DNA of 64,000 nucleotides, taken from the NCBI RefSeq assembly GCF_003261175.1, contig NZ_QLNP01000077.1, forward strand, positions 1-64,000, given 5' to 3'. Below the pieces are notes generated by a model. That model ran no database searches. It had not been told where the DNA came from and saw only the letters and a list, made by a program, of their open reading frames with translations. Origin of the DNA: Arthrobacter globiformis. GTDB taxonomy: Bacteria > Actinomycetota > Actinomycetes > Actinomycetales > Micrococcaceae. This document shows positions 1 through 64,000 of this stretch, piece by piece (within the stretch, counting starts at the first letter, position 1; every line of letters starts with the position of its first letter). The position numbers were made by a program, and so were the translations under genes.

Positions 1-1270
1 CGGCCGCCCCGGCGAACCCGCCGCCGCGCTGGCCGGCGGGGGCCGCCGTCGTGCTGGTGCTGGAGCTGACCAGCGCGGAGGCGATGCCGCCGCTGGCGAA
101 GGAGGCGATGACGGCGCCCGCCACGCTCCCGAGGGCCACCAGGACCAGGGCCTCCAGCACGAACTGCAGCCCGATGGTGCGGTGCGGTGCGCCGATGGCC
201 TTGAGGACACCGATCTCGCGGCGGCGCTCACGGACCAGCATGACCATGATCAGCAGGATGATCAGCCCCGCGGTACCGAGTGCGGCGATGAACGCCACCA
301 TAGAAATGTTCTTGACGCTGTCCAGGGAGGTGACGGCGGTTTCGAGGTTGCGCTGGCCCTGCGTGACGTCGGCCTTGTCGGTGCCGAGCGCGTCCTGCAG
401 TGCGGTCTTGGCGGCGTCGACGTTCTCCATGCTGTCTACCGTGACGATCATCGTAGATAGTTCGCCGGGCAGCTCGGCCAGGTTCTGGGCAGTGGGCAGC
501 GTGACGTAGAGGGCGTTGTTGCCGAACGCGGTGCCGGCGTCGAACAGGCCGGCGACGGTGAAGGTCTTGCTGTTGATGGTGAAGGTGGAGCCCACCTTGA
601 GGTTGTTCTTTTCGGCGAGGGTGGTGCCCAGCAGCGCCTTGCTGGACGTGGCTGTGTAGTCACCCAGACCGGTACCCGAGGTCAGTTCCAGCGCCTTGCC
701 GGTGCTGTCCACCTCTGCGCCGGTGCCGGTGGCCGTAATGGGAAGGGACCGCGCCGGCTGGGTGGTCGCGGTGCTGCCGGTGGTTCCCGTGGTTGCGGTA
801 GTTCCGGTCGTTCCGGAGCTGTCCTGGTTGCGGGCGCCGAGCGTTCCGGCGTCGACTGCGGCGGTGAGGCTGGTGGTCAGCGTGGTGGGCTGGCCGCCGG
901 GGCCGCCCTGTCCGCCGCCCGGGCCGGCCTGGGTGCCGGCTGCAGTCTGGGCTGCGGCCTCCGTTGCGTTGCGCAGCCTGAGCGCTTTGGTTCCGACGAC
1001 GGCGGTCACGTTCGGGACGTCCGACGCCGTCGCCGCCTGCTCGGCGGTGAGTGGCTCGCCGCCGCCTTCGAAGCCCTGGCCGCCAGCCGGGTTCACCGTC
1101 AGCGCGGTCCCCACCGAAGCATTCAGCTCCTGGACCTTGGCTCCGACGGCCTGGTTGGCCACCAGCATGGCCAAAGCCAGGCCTATGGCCACCGCCAGCA
1201 CGGCCACAACCGCCGTTGTTCGGACCTTGTTTCTAAACGCATTGCCTACACTTCGGGCGAGGACGCTCAC
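1..1270 (-). CDS. ABC transporter permease, FtsX/MacB type (3' end outside window)
   Basis: Membrane subunit of a MacB/LolCDE-like ABC system, which couples cytoplasmic ATP hydrolysis to an extracytoplasmic domain. I translated it from a GTG at 1270 preceded by AAGGAG; the product begins MSVLARSVGNAFRNKVRTTA and runs straight into a transmembrane helix (TAVVAVLAVAIGLALAMLV). A long extracytoplasmic region rich in Ala, Gly and Thr follows. Near 330-180 a second helix is followed by the FtsX signature RERRREIGVLKAIGA and another hydrophobic stretch (LEALVLVALGSVAGAVI). The reading frame is still open at the window edge, so the last helix and stop are missing. The matching ATPase is not visible and should lie beyond position 1. 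The substrate cannot be told from sequence. Confidence 0.85.
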   Translation of the reverse strand, partial: MSVLARSVGNAFRNKVRTTAVVAVLAVAIGLALAMLVANQAVGAKVQELNASVGTALTVNPAGGQGFEGGGEPLTAEQAATASDVPNVTAVVGTKALRLRNATEAAAQTAAGTQAGPGGGQGGPGGQPTTLTTSLTAAVDAGTLGARNQDSSGTTGTTATTGTTGSTATTQPARSLPITATGTGAEVDSTGKALELTSGTGLGDYTATSSKALLGTTLAEKNNLKVGSTFTINSKTFTVAGLFDAGTAFGNNALYVTLPTAQNLAELPGELSTMIVTVDSMENVDAAKTALQDALGTDKADVTQGQRNLETAVTSLDSVKNISMVAFIAALGTAGLIILLIMVMLVRERRREIGVLKAIGAPHRTIGLQFVLEALVLVALGSVAGAVIASFASGGIASALVSSSTSTTAAPAGQRGGGFAGAA

Positions 1271-1389
1271 TGCACTCCTTGGGATCAGATGCCGGGGGAT
1301 TGGCCGGCTTCGGATCCCACACTGGTGCCCGCTGCTGTGCGCGAAACGGGCCGAACCTATGTTTGCGCTGTGAAGCCGGGACAAGCGAA

Positions 1390-1500
1390 AAGTGAGAGAG
1401 CGTCGGGTGAGGGGTTGCGGGAAGTGAGAGAGCGTCGGGTGAGGGGTTGCGGGAAGTGAGAGAGCGTCGGGTGAGGGGTTGCGGGAAGTGAGAGAGCGTT
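1390..1500. repeat. 32-nt tandem repeat array, locus 1 (3 full units plus part of a fourth)
   Basis: Units begin at 1390, 1422, 1454 and 1486, an exact 32-nt period. Each contains gcgggaagtgagagagcgt followed by cgggtgaggggtt, and the last copy breaks off after the core. The array lies between the sugar-transporter terminator and the permease gene. The same core and the same 32-nt period recur at 21163-21438 with a different tail. No coding potential is credible, because 32 is not a multiple of three and the peptide differs in each frame. Confidence 0.9.
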
Positions 1501-1513
1501 GCGTGGCAAGGCA

Positions 1514-1566
1514 AGAGCCCCGGCCCTCCCTGGTGAACTGGTCACGTGCGGGGGAGCCGGGGCTCT
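1514..1566 (-). terminator. Hairpin downstream of the sugar-binding protein gene
   Basis: AGAGCCCCGGC at 1514 pairs with GCCGGGGCTCT ending at 1566, and inner CTCCC pairs with GGGAG. It starts 16 nt after the chvE-like stop codon (read on the minus strand). It has no strong U-tract, so termination is likely but not certain. Confidence 0.6.
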
Positions 1567-1581
1567 GCGGTGTCTGTGGTG

Positions 1582-2682
1582 TTACTTGGTGATCGGGCCG
1601 AGAACCGGATCGTCCACGTAGGCCGTCTTGACGTTTTCCTTGGTCACGATGACCGGCTCCAGGAGGTAGGCCGGAACAGTCTTGACCTTGTTGTTGTAGG
1701 ACTTGTCATCGTTGATCTCAGGCTTCTTGCCGGCCTGGATGTCCTTGACCATGACGATCGAGTGCTCAACGAGCTTGCGGGTGTCCTTGTTGATGGTGGA
1801 GTACTGCTCGCCGGCCATGATGGACTTGACGGACTCCTTTTCGGAGTCCTGGCCGGTGACCACCGGAAGCGGCTTGCCGGCAGCCTTGACGGCGGTCAGC
1901 ACGGCGCGGGCGAGGGTGTCGTTCGGGGACAGGACGCCGTCCAGCGACGCGGAAGTGTAGCTGCCGGTCAGGAGCGTGTCCGCACGGCGCTGGGCGTTTT
2001 CTGCCTTCCAGCCCTGGGTCACTGCCTGCTCGAAGGACTTCTGCCCGGAAAGCACCTTCAGCGTGCCGTCGTCGATCTTCGGCTGCAGGACGCTCATGGC
2101 GCCGTCGAAGAAGACCTTGGCGTTGGCATCGTCAGGGGAACCGGCGAAGAGCTCGACGTTGTACGGGCCGTCGGGCTTCTTGGCCTTCATGCCGTCCAGC
2201 AGCGCCTTGCCCTGCAGCTCGCCCACCTTGAAGTTGTCGTAGGCCACGTAGTAGTCCACGTTCTCGGTGTTCAGCAGCAGACGGTCGTAGGCGATGATGG
2301 TGGCGCCGGCGTCCTTGGCCTGCTTCAGCTGGGTGCCCAGCTGGGCGCCGTCGATTGCGCCGACGATGATGACCTTGGCGCCCTTGGTGATCATGGCGCT
2401 GATCTGGTTCTGCTGCTCCGAGACACCGCCGTTGGCGAACTGTACGTCCGGCTTGAAGCCTGCCTGGCTGAGGCCGTCGTTGAACAGCTTCTCCGCCAGG
2501 ACCCAGTTCTCACTGGTCTTCTGGGGGAGCGCGACGCCGATCGAGGAGTCCTTGGGGAACGCCTCGCCACCGGCGGTGCCGCCGCCCGTCGTGCCTGTGT
2601 CGGAACGGCCGCAGGCTGTCAGCGCCAGTGCCGCGATGGCAGCGATTGCTGCCGCCTTTCCTGCCTTACCAATCATTCGCAT
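1582..2682 (-). CDS. chvE: Sugar ABC transporter substrate-binding lipoprotein, ChvE-like
   Basis: Periplasmic-type sugar-binding protein (366 aa) tethered to the outer face of the membrane. It delivers a monosaccharide to the permease and ATPase encoded upstream. The N terminus is a lipoprotein signal: a hydrophobic run AAAIAAIAALAL followed by the lipobox LTAC with Cys at about residue 24, then a flexible Gly/Thr linker. The body has the periplasmic-binding-protein type I fold: SIGVALPQ start, FKPDVQFANGGVSEQQNQI, IIVGAIDGAQLG, and the ChvE/MmsE-like VVTGQDSEKESVKSIMAGEQ near the C terminus. It is the third gene of an ATPase-permease-binding protein operon. Substrates of this subfamily include glucose, galactose, arabinose and xylose; the sequence does not settle which. 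The symbol reflects family only. Confidence 0.88.
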   Translation of the reverse strand: MRMIGKAGKAAAIAAIAALALTACGRSDTGTTGGGTAGGEAFPKDSSIGVALPQKTSENWVLAEKLFNDGLSQAGFKPDVQFANGGVSEQQNQISAMITKGAKVIIVGAIDGAQLGTQLKQAKDAGATIIAYDRLLLNTENVDYYVAYDNFKVGELQGKALLDGMKAKKPDGPYNVELFAGSPDDANAKVFFDGAMSVLQPKIDDGTLKVLSGQKSFEQAVTQGWKAENAQRRADTLLTGSYTSASLDGVLSPNDTLARAVLTAVKAAGKPLPVVTGQDSEKESVKSIMAGEQYSTINKDTRKLVEHSIVMVKDIQAGKKPEINDDKSYNNKVKTVPAYLLEPVIVTKENVKTAYVDDPVLGPITK

Positions 2683-2737
2683 TTGCTCGATTCACTTTCT
2701 ATAGGGGTGGGAAATGCATCCGGGGAGCGGGCGGTGC

Positions 2738-4015
2738 TCAGGCTTCCCGGGAGATGGTTTCCTTGGTGGAAGTCACTTCGTCGGGCTGGAGCGCGGTGCC
2801 GCCGCTGGGGCGGTTGAAGCCCTGGGTCAGCATGCCGATGATGGAGCGCTTGCCCTGGCTCTTGTTGTAGACGTCGAACGCAACGGCGATCAGCAGGACC
2901 AGGCCCTTGATGATCTGGGTCAGGTCGGCGCCGACGCCGAGGAGCTGCAGGCCGTTGTTCAGCACGGCCATGACCAGGCCACCGACGATCGAGCCGATCA
3001 CGGTGCCGACGCCGCCGGTGACCGCTGCGCCGCCGATGAACACAGCGGCGATGGCATCAAGTTCCCAGCCGACGCCGTCGAACGGGCCGGATGCGGTGGA
3101 GCGGCCGACGAAGATCATGCCGGCGAGGCCGGCCAGGATGGCCATGTTCATCATGACCAGGAAGTTGACCTTCTTGGACTGGACACCGGAGAGTTCGGCG
3201 GCGTGGCGGTTGCCACCCACCGCGTAGATGTGGCGCCCGACGACGGTCTTGGAGGCGATGAAGCCGTAGATCAAGACCAGGACGGCGAGGATGAGGCCGG
3301 GGATGGGGAAGGATGTGCCCGGGCGGCCGGTGGCGAACAGGTAGGTGGCGTAGAGGATCGCGCCGCAGACCAGGATGAGCTTGGTGGCCACCACCCAGCC
3401 CTCGGGGACTTCAGCGCCGAGGGCCTTCGCGGTGCGGCGGCTGCGGAGTTCGCTGAAGACCACGAACGCAACGGCGAGCAGGCCCAGCAGCAGGGTCAGG
3501 TTGTTGAAGCCGGTGTTCGGGCCGACCTCCGGGAGGTAGCCGGAGCCGATGTACTGGAAGTCGGAAGGGACGGGGATGGTGTTGGACTTGCCGACGAACT
3601 GGTTGAAGCCGCGGAAGAGGAGCATGCCGGCCAGCGTGACGATGAAGGCGGGGATGCCCACGTAAGCGGTCCAGAACCCTTGCCACGCCCCGATCAGGGC
3701 ACCGAGGGCGAGGCCCAGCAGAACGCCGGCGTACCAGGGGATGCCCCAGTCCCGGATGGCCAGCGCCACCGTGACGCCGACGAAGGCCGCCACGGATCCG
3801 ACTGACAGGTCGATGTGGCCGGCGATGATCACCAGCACCATGCCGATGGCGAGGATCAGGATGTAGGAGTTGCCATTGAAGAGGTTGATCACGTTGCCCG
3901 GCGTCAGCGTGCGGCCCTGGGTAGCGAATTGGAAGAAAACGATCAGTGCCACCAAGGCGAAGATCATGCCGAATTGGCGGGTGTTGCCGCCAAAGAGCTT
4001 CTTGAGCGCGTTCAT
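2738..4015 (-). CDS. gguB: Sugar ABC transporter permease, GguB/MmsB-like
   Basis: Inner-membrane permease (425 aa) of the multiple-monosaccharide ABC transporter, BPD_transp_2 family. Start chosen at ATG 4015 with AAGGAC upstream. The sequence shows the family features: N-terminal helix FGMIFALVALIVFFQF, then VINLFNGNSYILILAIGMVLVIIAGHIDLSVGS (split here only by my quotation) containing the conserved GHIDLSVGS motif, and near the C terminus GGVGTVIGSIVGG. I count about ten hydrophobic segments. A Gln/Pro-rich cytoplasmic tail ends the protein. It lies between the ATPase and binding-protein genes with short gaps (44 and 55 nt), consistent with one transcript. Confidence 0.88.
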   Translation of the reverse strand: MNALKKLFGGNTRQFGMIFALVALIVFFQFATQGRTLTPGNVINLFNGNSYILILAIGMVLVIIAGHIDLSVGSVAAFVGVTVALAIRDWGIPWYAGVLLGLALGALIGAWQGFWTAYVGIPAFIVTLAGMLLFRGFNQFVGKSNTIPVPSDFQYIGSGYLPEVGPNTGFNNLTLLLGLLAVAFVVFSELRSRRTAKALGAEVPEGWVVATKLILVCGAILYATYLFATGRPGTSFPIPGLILAVLVLIYGFIASKTVVGRHIYAVGGNRHAAELSGVQSKKVNFLVMMNMAILAGLAGMIFVGRSTASGPFDGVGWELDAIAAVFIGGAAVTGGVGTVIGSIVGGLVMAVLNNGLQLLGVGADLTQIIKGLVLLIAVAFDVYNKSQGKRSIIGMLTQGFNRPSGGTALQPDEVTSTKETISREA

Positions 4016-4059
4016 TTTGTCAGTCCTTGTTCTGGAAGGTTCTGGAGGGTTCCAGAGGG

Positions 4060-5616
4060 TCAGGCGGTTTTTCGGGCGGAGGTCATGAGTTTCATGAGGC
4101 TTTCCTGGCTGGCGTCGTCCTTGTTCAGGACGCCGGTGATGGAACCTTCGAAGATGGTGTAGATGCGGTCGGAGAGTCCCAGCAGTTCGGGGAGTTCGGA
4201 GGAGATCACGATGACGCCCTTGCCCTGGTTGGCCAGTTGCTGGATGATCCCGTAGATCTCGTACTTGGCCCCGACGTCGATGCCGCGGGTGGGCTCATCC
4301 AGGATCAGCAGGTCCGGGTCCGTGAACATCCACTTCGCCAGGACCACCTTCTGCTGGTTCCCGCCGGACAGTTTGGCGACGCCCTCCTCCACGGACGGCG
4401 TCTTGGTGCGCAGGGACTTGCGGTACTGCTCGGCCACCGTGAATTCCTTGTTCGCATCGACCACCAGGCCCTTGGTGATCTTCTTCAGCGCCGCCGAGAC
4501 GGTGGTGGTCTTGATGTCGTCCAGCAGGTTCAGGCCCAGCGACTTCCGGTCCTCCGTGACGTAGCCCAGTCCGGCGTCGATGGCCTGCTTGACGTTCTTC
4601 AGGTGGAGTTCCTTGCCGTTCTTGTAGATCTGGCCGCTGATGTAGCGGCCGTAGGAACGGCCGAACACCGACCGTGCCAGTTCGGTGCGGCCGGCGCCCA
4701 TCAGTCCGGCGAAACCGACGATCTCGCCGCGGCGGACGAAGAAGTTCGAACCCTTGCAGACCAGGCGGTCCTGCACCTGCGGGTGCCCGACCGTCCAGCC
4801 CTTGACCTCGAACAGGACCTCCCCGATCTTGGGTTCGTGGTCCGGGAACCGTGATTCCAGGGTGCGCCCCACCATGCCTTTGATGATGCGGTCCTCGTCG
4901 ACGCCGTCGGCCTTCACGTTGAGCGTCTCGATGGACTTGCCGTCACGGATGATGGTGATGGAGTCGGCGATCTGTTCGATCTCGTTGAGCTTGTGGGAAA
5001 TGATGATGGACGTGATGCCGCGGCCCTTCAGGCCGAGGATCAGGTCCAGCAGGTGCTGGGAGTCGGATTCGTTCAGTGCGGCAGTCGGCTCGTCCAGGAT
5101 GAGGAGCTTCACGGACTTGTTCAGCGCCTTGGCGATCTCCACCAGCTGCTGCTTGCCGACGCCGATTTCCTTGATCGGGGTGTCCGGGTCCTCGCGCAGG
5201 CCCACCCGGGCGAGCAGCTCACGGGAGCGGGTGCGGGCCTCGGCCCAGTCGATCACGCCGCGCTTGACCGGTTCGTTGCCCAGGAAGATGTTCTCGGTGA
5301 TGGACAGCTCCGGGATGAGCGCCAGTTCCTGGTGGATGATCACGATGCCGGCGTGTTCGCTGGCCCGGATGTCCTTGAACTGCTGGACCTCGTTCTGGTA
5401 CACGATGTCGCCGTTGTAGCTGCCGTAGGGATACACGCCGGAGAGGACCTTCATAAGGGTGGACTTTCCGGCGCCGTTTTCCCCGCAGATCGCGTGGATC
5501 TCCCCGGCCTTCACCACCAGGTTCACATCGGACAAGGCTTTAACGCCCGGGAATTCCTTGGTGATGGAGCGCATCTCCAGAAGAACCGGCTCGCTCTGCG
5601 TGTTGAGGGACGTCAT
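4060..5616 (-). CDS. gguA: Sugar ABC transporter ATP-binding protein with two ATPase domains, GguA/MmsA-like
   Basis: Cytoplasmic ATPase (518 aa) that powers the sugar transporter. Two nucleotide-binding domains are in tandem, the rule for CUT2 transporters. The first has Walker [10 protein letters not shown], signature region [15 protein letters not shown] and Walker [12 protein letters not shown]. The second has a degenerate Walker A ([13 protein letters not shown]), signature [14 protein letters not shown] and Walker [15 protein letters not shown]. The degenerate second Walker A is normal for this family. First gene of the operon; the start is ATG 5616 and the 128-nt upstream gap contains the operator-like element at 5703-5727. 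Confidence 0.92.
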
Positions 5617-5702
5617 GTGCCCTTACGCCTCCAATGCATTGACTTCGTTGTCTTCCCTGCAATCTGCAGGGCCGTCTGATGAAAAAAGTAGATGGAGCAT
5701 GC

Positions 5703-5727
5703 CCTTGTCGTCAAGTCTTTAACGCAA
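5703..5727 (-). promoter_or_regulatory. Promoter/operator of the sugar transporter operon (ROK-type candidate)
   Basis: On the minus strand the element reads TTGCGTTAAAGACTTGACG then ACAAGG. It contains the near-palindrome GTTAA-N4-TTGAC overlapping a -35 box TTGACG; a TACTTT -10 candidate lies 18 nt downstream. A second copy, 21 of 25 positions identical, lies in front of the adjacent ROK gene (6962-6986). This is consistent with one ROK protein binding both. Confidence 0.7.
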
Positions 5728-5745
5728 CGGCGGCATAACGAAACG

Positions 5746-6936
5746 CTACGTGCGCCGGATTCCGGCGTGCTGGAAGACCAAGGATGCGGCGCCCAGGGCC
5801 TCCGCGCGGTCGTTCAGGGACGACATGGTCAGGATGGTGGTTTCGCCAATCACCGGGACGGCGTGCCGCACCAAACCTCGCCGGATGGGATCCAGCAGGA
5901 TGTCGCCCAAGCCCGCCAGAGGGCCGCCCACCACGATCACCTCGGGGTTGATCAGGTTGGCCACGTTCCCCAGCGCCCTGCCCACCGCAAGACCCGCGTC
6001 GTCCACCACGCGCAGGGTGGCTGCATCCCTCGCCAGCGCCTTGCGAACGATGTCCTCGGGTGTCAGCGGACGCTCCTCGCCCCGGCTCAGCAGTTCGATC
6101 ATGGTGGTGGTGGATGCGATGGTCTCCAGGCACCCCCTGTTGCCGCAGCGGCAGATCAGCCCGTGTTCGTGGATGGTCGCGTGGCCGATTTCGCCGGTGA
6201 TCCCGACGTTGCCGTAGTACGGGTTGCCGTTGAGGATCAGGCCCGCGCCGATGCCTGACCCGATCTTCATGAACAACAGGTTGCTGATGCCGCTGTGCGG
6301 CCCCCACGTGACCTCGGACAGAGCACCGAGATTCGAGTCATTGTCTACGAATATGGGGAACTGGAACGCCTCTTCGAGGCGTTCCAGGATATCGATGCCC
6401 ACCCATTCGGGCAGGATCGCCCCCTGCGCGACGGTGCTGGTGCGGCGGTCAATCGGGCCGGGAATTCCGACGCCGGCACCCACCACGGCGCTGCGCTCCA
6501 CGCCGCTGTCCGCCAGCAATTTTTCGAGCAGGGCGACGGCGGCCTGGATGCCCTGCTCCGCCTGGTGTCCGAGGGGCAGTAGTACCGATTCCTCGGCGAT
6601 GATGTGGTAACTGAGCGAGGCCAGAACCACCCGCAGGTGCCGCCGGCCAAAGTCGATGCCCACCGCCACGGCACCGTTGCTGTTGAGTCGGACGTTAAGT
6701 GCGCGCCGGCCGGAACTGGTGGTCGGCTCGGTGGACGCCAGCCCGGAGTCCTGCATGATCTTGACGATGTTGGACACTGTCGCGGTGGACAGTCCCGTCT
6801 GCCGCGCCAGTTCCGCCTGGGTGGAAGGGCCATTGAGCAGGCATTCAATGATCCGCTGCTGGTTCAGGTGCCTGAGGGCGGATTGCGACCCGGGGTTTTT
6901 GGTTCGGCTCCTCGTTGAGCGCGCTGGTGAGGGCAT
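5746..6936 (-). CDS. ROK-family transcriptional repressor
   Basis: Predicted sugar-responsive repressor (396 aa). Residues about 20-85 form a winged helix-turn-helix (LNQQRIIECLLNG, QAELARQTGLSTATVSNIVKI). The rest is a ROK sugar-kinase-like domain: VGIDFGRRH, VGAGVGIPGPID, the EIGH motif (GEIGHATI) and the zinc-binding CRCGNRGCLE. The gene is directly upstream of the sugar ABC operon on the same strand, with its own copy of the operator element in front of it, so autoregulation plus control of the transporter is the simplest reading. No Shine-Dalgarno sequence precedes ATG 6936; a CAATGT box ends 7 nt upstream, so the message may be leaderless. The effector is unknown. Confidence 0.9.
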   Translation of the reverse strand: MPSPARSTRSRTKNPGSQSALRHLNQQRIIECLLNGPSTQAELARQTGLSTATVSNIVKIMQDSGLASTEPTTSSGRRALNVRLNSNGAVAVGIDFGRRHLRVVLASLSYHIIAEESVLLPLGHQAEQGIQAAVALLEKLLADSGVERSAVVGAGVGIPGPIDRRTSTVAQGAILPEWVGIDILERLEEAFQFPIFVDNDSNLGALSEVTWGPHSGISNLLFMKIGSGIGAGLILNGNPYYGNVGITGEIGHATIHEHGLICRCGNRGCLETIASTTTMIELLSRGEERPLTPEDIVRKALARDAATLRVVDDAGLAVGRALGNVANLINPEVIVVGGPLAGLGDILLDPIRRGLVRHAVPVIGETTILTMSSLNDRAEALGAASLVFQHAGIRRT

Positions 6937-6961
6937 GAAATGAACATTGCACCATCGGCGG

Positions 6962-6986
6962 CCTTGTAGTCAAGAAGTTAACGCAA
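6962..6986 (-). promoter_or_regulatory. Promoter/operator of the ROK repressor gene
   Basis: The minus strand reads TTGCGTTAACTTCTTGACT then ACAAGG, matching the element at 5703-5727 at 21 of 25 positions. GTTAA-N4-TTGAC is conserved in both and overlaps the -35 box. The mismatches fall in the 4-nt spacer and at one position after TTGAC, as expected for a dimer recognising the two half sites. Confidence 0.7.
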
Positions 6987-7146
6987 GGACACGGCATCTG
7001 GAATAGTGAAAGTGCCGGGCAATCTGTCCCATGGGCGGTGCGGTGCGGTGCAAATGGGCCCTGATGGGATGCCTCCGCCGCGGATACGCTGAGTGAAACG
7101 GCGTCCGGTGTTGGGCGGGCGTCCACGAAGACTTGAGGTGATCACG

Positions 7147-7953
7147 GTGAAGCTGGCGCTGATGCAGGCGAACTCCAGTGTTTTGGACATCGAACGGAAC
7201 TGCGCAGCCATCGACCGCGCGGCTCAGACGGCCGCGGAGGCAGGCGCCGCGGTGCTCCTGACCCCCGAGCTTTTCCCGGTGGGCTACGCCCCGCTGCGGG
7301 TCAGGGCGGAGCTGGACCCCCGGACGCTGCCCGACATCCGGCGCACCCTTGCCGGCATCGCTGCCACCCACCGGATCGCCCTGGTCTACAGCCTGCCTGC
7401 CGTCACGGCCGATGGGCAGTGGCAGATCACCGCGACGCTCCTGGACTGTGCCGGAGAAGAGCTCCTGACGTACGCCAAGGTCCACCTCTTTGGCCCGGAG
7501 GAGCGCAAGGCGTTCAGCCCCGCGGAAGCAGCCCCCGCCGTCGTCGATCTGGGTGGCGTCAAAACCTCGTTGGCCATCTGCTACGACGTGGAGTTTCCCG
7601 AAACCGTGCGCGCCGCTGCAACGGAGGGGGCCGACCTGCTCCTGGTTCCCACGGCGCTGGCGCACGGCTTCGAATCGGTGCCGCAGGTGCTGCTGCGGGC
7701 CCGCGCGCTGGAGAGCCAGCTGACCGTGGCTTATGCCAATCACTCCGGGGACGAGGACGGCTGCACTTTCCTGGGCGGAAGCGTCATTGCCGGCCCGGAC
7801 GGCGAACTGCTCGCCGCCGCCGGTCCGGGCCCGGAACTGCTGTTCGCCGAGGTTAGCGCCGAGGCGGCCCGGCTGGCGCGGGATGCTGTGCCCTATCTGC
7901 GCGAACGGCGGCCGGATGTTTACCGCACCTGGGACGGGACCGGACGGCCTTAG
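7147..7953 (+). CDS. davA: Nitrilase-superfamily amidase, DavA-like (5-aminovaleramidase candidate)
   Basis: Carbon-nitrogen hydrolase (268 aa) of the nitrilase fold. The catalytic triad is visible: Glu in LLTPELFPVGY, Lys in TYAKVHLFGPEE and Cys in LAICYDVEFPE. The C terminus DAVPYLRERRPDVY resembles that of delta-aminovaleramidase DavA of Pseudomonas, whose job is to hydrolyse the amide made by lysine 2-monooxygenase; a DavB-like gene lies 4.5 kb away in the same cluster (12465). I chose GTG 7147 because the family starts K-L-A-L-x-Q and GAGGTGATC precedes it; GTG 7138 or 7093 are possible. It converges on the PucR gene with a 4-nt overlap. It could instead act on guanidinobutyramide or another omega-amide. 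Confidence 0.72.
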   Translation: MKLALMQANSSVLDIERNCAAIDRAAQTAAEAGAAVLLTPELFPVGYAPLRVRAELDPRTLPDIRRTLAGIAATHRIALVYSLPAVTADGQWQITATLLDCAGEELLTYAKVHLFGPEERKAFSPAEAAPAVVDLGGVKTSLAICYDVEFPETVRAAATEGADLLLVPTALAHGFESVPQVLLRARALESQLTVAYANHSGDEDGCTFLGGSVIAGPDGELLAAAGPGPELLFAEVSAEAARLARDAVPYLRERRPDVYRTWDGTGRP

Positions 7954-9572
7954 TCGGGGCCGGCCGGCAGTTCGTCCACGTACTGCAGTGCAATCCAGAG
8001 TTCGGCCCGGACCTGCGCCTGGTTCAGGTCGGTGTCCAGCAGTTCGGCCACAGCATTGACCTGCCGCCGGACGCTGTTGCGGTGCAGTCCCAGCGTTTTG
8101 GCGGTGGCATCCCAGTTCCCGTTCTCGCCGAGCCATGCCCTCAGTACGGACAAATGCGCGGTGCGGCGTTCGCTGTCCTGGCTGAGCAGGGGCTCCAACA
8201 ACCGGCCGGCCAGCATGGTTCCGGCCTCCTGGCCCAGCAGACCAGCGACTGTCCACGTCACTTCACCCACCCGGGCGCTCTTGCCCGTGCTCTGGACTCT
8301 TTGCCGCAGAGCGGTCACCCGCTGGTAGGCGCTGCTCAGGTCCGTGAGCTCGGTGGCATCGCCGATGACCAGCCGCCAGCCGAGCTTCTCCACTTCAGCC
8401 AGCAGCGCGTCGTCCACTTTGAGCCGGGTGATGGCGGCGAAACCGTAGTCCGTGAGCTCCACGAGCTTGGTGTCGAACAGGCGGCGCCACTGCAGCAGCT
8501 CCCGTACCGGGCTTTCCGCGGTCCGTCCGGCGGCCGGCCCCACCCTGTTTCCCTGCACGACGCGCAAGGGGCCGGAGCGCGTGGAGGAAGTGCTCTGGGC
8601 CAGCAGGTCCCGGAGGCCGTTGATGTGCCGAGCTCCGCCGGAAGCGAGGCTGTCCGGGTGAAGCAGGAGGGACGTGGCCAGCTGGCTCGGTGCCAGGGAA
8701 CCGCTGGTCCGTTGCCGGACCAGCAGCTCAAGGAGTCCGACGGCGGAGGAGACAACGCTGTTCTGCGCCGGAGTCAGGGGCGCATCAGTGCCCAGCACCA
8801 GCGCGCCAAGGTTGGCGTCGCGGGTGCTGCGCAGCGGGTGCCCGAAGACGAGCGCTGAGCCAGGGACATTGAAGGTATCCATCTCCACCCGCGGCCCGCT
8901 GCCACCCAGCAGCCTGTCGAGCAGCGGCTGCAGGGTGGCGGCATCGACGCCCGAGCCAGCCCGGGCGCGCACCCGCCCGTCCGCGCCGACCAGCATTGCC
9001 CAGACCGGGACCCGCTGGACCAGGGCGGCCAGGAGCTCATGTTCGGGCCGGGCGGACAGGACTGCGCGCATCAGCTGCCGGTTCGTATCCGCGAGGTGGC
9101 GGAACACCTTCGCGTTCTCCGACTCCAGCAGCTGTGAGAACTCGAGCCCAATGGCAGCGAACGGGACCGTGCTGGGCACTCTCACCAGGGTCAGGTTGTG
9201 CCGGACACAGGCGTCCACCACAGTGTCCGGCACGGCGCTGAAGTACGGTTCCAGGCCAAAGCCCAGGGCCCCCACCCTGGCCTTCACCAGGCGCCCAACG
9301 TAGGCGTCAACCCGGGCGGCGTCACCCGCGTCGCCAACGAAGGGCAAACCTGCCGTGAGGAGGAATTCTCCGTCGAGCAGGTAGGGCGTGGGGTCCTCCA
9401 GCTCACTCGGCTCAACCCACCGCAGCAGTCCCGGACCGTTGCCGCCGTCGTGAAGAACGGTGAGCTCCGGCGGCAGCTTCGCCAGGAACTGTTCCAGGGT
9501 GACGACGCTCAGCCGCTCCGCCGCCGCCCTGGCTGCCGGCGCCGTCCGCGTCCCCGCCTCAGGCGACATCCG
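7950..9572 (-). CDS. PucR-family transcriptional regulator
   Basis: Regulator of about 540 aa. The N-terminal PucR ligand-sensing domain runs from TLEQFLAKLPPELTVLHDG through WVEPSELEDPTPYLLDGEFLLTAGL. The C-terminal PucR-type helix-turn-helix is LGENGNWDATAKTLGLHRNSVRRQV. An upstream in-frame extension would lie inside alr and translates to low-complexity Ser/Thr/Arg, so I place the start at ATG 9572, which overlaps the alr stop by 14 nt (ATGTCGCCTGA). It is therefore probably translated from the alr transcript. PucR members respond to amino acids, purines or amines; its place in this cluster suggests control of lysine or arginine amide catabolism, which is inference. Confidence 0.85.
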   Translation of the reverse strand, partial: RMSPEAGTRTAPAARAAAERLSVVTLEQFLAKLPPELTVLHDGGNGPGLLRWVEPSELEDPTPYLLDGEFLLTAGLPFVGDAGDAARVDAYVGRLVKARVGALGFGLEPYFSAVPDTVVDACVRHNLTLVRVPSTVPFAAIGLEFSQLLESENAKVFRHLADTNRQLMRAVLSARPEHELLAALVQRVPVWAMLVGADGRVRARAGSGVDAATLQPLLDRLLGGSGPRVEMDTFNVPGSALVFGHPLRSTRDANLGALVLGTDAPLTPAQNSVVSSAVGLLELLVRQRTSGSLAPSQLATSLLLHPDSLASGGARHINGLRDLLAQSTSSTRSGPLRVVQGNRVGPAAGRTAESPVRELLQWRRLFDTKLVELTDYGFAAITRLKVDDALLAEVEKLGWRLVIGDATELTDLSSAYQRVTALRQRVQSTGKSARVGEVTWTVAGLLGQEAGTMLAGRLLEPLLSQDSERRTAHLSVLRAWLGENGNWDATAKTLGLHRNSVRRQVNAVAELLDTDLNQAQVRAELWIALQYVDELPAGPD

Positions 9573-10791
9573 GTGCACCGTCCCCTGGCTCCTCGTAATC
9601 CGGGCACTCGTGTGCCTGCGGGAGGCGGTAAGCGCGGGGTAGACGCGGTGCGATCCTGTTGATGATCTCGTCGCCGTGGCTTCCGATCGCGGCACCCCAC
9701 TCGTCGGCGCTCGCGGCCCCGTTCCGGGGATCGCCGAACAGGACGGCCGTGTCACCAACGCTGACACCGCCGGGCTCAGGACCCAGATCCACCATGAACT
9801 GGTCCATGCACACCTTGCCGATCACGGAAACCCGCCTGCCGCCCAACTGCACCACACTCCGGCCGGAAATGCCCTTCGGGATACCGTCGGCGTAACCCAG
9901 CGGTATCAATGCCAGGGACCTCGGCTCGTGGGTGATGGCCTGGTGCTCGTAGCTCACGCCGGTGCCGGCCGGAACCTTCTTGACTAGCACCACGGGGGCG
10001 GTCACTGACAGGGCCGGGCGGAGACCATAGTCGGCCGGGTTAAGGTGGTCCGCCGGGGCAAGTCCATAGATGGCCAGCCCCGCGCGCACCATGTCGAAGG
10101 CGAATTCCGGCCGGTCCAGGATATTTGCCGAACTCGAGACGTGACGCAGTTCCGGATCCAGTCCTGCCTCACGGGCCTGCCGGACGGCCGTCTCAAAGGC
10201 ATCTACCGCATCGGCATTTCCAGGGTGGGCGGGAACGTCCGCCCACGCCAGATGGGTCCAGATGCCCCTCACCGTAAGATGCCCGGCGAGTTCCGCTTTC
10301 CGTGCTGCCGCCACCAGATCAGCCCAGTCCTCCGCGCGGGCGCCGCCACGGCTTAGGCCGGTGTCCAACTCGAGATGGACGGCGGCTGGCTGTCCAAGGG
10401 AGCGGGCTATGCCCGCAACGATGTCCAGTTGGGTGACACCTCCCAGGGAGATGTCGACATCGTGGCTGATTGCCTCACGGATCGTTTCGCTCGACGCGGA
10501 GGCGAGGTACAGCCACGACAGCACAGGTGCCGTGATGCCCGCCTCGCGCAGGGCCAGGGCCTCGGTGAGCTGCGCGGTACCCAGCCAGTCGGCGCCGGCG
10601 GCGAGGGCTGCGCGGGCCACGTCGATTAGGCCGTGGCCATAGCCGTTTCCCTTCACTACGGCCATGAAATGGGAGGCCGGGGTGAGCGCCCGGAGGGCCC
10701 GGACATTGTCTGAAATGGCGGAAAGATCAACGCTGACCTGCCCGGAAAGCACCGCCTCTGGCGTGCTTGTCTGTTGTGCATTACGTCTCAT
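9559..10791 (-). CDS. alr: Alanine racemase-fold PLP enzyme (amino acid racemase)
   Basis: Fold-type III PLP racemase (410 aa). The PLP lysine is in MAVVKGNGYGHG (usual family form VVKANAYGHG), and the catalytic tyrosine in GTGVSYEHQ. Other family landmarks are HLELDTGLSRGG, FDMVRAGLAIYG and VIGKVCMDQFMVD. Alr normally interconverts L- and D-alanine for peptidoglycan. Here it sits between a PucR gene and a divergent amino acid permease plus monooxygenase, so a broad-specificity catabolic racemase (for example for lysine) is a real alternative. It has Ala-to-Gly and Ala-to-Gly changes in the PLP loop. A TATAGT box ends 8 nt upstream of ATG 10791, suggesting a leaderless mRNA. Confidence 0.82.
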   Translation of the reverse strand: MRRNAQQTSTPEAVLSGQVSVDLSAISDNVRALRALTPASHFMAVVKGNGYGHGLIDVARAALAAGADWLGTAQLTEALALREAGITAPVLSWLYLASASSETIREAISHDVDISLGGVTQLDIVAGIARSLGQPAAVHLELDTGLSRGGARAEDWADLVAAARKAELAGHLTVRGIWTHLAWADVPAHPGNADAVDAFETAVRQAREAGLDPELRHVSSSANILDRPEFAFDMVRAGLAIYGLAPADHLNPADYGLRPALSVTAPVVLVKKVPAGTGVSYEHQAITHEPRSLALIPLGYADGIPKGISGRSVVQLGGRRVSVIGKVCMDQFMVDLGPEPGGVSVGDTAVLFGDPRNGAASADEWGAAIGSHGDEIINRIAPRLPRAYRLPQAHECPDYEEPGDGAPDVA

Positions 10792-10821
10792 GCCAAAACA
10801 CTATAGGTCATTTTGCACAAC
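10773..10821. promoter_or_regulatory. Inverted repeat GTTGTGCA / TGCACAAC across the divergent alr-permease promoter
   Basis: GTTGTGCA (10773-10780) and TGCACAAC (10814-10821) form a perfect 8-nt inverted pair 41 nt apart, about four helical turns. They bracket the alr start codon and its TATAGT -10 box (minus strand, 10800-10805). A regulator bound at both could loop or block the promoter. The PucR protein encoded by the same transcript is the obvious candidate. Confidence 0.5.
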
Positions 10822-10889
10822 GGTGAGACGCGGCTCACACGCCTAGGCTGGAGGGACGGAAAGCCCCAACTACCAATGAACGGACGTCA

Positions 10890-12431
10890 ATGATGACTGT
10901 GCCCACCCAAGCAGGACAGCGGCCTCCCGTGCAGGCCGGCCGCCCCGGACTGGCAGCCCAGCTGCTCCGCCGCAAGCCGATCTGGCAAATGGTCCAGGAA
11001 GCCGAGACAGGCCACGGCGGAACCCGTCTGGTCCGCAGCTTCGGGGTCCTGCAGCTGACGATGATCAGCGTGGGGGCCACCCTCGGCACCGGCATCCTCG
11101 TGATCCTGGGCGAATCCGTGCCGCTGGCGGGACCGGCCATCTGGATCTCGTTCGCCATCGCCGGCCTGGCCGCGCTGCTGTCCGCCGTGTCCTACGCCGA
11201 AATGGCTGGCCTGGTGCCGGCGGCGGGCTCCAGCTACTCGTACACGTACGCCACCATGGGCGAGGGCATGGCCTGGATCTGCGGCTGGTGCCTAGTGCTC
11301 GAGTATGCGGTTTCCGTGGCAGCGGTGGCAGTGGGCGCAGGCCAGTACGTCAACGAGACGCTGGCAGTCTTCGGACAGGTCCTGCCCGATGCGGTCTCGC
11401 AGCCGCCGGGCGACGGCGGTCTGGTCAATATCCCGGCCATGCTGATCGTGGTGCTGGCCATGATCCTGCTGGTGCGCGGCGCCAAGGAGAGCGCGTGGAT
11501 CAACACGGTGATCGTGCTGGTCAAGGTGGGCATCCTGGTCTTCTTCTGCGCGGTGGCCTTCACCGCTTTCAACGGCGGCCACTTCGAGCCGCTCCTGCCC
11601 ATGGGCGCCGCCGGCGTTTCGGCTGCCGCCTCCCGGGTGTTCTTCTCCTACATCGGCTTTGACGCCGCCTCCACCGCCGGCGAGGAAGCCCGCAATCCCA
11701 AGCGCGACCTGCCCCGGGCCATCATGCTCTCCATGCTGATCGTCACCACTATCTACGTGCTGGTTGCCGTTGCCGCCATCGGTGCCCGCCCGTGGGGCTG
11801 GTTCGACGGCACCGAAGCCGCACTGGTGAAGATCCTGGAGGAAACCACCGGCCAGCCGTGGATCGCACTGGTGTTCGCCGTCGGCGCTGTGCTCGCCATC
11901 GCCAGCATTGTACTGACCGTCCTCTACGGACAGACCCGCATCCTTCTTTCCATGTCCCGCGACGGACTGGTTCCCCGCGTCTTTGGCCGCGTTTCCCACC
12001 GCACCGGCACGCCCGTTGCCGGAACGCTGATCGTGGGAACCGCCGTCGCCCTCACCGCCGGGCTGGTCCCGCTCGGGGCGCTCGCAGACGCCACCAGCAT
12101 CGGTACCCTGTTCGCCTTCGCCCTGGTGAACGTGGCCGTCATTTACCTTCGCCGCAGCCGGCCGGAACTCACCCGGACCTTCCGGGTTCCCCTGTTCCCA
12201 CTGACACCGATCCTGGGCGCGCTGATGTGCGTCTACCTGATGGCCAACCTGGGTGCAGAAACGTGGGTGACCTTCGGGATCTGGATGCTCGTGGGACTGG
12301 CCGCCTACTTCGGCTACGGCAGGCGGCACTCGCGGGTGGCCGCGCTGGGGCAGGAGGAATACCGTGAACTATCCGGCCGTGATTCTTCCCCAGCTCCCGT
12401 ATCCGCTGCACAGACAACTTCCCACCAGTAA
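10890..12431 (+). CDS. APC-superfamily amino acid permease, cationic amino acid transporter (CAT) type
   Basis: Membrane permease of 513 aa with about 12-14 helices. After a short cytoplasmic N terminus it carries RKPIWQMVQEAETGHGG-x-RLVRSFG, the CAT-family entry, then SVGATLGTGILVILGE, the GTGI loop in helix 1 that binds the amino acid backbone. FFSYIGFDAASTAGEEARNPKRDLPRAI (quoted in part) matches helix 6 of CAT proteins (FAYIGFD..T..EE..NP.R..P). It lies 33 nt upstream of the DavB-like gene on the same strand, so it probably imports that enzyme's substrate, lysine or arginine. It is divergent from alr-pucR. Two ATG codons in a row (10890, 10893) leave the exact start open. Confidence 0.88.
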   Translation: MMTVPTQAGQRPPVQAGRPGLAAQLLRRKPIWQMVQEAETGHGGTRLVRSFGVLQLTMISVGATLGTGILVILGESVPLAGPAIWISFAIAGLAALLSAVSYAEMAGLVPAAGSSYSYTYATMGEGMAWICGWCLVLEYAVSVAAVAVGAGQYVNETLAVFGQVLPDAVSQPPGDGGLVNIPAMLIVVLAMILLVRGAKESAWINTVIVLVKVGILVFFCAVAFTAFNGGHFEPLLPMGAAGVSAAASRVFFSYIGFDAASTAGEEARNPKRDLPRAIMLSMLIVTTIYVLVAVAAIGARPWGWFDGTEAALVKILEETTGQPWIALVFAVGAVLAIASIVLTVLYGQTRILLSMSRDGLVPRVFGRVSHRTGTPVAGTLIVGTAVALTAGLVPLGALADATSIGTLFAFALVNVAVIYLRRSRPELTRTFRVPLFPLTPILGALMCVYLMANLGAETWVTFGIWMLVGLAAYFGYGRRHSRVAALGQEEYRELSGRDSSPAPVSAAQTTSHQ

Positions 12432-12464
12432 GACAAAACACGAGACCACGGAGACAGACCTTCC

Positions 12465-14192
12465 ATGACAACCGCTACCGAACTGCCGGCCTCCGACCCG
12501 TCCAGCGCCACCACCACTGTTCCCGGCCTGCCGGGGGAACCGGGCCAGGCTCCGGTGACCATGCTGAACCCGGACTTCCCGTTCAGCTACGACCACTACC
12601 TGTCCCACCCGGACGGACTGGGTTCGGTCCCGCCGGAACTGCACGGCACCGAAGTCGCCGTGGTGGGTGCCGGGCTGTCCGGGCTGGTGACCGCATATGA
12701 GCTCATGAAGCTTGGGCTGCGTCCGGTGCTCTACGAAGCGGACCAGCTCGGCGGGCGGCTGCGTACCGCCAGCTTCCCGGCGGCCCCCGATGTGGTGGCA
12801 GACCTTGGTGGCATGCGGTTCCCGGTTTCCGGCAAGGCGTTCTACCACTACGTGGACCTGCTGGGACTGGAGACGCAGGACTTTCCCAACCCGCTGGCCC
12901 CGGCCACCTCCAGCACCGTGATTGAGCTGGCGGGGCAGAAGCACTACGCCACAACCTCGGCGGACTTACCGCCGTTCTTCCGCGAAGTGGCCGACGCCTG
13001 GAAGGCCGCCGTGAACGACGGCGCGCAGTTCACCCAGATGCAGGAAGCCATCCGGGCGCGGGACACAGCCAGGATCAAGGAACTGTGGAACGAGCTTCTT
13101 CCGGAGCTCGACGAGGAGACCTTTTACGGCTTCATCGCCGGCAGCCAGGCGTTCCGGAAGGCGGGCTTCGCACACCGCGAGGCGTTCGGCCAAGTCGGCT
13201 TCGGCACCGGCGGCTGGGACACCGACTTCCCCAACTCCATCCTCGAAATCCTCCGCGTCGTCTACACCGACGCCGACGACCAGCACCGCCTCATCGCCGG
13301 GGGAGCGCAAAGGCTCCCCGAGGCACTCTGGCGCCACGCGCCGTCGGGCATGGTGCACTGGCCGGAAGGGACGTCCCTGGCATCCCTGCACTCCGGCTCC
13401 CCGCGCGGAGCAGTGGAGCGGATCAGCCGTGACGCCGACGGCAACCTCCGCATCCGGGAGCGCTGGGGGAGGGAAGCCTCCTACCCTGCGGTGGTCACCA
13501 CCTGCCAGTCGTGGCTGCTGTCCACCAGGATCCACACCGAGGAGGCCCTGTTCCCGGCTGCGCTGTGGACGGCGATAGAGCGCTCGCACTACATGCAGTC
13601 GTCCAAGACCTTCGTGATGGTGGACCGGCCATTCTGGAAGGACATCGATCCGAAAACCGGCAGGGAAGTGCTGTCCATGACGCTCACGGACCGGCTCAAC
13701 CGGGCCACCTACCTGCTTGACAACGGCCCGGACCAGCCTGCCGTGATCCTGCTGTCCTACACCTGGAACGACGACGCGCTGAAGTGGCTGGCGCTCGACG
13801 CCGACGAACGCGTGGAGCTGATGCTGCACTCGCTCGAGCAGATCTACCCCGGCGTGGACATTGCCAGCCACATCGTGGGCCAGCCCATCACCGTCTCCTG
13901 GGAGGCCGACCCCAACTTCATGGGCGCGTTCAAGGCCAACCTGCCCGGCCACTACCGCTACCAGCAGCGGCTCTTCACGCACTTCAAGCAGGACCAGCTG
14001 CCGGAAAGCCAGCGCGGCATCTTCCTCGCCGGCGACGACGTTTCCTTCACCGCCGGCTGGGCAGAGGGCGCCGTGACCACCGGCCTGAACGCGGTGTGGG
14101 GCGTGGTGAACCACCTCGGCGGCTCATCTGCACTCGGCAATCCCGGCCCCGGCGACCTGCTGGACGAACTGGGCCCGATCAGCCTGGACTGA
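12465..14192 (+). CDS. davB: Flavin amino acid 2-monooxygenase, DavB-like (lysine 2-monooxygenase candidate)
   Basis: FAD enzyme of 575 aa in the amine oxidase family. This subfamily oxidatively decarboxylates a free amino acid to the amide (lysine to 5-aminovaleramide for DavB; tryptophan to indole-3-acetamide for IaaM). It starts with the subfamily leader LNPDFPFSYDHYLSHPDGLG, then the FAD Rossmann motif VAVVGAGLSGLVTAYELMKL, GGRLRT, DLGGMRFPVS and HYVDLLGLET. Later come FGQVGFGTGGWDTDFPNS, MQSSKTFVMVDRPFWKD and the C-terminal FAD motif GIFLAGDDVSFTAGWAEGA. These blocks agree closely with my memory of Pseudomonas DavB, more than with IaaM; no alignment was run. Arginine 2-monooxygenase, reported from arthrobacters, is the main alternative. 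A stretch of low-complexity Thr/Ser/Ala precedes the conserved part. Confidence 0.8.
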   Translation: MTTATELPASDPSSATTTVPGLPGEPGQAPVTMLNPDFPFSYDHYLSHPDGLGSVPPELHGTEVAVVGAGLSGLVTAYELMKLGLRPVLYEADQLGGRLRTASFPAAPDVVADLGGMRFPVSGKAFYHYVDLLGLETQDFPNPLAPATSSTVIELAGQKHYATTSADLPPFFREVADAWKAAVNDGAQFTQMQEAIRARDTARIKELWNELLPELDEETFYGFIAGSQAFRKAGFAHREAFGQVGFGTGGWDTDFPNSILEILRVVYTDADDQHRLIAGGAQRLPEALWRHAPSGMVHWPEGTSLASLHSGSPRGAVERISRDADGNLRIRERWGREASYPAVVTTCQSWLLSTRIHTEEALFPAALWTAIERSHYMQSSKTFVMVDRPFWKDIDPKTGREVLSMTLTDRLNRATYLLDNGPDQPAVILLSYTWNDDALKWLALDADERVELMLHSLEQIYPGVDIASHIVGQPITVSWEADPNFMGAFKANLPGHYRYQQRLFTHFKQDQLPESQRGIFLAGDDVSFTAGWAEGAVTTGLNAVWGVVNHLGGSSALGNPGPGDLLDELGPISLD

Positions 14193-14202
14193 GGCGCGGC
14201 CC

Positions 14203-14238
14203 GCTGGTTGAGTTAGGGGGCGGTTGGGGAGCGAAACC
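14203..14238. repeat. Fragment of a Micrococcales-type intergenic repeat
   Basis: The sequence gctggttgagttaggggg...ggggagcgaaaccgg matches, in reverse complement, part of the longer repeat at 29790-29918 (ttaggggg, ggggagcgaaa). It occupies the gap between davB-like and the carbonic anhydrase gene, whose stop follows directly. Confidence 0.7.
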
Positions 14239-14240
14239 GG

Positions 14241-14768
14241 TCAGCGGCCGCTTGCGTGGAGTTCGCGGTGCGCCTGGGCGAGCTCGCGGTAGTGCGCTGC
14301 GTTGCGCTTCACGCCGTCGAACTCCTCATCGGTGAGTTCGCGGCGGACCTTGGCCGGGACCCCGGCCACCAGCGAGCGGGGCGGGACTACCGTCCCTTCC
14401 AGCACGACGGCGCCGGCCGCCACGAGCGAGCCGGCGCCGATCACCGCCCCGTTGAGGATGGTGGCGCTCATTCCGATGAGGCAGTCGTCTTCCACGGTGC
14501 AGCCATGGACGACGGCGCTGTGCCCGATGCTGACCCGCGCCCCCACGCTGCAGGGGAAGCCCGGGTCGGCATGCAGCACCACGTTGTCCTGCAGGTTGCT
14601 GCCGGTGCCCACGGTGATGGCGGCGGTGTCCGCGCGCACCGAAACGCCGTAGAACGCGCTGGCGTCCTCGGCGAGCGTGGCGCGGCCGATGACCGATGCC
14701 GTCGGCGCAACGAAAACGGAGGGGTGGATGTCCGGCGTGTCACCGGCGAAGGGATAAATGGGAGCCAT
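14241..14768 (-). CDS. Gamma-carbonic anhydrase-like hexapeptide-repeat protein
   Basis: Left-handed beta-helix protein (175 aa). Hexapeptide repeats are visible throughout: VIGRATLAEDASAFYGVSVRAD, NLQDNVVLHAD, VSIGHSAVVHGCTVEDDCLIGMSATILNGAVIG (quoted in part). The zinc-ligand histidines of the gamma-carbonic anhydrase family appear in VLHAD, IGHSAVVHG. The C terminus carries VAGVPAKVRRELTDEE, typical of YrdA/PaaY-like members. A TAGGCT box ends 6 nt before ATG 14768, so it is probably leaderless. Activity may be carbonic anhydrase or an acyltransferase-like role; it does not look linked to the amino acid cluster. Confidence 0.88.
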   Translation of the reverse strand: MAPIYPFAGDTPDIHPSVFVAPTASVIGRATLAEDASAFYGVSVRADTAAITVGTGSNLQDNVVLHADPGFPCSVGARVSIGHSAVVHGCTVEDDCLIGMSATILNGAVIGAGSLVAAGAVVLEGTVVPPRSLVAGVPAKVRRELTDEEFDGVKRNAAHYRELAQAHRELHASGR

Positions 14769-14819
14769 GCCCCCAGCCTAGGACACGGCGACCTGATGAC
14801 CCCTCCTGCCGGGAGGCCG

Positions 14820-15140
14820 TCAGTGGGCTCCGCCGACGTTTAGGACGACGACGCCGGCCACCACCAGTGCGATCCCGAGGACCTTCATCAGGTTCAGTTC
14901 CTCGCCGAGGAAGACGGCACCGATCGCCACGATGGCAACCGTTCCGAGGCCTGACCACAGGGCATAGGCGACTCCGACCGGCACGCTCTTGACCACCTGC
15001 GACAGCAGGGCGAAGGCAACCCCGTAGGCCCCCAGGCACCAGACGCTGGGCCAGAGCCGGCTAAATCCTTCTGTCGACTTCAGGAGGCTGGTGCCCAGGA
15101 CCTCCGCGGCGATCGCCAGTGCCAGATACACGTAGCCCAA
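14820..15140 (-). CDS. Small multidrug resistance (SMR) efflux protein
   Basis: Four-helix proton-driven exporter of 106 aa, full length for EmrE/QacE relatives. The membrane-embedded glutamate essential for drug/proton antiport is in LALAIAAEVLGTSLLKSTEGF. The family motif AYALWSGLGTVAIVAIG (helix 3) and GEELNLMKVLGIALVVAGVV (helix 4) are intact. The start appears to be TTG 15140 with AGAGGA upstream. It probably works as a dual-topology homodimer because only one copy is present. Substrates such as quaternary ammonium compounds or guanidinium cannot be told apart here. Confidence 0.9.
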   Translation of the reverse strand: MGYVYLALAIAAEVLGTSLLKSTEGFSRLWPSVWCLGAYGVAFALLSQVVKSVPVGVAYALWSGLGTVAIVAIGAVFLGEELNLMKVLGIALVVAGVVVLNVGGAH

Positions 15141-15223
15141 GACGTATTGTCCTCTCTCATTGCTGGGGCCCGACCGGCGTGCTGCCGGCGTTGCGCACCC
15201 AAGGTCCCATCCTAGGTGCGCAC

Positions 15224-15397
15224 AGGGCGGCGGAGGTGAGCCAGGTCCAGCTCGCCCAGCGGGTGATGAGCATCTGCTGGGCTGCGCTTCTGCTCGGCGA
15301 GCAGCTGGCGCGGGCCACTATTGTCGGCGGAGTCGCGGTCGTACTCTGCGCCGGCGCCGCCGTCCGCGTACGGCTCAACCGACCGCCAGCGCCCTAG
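15224..15397 (+). pseudogene. Remnant of an EamA/DMT-family transporter (last two helices)
   Basis: In one forward frame the translation reads AAEVSQVQLAQRVMSICWA then ALLLGEQLARATIVGGVAVV and CAGAAVRVRL before a TAG at 15395. This is the characteristic C-terminal end of EamA transporters (S-Q-x-Q-L...LLGE...GG..I). No matching N-terminal 200 residues exist upstream, where the SMR gene runs the other way. The natural stop is kept, so the gene lost its 5' part. The stop overlaps the stop of the converging methyltransferase gene by two bases. Confidence 0.7.
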
Positions 15398-15753
15398 GGA
15401 AGGACGACGGCGATCGGCGCACCCGGTTCTGCCACCCGCTCAAGCTCCCGCACGACGTCGTCCGCCTGATCCGCCGTGAGCCCTTCCAGCGACTGGACAG
15501 CCCAGACCGCCGGGAAAGTATTCGCGGCGAACGGCAGGCGCGCGGGCTCCGCCACGGAGACGCTCAGCCGGCGGGCCATTGCGTATCTCACGTTGCCGTC
15601 GAAGGGGTCAACGCCGGTGTAGTGGATGCCGGCCTCGACGAACCGGAGGCCGTCGTCGCCCGGGCCGCAGCACACGTCCAGCACGGCGTGCCTGCCCTGT
15701 GCCTTGAGGAGGGCGATGAAGGGTTCCAGTGAAGTTTCCGTCAGCAGAGTCAT
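15394..15753 (-). CDS. Small class I SAM-dependent methyltransferase
   Basis: Short protein (119 aa) with the SAM-binding motif I HAVLDVCCGPGDDGLRFVEAG, motif II acidic residue in YTGVDPFD, a motif III-like VAEPARLPFAANTFPAVW, and a post-motif helix. The protein ends at ...GAPIAVVLP, just after the strand that usually precedes the last two strands of the Rossmann-like fold, so it is shorter than most Methyltransf_11 proteins (around 200 aa). It may be truncated, since it abuts a broken EamA gene. The substrate is unknown. A perfect palindrome sits 5 nt upstream of its start codon. Confidence 0.7.
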   Translation of the reverse strand: MTLLTETSLEPFIALLKAQGRHAVLDVCCGPGDDGLRFVEAGIHYTGVDPFDGNVRYAMARRLSVSVAEPARLPFAANTFPAVWAVQSLEGLTADQADDVVRELERVAEPGAPIAVVLP

Positions 15754-15757
15754 CGTG

Positions 15758-15775
15758 TTAACCAGTCTTGGTTAA
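15758..15775. promoter_or_regulatory. Palindrome TTAACC-N6-GGTTAA before the methyltransferase gene
   Basis: Perfect 6-nt arms separated by 6 nt, 5 nt upstream of ATG 15753. The position would overlap the promoter or start site, as for a repressor operator. No candidate binding protein is encoded next to it. Confidence 0.45.
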
Positions 15776-15819
15776 AGCCCGCCGGGTGTGAACCGCTGGC
15801 CAGCCCCGCAGGCGGAGTG

Positions 15820-16680
15820 TCAGTTAAAAACGACCGTCCGGTTGCCGTCCAAGAGCACGCGGTGTTCGGCGTGCCATTGCACGGCCTGGGCCAGGGTGCG
15901 GCCTTCCACGTCCCGGCCCATCTGCACGAACTGCTCCGGCGTGCGCGCGTGGTCCACCCGGATGACTTCCTGCTCGATGATCGGGCCCTCGTCCAGCGCG
16001 GCGGTGACGTAGTGCGCCGTGGCACCGATCAGCTTCACGCCGCGGGCATGGGCCTGGTGGTACGGCTTGGCGCCTTTAAAGGACGGCAGGAACGAGTGGT
16101 GGATGTTGATGGCCTTGCCGGTCAGCTCGGTGCACAGGTCATCGGAGATGATCTGCATGTAACGGGCCAGGACGGTCAGTTCCACGCCCTCTTCGGCGAT
16201 GATCTTGCGCAGCTGGTCCTCGGCCTGATCCTTCGTGTCGGCAGTCACCGGGATGTAGTGGAACGGAATGCCGTAGAACTCGGCCAGTCCCGCCAGGTCG
16301 CGGTGGTTGGAGACGATCGCGGGGATCTCGATAGGGAGCGTGCCGGAACGCTGCAGGAACAGGAGGTCGTTCAGGCAGTGGGCGGACTTGCTTGCCATCA
16401 GCAGGGTGCGGACCTTCCGGCCCACGGGGTTCAGGTTCCACTGCATGCCGAAGGCGTCGGCCACCGGCTCCAAGGCAGCAACCACTTCGCCCTGGGAAGC
16501 GGTGGTGGTGGCTTCCACGCGCATGAAGAAGGTCCCGGTGGACTCGCTGCCGTACTGCTGGGAGTCCGTAATATTGCAGCCCGCTACGAGCAGGGCGCCG
16601 GCCACGGCGTGGACGATTCCCGGGCGGTCCGGGCAGGACAGGGTTACGACGTACGATTTGGCGAGCTGGTCTTCATTCAC
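15820..16680 (-). CDS. purU: Formyltetrahydrofolate deformylase
   Basis: Hydrolyses 10-formyl-THF to formate and THF, balancing one-carbon units for purine synthesis. From GTG 16680 the protein is 286 aa, the normal PurU length. An N-terminal ACT domain (SYVVTLSCPDRPGIVHAVAG) is followed by a formyltransferase domain with KVRTLLMASKSAHCLNDLL, the catalytic SFLPSFKGAKPYHQAHARGVKLIGATAHYVT region (quoted in pieces: HHSFLPSFKGA, GVKLIGATAHYV) and DEGPIIEQEV. A longer in-frame extension exists but lies in the regulatory gap, so I reject it. A TAGGCT box ends 7 nt before the GTG, so the message is probably leaderless. It is divergent from glyA, another folate gene. Confidence 0.93.
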   Translation of the reverse strand: MNEDQLAKSYVVTLSCPDRPGIVHAVAGALLVAGCNITDSQQYGSESTGTFFMRVEATTTASQGEVVAALEPVADAFGMQWNLNPVGRKVRTLLMASKSAHCLNDLLFLQRSGTLPIEIPAIVSNHRDLAGLAEFYGIPFHYIPVTADTKDQAEDQLRKIIAEEGVELTVLARYMQIISDDLCTELTGKAINIHHSFLPSFKGAKPYHQAHARGVKLIGATAHYVTAALDEGPIIEQEVIRVDHARTPEQFVQMGRDVEGRTLAQAVQWHAEHRVLLDGNRTVVFN

Positions 16681-16724
16681 GAAGAACAGCCTACCCGCGC
16701 GTCGGCCCCGCTTTTGATAGTGTG

Positions 16725-16806
16725 GTGGCGTCGCAACTGGCGTTTGGGTGGCTAACCACCAGGGAGCGGCATTCACGAAGACCACGGATCGTACGCCTGG
16801 GCCGAG
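16725..16806 (+). ncRNA. ZTP riboswitch (pfl motif) upstream of glyA-folD
   Basis: The sequence has the hallmarks of the pfl/ZTP aptamer in order: actggcg, gggtggctaaccacc, agggagcg, and the 3' block gcctgggcc at about 16794. The AACCACC...GGGAGC and CGCCTGGGC blocks are the most conserved parts of this RNA class. It senses ZTP/ZMP, which accumulate when 10-formyl-THF is short, and normally turns on one-carbon genes. Genes downstream are glyA and folD, exactly such targets. A GATAGT -10 candidate lies at 16715-16720. I could not identify the expression platform in the 177 nt between aptamer and start codon. Confidence 0.85.
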
Positions 16807-16983
16807 GGTCATGTTTTGCCGGTAGCGCTGCGCTTCTCGAAGAGCGGCCACCCGATTGCGCTGCGGCGCCCTGAATAGACCTGCGCCCGGTACGTTTCCG
16901 GATGGTGGTCACTGACGGGCGGAGCAACGTTCCAGCCGGTAGCCTGACCTTTAGTAGTGCCCATCCCTAGCCAGGAGTTCTTC

Positions 16984-18288
16984 GTGACCACCTCACCGAC
17001 TTCCGTTAGCACCTCCGCCGTCAGCGACCAGCCGCTGGCTGAGCTCGATCCCGAGATCGCCGCAGTACTGGACCAGGAACTCGGCCGCCAGCGCGGCACC
17101 CTGGAAATGATTGCCTCCGAAAACTTCGCCCCCCGCGCCGTCATGGAAGCCCAGGGCTCCGTTCTGACCAACAAGTACGCCGAAGGCTACCCGGGCCGCC
17201 GCTACTACGGCGGCTGCGAGTACGTCGACGTCGCCGAGCAGTTGGCGATTGACCGGGTCAAGGACCTGTTCGGTGCCGAATACGCCAACGTCCAGCCACA
17301 CTCCGGCGCGCAGGCGAACGCCGCCGCGCTCTCCGCCATGATCACCCCCGGTGACAAGATCCTGGGCCTGTCCCTGGCCCACGGCGGACACCTCACGCAC
17401 GGCATGAAGCTGAACTTCTCCGGCAAGCTCTACAACGTGGCCGCCTACCAGGTGGAGCAGGACACCTTCCGCGTTGACATGGACAAGCTCCGCGAGCAGG
17501 CCATCGCCGAGAAGCCGCAGGTGATCATCGCCGGCTGGTCCGCCTACCCGCGCCACCTCGACTTCGCCGCGTTCCGCTCCATCGCCGATGAAGTGGGTGC
17601 CCTGCTCTGGACGGACATGGCACACTTCGCCGGCCTTGTGGCAGCAGGCCTGCACCCGAGCCCGGTGCCGCACTCCGACGTCGTCACCTCCACCGTGCAC
17701 AAGACCCTCGCCGGTCCCCGCTCGGGTGTGATCCTGGCCAAGCAGGAGTGGGCCAAAAAGCTCAACTCCAACGTCTTCCCTGGCCAGCAGGGCGGACCGC
17801 TCATGCACGTCATCGCCGCCAAGGCCGTGGCCTTCAAGATCGCCGGCACCGCCGAATTCAAGGAGCGCCAGGAGCGCGTCCTGGAAGGCGCCAAGATCAT
17901 CGCCGACCGCCTCAACCAGTCCGACGTTGCCGAGGCAGGCGTCTCCGTCCTCACCGGCGGCACCGACGTTCACCTGGTCCTGGTCGACCTGCGCAACTCG
18001 CAGCTGGACGGCCAGCAGGCCGAGGACCTCCTGCACTCCGTGGGCATCACCGTCAACCGCAACGCCGTGCCGTTTGACCCGCGCCCGCCGATGGTCACCT
18101 CCGGCCTGCGGATCGGCACCCCGGCCCTGGCCACCCGCGGCTTCGGCGCCACGGAATTCACCGAGGTTGCCGAGATCATCGCCACGGCACTGAAGGCCGG
18201 CTCCGCCACAGACGTCGAGGCCCTGCAGGCCCGCGTGGACAAGCTCGCCGCCGACTTCCCGCTGTACCCGCAGCACGAGCAGTGGTAA
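16984..18288 (+). CDS. glyA: Serine hydroxymethyltransferase
   Basis: PLP enzyme (434 aa) converting serine and THF to glycine and 5,10-methylene-THF. I chose GTG 16984 because AGGAG lies 6 nt upstream; the product begins [15 protein letters not shown]. Family landmarks: [40 protein letters not shown], the histidine-rich [12 protein letters not shown], and the PLP lysine in [13 protein letters not shown]. It is full length. The ZTP riboswitch lies upstream, and folD follows after 3 nt, so the two genes form an operon that makes and interconverts methylene-THF. Confidence 0.97.
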
Positions 18289-18291
18289 TCC

Positions 18292-19191
18292 ATGACTGAA
18301 ACCGCAAAAACCGCGCAGATCCTTGACGGCAAGGCTACCGCCGCAGCCATCAAGGCCGAGCTGACCGAACGCGTGGCCGCACTCAAGGCCAAGGGCGTCA
18401 CTCCGGGACTGGGCACCATCCTGGTGGGGTCTGACCCCGGCAGCACCTGGTACGTGGGCGGCAAGCACAAGGACTGCGCCGAGGTGGGCATCAACTCCAT
18501 CCGCCGCGACCTGCCCGAGGAAACCACCCAGGACGAGCTCCTGGCAGTGGTCCGCGAGCTGAACGACAACCCGGAGTGCACGGGCTACATCGTCCAGCTG
18601 CCGCTGCCCAAGCACATCGACCAGGACGTCATCCTGGAGGCCATGGATCCGGACAAGGACGCCGACGGCCTGCACCCGATGAACCTGGGCCGGCTCGTGG
18701 CCAACATCAGCGGCCCCATGAAGTCCCCGCTGCCCTGCACCCCCAAGGGCTGCGTGGAACTTCTCACCCGGCACGGCATCGACCTGAAGGGCAAGCGCGT
18801 CCTCGTGGTGGGCCGCGGCGTGACCATCGGCCGCCCGGTTGGCCTGCTGCTGACCCGCAAGGATGTCAACGCCACCGTGGTGCTGGCCCACACCGGCACC
18901 GCGGACCTGCCGGCCGAACTCCGGCAGGCCGACGTCGTGATCGCCGCGGCCGGCGTGCCGCACCTGGTCAAGGCGGAGGACCTGAAGCCCGGCGCTATCG
19001 TGCTCGACGTCGGCGTGAGCCGTGTGGACGACGGCACCGGTAAGGCCGTGGTCACCGGAGACGTGCACCCGGACGTTGCCGACGTCGCCGCCTGGCTGTC
19101 CCCGAACCCGGGCGGCGTGGGTCCGATGACACGCGCCATGCTCCTGGCCAACGTGGTGGAAACCGCGGAACGCCAAGCGGGCATCGCGTAA
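18292..19191 (+). CDS. folD: Bifunctional methylene-THF dehydrogenase/cyclohydrolase
   Basis: Interconverts 5,10-methylene-THF, methenyl-THF and 10-formyl-THF (299 aa). The catalytic Tyr/Lys motif is [16 protein letters not shown]; the substrate-binding [13 protein letters not shown] and [13 protein letters not shown], and the Rossmann segment [18 protein letters not shown] for NADP are intact, ending with the family motif [17 protein letters not shown]. It is cotranscribed with glyA and so should share ZTP control. A hairpin at 19203-19238 closes the operon. Confidence 0.97.
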
Positions 19192-19202
19192 CCCCGATCC
19201 TG

Positions 19203-19238
19203 GTAGGGCGTCTACTCCTTCAGGAGTAGGCGCCCTAC
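19203..19238 (+). terminator. Hairpin ending the glyA-folD operon
   Basis: GTAGGGCGTCTACTCCT pairs with AGGAGTAGGCGCCCTAC with one mismatch and a 2-nt loop, 11 nt after the folD stop. It has no U-tract, as is common in high-GC actinobacteria. Confidence 0.75.
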
Positions 19239-19286
19239 GCCGTTAAGCCGACGACGGTCGGGGCCTTCCCGGCTAGGCTCGGACAT

Positions 19287-20480
19287 ATGCAGCGCCGTTT
19301 CCGGGGACCGCCCACAGCAGCCATCGTGGTTGCCGTGGCCGTCTTCGAGGTGGTGGGCACCGTCTTCGCATCCGCCCGGCAGCCGGACCACCGGCCGCTG
19401 GATGCACTCGCGTTCGTCCTGCTGCTGGCGGGACCGGCCTCCCTGTCGCTGCGGCGCCGTGCCCCGCTGGTGATGCTTCCGGCCGCGGCGGCGTCCGTCG
19501 CGGCTTATCTGGCACTCGGCTACGCGTGGGGGCCGGTGTTCCTGTCCCTGGCGCTGGCGATCATGTTTTCCGCCGCTGCCGGGAAGCGTTGGCAGACCTG
19601 GACCGTGGCCGGGTCATGCGCAGCCGTCCTGGTAGCCGCGGCGGCCGGCGGCGACGAGTTCGCCCTGATCAGGGCGTTTGCCGGCACCTCGTGGCTGGCC
19701 ATTCTTGTACTGCTGGGGGAGGGTGTGCGGCTGCGCACCGACCGGGTGGCCGAACGACGCCGCCAGCACGAGGCCCGGGAGCAGGCCGCCCGCGACGAGT
19801 ACCGGCTGACGCTCGCCCGGGACATCCACGACGTCGTTGCGCATTCCCTGTCGCTCATCAACGTCCGTGCCTCCGTGGCGCTGCACCTGGGGGAGAAGGA
19901 CCCCGCTCAGTTCCGCCCCGCGCTGGAAGCCATCAAGACCGCGAGCAAGGATTCGCTGGCCGAGGTCCGCCAGCTCCTGGGCGTGCTCCGCGAGGACGCC
20001 CCGCTGACTCCCGCGCCGCCGCCGCGGCTGGACCGTATTCCAGGGCTCGCCGACGACGCCCGCCGCGCGGGGCTGGAAGTCAGCCTGACCCAGCCGGAGG
20101 CCGCTGCTGTGCGGCAGCTTCCGAACCCCGTCCAGGAAGCGGCATACCGGATCGTCCAGGAGGCGCTGACCAACGTGGTGCGGCATTCCGGCGCCCGGAA
20201 GGCCGCCGTCGTCCTTGCCCTGGAGGGCACGACGCCGGGGGGAAACCCGGGAGGGCAGCTCACCGTGACCGTTGACGACGACGGCGCGGGGGCCACCGGA
20301 GTGCCGGAAGGCAACGGGGTGACGGGGATGCGGGAGAGGGCGGCCGCCGTGGGCGGTTCGCTGCAGGTGGCGCCGCTAAACCTTGCGCCGCTGCATCCGG
20401 GCTGGCGGGTCCGCGCGGTGCTACCGGTCACCCGGCCGCTGGCCGGCCCCTTGCCGGGACCCGAACGGGAGACGCGGTGA
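19287..20480 (+). CDS. Two-component sensor histidine kinase, NarL/HisKA_3 type
   Basis: Membrane histidine kinase (397 aa). The N-terminal half has about four to five helices (AIVVAVAVFEVVGTVFA, ALAFVLLLAGPASLSL, MLPAAAASVAAYLALGY, SWLAILVLLGEGV) without a large external domain. The dimerisation/phosphoacceptor domain has the H-box LARDIHDVVAHSLSLI. The ATPase domain shows EALTNVVRHSGARKA (N-box), VTVDDDGAG (G1) and GNGVTGMRERAAAVGGSL (G2). It overlaps the response-regulator start by 4 nt. A TAGGCT box ends 7 nt upstream of ATG 19287, suggesting a leaderless mRNA. Such pairs often control a nearby ABC exporter, and one lies at 22030-24732. Confidence 0.93.
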   Translation: MQRRFRGPPTAAIVVAVAVFEVVGTVFASARQPDHRPLDALAFVLLLAGPASLSLRRRAPLVMLPAAAASVAAYLALGYAWGPVFLSLALAIMFSAAAGKRWQTWTVAGSCAAVLVAAAAGGDEFALIRAFAGTSWLAILVLLGEGVRLRTDRVAERRRQHEAREQAARDEYRLTLARDIHDVVAHSLSLINVRASVALHLGEKDPAQFRPALEAIKTASKDSLAEVRQLLGVLREDAPLTPAPPPRLDRIPGLADDARRAGLEVSLTQPEAAAVRQLPNPVQEAAYRIVQEALTNVVRHSGARKAAVVLALEGTTPGGNPGGQLTVTVDDDGAGATGVPEGNGVTGMRERAAAVGGSLQVAPLNLAPLHPGWRVRAVLPVTRPLAGPLPGPERETR

Positions 20481-21142
20481 TCCGCATCCTGCTGGCCGAT
20501 GACCAGACCCTCATCCGCGCGGGCTTCCGCGCCCTCCTGAACGCCGAACCGGACATGGACGTGGTGGCCGAGTGCGGCACCGGCCGCGACGCCGTCCGCC
20601 TGGCCGCCCGGGAGCGTCCCGACGTCGTGCTCATGGACATCCGCATGCCCGAGATGGACGGGCTGGAGGCCACCCGGAAGATCATGGCGGACCTGGGCCT
20701 TGCCGGCACTCGCATCATCATCCTCACCACGTTCGAACTGGACGAATACATCGCGGAGGCGGTGCGGGCCGGCGCGGCAGGGTTCCTGGTGAAGGACACC
20801 GAACCCGAGGAACTGCTCCGAGCCGTGCGAGTGGTCCACGACGGAGACGCCCTGCTCTCGCCGTCGGTCACCCGGCGCATCATGGCCCAGCTGGCGCTGC
20901 ACTCCCGGGTGACGGCGGCTCCGGCGTCGCTGGCGAACATCACCGAGCGCGAGCGTGAGGTCCTCCGGCTCGTGGGGGAAGGCCTGAACAATGCGGAGAT
21001 CGCAGAGCGGCTGGTGATCACGCCGCTCACCGCCAAGACGCACGTGTCGCGCATCATGACCAAGCTGCTGATCCGGGACCGGGCGCAGCTGGTGGTACTG
21101 GCGTACGAATCGGGGCTCGTCCGGCCCGGCTGGGCCGGCTGA
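20477..21142 (+). CDS. Two-component response regulator, NarL/LuxR type
   Basis: Response regulator (221 aa). Receiver domain: acidic pair in ILLADDQTLIRAG, phosphoacceptor Asp in VVLMDIRMPEMDG, Thr in IILTTF and Lys in FLVKDTEPEEL. LuxR-type helix-turn-helix: ITEREREVLRLVGEGLNNAE then IAERLVITPLTAKTHVSRIM. GTG 20477 overlaps the kinase stop. Partner of the upstream kinase. Its last codons and stop lie in a 23-nt sequence that is duplicated 307 nt downstream, on the far side of a repeat array. Confidence 0.95.
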   Translation: MIRILLADDQTLIRAGFRALLNAEPDMDVVAECGTGRDAVRLAARERPDVVLMDIRMPEMDGLEATRKIMADLGLAGTRIIILTTFELDEYIAEAVRAGAAGFLVKDTEPEELLRAVRVVHDGDALLSPSVTRRIMAQLALHSRVTAAPASLANITEREREVLRLVGEGLNNAEIAERLVITPLTAKTHVSRIMTKLLIRDRAQLVVLAYESGLVRPGWAG

Positions 21143-21155
21143 GGCAGCAGGCACC
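21133..21155. repeat. Left copy of a 23-nt direct repeat flanking the array (inside the response-regulator end)
   Basis: GGCCGGCTGAGGCAGCAGG then CACC, identical to 21440-21462. It covers the last coding bases and the TGA of the response-regulator gene, so this copy is likely the original. Confidence 0.9.
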
Positions 21156-21162
21156 TTTCGCC

Positions 21163-21290
21163 GACGCTCTCCCACCTCCTGCACCAAAACAACCGACCCT
21201 CTCTCACTCCCTGCGGGTCTCCTGGCGACGCTCTATCACTATCTGTAGCCTTCCTGACGGCGCTCTCTCACTCGGCCAAAGGTGTGCGGC
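21163..21290 (-). repeat. 32-nt modular repeats, inverted half: four units with different tails
   Basis: Units start at 21163, 21195, 21227 and 21259, an exact 32-nt period. Each begins with a version of the core GACSCTCTCTCACYTCCYGC and ends in a different tail of about 12 nt (accaaaacaacc, gggtctcctggc, agccttcctgac, aaggtgtgcggc). The third and fourth cores are degenerate. The orientation is opposite to the units at 21291-21438. Confidence 0.85.
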
Positions 21291-21438
21291 CAGGAGGTGA
21301 GAGAGGGTCCTTTTGGAAGCCGCAGGAGGTGAGAGAGGGTCCTTTTGGAAGCCGCAGGAGGTGAGAGAGGGTCCTTTTGGAAGCCGCAGGAGGTGAGAGA
21401 GGGTCCTTTTGGAAGCCGCAGGAGGTGAGAGAGGGTCT
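21291..21438 (+). repeat. 32-nt modular repeats, direct half: four identical units plus a partial fifth
   Basis: Copies of aggaggtgagagagggtc followed by cttttggaagccgc begin at 21292, 21324, 21356, 21388 and 21420; the fifth diverges after the core. Core and period match the array at 1390-1500, but the tail differs. All tails are the same within this half, unlike the inverted half beside it. The rest of the gap up to 21588 shows no gene. Confidence 0.9.
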
Positions 21439-21439
21439 T

Positions 21440-21462
21440 GGCCGGCTGAGGCAGCAGGCACC
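21440..21462. repeat. Right copy of the 23-nt direct repeat flanking the array
   Basis: Exact copy of 21133-21155, now outside any gene. With the left copy it brackets the whole modular-repeat block, as if the block had been inserted or expanded by recombination at the 3' end of the response-regulator gene. Confidence 0.9.
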
Positions 21463-21588
21463 GGACTCCCGCCGGAGTACGCGGGGCACCCAAGGTGACT
21501 CCCGGCGTCGGACGACCCGCCGCCGTCGGACGGCCAGACTCGAACCAAAGCCGAAAGCCGGCCCGTACCGAGATTTTGGGAGCACGAC

Positions 21589-21897
21589 ATGACTTCATCC
21601 CTAACCACCACGTTCGCGGTCCAGTCCGCGCAGCTGCTGGCCGATCCCGCCACCCACGGCCCGTGGGGCACAGGATTCTCGCCATGGTTCCTGCTGTTCC
21701 CGCTGTTCTGGATCCTGGTGATCGGACTGTTCATCTTCTTCGCCCGGCGCACCTGGCGCAGGAACCACGAGTGGGCCACCGCCCGCGGCGGCGAAAGCGT
21801 CCTGCGCGAACGCTACGCACGCGGCGAAATTGACGAGACCGAATACCGCCAGCGGCTGGAGGTCCTGCAGGAGGACTCACGGGGGAACCGCAGGTAA
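21589..21897 (+). CDS. Small SHOCT-domain membrane protein
   Basis: Protein of 102 aa. One strong helix (PWFLLFPLFWILVIGLFIFF) is followed by a basic segment and a C-terminal SHOCT motif (LRERYARGEIDETEYRQRLEVL), a short helical domain of unknown role found at the ends of many membrane proteins. ATG 21589 has GGGAG upstream. It lies between the two-component genes and the exporter on the same strand, but beyond the repeat block, so cotranscription with the regulator is doubtful. Confidence 0.85.
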   Translation: MTSSLTTTFAVQSAQLLADPATHGPWGTGFSPWFLLFPLFWILVIGLFIFFARRTWRRNHEWATARGGESVLRERYARGEIDETEYRQRLEVLQEDSRGNRR

Positions 21898-21905
21898 AGC
21901 CTGCC

Positions 21906-21970
21906 GCAACGCGAGGTCAGGTATCGCCCAATAAAGGGTCCGGATTGGGCGACATCTGACCACGCGTTGC
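21906..21970. repeat. Long imperfect palindrome after the SHOCT gene
   Basis: Arms of 27 nt (GCAACGCGAGGTCAGGTATC... and its mirror) match with three mismatches around an 11-nt loop. It starts 9 nt after the SHOCT stop and precedes the exporter gene by 60 nt. It could terminate transcription, but its length and arms resemble the other large palindromes at 36325 and 38413 rather than a simple terminator. Confidence 0.8.
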
Positions 21971-22029
21971 TGTCCGGTTCTTGAGATTTAGCTATTCCTT
22001 TGGCCCTCGCCGCGTACTAGCGTGATGGG

Positions 22030-23043
22030 GTGCCCGAACTCCATTCCGCCGAAGGAACGTCCAAGAAGCCTGTGTCCGCCCACGAGACAGGGCCCGAGAA
22101 ACATAAAGAGCCCGCCGCGCCGCAGTACGTGATTACCGCAGAGAACCTGACCAAGACCTACGGCGACGTCATCGCCGTCGACGGCATATCCTTCAGCGTT
22201 CCCGCTGGCGAGTCCTTCGGACTGCTCGGGCCGAACGGCGCGGGCAAGTCCACCACCATGAAAATGATCGGCGGAGTGTCCCAGCGGACGTCCGGGAACC
22301 TGACCATCATGGGGCTGGATCCCGAGCAGAACGGTCCCGAGGTGCGCGCGCACCTGGGCGTGGTGCCGCAGCAGGACAACCTGGACGAGGAACTCAAGGT
22401 CCGGGACAACCTGCTGGTCTACGGCCGCTACTTCGGCCTGCCCATGAGCTACCTCAAGCCCAAGGCCGACGAACTGCTCGAGTTCGCGCAGTTGACGGAC
22501 AAGGCCAAGGCCAAGGTGGACGCCCTGTCCGGCGGCATGAAGCGCCGCCTCACCATTGCGCGCTCGCTCATCAACGAACCCCGCATCCTGCTGCTCGACG
22601 AGCCCACCACCGGCCTGGATCCGCAGGCGCGGCACATCCTATGGGACCGGCTGTTCCGCCTGAAGGAGCAGGGCGTCACGCTGATCCTTACCACGCACTA
22701 CATGGACGAAGCCGAGCAGCTGTGCGACCGGCTGATCGTGGTGGACAAGGGCCGGATCATGGCGGAGGGATCGCCGGCCGCGCTCATCCGGGACTACTCC
22801 ACCCGCGAGGTCCTGGAGCTGAGGTTCGGGTCGGAGCGCAACGCCAGCATCGGGGCCGAGCTCGAGGGCATCGGTGAACGCCTGGAAACGCTCCCGGACC
22901 GGGTGCTCATCTACACGCACGACGGCGAGGCAGCGCTGGAGGAAGTCAGCGCTCGCGGGCTGCGGCCGCTGACGTCGCTGGTGCGCAGGTCCTCGCTGGA
23001 GGATGTATTCCTCCGGCTCACCGGCAGGAGCCTCGTTGACTGA
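22030..23043 (+). CDS. ABC-2 exporter ATP-binding protein, DrrA/NodI-like
   Basis: ATPase (337 aa) of a daunorubicin-resistance/NodI-type exporter. An unstructured N-terminal 35 residues precede the ATPase domain: Walker A GLLGPNGAGKSTTMKMI, Q-loop VVPQQDNLD, signature LSGGMKRRLTIARSL, Walker B ILLLDEPTTGLDPQAR, switch His in LILTTHYMDEAEQ. The C-terminal accessory domain typical of DrrA follows. The start is GTG 22030; a TACTAG box lies 9 nt upstream. First gene of a three-gene exporter operon; the permease start overlaps its stop. Natural substrate unknown (lipid, polyketide or polysaccharide-like molecules in this family). Confidence 0.93.
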   Translation: MPELHSAEGTSKKPVSAHETGPEKHKEPAAPQYVITAENLTKTYGDVIAVDGISFSVPAGESFGLLGPNGAGKSTTMKMIGGVSQRTSGNLTIMGLDPEQNGPEVRAHLGVVPQQDNLDEELKVRDNLLVYGRYFGLPMSYLKPKADELLEFAQLTDKAKAKVDALSGGMKRRLTIARSLINEPRILLLDEPTTGLDPQARHILWDRLFRLKEQGVTLILTTHYMDEAEQLCDRLIVVDKGRIMAEGSPAALIRDYSTREVLELRFGSERNASIGAELEGIGERLETLPDRVLIYTHDGEAALEEVSARGLRPLTSLVRRSSLEDVFLRLTGRSLVD

Positions 23044-23902
23044 GGCGTCGCCTGCTGTGGAAAGCCCGACGGCGGGACGCGCCTTGCGCGCGCACCCTCC
23101 CGAGGTGTCGGCCGCCAGGGCGCGGCGCTGGGGCGCCTTTTACTACGCGGAGCAGGTGCTCCGCGTCATGAAGGGGTACGGCTGGTCCATCTTCCTGTAC
23201 AGCGTGGGCCAGCCCGCCGCGTACCTGTTCGCGATGGGCGTCGGCCTGGCCACGTTGGTAGACACCAACGCTGTCTCCGCGTTCGGCGGCGTCAGCTACA
23301 TCGCCTTCATCGCGCCGGCCCTGCTCGTCTCTGCGGCGGTCATGACCGCCGCCACCGAATTCACGTTCCCCGTGATGGACGGCTTCAAATGGCGGCGCGT
23401 TTACTACGGGCCGCACGCCTCCCCGCTGACGCCGGAGCAGATCGCGGCGGGGCAGATCATCGCGGTGACCCTGCGGTTCCTGCTGCAGTCCGTCATCTAC
23501 TTCGTGATCGTGGCCCTGTTCGGCGCATCACCGAGCGGCTGGGGCTGGGGTTCCGTGCTGGCGGCAACCCTGGCCGGGCTCTCGTTCGGCCTGCCGCTCA
23601 TGGCGTACGCCGCATCCATCAAGGAGGACAAGGGCCAGTTCGCCATGGTGATGCGGTTCATCGTCATGCCGCTGTTCCTGTTCTCCGGCACGTTCTTCCC
23701 GCTGGACACCCTGCCCGTGCTGGTCCGCTGGATCGGCTGGATTTCGCCCATCTGGCACGGCACGGAGCTGGGCCGGGTGATGACCTTCGGCTACGAGGAA
23801 TCCCCGGTGCTGACCATCATCCATGTCGTGTTCCTGCTGGCCCTCGCCTGGTTCGGCTGGGTGCTCACCAAACGCCAATTCGTCAGGAGGATGGGGCAGT
23901 GA
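23036..23902 (+). CDS. ABC-2 exporter permease 1
   Basis: Membrane subunit of about 288 aa with six predicted helices, among them SIFLYSVGQPAAYLFAMGVG, SYIAFIAPALLVSAAVMTAA, and a C-terminal TIIHVVFLLALAWFGWVL. FMVMRFIVMPLFLFSGTFFPLDTLP-like sequence (here MRFIVMPLFLFSGTFFPLDT) is the ABC-2 permease signature. The start is uncertain: TTG 23036 overlaps the ATPase stop and gives MTEASPAVESP; GTG 23057 is also in frame. It pairs with permease 2 in a heterodimer. Confidence 0.88.
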   Translation: MTEASPAVESPTAGRALRAHPPEVSAARARRWGAFYYAEQVLRVMKGYGWSIFLYSVGQPAAYLFAMGVGLATLVDTNAVSAFGGVSYIAFIAPALLVSAAVMTAATEFTFPVMDGFKWRRVYYGPHASPLTPEQIAAGQIIAVTLRFLLQSVIYFVIVALFGASPSGWGWGSVLAATLAGLSFGLPLMAYAASIKEDKGQFAMVMRFIVMPLFLFSGTFFPLDTLPVLVRWIGWISPIWHGTELGRVMTFGYEESPVLTIIHVVFLLALAWFGWVLTKRQFVRRMGQ

Positions 23903-24732
23903 CAGTCCTGACCCACGGCCACGCCGTCACGGACGAAGCCCGGAACCGGCGCTTCGGCCCGCTGTACTCGCGCAACGCCCGCGCGGTGATCGGGCGCGGG
24001 CTCATGGCCACCAAGAGCAGCAACTGGATGGTCATGCTGTCCGGGTTCTTCGAGCCGGTGCTGTTCCTGATTTCCATGGGCGTCGGGATGGGTGCGGTGG
24101 TGGGGTCCGTCGCCGGGCCGGGCGGCCAGGAGATCAGCTACGCGGCGTACATCGCCCCGGCGCTCCTTGCGGTCTCGGCCATGAACGGGGCGGTGTACGA
24201 CTCCACCTGGAATGTCTTCTTCAAGATGAACTTTGCCAAGCTCTACCAGGGGATGCTGTACACCTCGCTCGGGCCCATGGACGTGGCCATCGGCGAGATC
24301 TTCCTGGCCCTGCTGCGCGGCCTGCTGTACGCCACCGGATTCACGGCGGTCATGGGGCTGATGGGCCTGATCACCACCCCGTGGGCGCTGCTGATGATTC
24401 CGGCCTCGGTGCTGATCGCGTTCGGGTTCGCCAGCTTCGGCATGGGCATCACGAGCTTCATGAAGACCTTCCAGCAGATGGACTGGGTCAACTTCATCAT
24501 GCTGCCGATGTTCCTGTTCAGCGCCACCTTCTATCCGCTGAGCGTCTACCCCGAATACATTCAGTGGCTGATCCAGGCCATGCCGCTGTGGCACGGCGTG
24601 GAGCTGCTGCGGCAGATCAGCGCGGCCTCCTTCACCCCGGCGACGGCCATCCACGTGGGCTACTACCTGGTGATGATCGTGCTGGGCCTGATGCTCACCA
24701 CCGGCAGGCTACGGAGCCTGTTCCTGAAGTAG
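23899..24732 (+). CDS. ABC-2 exporter permease 2
   Basis: Second membrane subunit (277 aa). GTG 23899 overlaps the upstream stop by 4 nt and has AGGAGG 8 nt before it; upstream in-frame sequence belongs to permease 1 in another frame. Six helices, with SYAAYIAPALLAVSAMNGAV, and the ABC-2 signature FIMLPMFLFSATFYPLSVYP followed by the conserved MPLWHGVELLRQ. The two permeases are only distantly alike, which implies an asymmetric channel. The pattern ATPase-permease-permease is that of DrrAB/NodIJ-like systems. Confidence 0.9.
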   Translation: MTVLTHGHAVTDEARNRRFGPLYSRNARAVIGRGLMATKSSNWMVMLSGFFEPVLFLISMGVGMGAVVGSVAGPGGQEISYAAYIAPALLAVSAMNGAVYDSTWNVFFKMNFAKLYQGMLYTSLGPMDVAIGEIFLALLRGLLYATGFTAVMGLMGLITTPWALLMIPASVLIAFGFASFGMGITSFMKTFQQMDWVNFIMLPMFLFSATFYPLSVYPEYIQWLIQAMPLWHGVELLRQISAASFTPATAIHVGYYLVMIVLGLMLTTGRLRSLFLK

Positions 24733-24819
24733 GCAGGTGTTCGCGGCCGGCGATCCTGCACGTGTTCGCCGCCGGTGGAAGCGTCCTGGGGTGGTCTGGG
24801 GATTTGAGAGAATAGCTTC

Positions 24820-25383
24820 ATGCAATCTCTGGGCAGCTCCAAGTCGTCATCCACCCCGGGCCGGGGCGGATTTTCCATGTTCCGCATCAGCGGTCCGGGC
24901 CTGCTGGTCCTGATCACCGCCTTCCTCGTGGCCGTGATCTTCGCAGCCAACCAGAACGACGTCGTCGGCTGGGTTGTTGCGGTCATCGCGCTGTTCTGGC
25001 TGGCGCTGGCGTCCTTCGTGGTCTTCAGCATCCAGCGGGCGGCAAAGAAGGCCGGGGCAAAGATCAACGAGGCGCACAACGCGTTCAACGCCGCCACGGG
25101 CCGCGCACCCTCGACCGTTTTGGCCGACCACGGCGGAACCCGCTTGGTCCGTGAACGCGGCGAGGCTGAGGAGATCCGGGACATGAAGCTCGACCACTCC
25201 TTCAAGATCGTGCAGGTGCAGGTGCGCGTGGTGGAGCAGGAGCGGGCCAAGGGCGCAGCTGCGGACCAGGACACCATCCGCCGCGCCCTGGAGACCATCG
25301 AAATCACCGCTACCAACGCACGTGACATGATCAAGTCGTCCGGCGGCTCCGGCGAGCCCGTGACCGGAACCATCATCGACTAG
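24820..25383 (+). CDS. Membrane protein of unknown function
   Basis: Protein of 187 aa. Residues about 27-70 form two adjacent helices (GPGLLVLITAFLVAVIFAAN and VVGWVVAVIALFWLALASFV). The C-terminal 110 residues are charged and predicted helical (QRAAKKAGAKINEAHNAFN; ERGEAEEIRDMKLDHSFKIV), likely cytoplasmic. I recognise no family function. It is on the same strand as xth, which follows after about 10 nt, so they may be cotranscribed. Confidence 0.8.
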   Translation: MQSLGSSKSSSTPGRGGFSMFRISGPGLLVLITAFLVAVIFAANQNDVVGWVVAVIALFWLALASFVVFSIQRAAKKAGAKINEAHNAFNAATGRAPSTVLADHGGTRLVRERGEAEEIRDMKLDHSFKIVQVQVRVVEQERAKGAAADQDTIRRALETIEITATNARDMIKSSGGSGEPVTGTIID

Positions 25384-25393
25384 AGTGGAACGG

Positions 25394-26227
25394 GTGAGCT
25401 CGGCATTGAAGAAGGACCACCTTCGCATCGCAACAGTCAACGTCAACGGCCTCCGTGCTGCCTACAAAAAGGGCATGTCGGAATGGCTTGCGACCCGCGA
25501 AGTGGACATCCTGACGCTGCAGGAAGTCCGGGCCCCTGACGCCATCGTCCGCCAGCTCATCGGCGAAGGGTGGCACATTCTGCACGCCGAAGCCGAGGCC
25601 AAGGGCCGCGCCGGCGTCGCCATCGCCTCCCGCGAGGAGCCTCTCGTCACCCGCGACCACATCGGCGATGACTACTTCGCCACGGCCGGCCGCTGGGTGG
25701 AGGCTGACTTCCGGGTCCGCGACGCCGAGGGCAACGCGTCCCAGCTGACCGTCGTGAGCGCCTACGTGCACTCAGGCGAGGCCGGCACCCCCAAGCAGGA
25801 GGACAAGTACCGCTTCCTGGATCTCATGAGCGTGCGTCTGCCCGAGCTCAGCAAGCACAGCGACCACGCCCTGGTCACCGGTGACCTGAACGTCGGCCAC
25901 ACCGAGCTGGACATCAAGAACTGGAAGGGCAACGTCAAGCGTGCCGGCTTCCTGCCGGAGGAGCGCGCCTACTTTGACCGCTTCTTCGGTGAGGAGATCG
26001 GCTGGAAGGATGTTCACAGGGGCCTGGCGGGCAACGTCAACGGCCCCTACACCTGGTGGTCGCAGCGCGGCCAGGCCTTCGACAACGACACCGGCTGGCG
26101 CATCGACTACCACCTGGCCACCCCCGCCCTCGCGGCCGCAGCAGTTTCGGCCGTCGTGGACCGGGCGCCCTCGTGGGACACCCGCTTCTCTGACCATGCC
26201 CCGCTGGTAGTGGACTACCGGCTCTAG
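25394..26227 (+). CDS. xth: Exodeoxyribonuclease III (AP endonuclease)
   Basis: DNA repair nuclease of the EEP fold (about 277 aa) acting at abasic sites. Conserved blocks: RIATVNVNGLRAA, DILTLQEVRA (metal-binding Glu), VTGDLNVGHTELD (catalytic Asp/Asn), TGWRIDYHLA and the terminal SDHAPLVVDY with catalytic His. Start uncertain: GTG 25394 gives MSSALKKDHLRIA; GTG 25385 would add three residues. Followed by trpS after 18 nt. Confidence 0.92.
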   Translation: MSSALKKDHLRIATVNVNGLRAAYKKGMSEWLATREVDILTLQEVRAPDAIVRQLIGEGWHILHAEAEAKGRAGVAIASREEPLVTRDHIGDDYFATAGRWVEADFRVRDAEGNASQLTVVSAYVHSGEAGTPKQEDKYRFLDLMSVRLPELSKHSDHALVTGDLNVGHTELDIKNWKGNVKRAGFLPEERAYFDRFFGEEIGWKDVHRGLAGNVNGPYTWWSQRGQAFDNDTGWRIDYHLATPALAAAAVSAVVDRAPSWDTRFSDHAPLVVDYRL

Positions 26228-27334
<1,107 letters not shown>

Positions 27335-27338
27335 CGAG

Positions 27339-27947
27339 ATGCCGGCCACCATGCCCGCCAACAGCGGAGTCAGCAACGGAATGAGCCTCGGGGTCATTCT
27401 GGGCTTCCCGCCTGAAATCGCCGAGGAGCTGCAGCGGTGGCGGGCGTCCTTCGGGGACCCCATGGCCACCGTTATTCCGGCGCACATCACGCTGGTCACC
27501 ACCACGCCCACCCATGACTGGGAAGCGGCCCGTGACCACGTGCGGCAGGTGGCCCGGACGCAGGCGCCGTTCATGGTGACCATCTGCGGCACGGGGTCCT
27601 TCCGGCCCGTCTCCCCAGTGGTCTTCATCAACGTGGAGGACGGCTTCCAGGAATGCGTCGACCTGCACGAAAAACTCCAGACCGGACCGCTCGCACGTGA
27701 GCTGCCTTTTGCCTACCATCCCCATGTGACCATTGCCCACGACGTCGCACCCGAGAGCCTCGATGAGGCCGAAACGGTGCTGAAAGACTACAGGGCCACC
27801 TTCCCGGTGGTTAGCATGGGACTTTACGAGCACGACACCGACGGTATTTGGCAGCTACGGGAAGAGCTTGACTTTGGTACCGAACCAGACGACGAACGGG
27901 ACGCACTCCGGGCACCAAACGCCGACGGAGCCACCGCTCCCCACTGA
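27339..27947 (+). CDS. 2'-5' RNA ligase-like 2H phosphoesterase
   Basis: Two-histidine phosphoesterase (202 aa). The two catalytic HxT motifs are IPAHITLVTTT and HPHVTIAHDV, spaced as in the LigT/2H family. Start taken at ATG 27339, just past the trpS stop; ATG 27318 would overlap trpS by 17 nt. The last 80 bases overlap the proposed TTG start of the next gene in another frame. Likely acts on cyclic phosphates or 2',5'-linked RNA; the natural substrate is not known. Confidence 0.85.
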   Translation: MPATMPANSGVSNGMSLGVILGFPPEIAEELQRWRASFGDPMATVIPAHITLVTTTPTHDWEAARDHVRQVARTQAPFMVTICGTGSFRPVSPVVFINVEDGFQECVDLHEKLQTGPLARELPFAYHPHVTIAHDVAPESLDEAETVLKDYRATFPVVSMGLYEHDTDGIWQLREELDFGTEPDDERDALRAPNADGATAPH

Positions 27948-29049
27948 GCGAGCGCAGTTGTTGCTGGAGGTCATCCGCAAGCAGGTGGAGTGGGGCAAAG
28001 CCCGCAGGTCCGGCCAGGGAACGTTTCCCCAGCTCATGGCCCTGGTCCAGTGGCTGCAGGCCCGACTGAACGCCTTCCGCCCGATGCGGGCTTGGCAGCA
28101 CTACACCCGGCAGCACGGTCCGCTGATGAGCGCGGGCATCGGCTTCAACATGTTCTTCTCCATCACCGGCCTGCTGGCCACCGGGTTCTCCATCGCTGGG
28201 CTGGCGCTGCGCGGCCAGCCGGCACTCCTGGACCGGATCACCGCCAGCGTGGCCGCAAGCGCCCCGGGGCTGCTGAAGGTCGACGGCGGCGATGGGCTTG
28301 TCGATCCGAAGGACCTCCTGAACCCCGACGGTCTTGGCTGGACTGCATTGATCGCCGCCGTCGTTACCGTCATCACGTCCCTGGGCTGGATCGCCGGCCT
28401 CCGGGAGGGGTTCCGCGGAGTGATGATGCTGGGTCCGCTCAAGCTCAATCCTGTGGTTCTCAAACTGCACGACGCCGGTACCTTGCTGCTGCTCGGCGTC
28501 GCCTTGGTCATCAGTTCGGGCGCGTCCCTCGTGTTCGGCACGGCGGCGGGCTGGGCGATGGAGCAGCTACGCCTGGACCCGGCCGTGGCCGGCCCAATGG
28601 CGGCCCTGATCAAGATCGCCGTGCCACTGGTCCTGAACTGGATCACGGCGCTCATCATGTTCCGTCTGGCAGGAGGCCTGAAGCTGTCCCGGCGGGCGCT
28701 GCTGGAAGGAACCATCCTCGCGGGCGTGGGCACCACCGCGCTGCAGGTCTTCAGCACCGAGCTGCTGGCCGGTGCCGGACGCAACCCCATCCTGGCGCCG
28801 TTCGCGATCATCATCGGGCTGCTGATCTGGTTCAACCTGGTCAGCCAGGTCTACCTAGTGGCGGCGGCCTGGTCCGCGATCCGTGAGGAGGACCTGAAGG
28901 CCTCTCCTGCAGCCAAGACCACCGGCTGGGGGCCACGGCAGGTGCAGCCCGGAAAGACGCCGGTGGAAGGTTACCACCCGGCCGGACATCCGCGCCCCAT
29001 GGGCGTCAGTGTCCGGCGTCGAGGTACTGGTCGGCCCACGCCGCGATGA
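27868..29049 (+). CDS. YihY/BrkB-family membrane protein
   Basis: Inner-membrane protein (393 aa or less) with six helices, including LMSAGIGFNMFFSITGLLAT (the family entry motif A-G-x-x-F-x-x-F-x-x-x-P/G), ALIAAVVTVITSLGWIAGL, and PILAPFAIIIGLLIWFNL plus SQVYLVAAAW near the end, the latter matching the YihY block L..F...IGLLIW...S..L..GA. The N-terminal 45 residues are polar. TTG 27868 overlaps the upstream gene by 80 nt; TTG 27958, just after that gene's stop, is a good alternative start. Function is unknown despite the old 'ribonuclease BN' label. The 3' end overlaps the converging hydrolase gene by 44 nt. Confidence 0.85.
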   Translation: MTLVPNQTTNGTHSGHQTPTEPPLPTERAQLLLEVIRKQVEWGKARRSGQGTFPQLMALVQWLQARLNAFRPMRAWQHYTRQHGPLMSAGIGFNMFFSITGLLATGFSIAGLALRGQPALLDRITASVAASAPGLLKVDGGDGLVDPKDLLNPDGLGWTALIAAVVTVITSLGWIAGLREGFRGVMMLGPLKLNPVVLKLHDAGTLLLLGVALVISSGASLVFGTAAGWAMEQLRLDPAVAGPMAALIKIAVPLVLNWITALIMFRLAGGLKLSRRALLEGTILAGVGTTALQVFSTELLAGAGRNPILAPFAIIIGLLIWFNLVSQVYLVAAAWSAIREEDLKASPAAKTTGWGPRQVQPGKTPVEGYHPAGHPRPMGVSVRRRGTGRPTPR

Positions 29050-29776
29050 TCTTCGCGGCCCGCGCCGCCTGCCCCTTGCCGGTCAGCAGATGGTCGCTGC
29101 CCTCCAGCGAGACGAAGTTCCGCGGATGGCGGGCGGTCTGGAAGATCGTGCTGGCGTTCTCGATGCCCACGGTGTTGTCCGTGGGGGAGTGCAGGACCAT
29201 CAGGGGCTTGTGCAGCCGCCTGATGCAGTCCGTGAGGTCGGCGTTCTCGAGGTCCTCCACGAAGTGCCGGCGGATTTCCACGCGCTTGCCGCCCAGGTCC
29301 ACCTCGGCGCTGCCTTCGCTGAGGATCCTGTCGAGCGCCGCATCGAAGACGTGGGCTACGTGCTTGGGGGAGAAGGGCGCCCCAACTGTGGCGACCGCAT
29401 CGAGTTCCGGGATCTCGGACGCGGCCGCGAGCACGGCGGCGCCGCCGAAGGAATGCCCCACCAGCAGGGAGATGGCCCGGCCCTCGGCCCGCATGTACTC
29501 CGCGGCCCGGACCGTGTCCGCCACCTTGTGGCTGAAAGACCCGGCGGACCACTGGCCCGCCGAGCCGCCGAGGCCCACGTTGTCGAACCGGAGCATGCCG
29601 ATCCCGTTGTCCGCCAGCGCCTTGCACATCCGGGATGCCGCGGGGCTGTCCTTGCCCAGCGTGAAGCCGTGCGAAAAGACGCCCCAGCCCTTCACCGGGC
29701 CGTCCGGCACATCGAGGATGCCGGAGAGCAGTTCTCCGGTGGTGCCTTCGAACGAGATTTTTTCGGAGCGGTGCAT
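29006..29776 (-). CDS. Alpha/beta hydrolase (OsmC-associated or esterase type)
   Basis: Serine hydrolase (256 aa). Nucleophile elbow GHSFGG in ISLLVGHSFGGAAVL; catalytic His likely in LEGSDHLLTG, acid in LHSPTDNTVG. Start chosen at ATG 29776 because GGAGG lies 5 nt upstream; a longer in-frame reading would translate an intergenic repeat (29790-29918) and is rejected. The HGFTLGKDSPAASRMCKAL segment is typical of the group often fused to OsmC domains; no OsmC domain is present here. Substrate unknown. Confidence 0.87.
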   Translation of the reverse strand: MHRSEKISFEGTTGELLSGILDVPDGPVKGWGVFSHGFTLGKDSPAASRMCKALADNGIGMLRFDNVGLGGSAGQWSAGSFSHKVADTVRAAEYMRAEGRAISLLVGHSFGGAAVLAAASEIPELDAVATVGAPFSPKHVAHVFDAALDRILSEGSAEVDLGGKRVEIRRHFVEDLENADLTDCIRRLHKPLMVLHSPTDNTVGIENASTIFQTARHPRNFVSLEGSDHLLTGKGQAARAAKIIAAWADQYLDAGH

Positions 29777-29789
29777 CTGTTCCTCCGCT

Positions 29790-29918
29790 TGGTTGAGTTG
29801 GGCCCACGCCCGCTGGTTGAGCCTGTCGAAACCCGGGATTTCGCTCCCCACCAGCCCCCTAAGCTCGCAAGCTCGCTCAGGGAATCCGGCCGGCGTGGCC
29901 CCAGGCTCAACCACCGGA
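29790..29918. repeat. Micrococcales-type intergenic repeat with inverted ends
   Basis: ctggttgagcctgtcgaaac (29813) is mirrored by caggctcaaccaccgg (29903-29918), enclosing ...gggatttcgctccccaccag and aagctcgcaagctcgctc. The element lies between the hydrolase start and the sdh terminator. A shorter relative is at 14203-14238. The words are those of a repeat I know to be widespread between genes in Micrococcales; copy number needs the genome. Confidence 0.75.
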
Positions 29919-29929
29919 GCCGGATAAAC

Positions 29930-29984
29930 GACGACGGCGCCGCTCACCGTACGTTTACCGTACGTGTTGAGCGACGCCGTCGTC
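29930..29984 (-). terminator. Terminator of the sdhCDAB operon
   Basis: GACGACGGCG(C/T)CGCTCA arms (29930-29953 with 29959-29984) form a long GC-rich hairpin starting 12 nt past the sdhB stop. An ACCGTACG word sits on both sides of the loop. Confidence 0.8.
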
Positions 29985-29996
29985 CGCGTTTAATCC

Positions 29997-30779
29997 TTAG
30001 ATCTTGCGGGCCAGGATGGCCTGCTTGACCTCTGCGATGGCCTGCGTGACCTGGATGCCGCGGGGGCAAGCCTCCGAGCAGTTGAAGGTGGTGCGGCAGC
30101 GCCACACGCCTTCCTTGTCGTTGAGGATCTCCAGGCGCATGTCGCCGGCGTCGTCACGGGAGTCGAAGATGAACCGGTGGGCGTTCACGATCGCTGCCGG
30201 GCCGAAGTACTGGCCGTCGGTCCAGAACACCGGGCAGGAGGACGTGCACGCGGCGCAGAGGATGCACTTGGTGGTGTCGTCGAAGCGCTCACGGTCTTCG
30301 GCGGACTGCAGGCGTTCCTTCGTGGGCGCGTGGCCCTTGTTGATGAGAAACGGCATGACCTCGCGGAAGGACTGGAAGAACGGCTCCATGTCCACGATCA
30401 GGTCCTTCTCCACCGGCAGGCCCTTGATGGGCTCAACGGTGATGGGCTTGGACGTGTCCAGGTCCTTCAGCAGGGTCTTGCAGGCGAGGCGGTTGCGGCC
30501 GTTGATGCGCATGGCATCGGAACCGCAGACGCCGTGGGCGCAGGAGCGGCGGAAGGAGACGCTGCCGTCGATTTCCCACTTGATCTTGTGCAGGGCGTCC
30601 AGCACGCGGTCCGTGCCGTACATGGTCAGCTTGTAGTCGTCCCAGCGGGCTTCGGCAGAAACCTCGGGGTCGTAGCGGCGCACGCGCAGGGTGATGTCGA
30701 ACGTCGGGATTTCCCCGCCGCCGCCAACACCGGCGGGAAGTTCGATCTTGGAGGCTGGCTCAGCAAGTTCAGCGGACAT
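29997..30779 (-). CDS. sdhB: Succinate dehydrogenase iron-sulfur subunit
   Basis: Electron-transfer subunit of complex II (260 aa). The N-terminal plant-ferredoxin domain binds 2Fe-2S via SCAHGVCGSDAM and the downstream RLACKTLL cysteine. The C-terminal domain binds 4Fe-4S through CILCAACTSSCPVF and 3Fe-4S through TTFNCSEACPRGI. ATG 30779 begins one base after the sdhA stop, so the two are coupled. Last gene of the sdhCDAB operon. Confidence 0.97.
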   Translation of the reverse strand: MSAELAEPASKIELPAGVGGGGEIPTFDITLRVRRYDPEVSAEARWDDYKLTMYGTDRVLDALHKIKWEIDGSVSFRRSCAHGVCGSDAMRINGRNRLACKTLLKDLDTSKPITVEPIKGLPVEKDLIVDMEPFFQSFREVMPFLINKGHAPTKERLQSAEDRERFDDTTKCILCAACTSSCPVFWTDGQYFGPAAIVNAHRFIFDSRDDAGDMRLEILNDKEGVWRCRTTFNCSEACPRGIQVTQAIAEVKQAILARKI

Positions 30780-30780
30780 A

Positions 30781-32583
30781 TTAGTACTTCCTCACCATCG
30801 GCTCGTAGCGCGTAAAGACAACCGGCTTGGTGGCAAGCCGGACACCGGCGATTGCCTCCTCCGCGGAACCGTCGGCCGGTGCGTGGTCTTCTTTGTACGC
30901 CATGGAGTGCTTCATGAATTTTTCGTCGTCGCGTTCCGGGAAGTCCTCCCGGAAGTGGCCGCCGCGGGATTCCTCACGGTGCAGGGCAGCAACCGTCATG
31001 ACCCTGGCCAGTTCCAGCAGGAACCCGAGCTCAACGGCCTCCAGCAGGTCAAGGTTGAAGCGCTTGCCCTTGTCCTGGACGTTGATGCGCTGGTAGCGCT
31101 CCTCGAAGGACTCGATGTCCCTGAGGACCTGGTTGAGCGTGTCAGCGGTGCGGAACACCTGCATGTTGGCATCCATGGTGTCCTGCAGTTCCTTGCGGAT
31201 TGCAGCGACCTTCTCGGTGCCGTTGGCGTTGCGGGCCACGTCCAGCAGCCCGATGGTGAAGGCTTCCGGGTTCTCCGGCAGCTCCACGAAGTCGGCCGTC
31301 TTGGCGTATTCGGCGGCGGCGATGCCGGCGCGCTTGCCGAACACGTTGATGTCCAGCAGCGAGTTGGTGCCCAGGCGGTTGGAGCCGTGGACGGACACAC
31401 AGGCCACCTCGCCGGCGGCGTAGAGGCCCGGAACAACAGTGTCGTTGTCCTGCAGGACCTCGGTGGTGATGTTCGTCGGGATGCCGCCCATGGCATAGTG
31501 GGCCGTCGGGAAGACGGGGACCGGCTCCGTGTAGGGCTCCACGCCGAGGTAGGTGCGGGCGAACTCGGTGATGTCCGGCAGCTTGGCGTCGATGTGGGCG
31601 GGCTCAAGGTGCGTCAGGTCAAGGAGCACATAGTCCTTGTTCGGACCGCAGCCGCGGCCTTCGCGGACTTCGTTGGCCATGGAGCGGGCCACGATGTCAC
31701 GCGGGGCGAGGTCCTTGATGGTGGGGGCGTAGCGCTCCATGAAGCGCTCGCCCTCGGAGTTGCGCAGGATGGCACCTTCACCGCGGGCGGCCTCGGACAG
31801 GAGGATGCCCAGGCCGGCGAGGCCGGTCGGGTGGAACTGGAAGAACTCCATGTCCTCCAGGGGGATGCCGCGGCGGAACGCGATGCCCATGCCGTCGCCG
31901 GTCAGGGTGTGGGCGTTCGAGGTGGTCTTGAAGACCTTGCCGGCGCCGCCGGAGGCGAACACCACGGACTTGGCCTGGAAGACGTGCAGCTCGCCGGAGG
32001 CGAGGTCGTAGGACACGACGCCGGCCACGCGCTTCTGCTTGAACGGCGTGCCGTCCTCGCGGACGGCGTCCTCCTCGACGGTCAGGAGGTCCAGGACGTA
32101 GTACTCGTTGTAGAACTCAACGTTGTGCTTGACGCAGTTTTGGTACAGGGTCTGCAGGATCATGTGGCCCGTGCGGTCGGCGGCGTAGCATGCGCGGCGC
32201 ACCGGAGCCTTGCCGTGGTCGCGGGTGTGGCCGCCGAAGCGGCGCTGGTCGATGCGGCCCTCGGGCGTGCGGTTGAACGGCAGGCCCATCTTCTCGAGGT
32301 CCAGCACCGCGTCGATGGCTTCCTTGGCCATGACTTCGGCGGCGTCCTGGTCAACCAGGTAGTCGCCGCCCTTGATGGTGTCGAAGGTGTGCCATTCCCA
32401 GTTGTCTTCCTCGACATTGGCCAGGGCTGCACACATGCCGCCCTGCGCCGCACCCGTGTGGGAGCGGGTGGGGTACAGCTTGGTCAGTACTGCTGTTCGC
32501 GCACGCTGACCGGACTCGATCGCGGCGCGCATCCCGGCGCCACCTGCACCGACGATGACGACGTCGTACTTATGGACCTGCAT
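30781..32583 (-). CDS. sdhA: Succinate dehydrogenase flavoprotein subunit
   Basis: Catalytic subunit of complex II (600 aa) oxidising succinate to fumarate. From ATG 32583 the protein starts MQVHKYDVVIVGAGGAGMRA; an in-frame extension upstream is not conserved and lies in the sdhD-sdhA gap. The covalent-FAD histidine is in RSHTGAAQGGMCAAL; substrate/active-site blocks are EFFQFHPTGLAG, SEAARGEGAILRN and the catalytic Arg region EVREGRGCG. GSNRLGTNSLLDINVFG and the C-terminal DDEKFMKHS are intact. The 106-nt gap to sdhD is the longest in the operon. Confidence 0.97.
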   Translation of the reverse strand: MQVHKYDVVIVGAGGAGMRAAIESGQRARTAVLTKLYPTRSHTGAAQGGMCAALANVEEDNWEWHTFDTIKGGDYLVDQDAAEVMAKEAIDAVLDLEKMGLPFNRTPEGRIDQRRFGGHTRDHGKAPVRRACYAADRTGHMILQTLYQNCVKHNVEFYNEYYVLDLLTVEEDAVREDGTPFKQKRVAGVVSYDLASGELHVFQAKSVVFASGGAGKVFKTTSNAHTLTGDGMGIAFRRGIPLEDMEFFQFHPTGLAGLGILLSEAARGEGAILRNSEGERFMERYAPTIKDLAPRDIVARSMANEVREGRGCGPNKDYVLLDLTHLEPAHIDAKLPDITEFARTYLGVEPYTEPVPVFPTAHYAMGGIPTNITTEVLQDNDTVVPGLYAAGEVACVSVHGSNRLGTNSLLDINVFGKRAGIAAAEYAKTADFVELPENPEAFTIGLLDVARNANGTEKVAAIRKELQDTMDANMQVFRTADTLNQVLRDIESFEERYQRINVQDKGKRFNLDLLEAVELGFLLELARVMTVAALHREESRGGHFREDFPERDDEKFMKHSMAYKEDHAPADGSAEEAIAGVRLATKPVVFTRYEPMVRKY

Positions 32584-32689
32584 ACCAGACGCTCTTTCTC
32601 TCAAAATTCGCAATAAAACAGCGGGCGGCCCGAGGCCGTCTCCGCACAAAACTGCGGCCCGCCAATGGATGGCGGGCCGCCACGGGATG

Positions 32690-33181
32690 CTACGCGGGGC
32701 AGAAGCCGCCGGGCAGCTGGACGCCGTCCACCACGGGGCACGGGTTGAAGGTGAAGATCACCAGGGTGCCGAGGATGATGATGACGGCGGAGGCTGCGTA
32801 GAGGACCATCTTGAGCCAGAAGCGGGTGGAGTCCTTCTCGGCGTAGTCGTTGATGATGGTGCGCACGCCGTTGGTGCCGTGCAGCATGGCGAGCCACAGC
32901 ATGGCCAGGTCCCAGAACTGCCAGAACGGATCTGCCCACTTGCCGGCGACGAAGCCGAAGTCGATGGCGTGGATGCCTTCGCCCACCAGGAGGTTGACGA
33001 TGAGGTGGCCGAAGATCAGCACCACCAGGACAACGCCGGAGAGGCGCATGAACAGCCAGGCCAGCATTTCGAAGTTGCCGCGCGAGCTGCCGTTGCGGCG
33101 GTATTTCGGGTCGATCTTGCCGGACTCGGGCTTGCCGGCGATCTGTCCGCTGCGCGGTGACTGGATCTCAGTTGCAGACAT
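32690..33181 (-). CDS. sdhD: Succinate dehydrogenase membrane anchor subunit D
   Basis: Membrane anchor (163 aa) with three helices (FMRLSGVVLVVLIFGHLIVN, DLAMLWLAMLHGTNGV, MVLYAASAVIIILGTLVIFT). Heme/quinone-site histidines appear in FGHLIVNLL and MLHGTNGVR. The N-terminal 40 residues are polar. Starts 3 nt after the sdhC stop. Pairs with SdhC to hold SdhAB on the membrane and pass electrons to menaquinone. Confidence 0.93.
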   Translation of the reverse strand: MSATEIQSPRSGQIAGKPESGKIDPKYRRNGSSRGNFEMLAWLFMRLSGVVLVVLIFGHLIVNLLVGEGIHAIDFGFVAGKWADPFWQFWDLAMLWLAMLHGTNGVRTIINDYAEKDSTRFWLKMVLYAASAVIIILGTLVIFTFNPCPVVDGVQLPGGFCPA

Positions 33182-33184
33182 GGC

Positions 33185-33565
33185 TTAGTGACCTCCGAGC
33201 GCGAGGGACAGGTGGCGGATGGCGAAGGCGACCATGGTGACGACCCACAGGCCCAGCACCACCCAAAGCATCTGGCGCTGGTACTTGGCGCCCTTCTTCC
33301 AGAAGTCGACGGCGATGATCCGCAGGCCGTTGAAGGCGTGGAACACGATCGCTGCGACCAGGCCCGTTTCACCCAGGGCCATCAGCGGGTTCTTGTAGGC
33401 ACCGATTACTGCGGTGTAGGCCTCAGGCGACACCCTCACCAGGGAGGTGTCGAGCACATGGACCAACAAGAAGAAAAAGATCACTACACCAGTAATGCGG
33501 TGTCCAACCCAGGACCACATGCCTTCACGGCCGCGGTACAAGGTGCCAGCTGGTTTCGTCGGCAC
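33185..33565 (-). CDS. sdhC: Succinate dehydrogenase cytochrome b subunit
   Basis: Membrane anchor (126 aa) with three helices. WSWVGHRITGVVIFFFLLVH carries the conserved H-R-x-T-G motif and heme-ligand region, and IVFHAFNGLRIIAVDFW the second conserved block. I place the start at GTG 33565 (MPTKPAGTLYRG) because GGAGG lies 8 nt upstream; an in-frame GTG at 33586 would put that GGAGG inside the gene. First gene of sdhCDAB, divergent from manC, with a good promoter at 33655-33683. Confidence 0.93.
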   Translation of the reverse strand: MPTKPAGTLYRGREGMWSWVGHRITGVVIFFFLLVHVLDTSLVRVSPEAYTAVIGAYKNPLMALGETGLVAAIVFHAFNGLRIIAVDFWKKGAKYQRQMLWVVLGLWVVTMVAFAIRHLSLALGGH

Positions 33566-33654
33566 TGAATAAACCTCCCTGAACACAGCGGCGCTGGCGC
33601 GGGATCCACGCCGGGGGAAACGCCTGCTGCGAGAGCACTCGTAGCTCAGGCCTA

Positions 33655-33683
33655 AATCTAGGCTTCGCTTACAGCTTATTCAA
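33655..33683 (-). promoter_or_regulatory. Promoter of sdhCDAB
   Basis: On the minus strand TTGAAT (33683-33678) and TAGATT (33660-33655) are 17 nt apart, leaving a leader of about 80 nt before sdhC. No Rex-, CRP- or other operator was evident in the leader by eye. The rest of the sdhC-manC gap holds no gene. Confidence 0.65.
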
Positions 33684-33822
33684 TTCAGGCGTTCCTTGCC
33701 CGCCACGTACTGTACGGATTTTCGACTATTTTGAGACGAAGACCACATCTGTTGCCACTGCATCCACATGCTGGCGGGCCGCGAAAGGGCGTCCTGAGGT
33801 GCGTCGGCTAAAGTAGGGCTTG

Positions 33823-34956
33823 ATGAGTAACGACAAAGTGACAAGCCAGGATTCACCTCTCAGCCGTTTTATCGCTGTGATTCCTGCAGGTGGTGTGGGG
33901 ACCCGCCTCTGGCCTCTGTCACGTGCAGCAGCTCCCAAATTCCTTCATGACCTCACCGGTTCCGGCAGCACGCTCCTGCGTGCCACCTACGACCGCCTTG
34001 AGCCGCTGGCCGGCAACCGCGTCCTCGTGGTCACCGGCGTGGCGCACCGGAACGCCGTGTGCACCCAGCTGCCCGAGGTCCAGGACGGCGACCTCGTGCT
34101 CGAGAGCGAACCCAAGGACTCCGGGGCCGCCATCGGCCTGGCCGCAGCCATCCTGCACCAGCGGGATCCGGACGTCATCATGGGTTCCTTCGCCGCGGAC
34201 CATGTGATCAGCCCGGACGAGCTCTTCCAGGACGCAGTGCGCGAGGCCATCCACACTGCCGCCGCCGGCAAGATCGTGACCATCGGCATCAAGCCGACGC
34301 ACCCGTCCACGGGCTTCGGCTACATCCGGTCCGGAAACTCGCTGCACATCCCCGGCGCGCCCAGCGCCCAGGCGGTGGTGGAGTTCGTGGAGAAGCCGGA
34401 CGAGGACGTCGCCCAGCAGTACGTGGACAGCGGCGAGTACGTCTGGAACGCCGGCATGTTCGTGGCGCCCGTTTCCCTCATGCTCAAGCACCTGGAAGCG
34501 AACCAGCCCGAACTGTTCACCGGTCTCCAGGAAATCGCCCAGGCCTGGGACACCCCGCAGCGGGACGAGGTCACGGCCCGGATCTGGCCCACGCTGCCCA
34601 AGATCGCCATTGACTACGCGGTCGCCGAGCCCGCCGCGGCGGCCGGGGACGTCGCCGTCGTACCCGGATCCTTCCGCTGGGACGACGTCGGTGACTTCGC
34701 CTCCGTGGGCCGGCTGAACAGCGCCAAGGAAGTGGACGAGGTGACCGTCCTCGGCGAGGGCGCCCGCGTCTTCACCGAGAACGCCAGTGGTGTGGTGGTT
34801 TCAGACACCAAACGCGTCATCGCACTAATCGGCATCAAGGACGTCGTCATTGTGGACACCCCTGATGCGCTGCTGGTCACCACCAAGCAGCACTCCCAGC
34901 GGGTGAAGCAGGCGGTGGACGCGCTGAAGGCCAGCGGCGACACCGACGTTCTCTAG
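33823..34956 (+). CDS. manC: Mannose-1-phosphate guanylyltransferase
   Basis: Makes GDP-mannose from mannose-1-phosphate and GTP (377 aa), feeding mannosylated glycolipids and glycans. The nucleotide-binding signature is VIPAGGVGTRLWPLSR (usual GGxGTRLWPxSR), followed by VVTGVAHRNAV, FAADHVI, TGFGYIRSG, VEFVEKPDED, GEYVWNAGMF and SFRWDDVGDF. There is no C-terminal isomerase domain, so it is the short form. A TAAAGT box ends 8 nt before ATG 33823, so the mRNA is probably leaderless. Divergent from sdhC; a hairpin follows the stop. Confidence 0.93.
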   Translation: MSNDKVTSQDSPLSRFIAVIPAGGVGTRLWPLSRAAAPKFLHDLTGSGSTLLRATYDRLEPLAGNRVLVVTGVAHRNAVCTQLPEVQDGDLVLESEPKDSGAAIGLAAAILHQRDPDVIMGSFAADHVISPDELFQDAVREAIHTAAAGKIVTIGIKPTHPSTGFGYIRSGNSLHIPGAPSAQAVVEFVEKPDEDVAQQYVDSGEYVWNAGMFVAPVSLMLKHLEANQPELFTGLQEIAQAWDTPQRDEVTARIWPTLPKIAIDYAVAEPAAAAGDVAVVPGSFRWDDVGDFASVGRLNSAKEVDEVTVLGEGARVFTENASGVVVSDTKRVIALIGIKDVVIVDTPDALLVTTKQHSQRVKQAVDALKASGDTDVL

Positions 34957-34970
34957 CAAACCGACCTCAT

Positions 34971-35010
34971 GTTGGAGGGCGTCGCCGATAATCCGGCGGT
35001 GCCCTCCAAC
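34971..35010 (+). terminator. Hairpin after manC
   Basis: GTTGGAGGGC and GCCCTCCAAC are perfect 10-nt arms, with inner CGCCG/CGGCG pairing. It begins 14 nt after the manC stop. It is followed by two copies of atgcgttaag (35012 and 35034 region); the remaining gap to 35114 shows only the next promoter (TACAGT at 35103). Confidence 0.8.
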
Positions 35011-35114
35011 GATGCGTTAAGGCGCCCTCAACTAATGCGTTAAGCGGAGATGGCGGACACGTAACGCGGAGAAGGCGATGCCGCTAATCTTTCCGGCCTC
35101 GCTACAGTTGAGGT

Positions 35115-36314
35115 GTGCGCAATTACACTACTGAAGCTGAGCCCACCGCCCTGGTGGGGCCGTGGCTCGAGCCCCTGCTGCCGGAACTGATCGATTTTCG
35201 CCGTGACCTGCATGCGCACCCCGAACTGTCCTTCAGGGAATTTCGGACCACCGACAAGCTGGCCGAGCGGCTGGAGGCTGCCGGCCTCCAGCCCCGCCGG
35301 CTCGAGGGTACCGGCCTGACTGTTGACATCGGCGAGGGCCCGATCGCCACGGCGCTGCGCGGCGACATCGACGCGCTCCCGATCATCGAGGAAACGGGAC
35401 TGCCCTTCGCCTCAAAGAACCACGGTGTCACCCACGCCTGCGGCCACGACGTGCACACCACCACCATGCTGGGCATCGCCCTGGTGCTGCACCGCATGCA
35501 CCAGGAGTCCCCGCTGGGCGGAACGGTGCGCATCATCTTCCAGCCGGCCGAGGAAACCATGCCCGGCGGCGCACACTCCTGCATCGAGCAGGGCGTCCTC
35601 GAAGGCGTGCCCCGCATCCTCGCCCTGCACTGCGACCCGCGCATCGAAGTGGGCAAGATCGGTACCCGCATCGGCGCGATCACGTCGGCGTCGGACACGA
35701 TTCGCATTGAACTGTCCGGCCGCGGCGGGCACACCTCGCGCCCGCACCTGACGGAGGACCTCGTTTTCGCACTGGCGCAGATTGCCGTGAACGTGCCAGC
35801 CGTCCTGTCCCGCCGGGTGGATGTCCGCAGCGGCGTCTCGGTGGTGTGGGGACACATCTCCGCAGGCTCGGCGCCCAACGCGATCCCCGGCACCGGGTAC
35901 ATGGCCGGGACCATGCGTTGCCTGGACCGCGACGCGTGGCACAGCGCGGGCGAACTGCTGGATGAAGTGGTGCACCAGGTGGCCGCTCCCTACGGCGTCG
36001 ACGTCCGGCTGGAGCATACCCGCGGCGTTCCTCCGGTGGTCAACTCCGAGCACGAGACGGCGCTGATCGAGGCTGCGGCCCGCGCCGAGATCGGCGAGAG
36101 TTCGGTGGTGTTGACGCCGCAGTCAATGGGCGGGGAGGACTTCGCCTGGTTCCTCGCCGAGCTGCCGGGAGCCATGATGCGCCTCGGCACCAAGACCCCC
36201 GGCGGCGAGGAGTACGACCTGCACCGCGGCGACTACATCCTGGACGAGCGTGCCCTCGGCTTCGGCATCCAGGTCCTCACCGCCGCAGCGCTCCGCACCA
36301 TCCGCGACCTCTAA
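35115..36314 (+). CDS. M20-family amidohydrolase/peptidase
   Basis: Metal-dependent amidohydrolase (399 aa), M20D/HipO-like. Metal ligands are visible in THACGHDVHTTTM (His, Asp) and QPAEETMPGGAHSCIEQGVL (Glu-Glu); the dimerisation/lid domain carries SGRGGHTSRPH; the last metal ligand region is SMGGEDFAWFLAELPGAMMRLG. Related enzymes hydrolyse N-acyl amino acids, hippurate or IAA conjugates. GTG 35115 is only 6 nt after a TACAGT box, so probably leaderless. No operon partner. Confidence 0.9.
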   Translation: MRNYTTEAEPTALVGPWLEPLLPELIDFRRDLHAHPELSFREFRTTDKLAERLEAAGLQPRRLEGTGLTVDIGEGPIATALRGDIDALPIIEETGLPFASKNHGVTHACGHDVHTTTMLGIALVLHRMHQESPLGGTVRIIFQPAEETMPGGAHSCIEQGVLEGVPRILALHCDPRIEVGKIGTRIGAITSASDTIRIELSGRGGHTSRPHLTEDLVFALAQIAVNVPAVLSRRVDVRSGVSVVWGHISAGSAPNAIPGTGYMAGTMRCLDRDAWHSAGELLDEVVHQVAAPYGVDVRLEHTRGVPPVVNSEHETALIEAAARAEIGESSVVLTPQSMGGEDFAWFLAELPGAMMRLGTKTPGGEEYDLHRGDYILDERALGFGIQVLTAAALRTIRDL

Positions 36315-36324
36315 CCCCGGCTTC

Positions 36325-36391
36325 GAGCGCGAACTGGCAGGTAACGCCCTCAACCTCCACTTTTGAGGGCACTAGCTGCCAGTTTGCGCTC
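36325..36391. repeat. Nested palindrome between the amidohydrolase and ohrR
   Basis: Outer arms GAGCGCGAACTGGCAG / CTGCCAGTTTGCGCTC (one mismatch) enclose inner arms GCCCTCAA / TTGAGGGC. It starts 11 nt after the amidohydrolase stop. The outer end AGCGCGAAC-x-G recurs in the palindrome at 38413-38478, so these may be one mobile or REP-like family as well as terminators. Confidence 0.8.
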
Positions 36392-36408
36392 TCGTTTGCG
36401 CTGATAAG

Positions 36409-36437
36409 TTGTGCACAATTGAATTGCCCGCTACCGT
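36409..36437 (+). promoter_or_regulatory. ohrR promoter with OhrR operator
   Basis: -35 TTGTGC (36409-36414) and -10 TACCGT (36432-36437) are 17 nt apart. Between them lies CAATTGAATTG (36416-36426), a perfect odd palindrome of the CAATT-N-AATTG kind bound by OhrR in other bacteria. Binding there would block the promoter, consistent with autoregulation of ohrR and control of ohr. Confidence 0.75.
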
Positions 36438-36444
36438 TATGGGT

Positions 36445-36879
36445 ATGCCCGATGCTCCCCGTCTCGACCGCCAAGTGTGCTTTGCCCTCTACTCCGCGTC
36501 GCGGGCTGCCACCGCCGTGTACCGCCCGCTCCTGGAGGAGCTGGGCCTGACGTACCCGCAGTACCTTGTCATGCTGGTGCTCTGGGAAAACGAGCCGCGC
36601 GGCGTACGGGAACTGGGGGAGGAGCTTGGGCTCGACTCCGGAACCCTCTCGCCCCTTCTCAAGCGGCTCGAAGCGCTGGCCCTCGTGGAGCGGCGGCGCT
36701 CGGCAGAGGATGAACGCCGCGTCGCCGTGCATCTGACCGACGCCGGCAGGGCCCTGAGCAGCAAGGCCTCCGGCGTGCCCCAGCACCTCGCTGCCGCGGC
36801 AGGCCTGAGCGCCCACGAGCTTGACCAGCTGCGCGAAACCCTCGGCAAGCTCAGCGCAGCCCTGCACGGTTCGCTCTAG
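36445..36879 (+). CDS. ohrR: OhrR, MarR-family organic peroxide sensor
   Basis: Repressor of 144 aa. The peroxide-sensing cysteine is in RLDRQVCFALYSASRA near the N terminus, and the following YRPLLEELGLTYPQYLVMLVLWE is diagnostic of OhrR. Winged helix: VRELGEELGLDSGTLSPLLKRLEALALVERRR (quoted in part, positions about 62-92) and ERRVAVHLTDAGRAL. Oxidation of the cysteine by organic hydroperoxides releases DNA. ATG 36445 is 7 nt after the -10 box, so leaderless. A second or third cysteine is not evident, suggesting the one-Cys type. ohr follows on the same strand. Confidence 0.95.
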   Translation: MPDAPRLDRQVCFALYSASRAATAVYRPLLEELGLTYPQYLVMLVLWENEPRGVRELGEELGLDSGTLSPLLKRLEALALVERRRSAEDERRVAVHLTDAGRALSSKASGVPQHLAAAAGLSAHELDQLRETLGKLSAALHGSL

Positions 36880-36935
36880 GCAGCCCCCAAACCACCAGCC
36901 CCCAAAACCAGACCTCCCCACCAGAAGGAAACACA

Positions 36936-37367
36936 GTGAAAACTCTCTACACAGCCGAGGCCCTGGCGTCCGGCGAAGGCCGCGACGGTTCCGCGCGAAC
37001 CAAGGACGGCAAACTCGAGGTCAACCTCGCCAGCCCGGTGGAGCTGGGCGGCAGCGGCCAGGGCACCAATCCGGAGCAGCTGTTCGCCGCCGGCTATGCG
37101 GCATGCTTCCACTCCGCCCTTCGCGTGGTCGGCCGGGAAGTGCGGGCAGACCTCACGGACTCCGCTGTCGCCGCCAAGATCCACTTCGGCGCCCTCGAAG
37201 ACCGCGACGGCTACGGCCTGGCCGCCGAGCTGGAAATCGCCCTCCCCGCCCTGGACCGCGGCACCGCCGAGAGCCTCATGGCCAAGGCGCACAGCATTTG
37301 CCCGTACTCCAACGTAACGCGCGGCAACATGGACGTCGCACTGACGCTCGTGGAGTTTGCAGCGTGA
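36936..37367 (+). CDS. ohr: Organic hydroperoxide resistance peroxidase Ohr
   Basis: Thiol peroxidase (143 aa, OsmC/Ohr fold) that reduces organic and fatty-acid hydroperoxides. The two catalytic cysteines are in YAACFHSAL and HSICPYSNVTRGN; the conserved Arg/Glu come from RDGSARTKDGKLEVNLASP and NPEQLFAAGYA. AAGGAAA lies before ATG 36936. It is followed with a 4-nt overlap by an oxidoreductase gene, so ohr and that gene are cotranscribed, probably from the ohrR promoter. Confidence 0.96.
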   Translation: MKTLYTAEALASGEGRDGSARTKDGKLEVNLASPVELGGSGQGTNPEQLFAAGYAACFHSALRVVGREVRADLTDSAVAAKIHFGALEDRDGYGLAAELEIALPALDRGTAESLMAKAHSICPYSNVTRGNMDVALTLVEFAA

Positions 37368-38392
37368 GCGCCGGCGCAGCAACGGAACTGCCGGTAATCA
37401 CGCGCGAGATCCAGCTGGCATCCCGGCCGGAAGGGCGGCCCGTCCCGGAAAACTTCCGGCTCGCCGAGACGGCGCTTCCGGCCCTCAAGGACGGCGAGGT
37501 CCTGGTCCGGAACCTGTTCATCTCGGTGGACCCCTACATGCGCGGCCGCATGAACGACGCCAAATCCTATTCAGCGCCGTTTGCGCTGGACAAAGCGCTC
37601 GACGGCGGTGCGGTGGGTGAGGTGATCGCGTCCCGGTCCGATGCGCGCAAGGTGGGGGACGTCGTCGTACACCAGCTCGGCTGGCGGGAGCATGCGGTGG
37701 TGGGCGCGGAGCGGACAACTCGCGCGGACACGGACCTCGCCCCGGCCTCAGCCTTCCTGGGTGCGCTCGGCATGACCGGACTCACCGCGTACGCAGGCCT
37801 GCTGAAGGTTGCGGAGTTCCAGCCCGGGGATGCCGTGTTCGTCTCGGGCGCCGCCGGTGCGGTGGGCTCGCTCGTGGGGCAGATCGCCAAGGCGATGGGG
37901 GCCTCAAAGGTGATTGGCAGCGCGGGCACGCCGGAGAAAGTTGCCCGGCTGCTGGACCTGGGCTTCGATGCTGCGTTCAACTACCGCGATGCCCCGGTCC
38001 TGGACCAGCTGGAGGCCGCCGCCGGCAGCGATGGCATCGACGTGTACTTCGACAATGTTGGCGGTGAGCACCTCGAAGCGGCACTGTCCGTCCTGAACGT
38101 GGGCGGCCGAGTGGCCATGTGCGGCGCCATCGCCCAGTACAACGCGACGGAACCGCCGGCGGCGCCGCGCAATCTGGCCGTGGCGATCGGGAAACAGCTC
38201 ACGCTGCGCGGGTTCCTGGTGGGCGGCCAGCGCCAGCATGCCGCCGAGTTCGCCGGGCGAATGGCCGGCTGGCTCGCAGACGGCACCGTCCGGTACGACG
38301 AGACCGTGGTTGACGGCCTGGAGAACGCGCCGCAGGCCTTCATGGACATGCTCGACGGCGGGAACACCGGGAAGATGCTCGTCCGGCTTTAG
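37364..38392 (+). CDS. NADP-dependent MDR oxidoreductase (PTGR/CurA-like)
   Basis: Zinc-free medium-chain reductase (342 aa). Family marks: SVDPYMRGRM, LGMTGLTAYAGLLKVAEFQPGD, the NADP Rossmann VFVSGAAGAVGSLVGQIAKA, NYRD, IDVYFDNVGGEHLEAAL and GFLVGGQ. Related enzymes reduce the double bond of alpha,beta-unsaturated aldehydes and ketones. GTG 37364 overlaps the ohr stop. Coupling with ohr makes sense if it detoxifies reactive aldehydes left by lipid peroxidation; this is inference. Confidence 0.92.
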   Translation: MSAGAATELPVITREIQLASRPEGRPVPENFRLAETALPALKDGEVLVRNLFISVDPYMRGRMNDAKSYSAPFALDKALDGGAVGEVIASRSDARKVGDVVVHQLGWREHAVVGAERTTRADTDLAPASAFLGALGMTGLTAYAGLLKVAEFQPGDAVFVSGAAGAVGSLVGQIAKAMGASKVIGSAGTPEKVARLLDLGFDAAFNYRDAPVLDQLEAAAGSDGIDVYFDNVGGEHLEAALSVLNVGGRVAMCGAIAQYNATEPPAAPRNLAVAIGKQLTLRGFLVGGQRQHAAEFAGRMAGWLADGTVRYDETVVDGLENAPQAFMDMLDGGNTGKMLVRL

Positions 38393-38412
38393 CCCGCACA
38401 ACAGTCGCCCGT

Positions 38413-38478
38413 AGCGCGAACGGACACTTGTGGCCCTTGGGAAACGCTTCCCAGGGGCCACAAGTGTCCGTTCGCGCT
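38413..38478. repeat. Near-perfect 66-nt palindrome
   Basis: AGCGCGAACGGACACTTGTG... and its mirror form 24 nt of perfect pairing, continued after one mismatch by TGGGAA/TTCCCA around a 4-nt loop. It starts 20 nt after the oxidoreductase stop. The symmetric AGCGCGAAC ends match those of 36325-36391. Confidence 0.9.
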
Positions 38479-38536
38479 GGGCGTGTTGCCCGGACCGGGT
38501 TACCCGGGACATGGAGCAGGACACTAAAGTGGGCTC

Positions 38537-38596
38537 ATGAGTGCGCTGCTGCGCACCCGGGTGCCGGCCAGCGGCATCCCGTACGCCAAGGGGTGA
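38537..38596 (+). CDS. Putative 19-residue leader peptide coupled to cdd
   Basis: ATG 38537 lies 6 nt after a TAAAGT -10 box (38525-38530), the leaderless arrangement seen at many genes in this window. The reading frame encodes MSALLRTRVPASGIPYAKG and stops with a TGA that overlaps the GTG start of cdd (GTGA). If the promoter call is right, this peptide is what a leaderless ribosome translates first, and cdd is reached by coupling. It might equally be a non-functional upstream start. No known attenuator motif (such as a run of one codon) is present. Confidence 0.5.
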   Translation: MSALLRTRVPASGIPYAKG

Positions 38597-39024
38597 CGGC
38601 CGTGCAGAACGACGCCAACGAAGAGGGCGCCAGTATCGACTGGGCGGCCCTGGAGGCCGCCGCGCTTGACGCCATGAAGAACGCCTACGCGCCCTATTCG
38701 AACTTTCCGGTGGGTGCCGCGGCCTTCACGGCGGACGGCAGGATCGTGACCGGCTGCAACGTGGAAAACGCCAGCTATGGCCTGACGCTGTGCGCCGAGT
38801 GCGTCCTCGTGGGCAACCTGCAGATGACCGGCGGCGGCCTGCTCCGCGCCTTCTGCTGCGTGGACGGCGGCGGCAACGTCCTGATGCCGTGCGGGCGCTG
38901 CCGGCAGCTGCTGTACGAGTTCCGGGCACCCGGCATGGAGTTGATGACCACGCAAGGGATCAGGACCATGGACCAGGTGCTGCCCGACGCCTTTGGCCCC
39001 GAACACCTGGAGGGAACCCGGTGA
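38593..39024 (+). CDS. cdd: Cytidine deaminase
   Basis: Deaminates cytidine and deoxycytidine to uridine forms (143 aa; small tetrameric type). The N-terminal substrate loop is AYAPYSNFPVGAAAFTADGR and the zinc site is CNVENASYGLTLCAECV with the second pair MPCGRCRQLLYEF. Start GTG 38593 overlaps the leader-peptide stop; GTG 38602 is an alternative. Its stop overlaps the GTG of deoA, so the two salvage genes are coupled. Confidence 0.93.
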   Translation: MTAVQNDANEEGASIDWAALEAAALDAMKNAYAPYSNFPVGAAAFTADGRIVTGCNVENASYGLTLCAECVLVGNLQMTGGGLLRAFCCVDGGGNVLMPCGRCRQLLYEFRAPGMELMTTQGIRTMDQVLPDAFGPEHLEGTR

Positions 39025-40334
39025 CCCAGAAGAACGAGGCGTTCGACGCCGTCGACATCATCCGGACCAAACGCGACAAGGGCGCGCTCAGCCCTGAGCA
39101 GATCGACTGGACCGTCGATGCGTATACCCGTGGCGTCATCGCGGAGGAGCAGATGGCCGCGCTGAACATGGCCATCCTGCTCAACGGCATGGACCGTGCC
39201 GAGATCTCGCAGTGGACCGCGGCGATGATCGCCTCGGGGGAGCGGATGGACTTTTCCGGCCTCCGGCGGGCCGACGGCGGCGTGAAGGTAACCACTGACA
39301 AGCACTCCACGGGCGGGGTGGGGGACAAGATCACCCTGCCGCTGGCGCCCCTGGTCGCTGTCTTCGGAGTGGCGGTGCCGCAGCTGTCCGGGCGCGGGCT
39401 GGGCCACACCGGCGGCACGCTGGACAAACTCGAGTCCATTCCCGGCTGGCGCGCTGCCTTGAGCAACGCCGAAATGTTGGCCCAGCTCCAGGAGGTGGGC
39501 GCGGTGATCTGCGCCGCAGGACCGGGGCTCGCCCCTGCGGACAAGAAGCTCTACGCACTGCGCGACGTCACGGGCACCGTCGAGTCCATCCCGCTGCTTG
39601 CCTCGTCGATCATGAGCAAGAAGATTGCCGAGGGCACGGGCTCGCTGGTGCTGGACGTCAAGGTGGGCAGCGGGGCATTCATGAAGGACGAGGCCGGGGC
39701 ACGCGAACTTGCGGAGACCATGGTGGCTCTGGGCAAGGACGCAGGGGTGGAAACCGTGGCCCTGCTGACCAACATGGGCACCCCGCTCGGGCTGACCGCG
39801 GGCAACGCTATCGAGGTGGAGGAATCCGTTGAGGTCCTCGCCGGCGGCGGCCCGGCCGACGTCGTCGAACTGACGGTGCGGCTCGCGGAGGAGATGCTGC
39901 GGTGCGCCGGTGTTTCCGACGCCGATCCGGCCGCGGCGCTCAAGGATGGCAGGGCGATGGACGTCTGGAACCGGATGATCGCGGCGCAGGGCGGCGACCC
40001 GCGGGCGAAGCTGCCGGTGGCCCGGGAATCTGAAACCATCTATGCGCCCGCCGACGGGGTCCTCATGGAGCTCGACGCGTTCGCCGTGGGTGTGGCGGCC
40101 TGGCGGCTCGGCGCCGGCCGGGCCCGGAAGGAAGACGCAGTGCAGGCAGCTGCGGGCGTCCGCATGCACGCCAAGCCCGGCGCAACTGTGCGTGCCGGCG
40201 AACCCCTGCTGACCCTGCTGACGGACACGCCGGAGAAGTTTGCCCGGGCCAAGGAGGCGCTTGAACACGCCGCCACCATCGCACCGGCTGGCTCCAGGCC
40301 GGCCCAGCAGCTCATCATCGACCGCATCGCCTGA
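39021..40334 (+). CDS. deoA: Thymidine phosphorylase
   Basis: Phosphorolysis of thymidine/deoxyuridine to base and deoxyribose-1-phosphate (437 aa). GTG 39021 has GGAGGG before it and overlaps the cdd stop. Signature: SGRGLGHTGGTLDKLESIPG; phosphate-binding KHSTGGVGDKITLPLAPLVA; VLDVKVGSGAFMKD; the C-terminal swivel domain with VRMHAKPGATVRAGEPL. Together with cdd and the nearby add it forms a nucleoside salvage group. Confidence 0.96.
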   Translation: MTQKNEAFDAVDIIRTKRDKGALSPEQIDWTVDAYTRGVIAEEQMAALNMAILLNGMDRAEISQWTAAMIASGERMDFSGLRRADGGVKVTTDKHSTGGVGDKITLPLAPLVAVFGVAVPQLSGRGLGHTGGTLDKLESIPGWRAALSNAEMLAQLQEVGAVICAAGPGLAPADKKLYALRDVTGTVESIPLLASSIMSKKIAEGTGSLVLDVKVGSGAFMKDEAGARELAETMVALGKDAGVETVALLTNMGTPLGLTAGNAIEVEESVEVLAGGGPADVVELTVRLAEEMLRCAGVSDADPAAALKDGRAMDVWNRMIAAQGGDPRAKLPVARESETIYAPADGVLMELDAFAVGVAAWRLGAGRARKEDAVQAAAGVRMHAKPGATVRAGEPLLTLLTDTPEKFARAKEALEHAATIAPAGSRPAQQLIIDRIA

Positions 40335-40336
40335 CC

Positions 40337-40954
40337 GTGCAGGCCATCAACGACTTCATCCTGGCTGCCGCCGGGCAGCCCTGGGTGCTTTTCATAGTCC
40401 TCGCCTGCTGCGTCATCGACGGCTTCTTCCCGCCCATTCCCAGTGAATCGGTGGTGGTGGGGCTGGCCGCCGTCGCCGCGACGGCGGACGTTCCCAACCC
40501 GTGGCTGCTCGCGGCCGTGGCCGGGCTGGGCGCCTTCACCGGCGACAACGCCGCCTACCTCATCGGCCGGGGTGTGGGCACACAGCGCTGGGCCTGGATG
40601 CGCGGGCCGCGCATGCAGCGTGCCTTCCGCTGGGCCGGGCGTGAGCTGCGCAAACGCCCGGCGTCGCTGATCCTCGTGGCGCGGTTCGTCCCCATCGGCC
40701 GGGTGGCAGTGAACCTGACCGCGGGTGCCACCCACTATTCGCATCTGCGCTTCGTCGGGCTGACTGTGCTTTCCGCCACCCTTTGGGCCTCGTATTCCGT
40801 GGCCATCGGACTGTTCTTCGGCCAGTGGTTCGAGGAGAACCACCTGCTGGGGGCCGTGATCGCCATTGTTTGCGCCATTGTGCTGGGGATCCTGGTGGAC
40901 CTCGTCATCAACCGGCTGCGGGGCCGCATCCAGGATCCGCTGCAGGAAAGCTGA
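40337..40954 (+). CDS. DedA-family membrane protein (first copy)
   Basis: Membrane protein of 205 aa with 4-5 helices. DedA landmarks: IDGFFPPIPSESVVVG, GAFTGDNAAYLIGRGVG, and the conserved RFVPIGRVAVNLTAGATH (usual F.R.iPg.R). It starts 2 nt after the deoA stop. DedA proteins are proposed proton-driven lipid or undecaprenyl-phosphate translocases. The G-x-x-R block here reads VPIGRVAVNL rather than the usual IPG-R, shared with the copy below, so both belong to the same subgroup. Confidence 0.9.
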   Translation: MQAINDFILAAAGQPWVLFIVLACCVIDGFFPPIPSESVVVGLAAVAATADVPNPWLLAAVAGLGAFTGDNAAYLIGRGVGTQRWAWMRGPRMQRAFRWAGRELRKRPASLILVARFVPIGRVAVNLTAGATHYSHLRFVGLTVLSATLWASYSVAIGLFFGQWFEENHLLGAVIAIVCAIVLGILVDLVINRLRGRIQDPLQES

Positions 40955-41010
40955 CTTTCCAATCAAGGCGTAGCGGACTATCCTCCGGCCGTGCGACACT
41001 AAAGAGCGAT

Positions 41011-41037
41011 TTGCGTCACTTCCTGTCTTGTTATATT
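41011..41037 (+). promoter_or_regulatory. Promoter of the second dedA gene
   Basis: TTGCGT (41011-41016) and TATATT (41032-41037), 15 nt apart, in an AT-richer patch directly before a Shine-Dalgarno AGGAG at about 41042. The second dedA gene therefore has its own promoter. Confidence 0.55.
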
Positions 41038-41056
41038 GCCGAGGAGCAACACCCGC

Positions 41057-41743
41057 GTGGAGTTTATTAATGAGGCCGTGCTCCATGCAGCGGGTCAGTG
41101 GTGGATTTATCCCGTTCTGCTCATGTTCTTCTTCGTTGACGGGTTCGCGATGGTGGTCCCCAGCGAGACGCTCATCGTGGCGCTGGCGGCCTTTTCCCGG
41201 CACAGCGGCGAGCCCAATCTGTGGATCCTCGGCCTGACTGCGCTGACCGGCGCGATGGCCGGTGACAACATGGCGTACATGCTGGGCCGGAAGATCGGCC
41301 TGGAGCGCTGGAAATGGATGCGCCGGCCCAGGGTGCAGAAAGTCTTCAGCTGGGCGCGCTACGAACTCGAGAAGCGCGGCGCCGTGCTGATCTTCACGGC
41401 GCGCTACATCCCGTGGGGTCGCGTGGCGGTGAACTACGTCGCCGGAACCACCGGATACCCGCACCGCAGGTTCTTCCTGCTGGACGCCCTTGCCTGCTTC
41501 ACCTGGGTCGGTTACTCGATCGGGATCGGCCTCGTCGCCAGTTCCTTCCCGTGGCTCCACAGCAACCCGCTGCTGGGCGCCGGCATCGCCGTCGTGTTCG
41601 CCATCATTCTGGGCATCATCATCGACCACGCCCTCCGGTGGTGGCACAAGCGGCTCGGCCGCAATGATGCCCACGCTGCGCCTGAAGAGAGCCCGGCACC
41701 GGAACAGGGCAGCGTCCCGGAACAGACCAGCCCCGTGGCTTAG
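41057..41743 (+). CDS. DedA-family membrane protein (second copy)
   Basis: Paralogue of the preceding gene (228 aa from GTG 41057, AGGAG 10 nt upstream). Same blocks: VDGFAMVVPSETLIVALAAF, GAMAGDNMAYMLGRKIG, ARYIPWGRVAVNYVAGTT, and a C-terminal helix GIAVVFAIILGIIIDHALRWW (in part). The cytoplasmic tail is Glu/Pro-rich (EESPAPEQGSVPEQ). Tandem DedA genes suggest recent duplication and possibly a heteromeric or redundant role. Confidence 0.9.
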   Translation: MEFINEAVLHAAGQWWIYPVLLMFFFVDGFAMVVPSETLIVALAAFSRHSGEPNLWILGLTALTGAMAGDNMAYMLGRKIGLERWKWMRRPRVQKVFSWARYELEKRGAVLIFTARYIPWGRVAVNYVAGTTGYPHRRFFLLDALACFTWVGYSIGIGLVASSFPWLHSNPLLGAGIAVVFAIILGIIIDHALRWWHKRLGRNDAHAAPEESPAPEQGSVPEQTSPVA

Positions 41744-41860
41744 CCCTCAGCCCCTAGCGGGGCGGGTGGTTTGGCAGGCAGTTCAGCGGCCCTTTGGGGT
41801 TCCCGTCGCCATGCAGCGCGCCCGTTGGCATTGCCGCCGGTGCAACCCTAGAGTTGGTAC

Positions 41861-43006
41861 GTGACTGAGCCAATCGTTGACGCCGCCCCTGCCCTTGACT
41901 TCGACCTGAAGAGCCTGCCCAAGGTATCCCTTCACGACCACCTGGACGGCGGCCTGCGCCCTGCCACCATCATTGAGCTGGCGGAGGCGGTGGGGCACAC
42001 CCTCCCGTCGACAGACCCGACCGCCCTGGGCGAATGGTTCCGCGAATCCGCCGACTCCGGCTCGCTGGTCCGCTACCTGGAGACATTCGATCACACGGTC
42101 GCCGTCATGCAGACCAAGGAAGGTCTGGTCCGCGTCGCCAAGGAGTTCGTGGAGGATCTGGCGGACGACGGCGTGGTGTACGGCGAAGTGCGCTGGGCAC
42201 CTGAGCAGCACCTCCAGAACGGCCTGACCCTGGACGAGGTTGTCGAGGCGGTCCAGGAAGGACTCGAAGCCGGCGTGGAGGCCGTGGCCGAGACCGGCCG
42301 CGAGATCCAGGTGGGGCAGCTGATCACGGCCATGCGGCACGCCGACCGCGGCCAGGAGATCGCTGAACTCGCCGTCCGGCACCGCGACAAGGGCGCCGTC
42401 GGGTTCGACATCGCCGGGGCCGAGGACGGCTTCCTGCCCTCGCGCTTCCGCGACGCCTTCACCTACCTGGCCGAGAACAACTTTCCCGCCACCGTGCACG
42501 CCGGTGAAGCCGCCGGGCTGGACAGCATCCAGTCCGCCCTCGTTGATGGCCGCGCGCTGCGCCTGGGCCACGGTGTCCGCATCGCCGAGGACATCATGGT
42601 GGAGTTTGACGAGGACGACGCCGACGACGAGGACAGCGACAACATCGGCCTGGTCACCCTCGGTAACCTGTCCAGCTGGATCCGGGACCGCGGCATCGCC
42701 CTGGAAATCTGCCCGTCCTCCAACCTGCAGACCGGTGCCATTGCCGCCTTCGGTGAGGGCATCGAAAGCCACCCGCTGGACATGCTCTACCAGCTGGGCT
42801 TCAACGTAACCATCAACACGGACAACCGCCTCATGAGCGGCGTGACACTCACCGACGAGTTCGAGCTCCTGGTGGAGACTTTCGACTATGACCTCGATGA
42901 CCTGCTGGAGCTCACACTCAACGCGGCCGAGGCGTCCTTCCTGCCCCTGGAGGAAAAGGAAGCCCTCGTGGAGTACATCAACGGCGCGTACGGCGACCTT
43001 GGCTGA
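41861..43006 (+). CDS. add: Adenosine deaminase
   Basis: Converts adenosine to inosine (381 aa). Metal ligands HDH in VSLHDHLDGGLRPATI; catalytic VHAGEAAG with the downstream RLGHGVRIAED; EICPSSNLQTGAI; and the last Asp in TINTDNRLMSGV. An acidic insertion (DEDDADDEDSDN) sits between the RLGHG and LEICPSS blocks. GTG 41861 is 6 nt after TAGAGT, so probably leaderless. mazG starts within its last codons. Confidence 0.94.
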   Translation: MTEPIVDAAPALDFDLKSLPKVSLHDHLDGGLRPATIIELAEAVGHTLPSTDPTALGEWFRESADSGSLVRYLETFDHTVAVMQTKEGLVRVAKEFVEDLADDGVVYGEVRWAPEQHLQNGLTLDEVVEAVQEGLEAGVEAVAETGREIQVGQLITAMRHADRGQEIAELAVRHRDKGAVGFDIAGAEDGFLPSRFRDAFTYLAENNFPATVHAGEAAGLDSIQSALVDGRALRLGHGVRIAEDIMVEFDEDDADDEDSDNIGLVTLGNLSSWIRDRGIALEICPSSNLQTGAIAAFGEGIESHPLDMLYQLGFNVTINTDNRLMSGVTLTDEFELLVETFDYDLDDLLELTLNAAEASFLPLEEKEALVEYINGAYGDLG

Positions 43007-43700
43007 AACCGTCCGGCAGCCCGAACCGGCCGATGAGGTGGGGGAGCTGCTGGGGATGATCGCTGCCCTCCGCGAGCACTGCCCTTGGATGGGCGCCCTC
43101 ACCCACGAGTCGCTCGTGGAGTATCTGCTGGAGGAGGCCTATGAAGTGGCCGAGACCATCGAGACCGGTGCGGACGAGGCTGAACTGAAAGGCGAGCTGG
43201 GCGATGTGCTGCTCCAGGTGGTGCTGCACGCCCGGCTCGCCGAGGAGCGCGGCGTGTTTGGATTCGGCGACGTCGCGCGCGGCCTTACCCAGAAGATGAT
43301 CCGCCGCAACCCCCACGTGTTCCGTCCGGACGGTTCCCTCCAGGACACCTTTCCCGCCACGGTGGAGGAGATCGTGCGCAAGTGGGACGCCGTGAAAAGG
43401 GCCGAAAGCCCGCAGCGCCGCACGCCCTTCGAGGGCATCCCGGTGGCTCTGCCCGCACTGGCCCAGGCCCAGAAAACCCTTGACCGGGCCGAGCGGGCCG
43501 GGCTGCAAGCCCCGGCAGCTGAACGAACCCCGCTGGTTGAGCTGGCCGAAACAATACAAACCGAAGCCGAACTCGGCGAGCTGCTGCTCGCCGTCGTCCG
43601 TTCAGCCCGGGACAGGGGGTTCGACGCCGAACGCGCCCTCCGCGGGGCCGTCCGGCGGTACCAGAACCGCCACCCGGAAACATCCGCGCCCGGATCATGA
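42999..43700 (+). CDS. mazG: MazG-family nucleoside triphosphate pyrophosphohydrolase
   Basis: House-cleaning NTP pyrophosphatase (about 233 aa). The EExxE...D metal site is in LVEYLLEEAYEVAETIE and ELGDVLLQVVLHARLAEE; RNPHVF, WDAVK are family words. Start uncertain: TTG 42999 overlaps the add stop. The usual GGCPWD.EQTH entry is changed to EHCPWMGALTHESL. The stretch ERTPLVELAETIQ near residue 180 is encoded by cgctggttgagctggccgaa, close to the intergenic repeat at 29813, so the C-terminal part may contain repeat-derived sequence. Confidence 0.88.
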   Translation: MAETVRQPEPADEVGELLGMIAALREHCPWMGALTHESLVEYLLEEAYEVAETIETGADEAELKGELGDVLLQVVLHARLAEERGVFGFGDVARGLTQKMIRRNPHVFRPDGSLQDTFPATVEEIVRKWDAVKRAESPQRRTPFEGIPVALPALAQAQKTLDRAERAGLQAPAAERTPLVELAETIQTEAELGELLLAVVRSARDRGFDAERALRGAVRRYQNRHPETSAPGS

Positions 43701-43760
43701 CGTCCGGGTTCTGGATAGGTTTCCGTAACGTGCACCACTCTCGACTACGCTAGTCCCTGA

Positions 43761-45101
<1,341 letters not shown>

Positions 45102-45119
45102 TAGCCCAAGAAACAGCTG

Positions 45120-45163
45120 ACCGGTGGCTATGGTGGGAAGACCATAGCCACCGGTTTTGTTTT
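45120..45163 (+). terminator. Rho-independent terminator of eno
   Basis: ACCGGTGGCTATGGT and ACCATAGCCACCGGT form a perfect 15-nt stem with a short purine loop, followed by TTTGTTTT. The clearest classical terminator in the window. Confidence 0.97.
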
Positions 45164-45189
45164 AGGCGCCCACACGTTACAGGAGTGTC

Positions 45190-46005
45190 ATGGCTACCCG
45201 CCGTCCCAAAGTTCCCAGGGTGACCCCACCAGCACAGCAGTCGTCCGACGGATCGGCCGGGGGAGACGTCATCCAGGCGGACTTCGGCAGCCCGCGTTCG
45301 GCGCACGCCACCCATGAAGCGGGAACGGGACACGAGGCCAAGGCAGCGGGCAGGGCCGACGGCTCTGGTGCCAAATCCGGCGCTGGTAGCAGGACTGGCG
45401 CGGGTCGCACCGGTTCCACGAGCCCCTCGGGCGCGGCTACTACAGGTGCCGGCGCGAAGAGCGCAGGTACCACGGGCTCAGGTACCAAGGGCCCCGGTTC
45501 AGCAGCTGGCGCTGCTGCAAAAGCCGGCACCAAAGCCAGCACCGGGAAGACGGGCAGCAGCCGCGGGAAATCCGGATCGACAGCCGTGACCGCCGGGGAA
45601 GACAACCTTGACCCCGTTCCTGCAAAGGCGTTCTCCGGCCGCATGCTGGCGCTGGCCGTGGTGATGGTTGCCATCACCATCATGCTGGCCCCCACCGTGA
45701 AGATCTTCATCGACAAACGGGCCGAAATTGCGGCCCTGGAATCGGACATTTCGGCCAGCAAGGCGGACCAGGACAACCTCAAACGGCAGGTCTCCCGCTG
45801 GCAGGATCCCAACTACGTCAAGCAGCAGGCACGGGACCGCATTAACATGGTTATGCCGGGTGAGACCGGCTACTGGGTTTTCGGCAGCGACCTGCCGGCC
45901 GGCGCCTCAGGCAGCCAGCCCAGTGCAGCAGAAACACAAGACCCCGCCGACGTGCCCTGGGTGGATTCCCTCTGGGAGTCCATCAGGCGCTCGGCAACAG
46001 ACTAG
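45190..46005 (+). CDS. ftsB: FtsB/DivIC-like septum formation protein
   Basis: Cell-division protein of the divisome FtsQ-FtsL-FtsB group (271 aa). The first 140 residues are low-complexity Gly/Ser/Thr/Ala/Lys (for example TTGAGAKSAGTTGSGTKG), cytoplasmic. One helix follows (MLALAVVMVAITIMLAPTV), then a coiled coil (DKRAEIAALESDISASKADQ, DNLKRQVSRWQDPNYVKQQA) with the family motif W.DP.Yv..qAR.R...v.PGE. Position after eno and before DUF501 and ppx is standard. The long repetitive N terminus is an expanded form of what relatives carry. Confidence 0.92.
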   Translation: MATRRPKVPRVTPPAQQSSDGSAGGDVIQADFGSPRSAHATHEAGTGHEAKAAGRADGSGAKSGAGSRTGAGRTGSTSPSGAATTGAGAKSAGTTGSGTKGPGSAAGAAAKAGTKASTGKTGSSRGKSGSTAVTAGEDNLDPVPAKAFSGRMLALAVVMVAITIMLAPTVKIFIDKRAEIAALESDISASKADQDNLKRQVSRWQDPNYVKQQARDRINMVMPGETGYWVFGSDLPAGASGSQPSAAETQDPADVPWVDSLWESIRRSATD

Positions 46006-46080
46006 GAGCGGCGCCCGCCGCGGGACTGCCTACCGGAATTTCGGTGCAGCCAGATCCGGGCAGGAAGGACGGCCACGCCA

Positions 46081-46788
46081 GTGGACGACAACACGGCAAC
46101 CGCCCCCGGAGAAAACAGGCAGCCATCGGCACAGGACCTCGATGTGCTCAGCCGCCAGCTGGGGAGGCCGGTGCGCGACGTTGTGGAAATCCCGGCGCGC
46201 TGCGTCTGCGGGAACCCGCTTGTGGCCGCGACATCCCCGCGCCTCAGCAACGGAACTCCCTTCCCCACCACGTTCTACCTGACCCACCCGGTCATCACGT
46301 CGGCGGTCTCCCGGCTTGAGGCGGCCGGCCTCATGAACGACATGAACGACCGGCTTGCCGCGGACGAGCCACTGGCTGCCTCCTACCGGGCGGCCCACGA
46401 GGCCTACCTTGCTGCCCGTGCCGACATCGGGGCACGGTCGGGGATCGGTGACGTCCCGGAGATCGACGGCGTCTCCGCCGGCGGTATGCCCACCCGCGTC
46501 AAGTGCCTGCACGTCCTGGTGGGACACTCGCTGGCCGCCGGGCCGGGCGTGAATCCGCTGGGCGACGAAGCCATCGCGGCCATCAGCGAATGGTGGACCG
46601 CCGATCGCTGCTACTGCGAGGGTGCCTGGGACACGGCCGGCGAAGCGCCGTCCCGGGACCTCAGCCGGCACGGCCCGCAGGGCTTGCCGGACATCGTCGG
46701 CCGGCCTGCGCCCGTCCGCAAATCCAGGACTGACGAAGCCGCGGCAGCTGGATCCACGACGGACGCAACAACGGAGGCAGGCGCATGA
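46081..46788 (+). CDS. DUF501-family protein
   Basis: Conserved actinobacterial protein of unknown function (235 aa). The DUF501 core runs from LSRQLGRPVRDVVEIPARC to about residue 190 and contains PFPTTFYLTHPVITSAVSRL, GGMPTRVKCLHVLVGHSLA and CYCEGAWD. The last 40 residues are a disordered Ala/Thr tail. GTG 46081; the ppx start overlaps its stop by 4 nt, so the two are coupled. Confidence 0.88.
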   Translation: MDDNTATAPGENRQPSAQDLDVLSRQLGRPVRDVVEIPARCVCGNPLVAATSPRLSNGTPFPTTFYLTHPVITSAVSRLEAAGLMNDMNDRLAADEPLAASYRAAHEAYLAARADIGARSGIGDVPEIDGVSAGGMPTRVKCLHVLVGHSLAAGPGVNPLGDEAIAAISEWWTADRCYCEGAWDTAGEAPSRDLSRHGPQGLPDIVGRPAPVRKSRTDEAAAAGSTTDATTEAGA

Positions 46789-47741
46789 CCCGGGTGGCCG
46801 CCATCGACTGCGGAACCAACTCCATCCGCCTGCTCATCGCCGACATTGACCGCAGCAACGGGACCACGAAGCTCACCGACGTCGTGCGAGAAATGCGCGT
46901 AGTGCGGCTCGGCCAGGGCGTTGACGCCACCGGCGAGCTGGCCCCCGAAGCACTGGAGCGCACCTTTGCGGCGACGGCCGACTACGCGGCGCTCATCCGG
47001 GAGTACCGGGCCAAGAAGGTCCGGTTCGTGGCCACCTCGGCCAGCCGGGACGCCCGGAACCGCCAGGTCTTCGTGGACGGCATCCAGAACCTCATTGGGG
47101 TGGAACCCGAGGTGATCACCGGTCACGAGGAAGCCGCGCTTTCCTTCGCCGGCGCCAGCAGCGTGCTGCCCATTGCGGCAGAGGACAAGGTGCTGGTGGT
47201 GGACCTGGGCGGCGGCAGCACGGAGTTTGTGCTCGGCGACGCCAGCGGCGTGATCGCCGCACGGTCCGTGGACATCGGCTGCGTCAGGCTCACCGAACGC
47301 CACCTCACTTCGGACCCGCCCACGGCCGGGCAGATTGCCGCCGCGGAGGCCGACGTCGACGCCGCCATCGCCGAAGCGCGACTGGACGTTCCGCTGGAAC
47401 GCAGCACCGCCGTCGTCGGGGTTGCCGGCTCAATCACCACCATCACCGCGCACGCGCTCAGGCTGCCCGAATACCTGCCGGCGGCCATCCATGGCGCCGA
47501 ACTGTCGATCTCCGCTGTCCAGGCCGCGGCCACCGATCTGCTGCAGATGACGCGGGCGCAGCGGGCGGAACTGCCGTACATGCACCCCGGCCGGGTGGAC
47601 GTCATCGGTGCCGGCGCGCTGGTCTGGCGGCGCATCCTCACGCGCATGGGCGAGCTCAGCGGCGGCCGCATAATTACGGCCACCGCCAGTGAGCACGATA
47701 TTCTTGACGGAATTGCCCTGAGTGCCGAGGCACCGAGTTAA
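46785..47741 (+). CDS. ppx: Ppx/GppA-family phosphatase
   Basis: Exopolyphosphatase/guanosine pentaphosphatase family protein (318 aa, the short actinobacterial form without an HD domain). ASKHA nucleotide-binding loops: VAAIDCGTNSIRLLIADI, VATSASRDARN, ITGHEEAALSF, LVVDLGGGSTEFVLG, and VGVAGSITTI; near the C terminus HPGRVDVIGAGALVWRRIL (in part). Likely degrades polyphosphate or pppGpp. Confidence 0.92.
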   Translation: MTRVAAIDCGTNSIRLLIADIDRSNGTTKLTDVVREMRVVRLGQGVDATGELAPEALERTFAATADYAALIREYRAKKVRFVATSASRDARNRQVFVDGIQNLIGVEPEVITGHEEAALSFAGASSVLPIAAEDKVLVVDLGGGSTEFVLGDASGVIAARSVDIGCVRLTERHLTSDPPTAGQIAAAEADVDAAIAEARLDVPLERSTAVVGVAGSITTITAHALRLPEYLPAAIHGAELSISAVQAAATDLLQMTRAQRAELPYMHPGRVDVIGAGALVWRRILTRMGELSGGRIITATASEHDILDGIALSAEAPS

Positions 47742-47759
47742 TCGAGTATTGGATCCTGA

Positions 47760-49157
47760 ATGACCAGAGCAAGAGCCCGGCTTCGCCGGACGGTCTCGGC
47801 CCTTCTGTCCGCGGTGCTTGCCGGTGGCATCGCCGCGTCCGCTGTCGCCACCGCACCCGCCGCGCAGGCCGATTCCTGGCGGGACAAGGAGTACTGGCTC
47901 AAGGAAGCCGGCATCACCAAGGCCTGGGAAGTCTCCAAAGGCGCCAACGTGAAGGTCGCTGTGATCGACAGCGGCGTGGACGGAAGCCATCCTGACCTCA
48001 AGGGCGTGCTGGCCGGCGGCCATGACGTCTCCGGTGCCGGCGCCCCTGACGGCGAGAAGAGCATCGGTGCCAAGCCCGAGCACGGCACCCTCGTGGCCAC
48101 CATGCTTGCGGGCCGCGGGCACCAGGCGGCGAAGAAGACATCGGCCAGTGCCAAGCCGTCCCAGAACGCCACCGCGGCGGCATCCAAAGCCCTGCCGGAC
48201 GGCATCATGGGCGTGGCGCCCGAGGCGCAGATCCTCTCCGTCTCCACCTGGCTGGGGTCGGAGAATCCCGGCGGCAAAAGCGACCAGGACCAGATCCCGG
48301 AGGCTGTGCGTTGGGCGGTGGACAATGGCGCAAAGGTCATCAACATTTCGCTGGGCAGCACGTCGCCGGAGTGGCCGCAAAGCTGGGACGCCGCCTTTCT
48401 GTACGCCGAGCAGAAGGACGTGGTCATCGTCGCCGCGGCCGGTAACCGCGTCGGCGGCAACGTGCAGGTGGGGGCCCCGGCCACCATCCCCGGCGTACTG
48501 ACCGTCGCGGGCCTGGACCGGAACGGACAGGCGAGCACGGATTCCTCCTCCCAGGGCATCAGCATTGGCGTGGCCGCGCCGGCGGAGAAGCTCGCCGGTG
48601 GACTGCCCGGCGGCAGCTACGCGGAATGGGCCGGCACGTCCGGTGCCACCCCCATCGTCTCCGGCGTTGCGGCGCTGATCCGCTCCAAGTGGCCGGAGAT
48701 GAGTGCCAAGCAGGTCATCAACAGGATCGTCTCCACCGCCAAGGACGAGGGCACGCCGGGCAAGGACCCGCTGTACGGCTTCGGGGTCCTCAATGCGGAG
48801 GCGGCTCTCAAGGACAATGTGGCCGAAACGAAGGCCAACCCGCTGGGTTCCATCGGCGAGTGGATCCGCGTCCACCGGCGCGGGAACTTTGCCACTCCCG
48901 CTCCCGAGCCGACGACCGCAGCACCGGCCCCGCAGGCCACGCTGCCCAAGGCGACGGTGCCTGTCGCCGTGCCGCCGTCACAGCTGGACAGTGCGCTGCC
49001 GGCGGCAGTGGTCATCGGGTTCGGCGCGCTCTTCATTGCCATCATTGCTGCGGGCGCGGTCCAGTTGCGGCGGGCGTACCGGGCGTCCGGCGGGGGAGTG
49101 GACGAACCGGAAACCGGCGCGGTGACGAGGGTGGATCCGGCAGACCGGCCGAGCTAG
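47760..49157 (+). CDS. Membrane-anchored subtilisin-like serine protease, mycosin-like (S8)
   Basis: Secreted, anchored protease (465 aa). Signal peptide: TVSALLSAVLAGGIAASAVA then AQA. Catalytic Asp in VAVIDSGVDGSHPDL, His in KPEHGTLVATMLAGRG, oxyanion Asn in AAAGNRVGG, Ser in AGTSGATPIVSGVAAL. A C-terminal helix (AAVVIGFGALFIAIIAAGAV) and short basic tail follow a Pro/Ala/Thr linker, the layout of mycosins that serve type VII secretion. No ESX genes are in the window. GTSGATP replaces the usual GTSMATP. Its TAG stop forms part of the Rex-like site of ndh. Confidence 0.9.
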   Translation: MTRARARLRRTVSALLSAVLAGGIAASAVATAPAAQADSWRDKEYWLKEAGITKAWEVSKGANVKVAVIDSGVDGSHPDLKGVLAGGHDVSGAGAPDGEKSIGAKPEHGTLVATMLAGRGHQAAKKTSASAKPSQNATAAASKALPDGIMGVAPEAQILSVSTWLGSENPGGKSDQDQIPEAVRWAVDNGAKVINISLGSTSPEWPQSWDAAFLYAEQKDVVIVAAAGNRVGGNVQVGAPATIPGVLTVAGLDRNGQASTDSSSQGISIGVAAPAEKLAGGLPGGSYAEWAGTSGATPIVSGVAALIRSKWPEMSAKQVINRIVSTAKDEGTPGKDPLYGFGVLNAEAALKDNVAETKANPLGSIGEWIRVHRRGNFATPAPEPTTAAPAPQATLPKATVPVAVPPSQLDSALPAAVVIGFGALFIAIIAAGAVQLRRAYRASGGGVDEPETGAVTRVDPADRPS

Positions 49158-49172
49158 TGAAGATTTTCACAA
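49155..49172. promoter_or_regulatory. Rex-like operator in the ndh promoter
   Basis: TAGTGAAGATTTTCACAA matches the Rex site TTGTGAA-N4-TTCACAA at all but one fixed position. It lies between a GTGAAG -35 (49157-49162) and a TATTCT -10 (49180-49185, spacer 17 nt). Rex represses respiratory genes when NADH/NAD is low. ndh, the gene it fronts, oxidises NADH. Its first three bases are the stop codon of the protease gene. Confidence 0.75.
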
Positions 49173-49191
49173 AGTACTGTATTCTGGAGTT

Positions 49192-50658
49192 ATGGCAACC
49201 ACCCCACAGCTCCAGGATCGTCCGCGTGTGCTCGTCGTCGGCGGCGGGTACGTCGGCCTCTACGTAGCCCTCAAACTGCAGAAGAAGATCGCGAACGCAG
49301 GCGGCATCGTCACCGTCGTCGATCCGCTGCCCTACATGACCTACCAGCCCTTCCTGCCGGAAGTTGCGGGCGGAAACATCGAGGCCCGCCACGCAGTGGT
49401 CTCTCACCGCCAGCACCTCAAGCAGAGCGAGCTCATCCAAGGCCGCGTTGTCTCCATTGACCACGCCAACCGCACGGCCGTGGTTGCCCCGGCTGACGGC
49501 GGCGACAACTTCGAGGTGCCGTACTTCGACGTAGTGCTTTCCGCCGGCGCCATCACCCGCACGTTCCCCATCAAGGGCCTGGCGGACAAGGGCATCGGCC
49601 TGAAGACCATCGAGGAAGCCGTTGCGCTGCGCAACAAGGTCCTTGACCGCATCGAGGTCGGCTCCACCATGACCGACCCCGCCGAACGCGCCCGCGCCCT
49701 GACCTTCGTGGTGGTGGGCGGCGGCTTCGCCGGCATCGAGTGCATCACCGAGATGGAAGACCTCGCCCGCGCTGCGGTCCGGAACAACCCGCGCATCAAG
49801 CAGGAGGAAGTCCGCTTCGTCCTGGTCGAGGCCATGGGCCGCATCATGCCCGAGGTTACCGCCGCGCAGGCCGAATGGGTTGTGGAGCACCTCCGCAGCC
49901 GCGGCATCGAGGTCCTGCTGAACACGTCGCTGGACAACGCCGAGGGCGCCCTGAAGCTCATCAACCTGCCGGACAAGACGCTGGCCCAGGAGTTCGAGTC
50001 CGACACCCTCGTGTGGACCGCCGGTGTCCAGGCCAACCCGATGGTCCGCTCCACCGACTTCCCGCTGGAACCCCGCGGCCGCGTCCGCGTCCTGCCGGAC
50101 CTGCGCATCTCGGGCGACGAAGGCATCATCGACAACGCCTGGGCTGCCGGCGACATCGCCGCGGTTCCCGACCTGACGGGCTCTGGCCTGCCGGACGGCA
50201 CCTGTGTTCCCAACGCCCAGCACGCGCTGCGCCAGGCCAAGCGCCTGGCCAAGAACCTGTGGGCTTCCCGCTGGGACAAGCCGCTCGTCGACTACAAGCA
50301 CAAGAACCTCGGTGCTGTGGCCGGCTTCGGCGAGTGGAAGGGTGTTGCCAACATCAACCTGCTCGGCCGCATCGGGCTCAAGGGCCCCCTCGCCTGGCTG
50401 GCACACCGCGGCTACCACGGCATGGCCATGCCGACGTTCGAGCGCAAGTTCCGCGTGATCCTCAACTGGATCCTGAGTTTCTTCGCCGGCCGCGACACCA
50501 CGCAGCTGCTGGACCTGGACAACCCGCGCGGCGCCTTCGTGGCCGCCGCCACCCCGGCTCCGAAGCCCGCTGCTGCGGCTCCCGCTGCACCTGCCGCGCC
50601 GGCTCCGGCTGCTGCGCAGGGCGGCGCCAAGGATCCTGTCAAGGCTGAAGCCAAGTAA
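49192..50658 (+). CDS. ndh: Type II NADH dehydrogenase
   Basis: Peripheral membrane flavoprotein passing electrons from NADH to menaquinone without pumping (488 aa). FAD Rossmann VLVVGGGYVGLYVALKLQ; NDH-2 motifs PYMTYQPFLPEVAGGNIEAR, LSAGAITRTFPIKGL; NADH Rossmann FVVVGGGFAGIECITEM; quinone-side motif AWAAGDIAAVPD and NAQHALRQAKRLAKN. The membrane-anchoring C-terminal amphipathic helix is FRVILNWILSFFAG. It ends in an Ala/Pro-rich tail. ATG 49192 is 6 nt after TATTCT, so probably leaderless. A terminator follows at 50684. Confidence 0.96.
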   Translation: MATTPQLQDRPRVLVVGGGYVGLYVALKLQKKIANAGGIVTVVDPLPYMTYQPFLPEVAGGNIEARHAVVSHRQHLKQSELIQGRVVSIDHANRTAVVAPADGGDNFEVPYFDVVLSAGAITRTFPIKGLADKGIGLKTIEEAVALRNKVLDRIEVGSTMTDPAERARALTFVVVGGGFAGIECITEMEDLARAAVRNNPRIKQEEVRFVLVEAMGRIMPEVTAAQAEWVVEHLRSRGIEVLLNTSLDNAEGALKLINLPDKTLAQEFESDTLVWTAGVQANPMVRSTDFPLEPRGRVRVLPDLRISGDEGIIDNAWAAGDIAAVPDLTGSGLPDGTCVPNAQHALRQAKRLAKNLWASRWDKPLVDYKHKNLGAVAGFGEWKGVANINLLGRIGLKGPLAWLAHRGYHGMAMPTFERKFRVILNWILSFFAGRDTTQLLDLDNPRGAFVAAATPAPKPAAAAPAAPAAPAPAAAQGGAKDPVKAEAK

Positions 50659-50683
50659 CAGCATTCAGGCAAGAATAACGACG

Positions 50684-50712
50684 GCGGCCGTTCCCTTCCG
50701 GGGGACGGCCGC
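50684..50712 (+). terminator. Terminator of ndh
   Basis: GCGGCCGTTCCC pairs with GGGGGACGGCCGC around TTCC, 25 nt past the stop, followed by ttt. Confidence 0.8.
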
Positions 50713-50787
50713 TTTCGCGTTTCCCCGGACGGTTTCCCCGGTGGGGGAGCTCCCCGGCACGGCAGGGTGCACACATAGACTGGCCCC

Positions 50788-51738
50788 ATGACGGGTGAAA
50801 AGAACCTCCAAACGCTCCTTGCCTCGATGCGTCCGGTAGTCCGGGAAGGGGAGTACGTCTACGCTCTCTGGCCGCACGGCAAACCGCTGGCGGGGCATAT
50901 CGAAGCCGCCGTCCGGGAAGCCGAGGGGCTCACGGTGGTCCTGCCCCGGGCCGAAGCGGATGCGCTGGAGCTGCCCTACGATTTTGTTGCCGCCTGGATC
51001 ACCCTGGAGGTCCATTCGGCACTGGAAGCGGTGGGCCTGACCGCGGCGGTCAGCAGGGCGCTGACCCAGGCCCGGATCAGCTGCAACGTGCTCGCAGGCT
51101 TCCACCACGACCATCTGCTGGTGCCCGTGGGTGACTCGGCCCGGGCGCTGGAGGTCCTGTCCGAGCTTTCGGCCGCCAGCGCCCCCGAGCCCGAACCGGT
51201 GCGGGAAGTGGTGCTCCGCAGCGAGCAGCCCGGTGACCGTGACGCCGTCCTTGCGCTGACCGCCGAAGCTTTTGCCGTCTCTCCGGTCACCGGACTGCCC
51301 GTGGAGGGGGAGCCTGTTGAAGTGAGGGTGCTCCGCGAGCTGTTCGTCGCCGACGAGTACCTGCCGGAGCTCAGCATCGTCGCCGAACTCGACGGCGAGA
51401 TCGTCGGGCATGTGATCAGCACCCGCGCGTGGGTGGAGGACCTCCAGCTGCTGGGGCTCGGGCCCATCGGCGTGACGCCCCGGCTGCAGCGGCACGGCAT
51501 CGGCTCGGCGCTGATGCGCGAAACTGTCGTCCGTGCCAACGCCGCGGGGGAGAAGGGCATCGCGCTGCTCGGAAGCACCGACTATTACTCCCGGTTCGGC
51601 TTCGTCCCGGCGTCGACCCTGGGCATCGAGGCGCCGGACAGGAAGTGGGGCGACCACTTCCAGCTGCTGCCCCTGGCCCTATGGCCCGGCGGGGTCCACG
51701 GCACGTTCCGGTACGCGGGGCCCCTGGCCGCCGCCTGA
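50788..51738 (+). CDS. ACT-domain/GNAT acetyltransferase fusion
   Basis: Two-domain protein (316 aa). Residues 1-135 are an ACT-like domain of the CASTOR/DUF2241 type (LQTLLASMRPVVREGEYVYA, EAEGLTVVLPRAEAD, SCNVLAGFHHDHLLVPV). Residues 145-310 are a GNAT N-acetyltransferase of the YhbS type (AELDGEIVGHVIST, LGPIGVTPRLQRHGIGSALM as acetyl-CoA loop, ALLGSTDYYSRFGFVPA). ACT domains of this class bind amino acids, so the enzyme may be amino acid regulated. TAGACT ends 6 nt before ATG 50788. It ends 20 nt before the tRNA gene. Substrate unknown. Confidence 0.88.
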   Translation: MTGEKNLQTLLASMRPVVREGEYVYALWPHGKPLAGHIEAAVREAEGLTVVLPRAEADALELPYDFVAAWITLEVHSALEAVGLTAAVSRALTQARISCNVLAGFHHDHLLVPVGDSARALEVLSELSAASAPEPEPVREVVLRSEQPGDRDAVLALTAEAFAVSPVTGLPVEGEPVEVRVLRELFVADEYLPELSIVAELDGEIVGHVISTRAWVEDLQLLGLGPIGVTPRLQRHGIGSALMRETVVRANAAGEKGIALLGSTDYYSRFGFVPASTLGIEAPDRKWGDHFQLLPLALWPGGVHGTFRYAGPLAAA

Positions 51739-51758
51739 GGCGATACGATTGACCGGGC

Positions 51759-51832
51759 GCCCCAGTAGCCCAATTGGCAGAGGCAGCGGACTTAAAATCC
51801 GCGTGTTGTGGGTTCGAGTCCCACCTGGGGTA
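51759..51832 (+). tRNA. tRNA with anticodon UAA (Leu) and short variable arm
   Basis: The cloverleaf folds fully: acceptor GCCCCAG (51759-51765) with CTGGGGT (51825-51831, one G-U), D-stem GCC/GGC, anticodon stem GCGGA/TCCGC with loop CTTAAAA (anticodon TAA at 51793-51795), T-arm GTGGG-TTCGAGT-CCCAC. The discriminator is A, as for Leu. CCA is not encoded. The variable region is only GTGTT, whereas bacterial tRNA-Leu normally has a long class II arm. TTA codons are rare in such a GC-rich genome. Confidence 0.9.
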
Positions 51833-51887
51833 CTACATTTCTCCTTCGCGTCACGGGTGTTCCAATATGCAACGAGTGTTATGAGGA

Positions 51888-51903
51888 TGTGACCTTAGTC
51901 ACT
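51888..51903 (+). promoter_or_regulatory. CRP/GlxR-like site upstream of livK
   Basis: TGTGA-CCTTAG-TCACT fits the TGTGA-N6-TCACA consensus with one mismatch. If TTAGCT (51925-51930) is the -10 box, the site is centred near -41.5, the class II activator position. The same half sites recur before livH (57680). The rest of the tRNA-livK gap shows only this promoter and the GAGGAG ribosome-binding site. Confidence 0.65.
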
Positions 51904-52005
51904 TATTTTCACGCTCGAATTGGATTAGCTTGAACTTAGCTCAGGAACCCCTGACCAAAAATCGCATCAAAGGCCGTACGCGCCTTTCGATCGAGGAGAC
52001 TCTAA

Positions 52006-53352
52006 ATGATTTCACTCCCCCAGGCGGCGCCCCGGGTTGCTAAGCTCACAGCGCTTAGTATCGGCGTCGCCCTTCTGGCCACGGCTTGTGGTGGCGGTTC
52101 CACCCCGAGTGCGACAGAATCCTCCGCAGCAGCCGGCGGCATCGCGTGCCCTGCACCCAGCGATACTGCCGGGGCATCCAGCACCGCCACCGAGACCGGC
52201 GCCGTACCGGCAGCAACCACAACCACCCCTACACCGCTGAAAATTGGATCGCTTCTGCCGACGACGGGGTCGCTGGCGTTCCTCGGCCCGCCCGAAATTG
52301 CGGGCGTTAACCTGAGCGTCAAGGAAATCAATGCCGTTGGCGGCGTGCTCGGCAAACCCGTCCAGGTGGTGCACCGCGACTCGGGCGACACCAAGACCGA
52401 CATCGCCACCCAGTCGACCACTGCCCTGCTGGGCCAGGGCGTCAGTGCCATCATCGGGGCGGCGTCTTCGGGTGTGTCGAAGACGGTCATCAACCAGATC
52501 ACCGGAGCGGGTGTCCTGCAGTTTTCGCCGGCCAACACTTCTCCGGACTTCACCACCTGGGACGACAAGGGCCTGTACTGGCGTACGGCTCCTTCCGACG
52601 TCCTGCAGGGTCAGGTCCTGGGCAACTACATGGCCACCTGCGGCGCCCAGACACTTGGCATGATGGTCCTGAACGATGCCTACGGCACCGGCCTGCAGAA
52701 GAACGTGAAGGCAGCCTTCACGTCCGCCGGTGGCCAGGTAGTGGCTGAGCAGCTCTACAACACCGGTGATTCGCAGTTCAGCAGCCAGGTTGATGCGCTC
52801 GTCGCCGCCAAGCCCGACGCCATCGCACTCATCACGTTCGATGAAGCCAAGAGCATCATTCCGTTGCTCACCGGCAAGGGCATCAAGCCGGAACAGCTGT
52901 TCCTGGTTGACGGCAACCTTTTCGACTACAGCAAGGACTTCAAGGCTGGCACGCTCAAGGGTGCCCGCGGTACGCAGCCCGGGACCTTTGCCAAGGAAGA
53001 TTTCAAGAAGTCACTCCTTGCGATTGATCCCGCCCTCCGCACGTTCAACTATGCAGGGGAGGCGTATGACGCCGTCAACATGACCGCGCTTGCGTCCGAA
53101 GCGGCAAAGAGCACGAAGGGAGCGGACATCGCCAAGCAGCTCAAGGCGGTCTCCGAAGGCGGCGAGAAGTGCAACACCTTCCCGTCCTGCGTCACGCTGC
53201 TCCGAAACGGCAAGGACATCGACTACGACGGACAGTCCGGTCCGGTCACGTTCTCTGATGCCGGCGACCCCACGGAGGCCTACGTCGGCATCTACGAGTA
53301 TGACGACAGCAACAAGCCCCAGCCCGCAAAGGAAGAGTTCGGCAAGCTGTAA
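52006..53352 (+). CDS. livK: Branched-chain amino acid ABC transporter binding lipoprotein
   Basis: Extracytoplasmic binding protein (448 aa), Peripla_BP_6/LivK type. Lipobox LLATACGGG after a hydrophobic signal (TALSIGVALLATA); a long Ser/Thr/Ala linker, then LKIGSLLPTTGSLAFLGPPE, VNLSVKEINAVGGVLGKPVQ, ISGAASSGVSK-like GAASSGVSKTVINQ, and DAYGTGLQKNVKAAFTSAGG. ATG 52006 with GAGGAG upstream. Transporter subunits are encoded by the converging livHMGF unit; the CRP-like site here and at livH suggests joint control. Confidence 0.94.
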   Translation: MISLPQAAPRVAKLTALSIGVALLATACGGGSTPSATESSAAAGGIACPAPSDTAGASSTATETGAVPAATTTTPTPLKIGSLLPTTGSLAFLGPPEIAGVNLSVKEINAVGGVLGKPVQVVHRDSGDTKTDIATQSTTALLGQGVSAIIGAASSGVSKTVINQITGAGVLQFSPANTSPDFTTWDDKGLYWRTAPSDVLQGQVLGNYMATCGAQTLGMMVLNDAYGTGLQKNVKAAFTSAGGQVVAEQLYNTGDSQFSSQVDALVAAKPDAIALITFDEAKSIIPLLTGKGIKPEQLFLVDGNLFDYSKDFKAGTLKGARGTQPGTFAKEDFKKSLLAIDPALRTFNYAGEAYDAVNMTALASEAAKSTKGADIAKQLKAVSEGGEKCNTFPSCVTLLRNGKDIDYDGQSGPVTFSDAGDPTEAYVGIYEYDDSNKPQPAKEEFGKL

Positions 53353-53366
53353 AGCCGCTTCCCGAA

Positions 53367-53414
53367 GCACACACGGAAGCCCCCGTCCAGCCGGACGGGG
53401 GCTTCCGTGTGTGC
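53367..53414. terminator. Bidirectional terminator between livK and livF
   Basis: Perfect 22-nt arms (GCACACACGGAAGCCCCC... and mirror) with an AGCC loop. It lies 15 nt after livK and 6 nt after the livF stop in the other direction, so it serves both convergent units. Confidence 0.97.
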
Positions 53415-53419
53415 GGTAC

Positions 53420-54190
53420 CTAGTTCTCGTCGGCCAGCGTGCCGAGGTACAACTGGATGACTTTCGGGTCCTTCATGAGCTCACGGCCCGTGCCGGTGTA
53501 CGCGTCCCTGCCCTGGTCCAGGACGTAGCCGCGGTCGCAGATCTGCAGGCAGCGGCGGGCGTTCTGTTCCACCATGATGACGGACACGCCGGCGCGGTTG
53601 ATCTCATGCACCCGCAGGAAGGTCTCGTCCTGTTTGACGGGGGAGAGGCCTGCCGAGGGTTCGTCCAGCAGCAGGACTGCCGGCTCCATCATCAGGGCCC
53701 GTCCCATCGCCACCATCTGCCGCTCCCCGCCGGACAGGGAGCCCGCACGCTGCGCCCTGCGTTTACCCAGCTCGGGGAAAAGGCTGGTGACGAACTCGAA
53801 CCGCTTGGCAAAGTCCTTGGGCCGCTGGAACATGCCCATCTGCATGTTCTCCTCGATGGTGAGCGTGGCGAAGACGTTGTTGGTTTGCGGCACGAAGCCG
53901 ACGCCCTGGGTCACCAGCTTGTTGGCCTTGAGCCCTGTCAGCTCCCGGCCCCTAACCACCACGGATCCGGAGTGCACCTTCACCAGACCGAACATGGCCT
54001 TGAGCAGTGTGGACTTGCCGGCCCCGTTCGGGCCGATGATGCCGATCAGTTCGCCCTTCCGGGCCTCGATGCTGCACCCGTTGAGGATGTTGACGCCGGG
54101 GAGGTAGCCGGCCACCAGGTCGGTGACTTTGACGACGACGCCGTCCTCGGCTGCGCTGCTTGCGGCCGGGGCCGCGCTCGTGGCACTCAT
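53420..54190 (-). CDS. livF: Branched-chain amino acid ABC transporter ATP-binding protein LivF
   Basis: ATPase subunit (256 aa). Walker [21 protein letters not shown]-loop FVPQTNNVF, signature GSLSGGERQMVAMGRALM, Walker B VLLLDEPSAGLSPV, His switch SVIMVEQNARRCL. LivF subfamily: ends ...GRELMKDPKVIQLYLGT. ATG 54190 overlaps the livG stop by 4 nt. Last gene of livHMGF. Confidence 0.96.
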   Translation of the reverse strand: MSATSAAPAASSAAEDGVVVKVTDLVAGYLPGVNILNGCSIEARKGELIGIIGPNGAGKSTLLKAMFGLVKVHSGSVVVRGRELTGLKANKLVTQGVGFVPQTNNVFATLTIEENMQMGMFQRPKDFAKRFEFVTSLFPELGKRRAQRAGSLSGGERQMVAMGRALMMEPAVLLLDEPSAGLSPVKQDETFLRVHEINRAGVSVIMVEQNARRCLQICDRGYVLDQGRDAYTGTGRELMKDPKVIQLYLGTLADEN

Positions 54191-55263
54191 GCGTTGTCCT
54201 TGTCTGTGCGGCCGGCGTCTGTGCCGCTCGCATCTGTGCGGCTGGCACCCGTCCGTCCGGTGTCCGGGCCGGCCTCGGTGATCGTGGGTGTGGCGGCGTC
54301 CGCGGCGATCATGCCCGCGTTCTCGGTGCCGACGATTGACTCCTCGTCCGCCGCCAGTTCCTGCTCCAGTTCCTTGATGCCCTCGGTGTCGCCGAGGTCG
54401 ACGTCGTGGTGGGCGCCCAGGTAGGCGTCGATGACGGCGGGGTCCTTCATTACCTCGCCCGGGGGTCCCTCGGCCACGATCTTCCCTTCGGCCATGACCA
54501 CCACCCAGTCCGCGATGTGCCGGACCATGTGCATGTCGTGTTCCACGAAGAGGACTGTCATGCCCTCGGACTTAAGGTTCTTGATGTGGTCCAGCAGCGA
54601 CTGCGTCAGCGCCGGATTGACCCCTGCCATTGGTTCGTCCAGCATCACCAGTTTGGGCCGGACCATCAGGGAGCGGGCCATTTCCAGCAGCTTGCGCTGG
54701 CCGCCGGAAAGCGACGCCGCGTAGTCGTCCTTCTTGGTGTCGAGTTTGAATTTCTCCAGCAGGACGTTGGCGTGCTCGGTGATTTCCTTCTCGCGGCCGC
54801 CCCAGATGTTCTTGAACAGCGCCTTGGAGAGCCTCTCGCCCGGCTGGTTGGACGCGCCGAGCCGCATGTTTTCCATGACGGTGAGCTTGCCCATGACCTT
54901 GGTGAGCTGGAACGTGCGCACCATTCCCATTCTGGCCACCTTGTAGGAGGACACCCCGGCGATGCTGTGGCCCTCGAACTGCCACTTGCCCGAGTTCGGC
55001 GTGTCGAAGCCGGTGAGCAGGTTGAACAGTGTGGTCTTGCCGGCTCCGTTGGGGCCGATGAGTGCCGTGATCTTGTGCCGCGGGATCTCCAGATACTCAA
55101 CGTCGACGGCGTTGATGCCGCCGAAGCTGCGGGTGACGTTTTCGGCGACGACGATGGCGTCCCGCTTCTTGCAGCCGGGGGTGTTGTCCCCGACGGCAAT
55201 CGGCCGGGCATCAGTCATGTAGTCGATGCCGGCTTCCATTGATTCCTCGCTGTGCTTGCTCAT
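54187..55263 (-). CDS. livG: Branched-chain amino acid ABC transporter ATP-binding protein LivG, with repetitive tail
   Basis: ATPase subunit (358 aa). From ATG 55263 (overlapping livM by 4 nt): Walker A ALIGPNGAGKTTLFNLLTG, signature ASLSGGQRKLLEMARSLM, Walker B LVMLDEPMAGVNPAL, switch VLFVEHDMHMV, GEVMKDPAVIDAYLG. LivG is normally about 255-300 aa; here about 80 extra C-terminal residues end in a repetitive TGRTGASRTDASGTDAGRTD. An N-terminal 40-residue leader also precedes the ATPase fold. Upstream in-frame sequence belongs to livM in another frame and is excluded. Confidence 0.95.
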   Translation of the reverse strand: MSKHSEESMEAGIDYMTDARPIAVGDNTPGCKKRDAIVVAENVTRSFGGINAVDVEYLEIPRHKITALIGPNGAGKTTLFNLLTGFDTPNSGKWQFEGHSIAGVSSYKVARMGMVRTFQLTKVMGKLTVMENMRLGASNQPGERLSKALFKNIWGGREKEITEHANVLLEKFKLDTKKDDYAASLSGGQRKLLEMARSLMVRPKLVMLDEPMAGVNPALTQSLLDHIKNLKSEGMTVLFVEHDMHMVRHIADWVVVMAEGKIVAEGPPGEVMKDPAVIDAYLGAHHDVDLGDTEGIKELEQELAADEESIVGTENAGMIAADAATPTITEAGPDTGRTGASRTDASGTDAGRTDKDNA

Positions 55264-56228
55264 GCGAACGCCAGCTCCTTCTTGTTGCCAAAGACACCCT
55301 GCGGCCTGAAGATCATCAGCAGCATCAGGGCGATGCCCACAAGGATGTAGCGCAGCTGGCCGGCCTGGACCGTGGTCAGCCAGGTCACCGCACCGGATTC
55401 GATCAGTCCGTACAGGACGCCCTGGGTGAGGGACAGGACCACCCAGAAGATCATGGCGCCGATCACCGGCCCCAGGACCGTGGCCATGCCGCCCAGCAGC
55501 AGGCAGGTCCACAGGAAGAACGTCAGTTCGGTGCCGTAGTTGGCGGGCTGGACGGCGCCGCGGGGGAGCGTGAAGATCATCCCGGCCAGAGCGCCGAAGA
55601 TACCGCCGATCACCAGTGCCTGCATCTTGTGGGCGTACACGTTCTTGCCGAGTGAACGCACTGCGTTCTCGTCCTCGCGGATGCCCTTCAGCACGCGGCC
55701 CCAGGGGCTGCGCATCAGGAGCCAGACGAGGACGCAGCCGATGACCACGAGCCCCCAGCCCACCACCCTGATGAAGAAGTCACGGTTGTTCATGCCGAAG
55801 TAGGAGCCCTCAGGGAACGGGTTCATGGAATAGAACCCGCCCTCGAAGGCGGCGAGCCCGTTGGCGGAGCCGGTCACGGACGTGAGCTGGTTGGTGGTGA
55901 CGACGTAGCGGACGATTTCCGCTGCCGCGATGGTGACGATGGCCAGGTAGTCCGCGCGCAGGCGGAGGGTGGGTATGCCCAGCACCAGCGCAAAGAGCAC
56001 CGAGCAGATGACGGCGATCAGGAGGCCCACGAAGAAGGGTGCCCGGAAGCTGAGCGTCGAGATCGCGAAGCCGTACGCACCCACCGCCATGAAGCCGGCC
56101 TGGCCGAAGTTCAGCAGGCCCGAGTAGCCGAAGTGCACGGCGAGGCCGAGCGCCGCGAGGGCGTAGGCCGCCGTCGTCGGGCTGAAAAGTTCGCCCGCCG
56201 CGCTGGAAAGGATTAGTCCGAAGTCCAT
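55260..56228 (-). CDS. livM: Branched-chain amino acid ABC transporter permease LivM
   Basis: Permease (322 aa), about eight helices. LivM words: AALGLAVHFGYSGLLNFGQA, GVLFA-like ICSVLFALVLGIPTLRLRADY (in part LALVLGIPTLRLRADYLAI), ITSVTGSANGL-type TSVTGSANGLAAFEGG, SPWGRVLKGIREDENAVRSL (EAA-type loop contacting the ATPases). It lies between livH (9-nt gap) and livG (4-nt overlap). An extra sequence after TSVTGSANGL (FYSMNPFPEGSYFGMNNRD) is an external loop. Confidence 0.95.
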   Translation of the reverse strand: MDFGLILSSAAGELFSPTTAAYALAALGLAVHFGYSGLLNFGQAGFMAVGAYGFAISTLSFRAPFFVGLLIAVICSVLFALVLGIPTLRLRADYLAIVTIAAAEIVRYVVTTNQLTSVTGSANGLAAFEGGFYSMNPFPEGSYFGMNNRDFFIRVVGWGLVVIGCVLVWLLMRSPWGRVLKGIREDENAVRSLGKNVYAHKMQALVIGGIFGALAGMIFTLPRGAVQPANYGTELTFFLWTCLLLGGMATVLGPVIGAMIFWVVLSLTQGVLYGLIESGAVTWLTTVQAGQLRYILVGIALMLLMIFRPQGVFGNKKELAFA

Positions 56229-56237
56229 GGCTGTCTC

Positions 56238-57578
56238 CTAACCCACGCGCTCGCGGCGGCCCAGGATGCCCTGGGGACGGAACAAGAGGACAACGATCAT
56301 GATGAAGAGTGCTCCCACATATTTGAGGTCGGCCGCGAGGCCGAACACGGTGGTCAGTTCGACGAAGATGCCGACAATGACAGATCCGATCAGGGCGCCG
56401 AAAACGGTGCCCAGGCCGCCGAGGGTCACGCCGGCGAAGATGAGCAGCAGGATCTGCGAGCCCATGTCGAAGGTGACGCCCGGGCGGTAGTAGGCCCAGA
56501 GGATGCCGCCCAGCGAGGCCAGGACACCGCCGACGATCCAGACCAGGCGGATGACGCCGTCGACGTCGATTCCGGAGGCGGCGGCCAGGGCCGGGTTGTC
56601 GGCTACCGCGCGGGTCGCCTTGCCGAGCCTGGTTTTCAGGAGGACGATGCCGATGATGCCGATCACGACGGCGCTGATGACCAGGGACCACAGGTTGTTG
56701 GGCGAGATGGAGACCGGGCCCAGCTGGATTTCCGCGCTCTGCGCAAACGGCAGCTGCTGGGTGGCCCCGCCGAAGTAGAACTGAATGACGTATCGGACCG
56801 CCAGGGCCAGGCCGATGCTGACGATCATCATGGGCACCAGGCCGGTACCGCGGCGGCGCAGCGGACGCCAGAGCCCGGCGTCCTGCACATAGCCAAGGAG
56901 TCCGCCGCCGAGCAAGGCAAGGATGACGGCCAGCCAGAAGGGCAGGTTCATGGCGCTGAATCCAAATACCAGCACGGCGCCGAGGGTCACCATCTCACCG
57001 TGCGCGAAGTTGGTGAGCCCGGTGGTGCCGAAGATCAGGGACAGACCCACCGATGCCAGTGCCAGCAGAAGGCCGAAGCTCAGGCCGGCCACGAGCCTGT
57101 TGAGCAGGTTCTGGCCAAAGTCCTGCTGGTGCACCACAATGCCCTTGCCGAAGGCGAAGATGACTGAGAGGTTTGACGTCTGGCTGAACGTGACACTGCG
57201 GGGATTCGACTGCCCCTCGGCGAGCTTGATCCCTTCGGGAAGTGTGGATTCGTCCAGCTGGATTTCATAGGTGCCCTGGCTGGGAACGCCTATCCGCCAG
57301 GACCCGTTGGCGGCCGATGTTGCCTCTCCGGTGAAGTCGCCATTCTTGGCGGTGATCTTGACGCCTTCGAGCGGGCGCCGTGCGTCGTCGCGGAGGAATC
57401 CGCTGATGCTGTTCTGAAACTGCTGGTTCGACGGGGGTGGCGTCGGAGCTGGAGTGCCGGCCTGCGCTGCCGGCGCTGCGGCCAGCAGAAGTGCCACGAC
57501 GGCGGAGGCAATGGCCCCCCATACCTTCAGCAGCCCGGCCGGCCGCCGGATAGGCAGACCTCTCGGTGTGCGTCTCAA
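56238..57578 (-). CDS. livH: Branched-chain amino acid ABC transporter permease LivH with N-terminal secreted Ig-like domain
   Basis: Permease of about 446 aa, 150 residues longer than normal LivH. The start is probably TTG 57578 (GGAGG 7 nt upstream); GTG 57593 is the longer option. It opens with a signal-like segment (AIASAVVALLLAAAPAAQA), then a Pro/Thr linker and a carboxypeptidase-regulatory/CNA-B-like beta domain (SISGFLRDDARRPLEGVKIT, GEATSAANGSWRIGVPSQGT, YEIQLDESTLPEGIKLAEG). The usual LivH permease follows (VGLSLIFGTTGLTNFAHGEM, NPALAAASGIDVDGVIRL, GVTLGGLGTVFGALIGSVIV). The extra domain should sit outside the membrane. First gene of livHMGF. Confidence 0.9.
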   Translation of the reverse strand: MRRTPRGLPIRRPAGLLKVWGAIASAVVALLLAAAPAAQAGTPAPTPPPSNQQFQNSISGFLRDDARRPLEGVKITAKNGDFTGEATSAANGSWRIGVPSQGTYEIQLDESTLPEGIKLAEGQSNPRSVTFSQTSNLSVIFAFGKGIVVHQQDFGQNLLNRLVAGLSFGLLLALASVGLSLIFGTTGLTNFAHGEMVTLGAVLVFGFSAMNLPFWLAVILALLGGGLLGYVQDAGLWRPLRRRGTGLVPMMIVSIGLALAVRYVIQFYFGGATQQLPFAQSAEIQLGPVSISPNNLWSLVISAVVIGIIGIVLLKTRLGKATRAVADNPALAAASGIDVDGVIRLVWIVGGVLASLGGILWAYYRPGVTFDMGSQILLLIFAGVTLGGLGTVFGALIGSVIVGIFVELTTVFGLAADLKYVGALFIMIVVLLFRPQGILGRRERVG

Positions 57579-57679
57579 ATTGAAAACCTCCACGTGGGGG
57601 TGGTTGCGGCTGCTTCGTTGCAGCCGCTGCGAACGGAGGATGGCGGATATCGTTGCTGGTGGAGCGGGTCTTGACTTGC

Positions 57680-57695
57680 TGTGATATTCGTCACC
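57680..57695 (-). promoter_or_regulatory. CRP/GlxR-like site upstream of livHMGF
   Basis: TGTGA-TATTCG-TCACC matches TGTGA-N6-TCACA with one mismatch, 102-117 nt before the livH start. It shares its half sites with 51888-51903. I see no clear -10 box at the fixed distance, so activation or repression cannot be told. The remaining part of the 57579-57880 gap holds promoter-like sequence and no gene. Confidence 0.6.
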
Positions 57696-57880
57696 CTGAC
57701 CCGCTTATCGTACAGCGCAAGCAGTACAAACCGTGTGGGCGGAGCTGACCATCAGATAGCGATCCGGTAACAACTCAAAAGCCCGCTCCCCGGGCGGAAC
57801 TTTCCCTGCCGCTGGTGCGTAGGAATTGGTAGCGTGAGCTTTAGGACCATCACTCAACCCCTAGACGGAGGACACCCGCA

Positions 57881-58759
57881 ATGGCACTTGGCGGAAACCC
57901 GATCTTCAACGGAAAGAATTTCCGTGGAGCCACCCAGGCACCGCCTGTCCCGCAGGCGTACGGCCACAACAACTACGGCCAGAACCAGTTCGGCCAGCAG
58001 GGTTATGCCCAGCCCGGCTACGGCCAGCAGAGCATGTCAAATGACCAGCTGCAGCAGATGTACAACCGGCCGGCCGCCGGCCCGGCCGAAACCGGGAGGA
58101 TGACCTTCGACGACGTCATCGTCAAGACGGCGGTCTGCCTCGGCGCCGTGGTCGTCGGTGCCGCTGTCACCCTGTCGGTGGCCCTGGGCCTGGCATCCAT
58201 GCTCATGATCGTCGGCGCCCTCGGCGGATTTGTGCTGGCTCTTGTCAACACCTTCAAGAAGCAGCCGTCTCCGGCACTGATCCTGGCCTACGCCGCGTTG
58301 GAGGGCCTGTTCCTCGGCGGCCTGACCCGTGTCCTCGACACCATGTACCCCGGAGTCGGCCTGCAGGCCGTGGTCGGCACGCTGTCCGTCTTTGCTGTGA
58401 CGCTGCTGCTGTTCAAGAGCGGCAAGGTCAGGGCCACGCCCAAGGCCATGAAGTTCTTTATGATCGCCATCGTCGGGTACGCGCTGTTCTCCTTGGTGAA
58501 CATGGTCATGATGCTGACAGGGCTGACAACTGAGCCGTTCGGGCTGCGCAGCGGAATCATCGGCGTCGTTATCGGCATTCTGGCCATCGGCCTTGCCGCG
58601 TTCTCACTGGTCATGGACTTCACCAACATCGAAGAAGGCGTCCGCAACGGGGCCCCGGAGCGGTTCTCCTGGACCGCCGCCTTCGGCCTCACCGTCACCC
58701 TCGTGTGGCTGTACGTGGAGATCATCCGCCTGCTGGCCATCCTTCGCGGCGACGACTAA
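57881..58759 (+). CDS. Bax inhibitor-1/YccA-family membrane protein
   Basis: Membrane protein (292 aa) with seven helices. The first 75 residues are Gly/Gln/Tyr-rich (NNYGQNQFGQQGYAQPGYG) and probably cytoplasmic. Helices include VCLGAVVVGAAVTLSVALGL, MLMIVGALGGFVLALVNTF, FFMIAIVGYALFSLVNMVMM, and near the C terminus FSLVMDFTNIEEGVRNGAPE, the BI-1 family motif region with the conserved Asp. GGAGG before ATG 57881. Possibly a pH-gated calcium leak channel, as in bacterial homologues; unproven here. Confidence 0.92.
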   Translation: MALGGNPIFNGKNFRGATQAPPVPQAYGHNNYGQNQFGQQGYAQPGYGQQSMSNDQLQQMYNRPAAGPAETGRMTFDDVIVKTAVCLGAVVVGAAVTLSVALGLASMLMIVGALGGFVLALVNTFKKQPSPALILAYAALEGLFLGGLTRVLDTMYPGVGLQAVVGTLSVFAVTLLLFKSGKVRATPKAMKFFMIAIVGYALFSLVNMVMMLTGLTTEPFGLRSGIIGVVIGILAIGLAAFSLVMDFTNIEEGVRNGAPERFSWTAAFGLTVTLVWLYVEIIRLLAILRGDD

Positions 58760-58811
58760 AGCGACAAAACTAAGGCGGCACCCCGCCGTCGTAATTCAAT
58801 AGCACCAAGAG

Positions 58812-58843
58812 GAGTGGGCTCCGCCAACCGGCGGGGCCCACTC
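58812..58843. terminator. Bidirectional terminator between the BI-1 gene and the thiolase gene
   Basis: GAGTGGGCTCCGCC and GGCGGGGCCCACTC pair around AACC with one mismatch, between two convergent genes. Confidence 0.85.
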
Positions 58844-58861
58844 ACGCGTTAAGGCTCCAGG

Positions 58862-60100
58862 CTAGGTGAGGCGCTCCAGCACCACGGCCATGCCCTGCCC
58901 GCCGCCGACGCAGAGCGTGGCCAGACCAAGTGTCCCGTCCTTCTCGCGCAGCCCGTTGAGCAGCGTGGTGGTCATCCGGGCGCCGGTCATGCCGAACGGA
59001 TGGCCCAGTGCGATGGCGCCGCCGTGCACGTTGAGTTTTGCCGGGTCGATCTTGAGTTCACGGGCGCTGGCCACCACCTGGACGGCGAAGGCCTCGTTGA
59101 GCTCCACGAGGTCGATGTCGTTCATGTCCAGGCGGGCGCGGGCGAGCGCCTGCCTGGACGCTTCCACCGGCCCCATCCCCATCAGCTCGGGGGACAGTGC
59201 GGTGGCGCCGGTGGAGACGATCTTGGCCAGCGGCTCCAGCCCCAGGTCCCTGGCCAGCTCGTAGCTCATGACGACGAGGGCGGCGGCGCCGTCATTGAGC
59301 GGGCAGGCGTTGCCGGCGGTGACGGTGCCCTCCCGGCGGAAAACCGGCTGCAGGGCACTGACGGCTTCGACGGTCACCGCGGGCCGCGGCGAATCGTCCC
59401 GGTCCACCACCGTTCCGTCCCGACGCTCGTACGGCGTGATTTCTCGGGCGTAGAAACCGGAGGCGATCGCGGCTTCGGCCCGGTTCTGGCTCAACACGGC
59501 CCACTCGTCCTGGTCCGCGCGGCTGATCCCGTAGGAGGTGGCCACGTTCTCGGCCGTCTGGCCCATGGCGATGTAGATGTCCGGCATGCGGCCGCCCAGC
59601 CGGGGATCCGTCCAGGGCGTGTTGGACTCGGCGCGTGCGGCCGTCCGGTGGCGGGCCGGTTCGAACAGCGGGTTGTGGTTCCCGGCTCCGGTTTCGCCCG
59701 CCCCGGCCCATTCCTGGTAGCGCGACACGGCTTCGACGCCGGCCGCCACGAACGCCTGGCCCTCGCCCGCCCGGATGGCATGGAAAGCCATCCGGAGCGT
59801 CTGCAGGCTGGAGGCGCAGAACCTGTTGACCGTGGCGGCGGGCACGTTGTCCAGGCCGGCGAGGATGGTGACGACGCGGGCCATGTTGGAGCCTGCCTCG
59901 CCGCTCGGTTCGGCGCAGCCGAGGTACAGGTCGTCCAGGCCGGGCCCGCTGTCCCCGGTGGGGTCGAATGCCGGCAGTTTGGCCAGCGCCGCGCTGACCA
60001 TGGCCGCGGCCATATCGTCCGGCCGCTCGCCCTTCAGTGAGCCCTTGAAGGCACGGCCGATCGGGCTCCGGGCGGTTGAAACAATGACTGCTTCAGGCAT
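58862..60100 (-). CDS. fadA: Acetyl-CoA C-acyltransferase (thiolase)
   Basis: Type II thiolase (412 aa) cleaving 3-ketoacyl-CoA in beta-oxidation, or condensing acetyl-CoA. Acylated Cys in TVNRFCASSLQTLRMA; catalytic His in LNVHGGAIALGHPFGMTGAR and second Cys in ATLCVGGGQGMA; NEAFAVQ block present. TAGGCT ends 6 nt before ATG 60100, so probably leaderless. No hydratase/dehydrogenase (fadB) gene adjoins it. The symbol marks the family; biosynthetic thiolase remains possible. Confidence 0.92.
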   Translation of the reverse strand: MPEAVIVSTARSPIGRAFKGSLKGERPDDMAAAMVSAALAKLPAFDPTGDSGPGLDDLYLGCAEPSGEAGSNMARVVTILAGLDNVPAATVNRFCASSLQTLRMAFHAIRAGEGQAFVAAGVEAVSRYQEWAGAGETGAGNHNPLFEPARHRTAARAESNTPWTDPRLGGRMPDIYIAMGQTAENVATSYGISRADQDEWAVLSQNRAEAAIASGFYAREITPYERRDGTVVDRDDSPRPAVTVEAVSALQPVFRREGTVTAGNACPLNDGAAALVVMSYELARDLGLEPLAKIVSTGATALSPELMGMGPVEASRQALARARLDMNDIDLVELNEAFAVQVVASARELKIDPAKLNVHGGAIALGHPFGMTGARMTTTLLNGLREKDGTLGLATLCVGGGQGMAVVLERLT

Positions 60101-60149
60101 GCGACCAGCCTACGCCCGGATCCGCGCTAGCGCGGTCGGGAGTTCACAG

Positions 60150-61306
60150 CTACGCCAGCCGCATGGCCCCGGCCGCCGGGGTGACCGTAAAGATGTCCGG
60201 AGGGGTGTACCCCGCCTCGGCAAAGGCCCGTACGACGGCGGTACGCACCTGCTGCTCCTCGCTCACCGGAGTCAGGGCGATGGCGGCGCCGCCGAAACCT
60301 CCGCCGGTCATCCGGGCGCCGATGGCGCCGTTTGTGCGGGAGGCCTCGACGGCGAGATCCAGTTCGGCGCAGGAGATCTCGAAGTCGTCGCGCATGGATG
60401 CATGGCTGGCGTCCAGCAGGGCACCGATTGCCGACGGGCCCTGCTGCCCCAGGAGTTCCACGGTCTGCAGCACGCGGTCGTTCTCGGTGACGATGTGCCG
60501 GACGCGGCGGAAGGTAACCTCGTCCAGAAGCCCGCTGGCCTCTTCCAGATCGCCCGGCGTGACGTCCCGGAGGGCCTTGACGCCCAGCACCTCGGCGCCC
60601 AGTTCGCAGGACGCACGGCGGGAGGCGTAGCCGCCGTCGGCATGGGAATGGGAAACCTTGGTGTCGATGACCAGCAGGACGAGGCCGGCAGCCTCGGCCT
60701 CGAAGGGGACCAGCTGGACGCTCTGGTCACGGCAGTCCAGGAACACAGCGTGGCCCTTCGAGCCGCGCAGCGAGGCGGACTGGTCCATGATGCCCGTGGG
60801 TGCACCGACGAAGTCGTTCTCCGCGCGCTGGGTGGCCAGCACCATGTCCTCCGGTCCCAGGCCAGCGCCGGTGAGGTCATTGAGTGCCGAAATCACCGCG
60901 CATTCAATGGCGTGCGAGGAGGACAGCCCGGCGCCGAGGGGGACGTCGGAATCCAGGAGCAGGTCCAGGCCAGGGACGTCGATGCCGCGCTGCTGCAGGG
61001 ACCAGATGACGCCCAGCGGGTACTTGGTCCAGCCCTTGGCCGCCGCGCCCTCCAGCGAAGCCGTGTCCGCCGTCGTGATGCCCTGGTCGCCGTAGGTCGA
61101 GAGCAGCCGGATGGTGGAGTCCGGGCGGACCCCGACGGCTATCCGGGCGGTCCGGTCGATGGCGAACGGCAGCACGAAGCCCTCATTGTAGTCCGTGTGT
61201 TCGCCGATCAGATTGACTCGGCCGGGGGCCTGCCACACGCCGTCGGGCCCGCGGCCGAACGCGGCGGAGAACCGGGTCTCGAGGTCGGTGGTGGTGGCGG
61301 GGGCGG

Positions 61307-61310
<4 letters not shown>
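60150..61310 (-). CDS. galK: Galactokinase
   Basis: GHMP kinase (386 aa) making galactose-1-phosphate. Signature GRVNLIGEHTDYNEGFVLP (substrate binding); ATP loop DVPLGAGLSSSHAIECA (usual P.G.GLSSSAA, here with His for Ala); catalytic Asp region GIMDQSASLRG; C-terminal GARMTGGGFGGAAIALTP. Start ATG 61310 overlaps the galT stop by 4 nt. Last gene of a deoR-galT-galK operon. Confidence 0.96.
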
Positions 61311-62511
<1,201 letters not shown>

Positions 62512-62515
<4 letters not shown>

Positions 62516-63408
62516 GCGTCATGTCCTTTGAGCGCGGTGGCCGACGGCGTCTGGCCGTCCGGGAGGCTGGTGGGGCGGGGAGTGCGGGGGTCGTTGGGAG
62601 GCCGGAGGTGCCAATGCTGAGGTAAGGGCGCCAGCCGCAGCTCCCCGACGGACTGCCGAAGCAAGCCCTCGGCGTCAGGACCGGCGGAGCCCGTGCTGAT
62701 CCGGTCGTCGGTGATGAGGGTGCCGACGGCTGACAGCGGGGCGATCCCGGCGAGCCCCACGCTCCCGTACTTCGTGGCGTCCGCGAGCACTGCCAACTGG
62801 TCCGACGCTGCGATCATGGCGGCGTTGACCTCGGACTCGAGGAGGTTCGGTGAGGTAATGCCGGCCTTCGGGTCGAAGCCGTGCACGCCCATGAAGCACA
62901 GGTCGGCACGCAGGGTGTGCAGGGCGTGCACCGTCACCGGGCCCACAAGGGCCTCGGAGGGGGTGCGCTGGCCGCCCAGGACCACGGTGCGGATGCCGCC
63001 GTCGCCTGCCGGCTCCAGGGCGCTGGCCACCATGAGGGAATTGGTGGCCACTGTGAGCGCGAGGTCCCGGGGGAGCAGCCCCGCGAGCTCATGGGTGGTG
63101 GTGCCGCCGGAAATCAGCAGTGTCATGCCGGGGCGGAGCAGCGTGAGTGCCTCCGCGGCGATGGCCCGTTTCGCTTCCGTTTCCCGGGCGGACTTGGCGC
63201 CGAATCCCGGTTCGAGTGCGCTGAACGCCGCAGCGCGTGTGGCACCGCCGTGAACCCGGAGCAACTGGCCTTCGGCGTCAAGTGCGTCGATGTCGCGCCG
63301 GACGGTCATTTCAGACACGCGGAGCAAGTCCGCCAGTGCTGCCACGCGAACGGTGCCTTCGGCGTCGAGCTCCTGGAGGATGCGGTGTTGCCGCTGCGTA
63401 GCAAGCAT
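62512..63408 (-). CDS. DeoR-family transcriptional regulator of the gal operon
   Basis: Sugar-phosphate-sensing repressor (298 aa). Helix-turn-helix: RQHRILQELDAEGTVRVAAL then ADLLRVSEMTVRRDIDAL and LLRVHGGATR, typical of DeoR/GlpR. Effector domain of the isomerase fold: LLISGGTTTHELAGLLP, DLALTVATNSLMVA, CFMGVHGFDPKAGIT, ADATKYG. About 35 disordered residues end it. AAGGAGGAG precedes ATG 63408. It heads the galT-galK operon, so it likely autoregulates in response to a galactose metabolite. Confidence 0.93.
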
Positions 63409-63453
63409 GTTGCTCCTCCTTTAGTGTCGGCTCGGAAGCCTGTGGGCCCGGTC

Positions 63454-63523
63454 ACTATTTGTGCTGTTCCCATTGTGGCACAAAGCGATCAAAAACAAAT
63501 ACTTTCTAACAAAAGATAACAGA
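63454..63523 (-). promoter_or_regulatory. Promoter of the deoR-galT-galK operon with direct-repeat operator
   Basis: On the minus strand TTGTGC (63483-63478) and AATAGT (63459-63454) are 18 nt apart. Just upstream lie TTTGT words (read on the minus strand) whose + strand complements ACAAA start at 63480, 63495 and 63509, 14-15 nt apart, with ACAGA at 63519. DeoR-family repressors bind such direct repeats. The block lies between the deoR gene and the divergent epimerase gene and could act on both. Confidence 0.6.
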
Positions 63524-63579
63524 AAGCGCTTCGTGGGGGCGGTGCATGCGTTGTGGGGCGTGCGTTGTACGGTAGGTCC

Positions 63580-64000
63580 ATGACTTCCGGTGCGACTCCA
63601 GAAACCAACGCTTTCTCAACGGCCAGCGCTCCCCACACTGCCCAGCGCTACGCCACGGGCAGGCAGTACGAGCTCAGGCGGGGCGATGCGCTCGCCGTGG
63701 TCACGGAGCTGGCTGCCGGGCTGCGGTGGTACAGCCGCGGAGGCGTCCAGCTGACGGAGTCCTACGGGGACTCCGACATTCCGCCCGGCGCCACGGGCAT
63801 CACCCTGGCGCCCTGGGCCAACCGGATAGAGGGCGGCGTCTGGCACCTGAACGGCAAGAAGCAGCAGCTGGACATCACCGAGGTTTCCAAGAACAACGCC
63901 AGCCACGGGCTCCTGCGCAATGCTTCGTACTCTCTGGTTGCGGAATCCGAGTTTGCCGTAACCCTGGAGGCGACCATCTTTCCCCAGCACGGCTACCCCT
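63580..64000 (+). CDS. Aldose 1-epimerase-like protein (3' end outside window)
   Basis: First 140 residues of a galactose mutarotase-family protein, which interconverts alpha and beta anomers. After a 25-residue polar leader it reads YELRRGDALAVVTELAAGLR, TESYGDSDIPPGATGITLAP, the family motif WANRIEGGVWHLNGKKQQLD and NNASHGLLRN with the conserved Asn/Gly-Leu region. A TACGGT box ends 6 nt before ATG 63580, so probably leaderless. Divergent from the gal operon and fits galactose use. Confidence 0.88.
   Translation, partial: MTSGATPETNAFSTASAPHTAQRYATGRQYELRRGDALAVVTELAAGLRWYSRGGVQLTESYGDSDIPPGATGITLAPWANRIEGGVWHLNGKKQQLDITEVSKNNASHGLLRNASYSLVAESEFAVTLEATIFPQHGYP

Follow-up and report, generated by a model that had tools for sequence, protein, structure and literature searches.

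A dispersed 32-nt repeat family of Arthrobacter is paired with a gene for a predicted AbiEi-DUF559 nuclease-like protein

To our knowledge, the REPIN/RAYT system is the main example of bacterial short repeats that have a dedicated enzyme. REP elements and REPINs (PMC3116915) are short elements dispersed at gene ends, arranged in inverted pairs that can form hairpins and occurring in lineage-specific variants, together with a dedicated gene, for a RAYT transposase of the Y1 (HUH) type, that is flanked by the repeats. The CGTC-tagged REPs (Di Nocera 2013, PMC3733652) are described as having 8- to 9-bp stems, 4- to 5-nt loops and no dedicated transposase, and as dispersed, often dimeric elements that lie mostly downstream of genes; the words "Arthrobacter" and "Actinobacteria" are absent from its main text.

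The repeat family described here was met in a 64,000-nt stretch of Arthrobacter globiformis DNA (contig NZ_QLNP01000077.1, positions 1 to 64,000; referred to as the window). It resembles REPIN/RAYT in its dispersal at gene ends, its hairpin-capable inverted pairs, its dedicated gene lying between its own repeats and its lineage-specific variants. Unlike REPIN/RAYT, its partner is a predicted AbiEi-DUF559 nuclease-like protein, and its units form head-to-tail arms with a 32-bp pitch. A single REP unit is typically a palindrome with a GTAG-type tag; the core GTGAGAGAGCGTC, judged by eye only, does not look palindromic. Since the defining Y1 transposase (Y1_Tnp, PF01797) is missing from 60 of 61 genomes (G032 alone matched, with two over the cut-off, and the window's genome had none), the family is REPIN/RAYT-like but not a member, and RAYT/IS200 membership was rejected. 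It shares with the CGTC-tagged REPs a dispersed, often dimeric, gene-downstream occurrence, and many of its cores end in CGTC, a comparison made by description only.

The block at positions 21163 to 21438 of the window contains four inverted and five forward units with a pitch of 32 nt within each arm, and the switch from the left to the right arm measures 38 nt (Table 1). The sequence-only reading of this DNA had reported a 32-nt clock in a head-to-head block of 20-nt cores and 12-nt tails; the clock was confirmed, with the core coordinates exact on the pitch in each arm, and the head-to-head layout and the division into core and tail were correct. The last unit, which it had called partial, does lack its tail, but its core is full. 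TRF assigned the right arm a period of 32, 4.6 copies and 100% matches, and its four identical units support the suggestion that this half expanded recently. A 15-nt core pattern allowing up to 3 mismatches matched the window 15 times, compared with a mean of 6.1 and a maximum of 14 in shuffled sequence (0/100 shuffles reached 15). The only known RNA families found in the window were one tRNA and one ZMP/ZTP riboswitch.

Table 1. Positions of the repeat arrays, the insertion and another feature of the window
Feature	Position	Strand	Remarks
Second array of the same repeat family	1390..1500	+	Four units in the window; two at the same site in the close relative G002
ZMP/ZTP riboswitch	16723-16809		Precedes a gene at 16957 that by eye is glyA-like
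Target duplication, left copy (23-bp direct repeat GGCCGGCTGAGGCAGCAGGCACC)	21133..21155		Covers the stop codon of the upstream gene
Inserted element, 284 bp	21156..21439		Between the direct-repeat copies; absent from the orthologous G002 site
Left arm	21163..21271	-	Four cores, at 21163, 21195, 21227 and 21259; tails differ
Right arm	21291..21437	+	Five cores, at 21297, 21329, 21361, 21393 and 21425; four identical tails
Right copy of the 23-bp direct repeat	21440..21462		Perfect match to the left copy

Like a CRISPR array, the block joins a constant and a variable part at a fixed period. Unlike one, it has 12-nt tails that are identical in half of the block, inverted arms and dispersed copies; all of these points but the last were grounds for rejecting a CRISPR-like cassette array, and the earlier remark that the tails are too short for CRISPR spacers holds. 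The likeness to a cassette array with meaningful tails did not survive; the tails follow a loose pattern (by eye, G/C-rich ends around an A/T center), and the core itself varies between genomes. No named element with this layout was known to the sequence-only reading, and none was found in the open-access literature (PMC) either, where searches on DUF559 with repeats or a transposon, AbiEi with DUF559, and Arthrobacter repeats gave nothing relevant among the matches listed. PMC12306157 has a table that includes Arthrobacter livingstonensis among scanned genomes, and PMC6413936 prints GACGCTCTCTCAC within a predicted Thalassospira small RNA, with no visible link to these repeats.

The block is one array of a genome-wide, dispersed 32-nt repeat family. 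When the whole genome (4.88 Mb in 88 contigs) was searched for the 13-nt core GTGAGAGAGNGTC with at most 1 mismatch, 49 matches were obtained, versus 4 for the reversed control, and about 16 arrays of the family were recognized in addition to single or stray matches. In 57 loci that were retrieved for the cores they contain, there were 95 pairs of neighboring same-strand cores no more than 200 nt apart; 85 of these were spaced at 32 nt, 5 at 31 or 33 nt and 5 at 64 or 96 nt. The orientation changed from minus to plus 28 times in the same loci and never from plus to minus. The sequence-only reading had proposed looking for the core elsewhere on a 32-nt grid, and had held that a core or a pitch confined to this place would make the block a local tandem duplication. 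Because the core is found at many loci and the pitch is kept there, the block is more than that. Unit number, which was also to be compared between relatives, differs by 64 bp, or two units, at the second array, which the sequence-only reading had not listed. The earlier observation was therefore right but understated, since its unit belongs to a dispersed family that has a protein partner on another contig.

The family extends through the genus. A generic tandem pattern (two generic cores 32 nt apart, which detects GTGA-type cores only) matched 55 of 61 genus genomes, with 0 to 295 pairs each and none in the reversed control. Of 198 genomes sampled from the order, it matched 6 of the 7 that belong to the genus and, with a single pair, 1 from outside it; the reversed pattern matched 1.

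The array in the window is an insertion with a duplicated target, a feature absent from the sequence-only reading. The 23-bp repeat on either side of it is copied from the place where the response-regulator-like gene upstream (20477-21142) ends, and in the close relative G002, which is 94 to 95% identical here, the array is absent and the target is present as a single copy with 21 of 23 bases identical. This is one clean event only: when ~60 to 90 nt were scanned beside 72 arrays (64, plus 8 in 400 kb of G012), the window's alone stood out, and a 9-base match beside the L063 array was near the control level. A wider look at another array of the window's genome (C74:258022; L044, C74:257869-258153) showed that it lies between direct repeats of 62 nt that are 85% identical and that likewise copy the end of the gene upstream; G002 holds only a unit-like remnant at that site. 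With repeats of 23 bp in one case and 62 nt in the other, the duplication has no set length, a variation for which repair copying accounts at least as well as a staggered cut would.

A pair of arrays encloses a gene of ~970 bp in the window's genome and in G058, and the protein that it encodes has a DUF559 domain. We compared the array-flanked clade of such genes with its paralogues, both obtained by searching 61 genomes (clade members were at least 63% identical, and many paralogues were among the matches listed). A 32-nt array lies on at least one side of the clade gene at all 40 genus loci examined, which include two truncated genes and one with an inner stop, and on both sides at 34; none of the 29 paralogue loci fetched has one. 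In a tree of 67 proteins, the 38 array-flanked ones form a single clade that requires 1 change (support, 83/87). The cores at the 40 loci run away from the gene in 214 cases and towards it in 12. Among the best 80 of 138 named relatives (Arthrobacter, Pseudarthrobacter, Paenarthrobacter and one contig labeled Sporosarcina, overlapping in species with the 40-locus set), arrays were present at 79 and on both sides at 71, and the best lag was 32 in 79. At 6 of 6 loci found at an E value of 1e-95 in another genus of the same bacterial family, the pitch of 32 nt is retained beside the same gene, with different cores. The cassette occupies a few fixed places: 27 of the 40 loci are near fhs/ino1 (one by its DUF2306 neighbor alone), 7 near bS22 and 6 near pucR-purU, these being the names that we presume for the neighboring genes.

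Array number follows the gene as well. Genomes with the clade (41, broken copies included) had a median of 38 tandem pairs, versus 3 in the 20 genomes without it (one-sided P = 5e-6, genomes being counted regardless of relatedness). There are exceptions in both directions, as G043 and G028 are array rich without the clade (148 and 45 pairs, respectively) and G010 and G033 are array poor with it (2 pairs each). We regard the pairing of repeat and DUF559 gene as secure, with very little doubt. Two clade genes in one genome also occur (L226 with L265; L230 with L262); in one two-gene genome the arm sets differ in core word (GAGA and GCGC), and in another the second copy is without arrays. The locus on the contig labeled Sporosarcina beigongshangi (L292), with its arrays, is of the typical Arthrobacter type, and our guess is that this contig is contamination. 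Paenarthrobacter aurescens TC1, a soil strain kept in the laboratory, also carries the locus (L272).

The partner protein is predicted to consist of an AbiEi-like DNA-binding domain fused to a nuclease-like DUF559 domain of the Vsr/EDxHD type. All 35 proteins in an alignment matched DUF559 (PF04480) at an E value of 0.1 or better, the G058 protein scoring 22.1 against a gathering score of 20.6. Residues 21 to 146 of the G058 protein matched the AbiEi model PDLC02249 (E = 6.3e-8), and 7 of the 35 proteins matched Pfam AbiEi_4 at an E value of 0.1 or better. The protein thus resembles the AbiE type IV toxin-antitoxin system in this region; the difference from AbiE is that the AbiEi part is here joined to a nuclease domain, with repeat arrays beside the gene. 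PF18741 also matched 35 of 35 proteins at an E value of 0.1 or better, with the G058 protein scoring 17.6 against a cut-off of 38.2. This model links it to the Vsr-type REase domain of MTES_1575, which PMC3710099 places in a large HEPN-linked protein, unlike the protein described here. The nuclease-type residues E212, D244, D257, H260 and H261 are invariant in all 35 proteins, and an acidic residue of a more distant DUF559 group is Q in the array-flanked clade. The structure model was weak (mean pLDDT, 57), with no Foldseek match reaching an E value of 0.001; the nearest solved folds, sub-threshold matches to this weak model, include the homing endonuclease I-Bth0305I, and profile matches to nuclease structures were not significant (E = 0.47 and 0.76). 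Unlike EDxHD homing endonucleases such as I-Bth0305I, and unlike Vsr, the DUF559 gene is linked to many dispersed repeats and not to one homing site.

The copy of this gene in the window's genome (L043:3822-4801, contig C67) is split over two frames, and the arrays of this genome look recently active despite the split. A conserved TGTGGATAACTTCTGCAG-like block lies upstream of DUF559 genes, for instance before position 1501 of L088, and contains what we take to be a DnaA-box sequence. Its core TGTGGATAA is found ahead of 39 of 40 clade genes but also of 23 of 29 paralogues, so it is not specific to the clade; the block may serve DUF559 genes at large as a promoter or operator.

The core has a variable part (GAGA, GGGA, GCGR and others) that differs between genomes, and we asked how this word relates to the DUF559 gene. 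With the three patterns GAGA, GGGA and GCGR used for all genome counts, the commonest word genome-wide was the word of the arms around the DUF559 gene in 22 of 22 classed genomes; the classes cover 22 of 30 loci, the other 8 having other words or too few clear cores. Examples of the counts are 93/2/1 in G058, 1/68/0 in G036 and 0/0/262 in G045. The unclassed G060 and G033 would fit GAGA, and G034 has a GCGA left arm but was classed as GAGA.

The window's genome and G002 offer a closer comparison. Twelve of the fifteen array sites of the window's genome were located in G002 through a piece of the left flank: nine have an array in both genomes, two lack it in G002 (C31:142671 and C74:258022) and one could not be judged. 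At the G002 counterpart of C31:142671 (L160), another repeat-like sequence with TGGTTGAGCTTGTCGAAACC replaces the array. The nine shared sites hold 18 GAGAG/TAGAG units in the window's genome and none in G002, and 34 GGAAG/GGACG units in G002 versus 8 in the window's genome. The DUF559 alleles of the two genomes are only 65% (162 residues) and 68% (120 residues) identical, and the gene adjoining DUF559 is 96% identical over 1,415 nt. On this comparison, the DUF559 allele has switched, and so have the words of the nine sites in common. The array at 1390-1500 keeps GAGAG in both genomes, so the rewriting is incomplete.

Among the variable columns of an alignment of 87 proteins, position 107 (L088 numbering) had the best normalized mutual information with the word, 0.68. 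Serine accompanied GAGA in 36 of 41 proteins, glutamate GGGA in 14 of 17 and GGA in 4 of 4, glycine GCG in 18 of 20, glutamine TGG in 3 of 3 and alanine CCG in 2 of 2, so that the residue goes with the two leading variable bases of the core (S with GA, E with GG, G with GC, Q with TG and A with CC). The window's genome has S and G002 has E at this position, as their words predict, G002 being among the 87 rows. Outside the genus, L299 (TG) has the predicted Q, and L300 does not fit. Once corrected for the tree, GAGA gave 6 independent pairs, of which 3.7 on average were concordant and none opposite (P ≥ 0.125), and there were only 4 pairs for GGGA with E and 3 for GCG with G. The code linking residue 107 and word is therefore suggestive, being underpowered and not significant after tree correction.

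G058 has a common element of 103 bp, a dyad made up of two inverted pairs. In an alignment of 12 copies (1 of 13 was dropped because its left arm is missing), 43 pairs were present, with 93.8% of cells paired and 11 pairs changed on both sides. The covariation score was 0.159, versus 0.091 in shuffles (0/500) and at most 0.054 when the alignment was slid; the number of pair types was not above shuffles, 122 of 500 of which reached it. Dispersed extragenic inverted pairs with the potential to form hairpins are thus found in this genome. The dyad fits a hairpin or cruciform in either DNA or RNA, and both selection and copying from one arm to the other could account for it.

When genes were called by a simple method, not one of 64 arrays lay mostly within a gene. 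Where both neighbors were called, 30 of 61 arrays occupied convergent gaps, versus 40 of 176 in the background, and 4 of 61 occupied divergent gaps, versus 38 of 176. These placements would also be expected if the arrays were host sites at gene ends, serving termination, mRNA 3' ends or chromosome structure, and if the DUF559 protein were a domesticated DNA-binding factor rather than a mover. The Q that the clade has in place of an acidic residue would suit such a factor, as would the persistence of array locations between the window's genome and G002 while the words differ. In many cases the C-rich strand of the arrays is the sense strand for the gene end beside it, an observation that prompted the idea of a Rho/rut-like terminator, which belongs to the same explanation. 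A range of 0 to 295 pairs within one genus, however, is more what one would expect of a mobile family than of an essential site, and the insertion with its duplicated target and the invariance of the five nuclease-type residues also argue against host sites. We consider this explanation unlikely.

We instead think it moderately probable that the arrays are a non-autonomous dispersed repeat whose copying and rewriting are driven by the DUF559 protein, after the manner of REPIN/RAYT and with an unrelated enzyme. The N-terminal domain would read the core, and the nuclease domain would nick or cut it, perhaps with the dyad folded as a cruciform or as a single-stranded hairpin. Repair would then copy units between arrays, so that arrays would grow and shrink by 32-bp steps, old words would be overwritten by the word of the resident nuclease, and an array would occasionally be inserted at a new 3' gene end. 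A more detailed version, which we put forward tentatively and at somewhat less than an even chance, is a mobile repeat driven by the AbiEi-DUF559 nuclease in which a change of allele converts the dispersed arrays in place, residue 107 tracks the word, and the 32-bp pitch reflects a fixed protein footprint that leaves the letters free; 32 bp is about three helical turns. The counts given above show the pairing; the mechanism is inferred. Several observations weigh against it: a single clean insertion and a duplication of varying length, genomes rich in arrays without the clade or poor in them with it, the split gene of the window's genome, the Q of the clade, the weak structure model and profile matches, the one array with an unchanged word in both relatives, and the number of pair types in the dyad.

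The arrays could alternatively spread by other means, with the DUF559 gene as a homing-type passenger inside its own target array. The confinement of the cassette to a few fixed places would be in keeping with homing, as would the presence of I-Bth0305I among the nearest solved folds. The Y1 transposase, the only other mobilizer family searched for, is nevertheless lacking in nearly all of the genomes, the number of arrays follows the presence of the gene (with exceptions), and in the classed genomes the arms carry the word that is commonest genome-wide; we therefore judge a passenger improbable. That the gene is a defense or toxin-antitoxin device, with the arrays as decoy sites that restrain a toxic nuclease, is suggested by the likeness of the N-terminal domain to AbiEi, but PADLOC matched only the AbiEi part of the DUF559 protein and such a device does not predict gene-end dispersal or word switching, which makes it very unlikely indeed. 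That the block is just a tandem duplication confined to this place, in keeping with the four identical units of the right arm, was rejected as having practically no chance of being correct, given that the same 32-nt pitch recurs genome-wide and genus-wide.

Taken together, our results suggest that these arrays and their partner, read as a repeat copied and rewritten through the DUF559 protein, represent an unrecognized kind of mobile repeat system that is tied to one uncharacterized nuclease-like gene. If this is true, an unrelated nuclease with its own repeat family, set off by a clean paralogue control, would be an independent invention of the REPIN/RAYT plan, and part of the DUF559 family would gain a function. 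The paired change of allele and word at fixed sites would open the concerted evolution of dispersed repeats to experiment, and the many genome-specific words, together with a single residue that tracks them, would provide a natural data set on how such a protein reads DNA.
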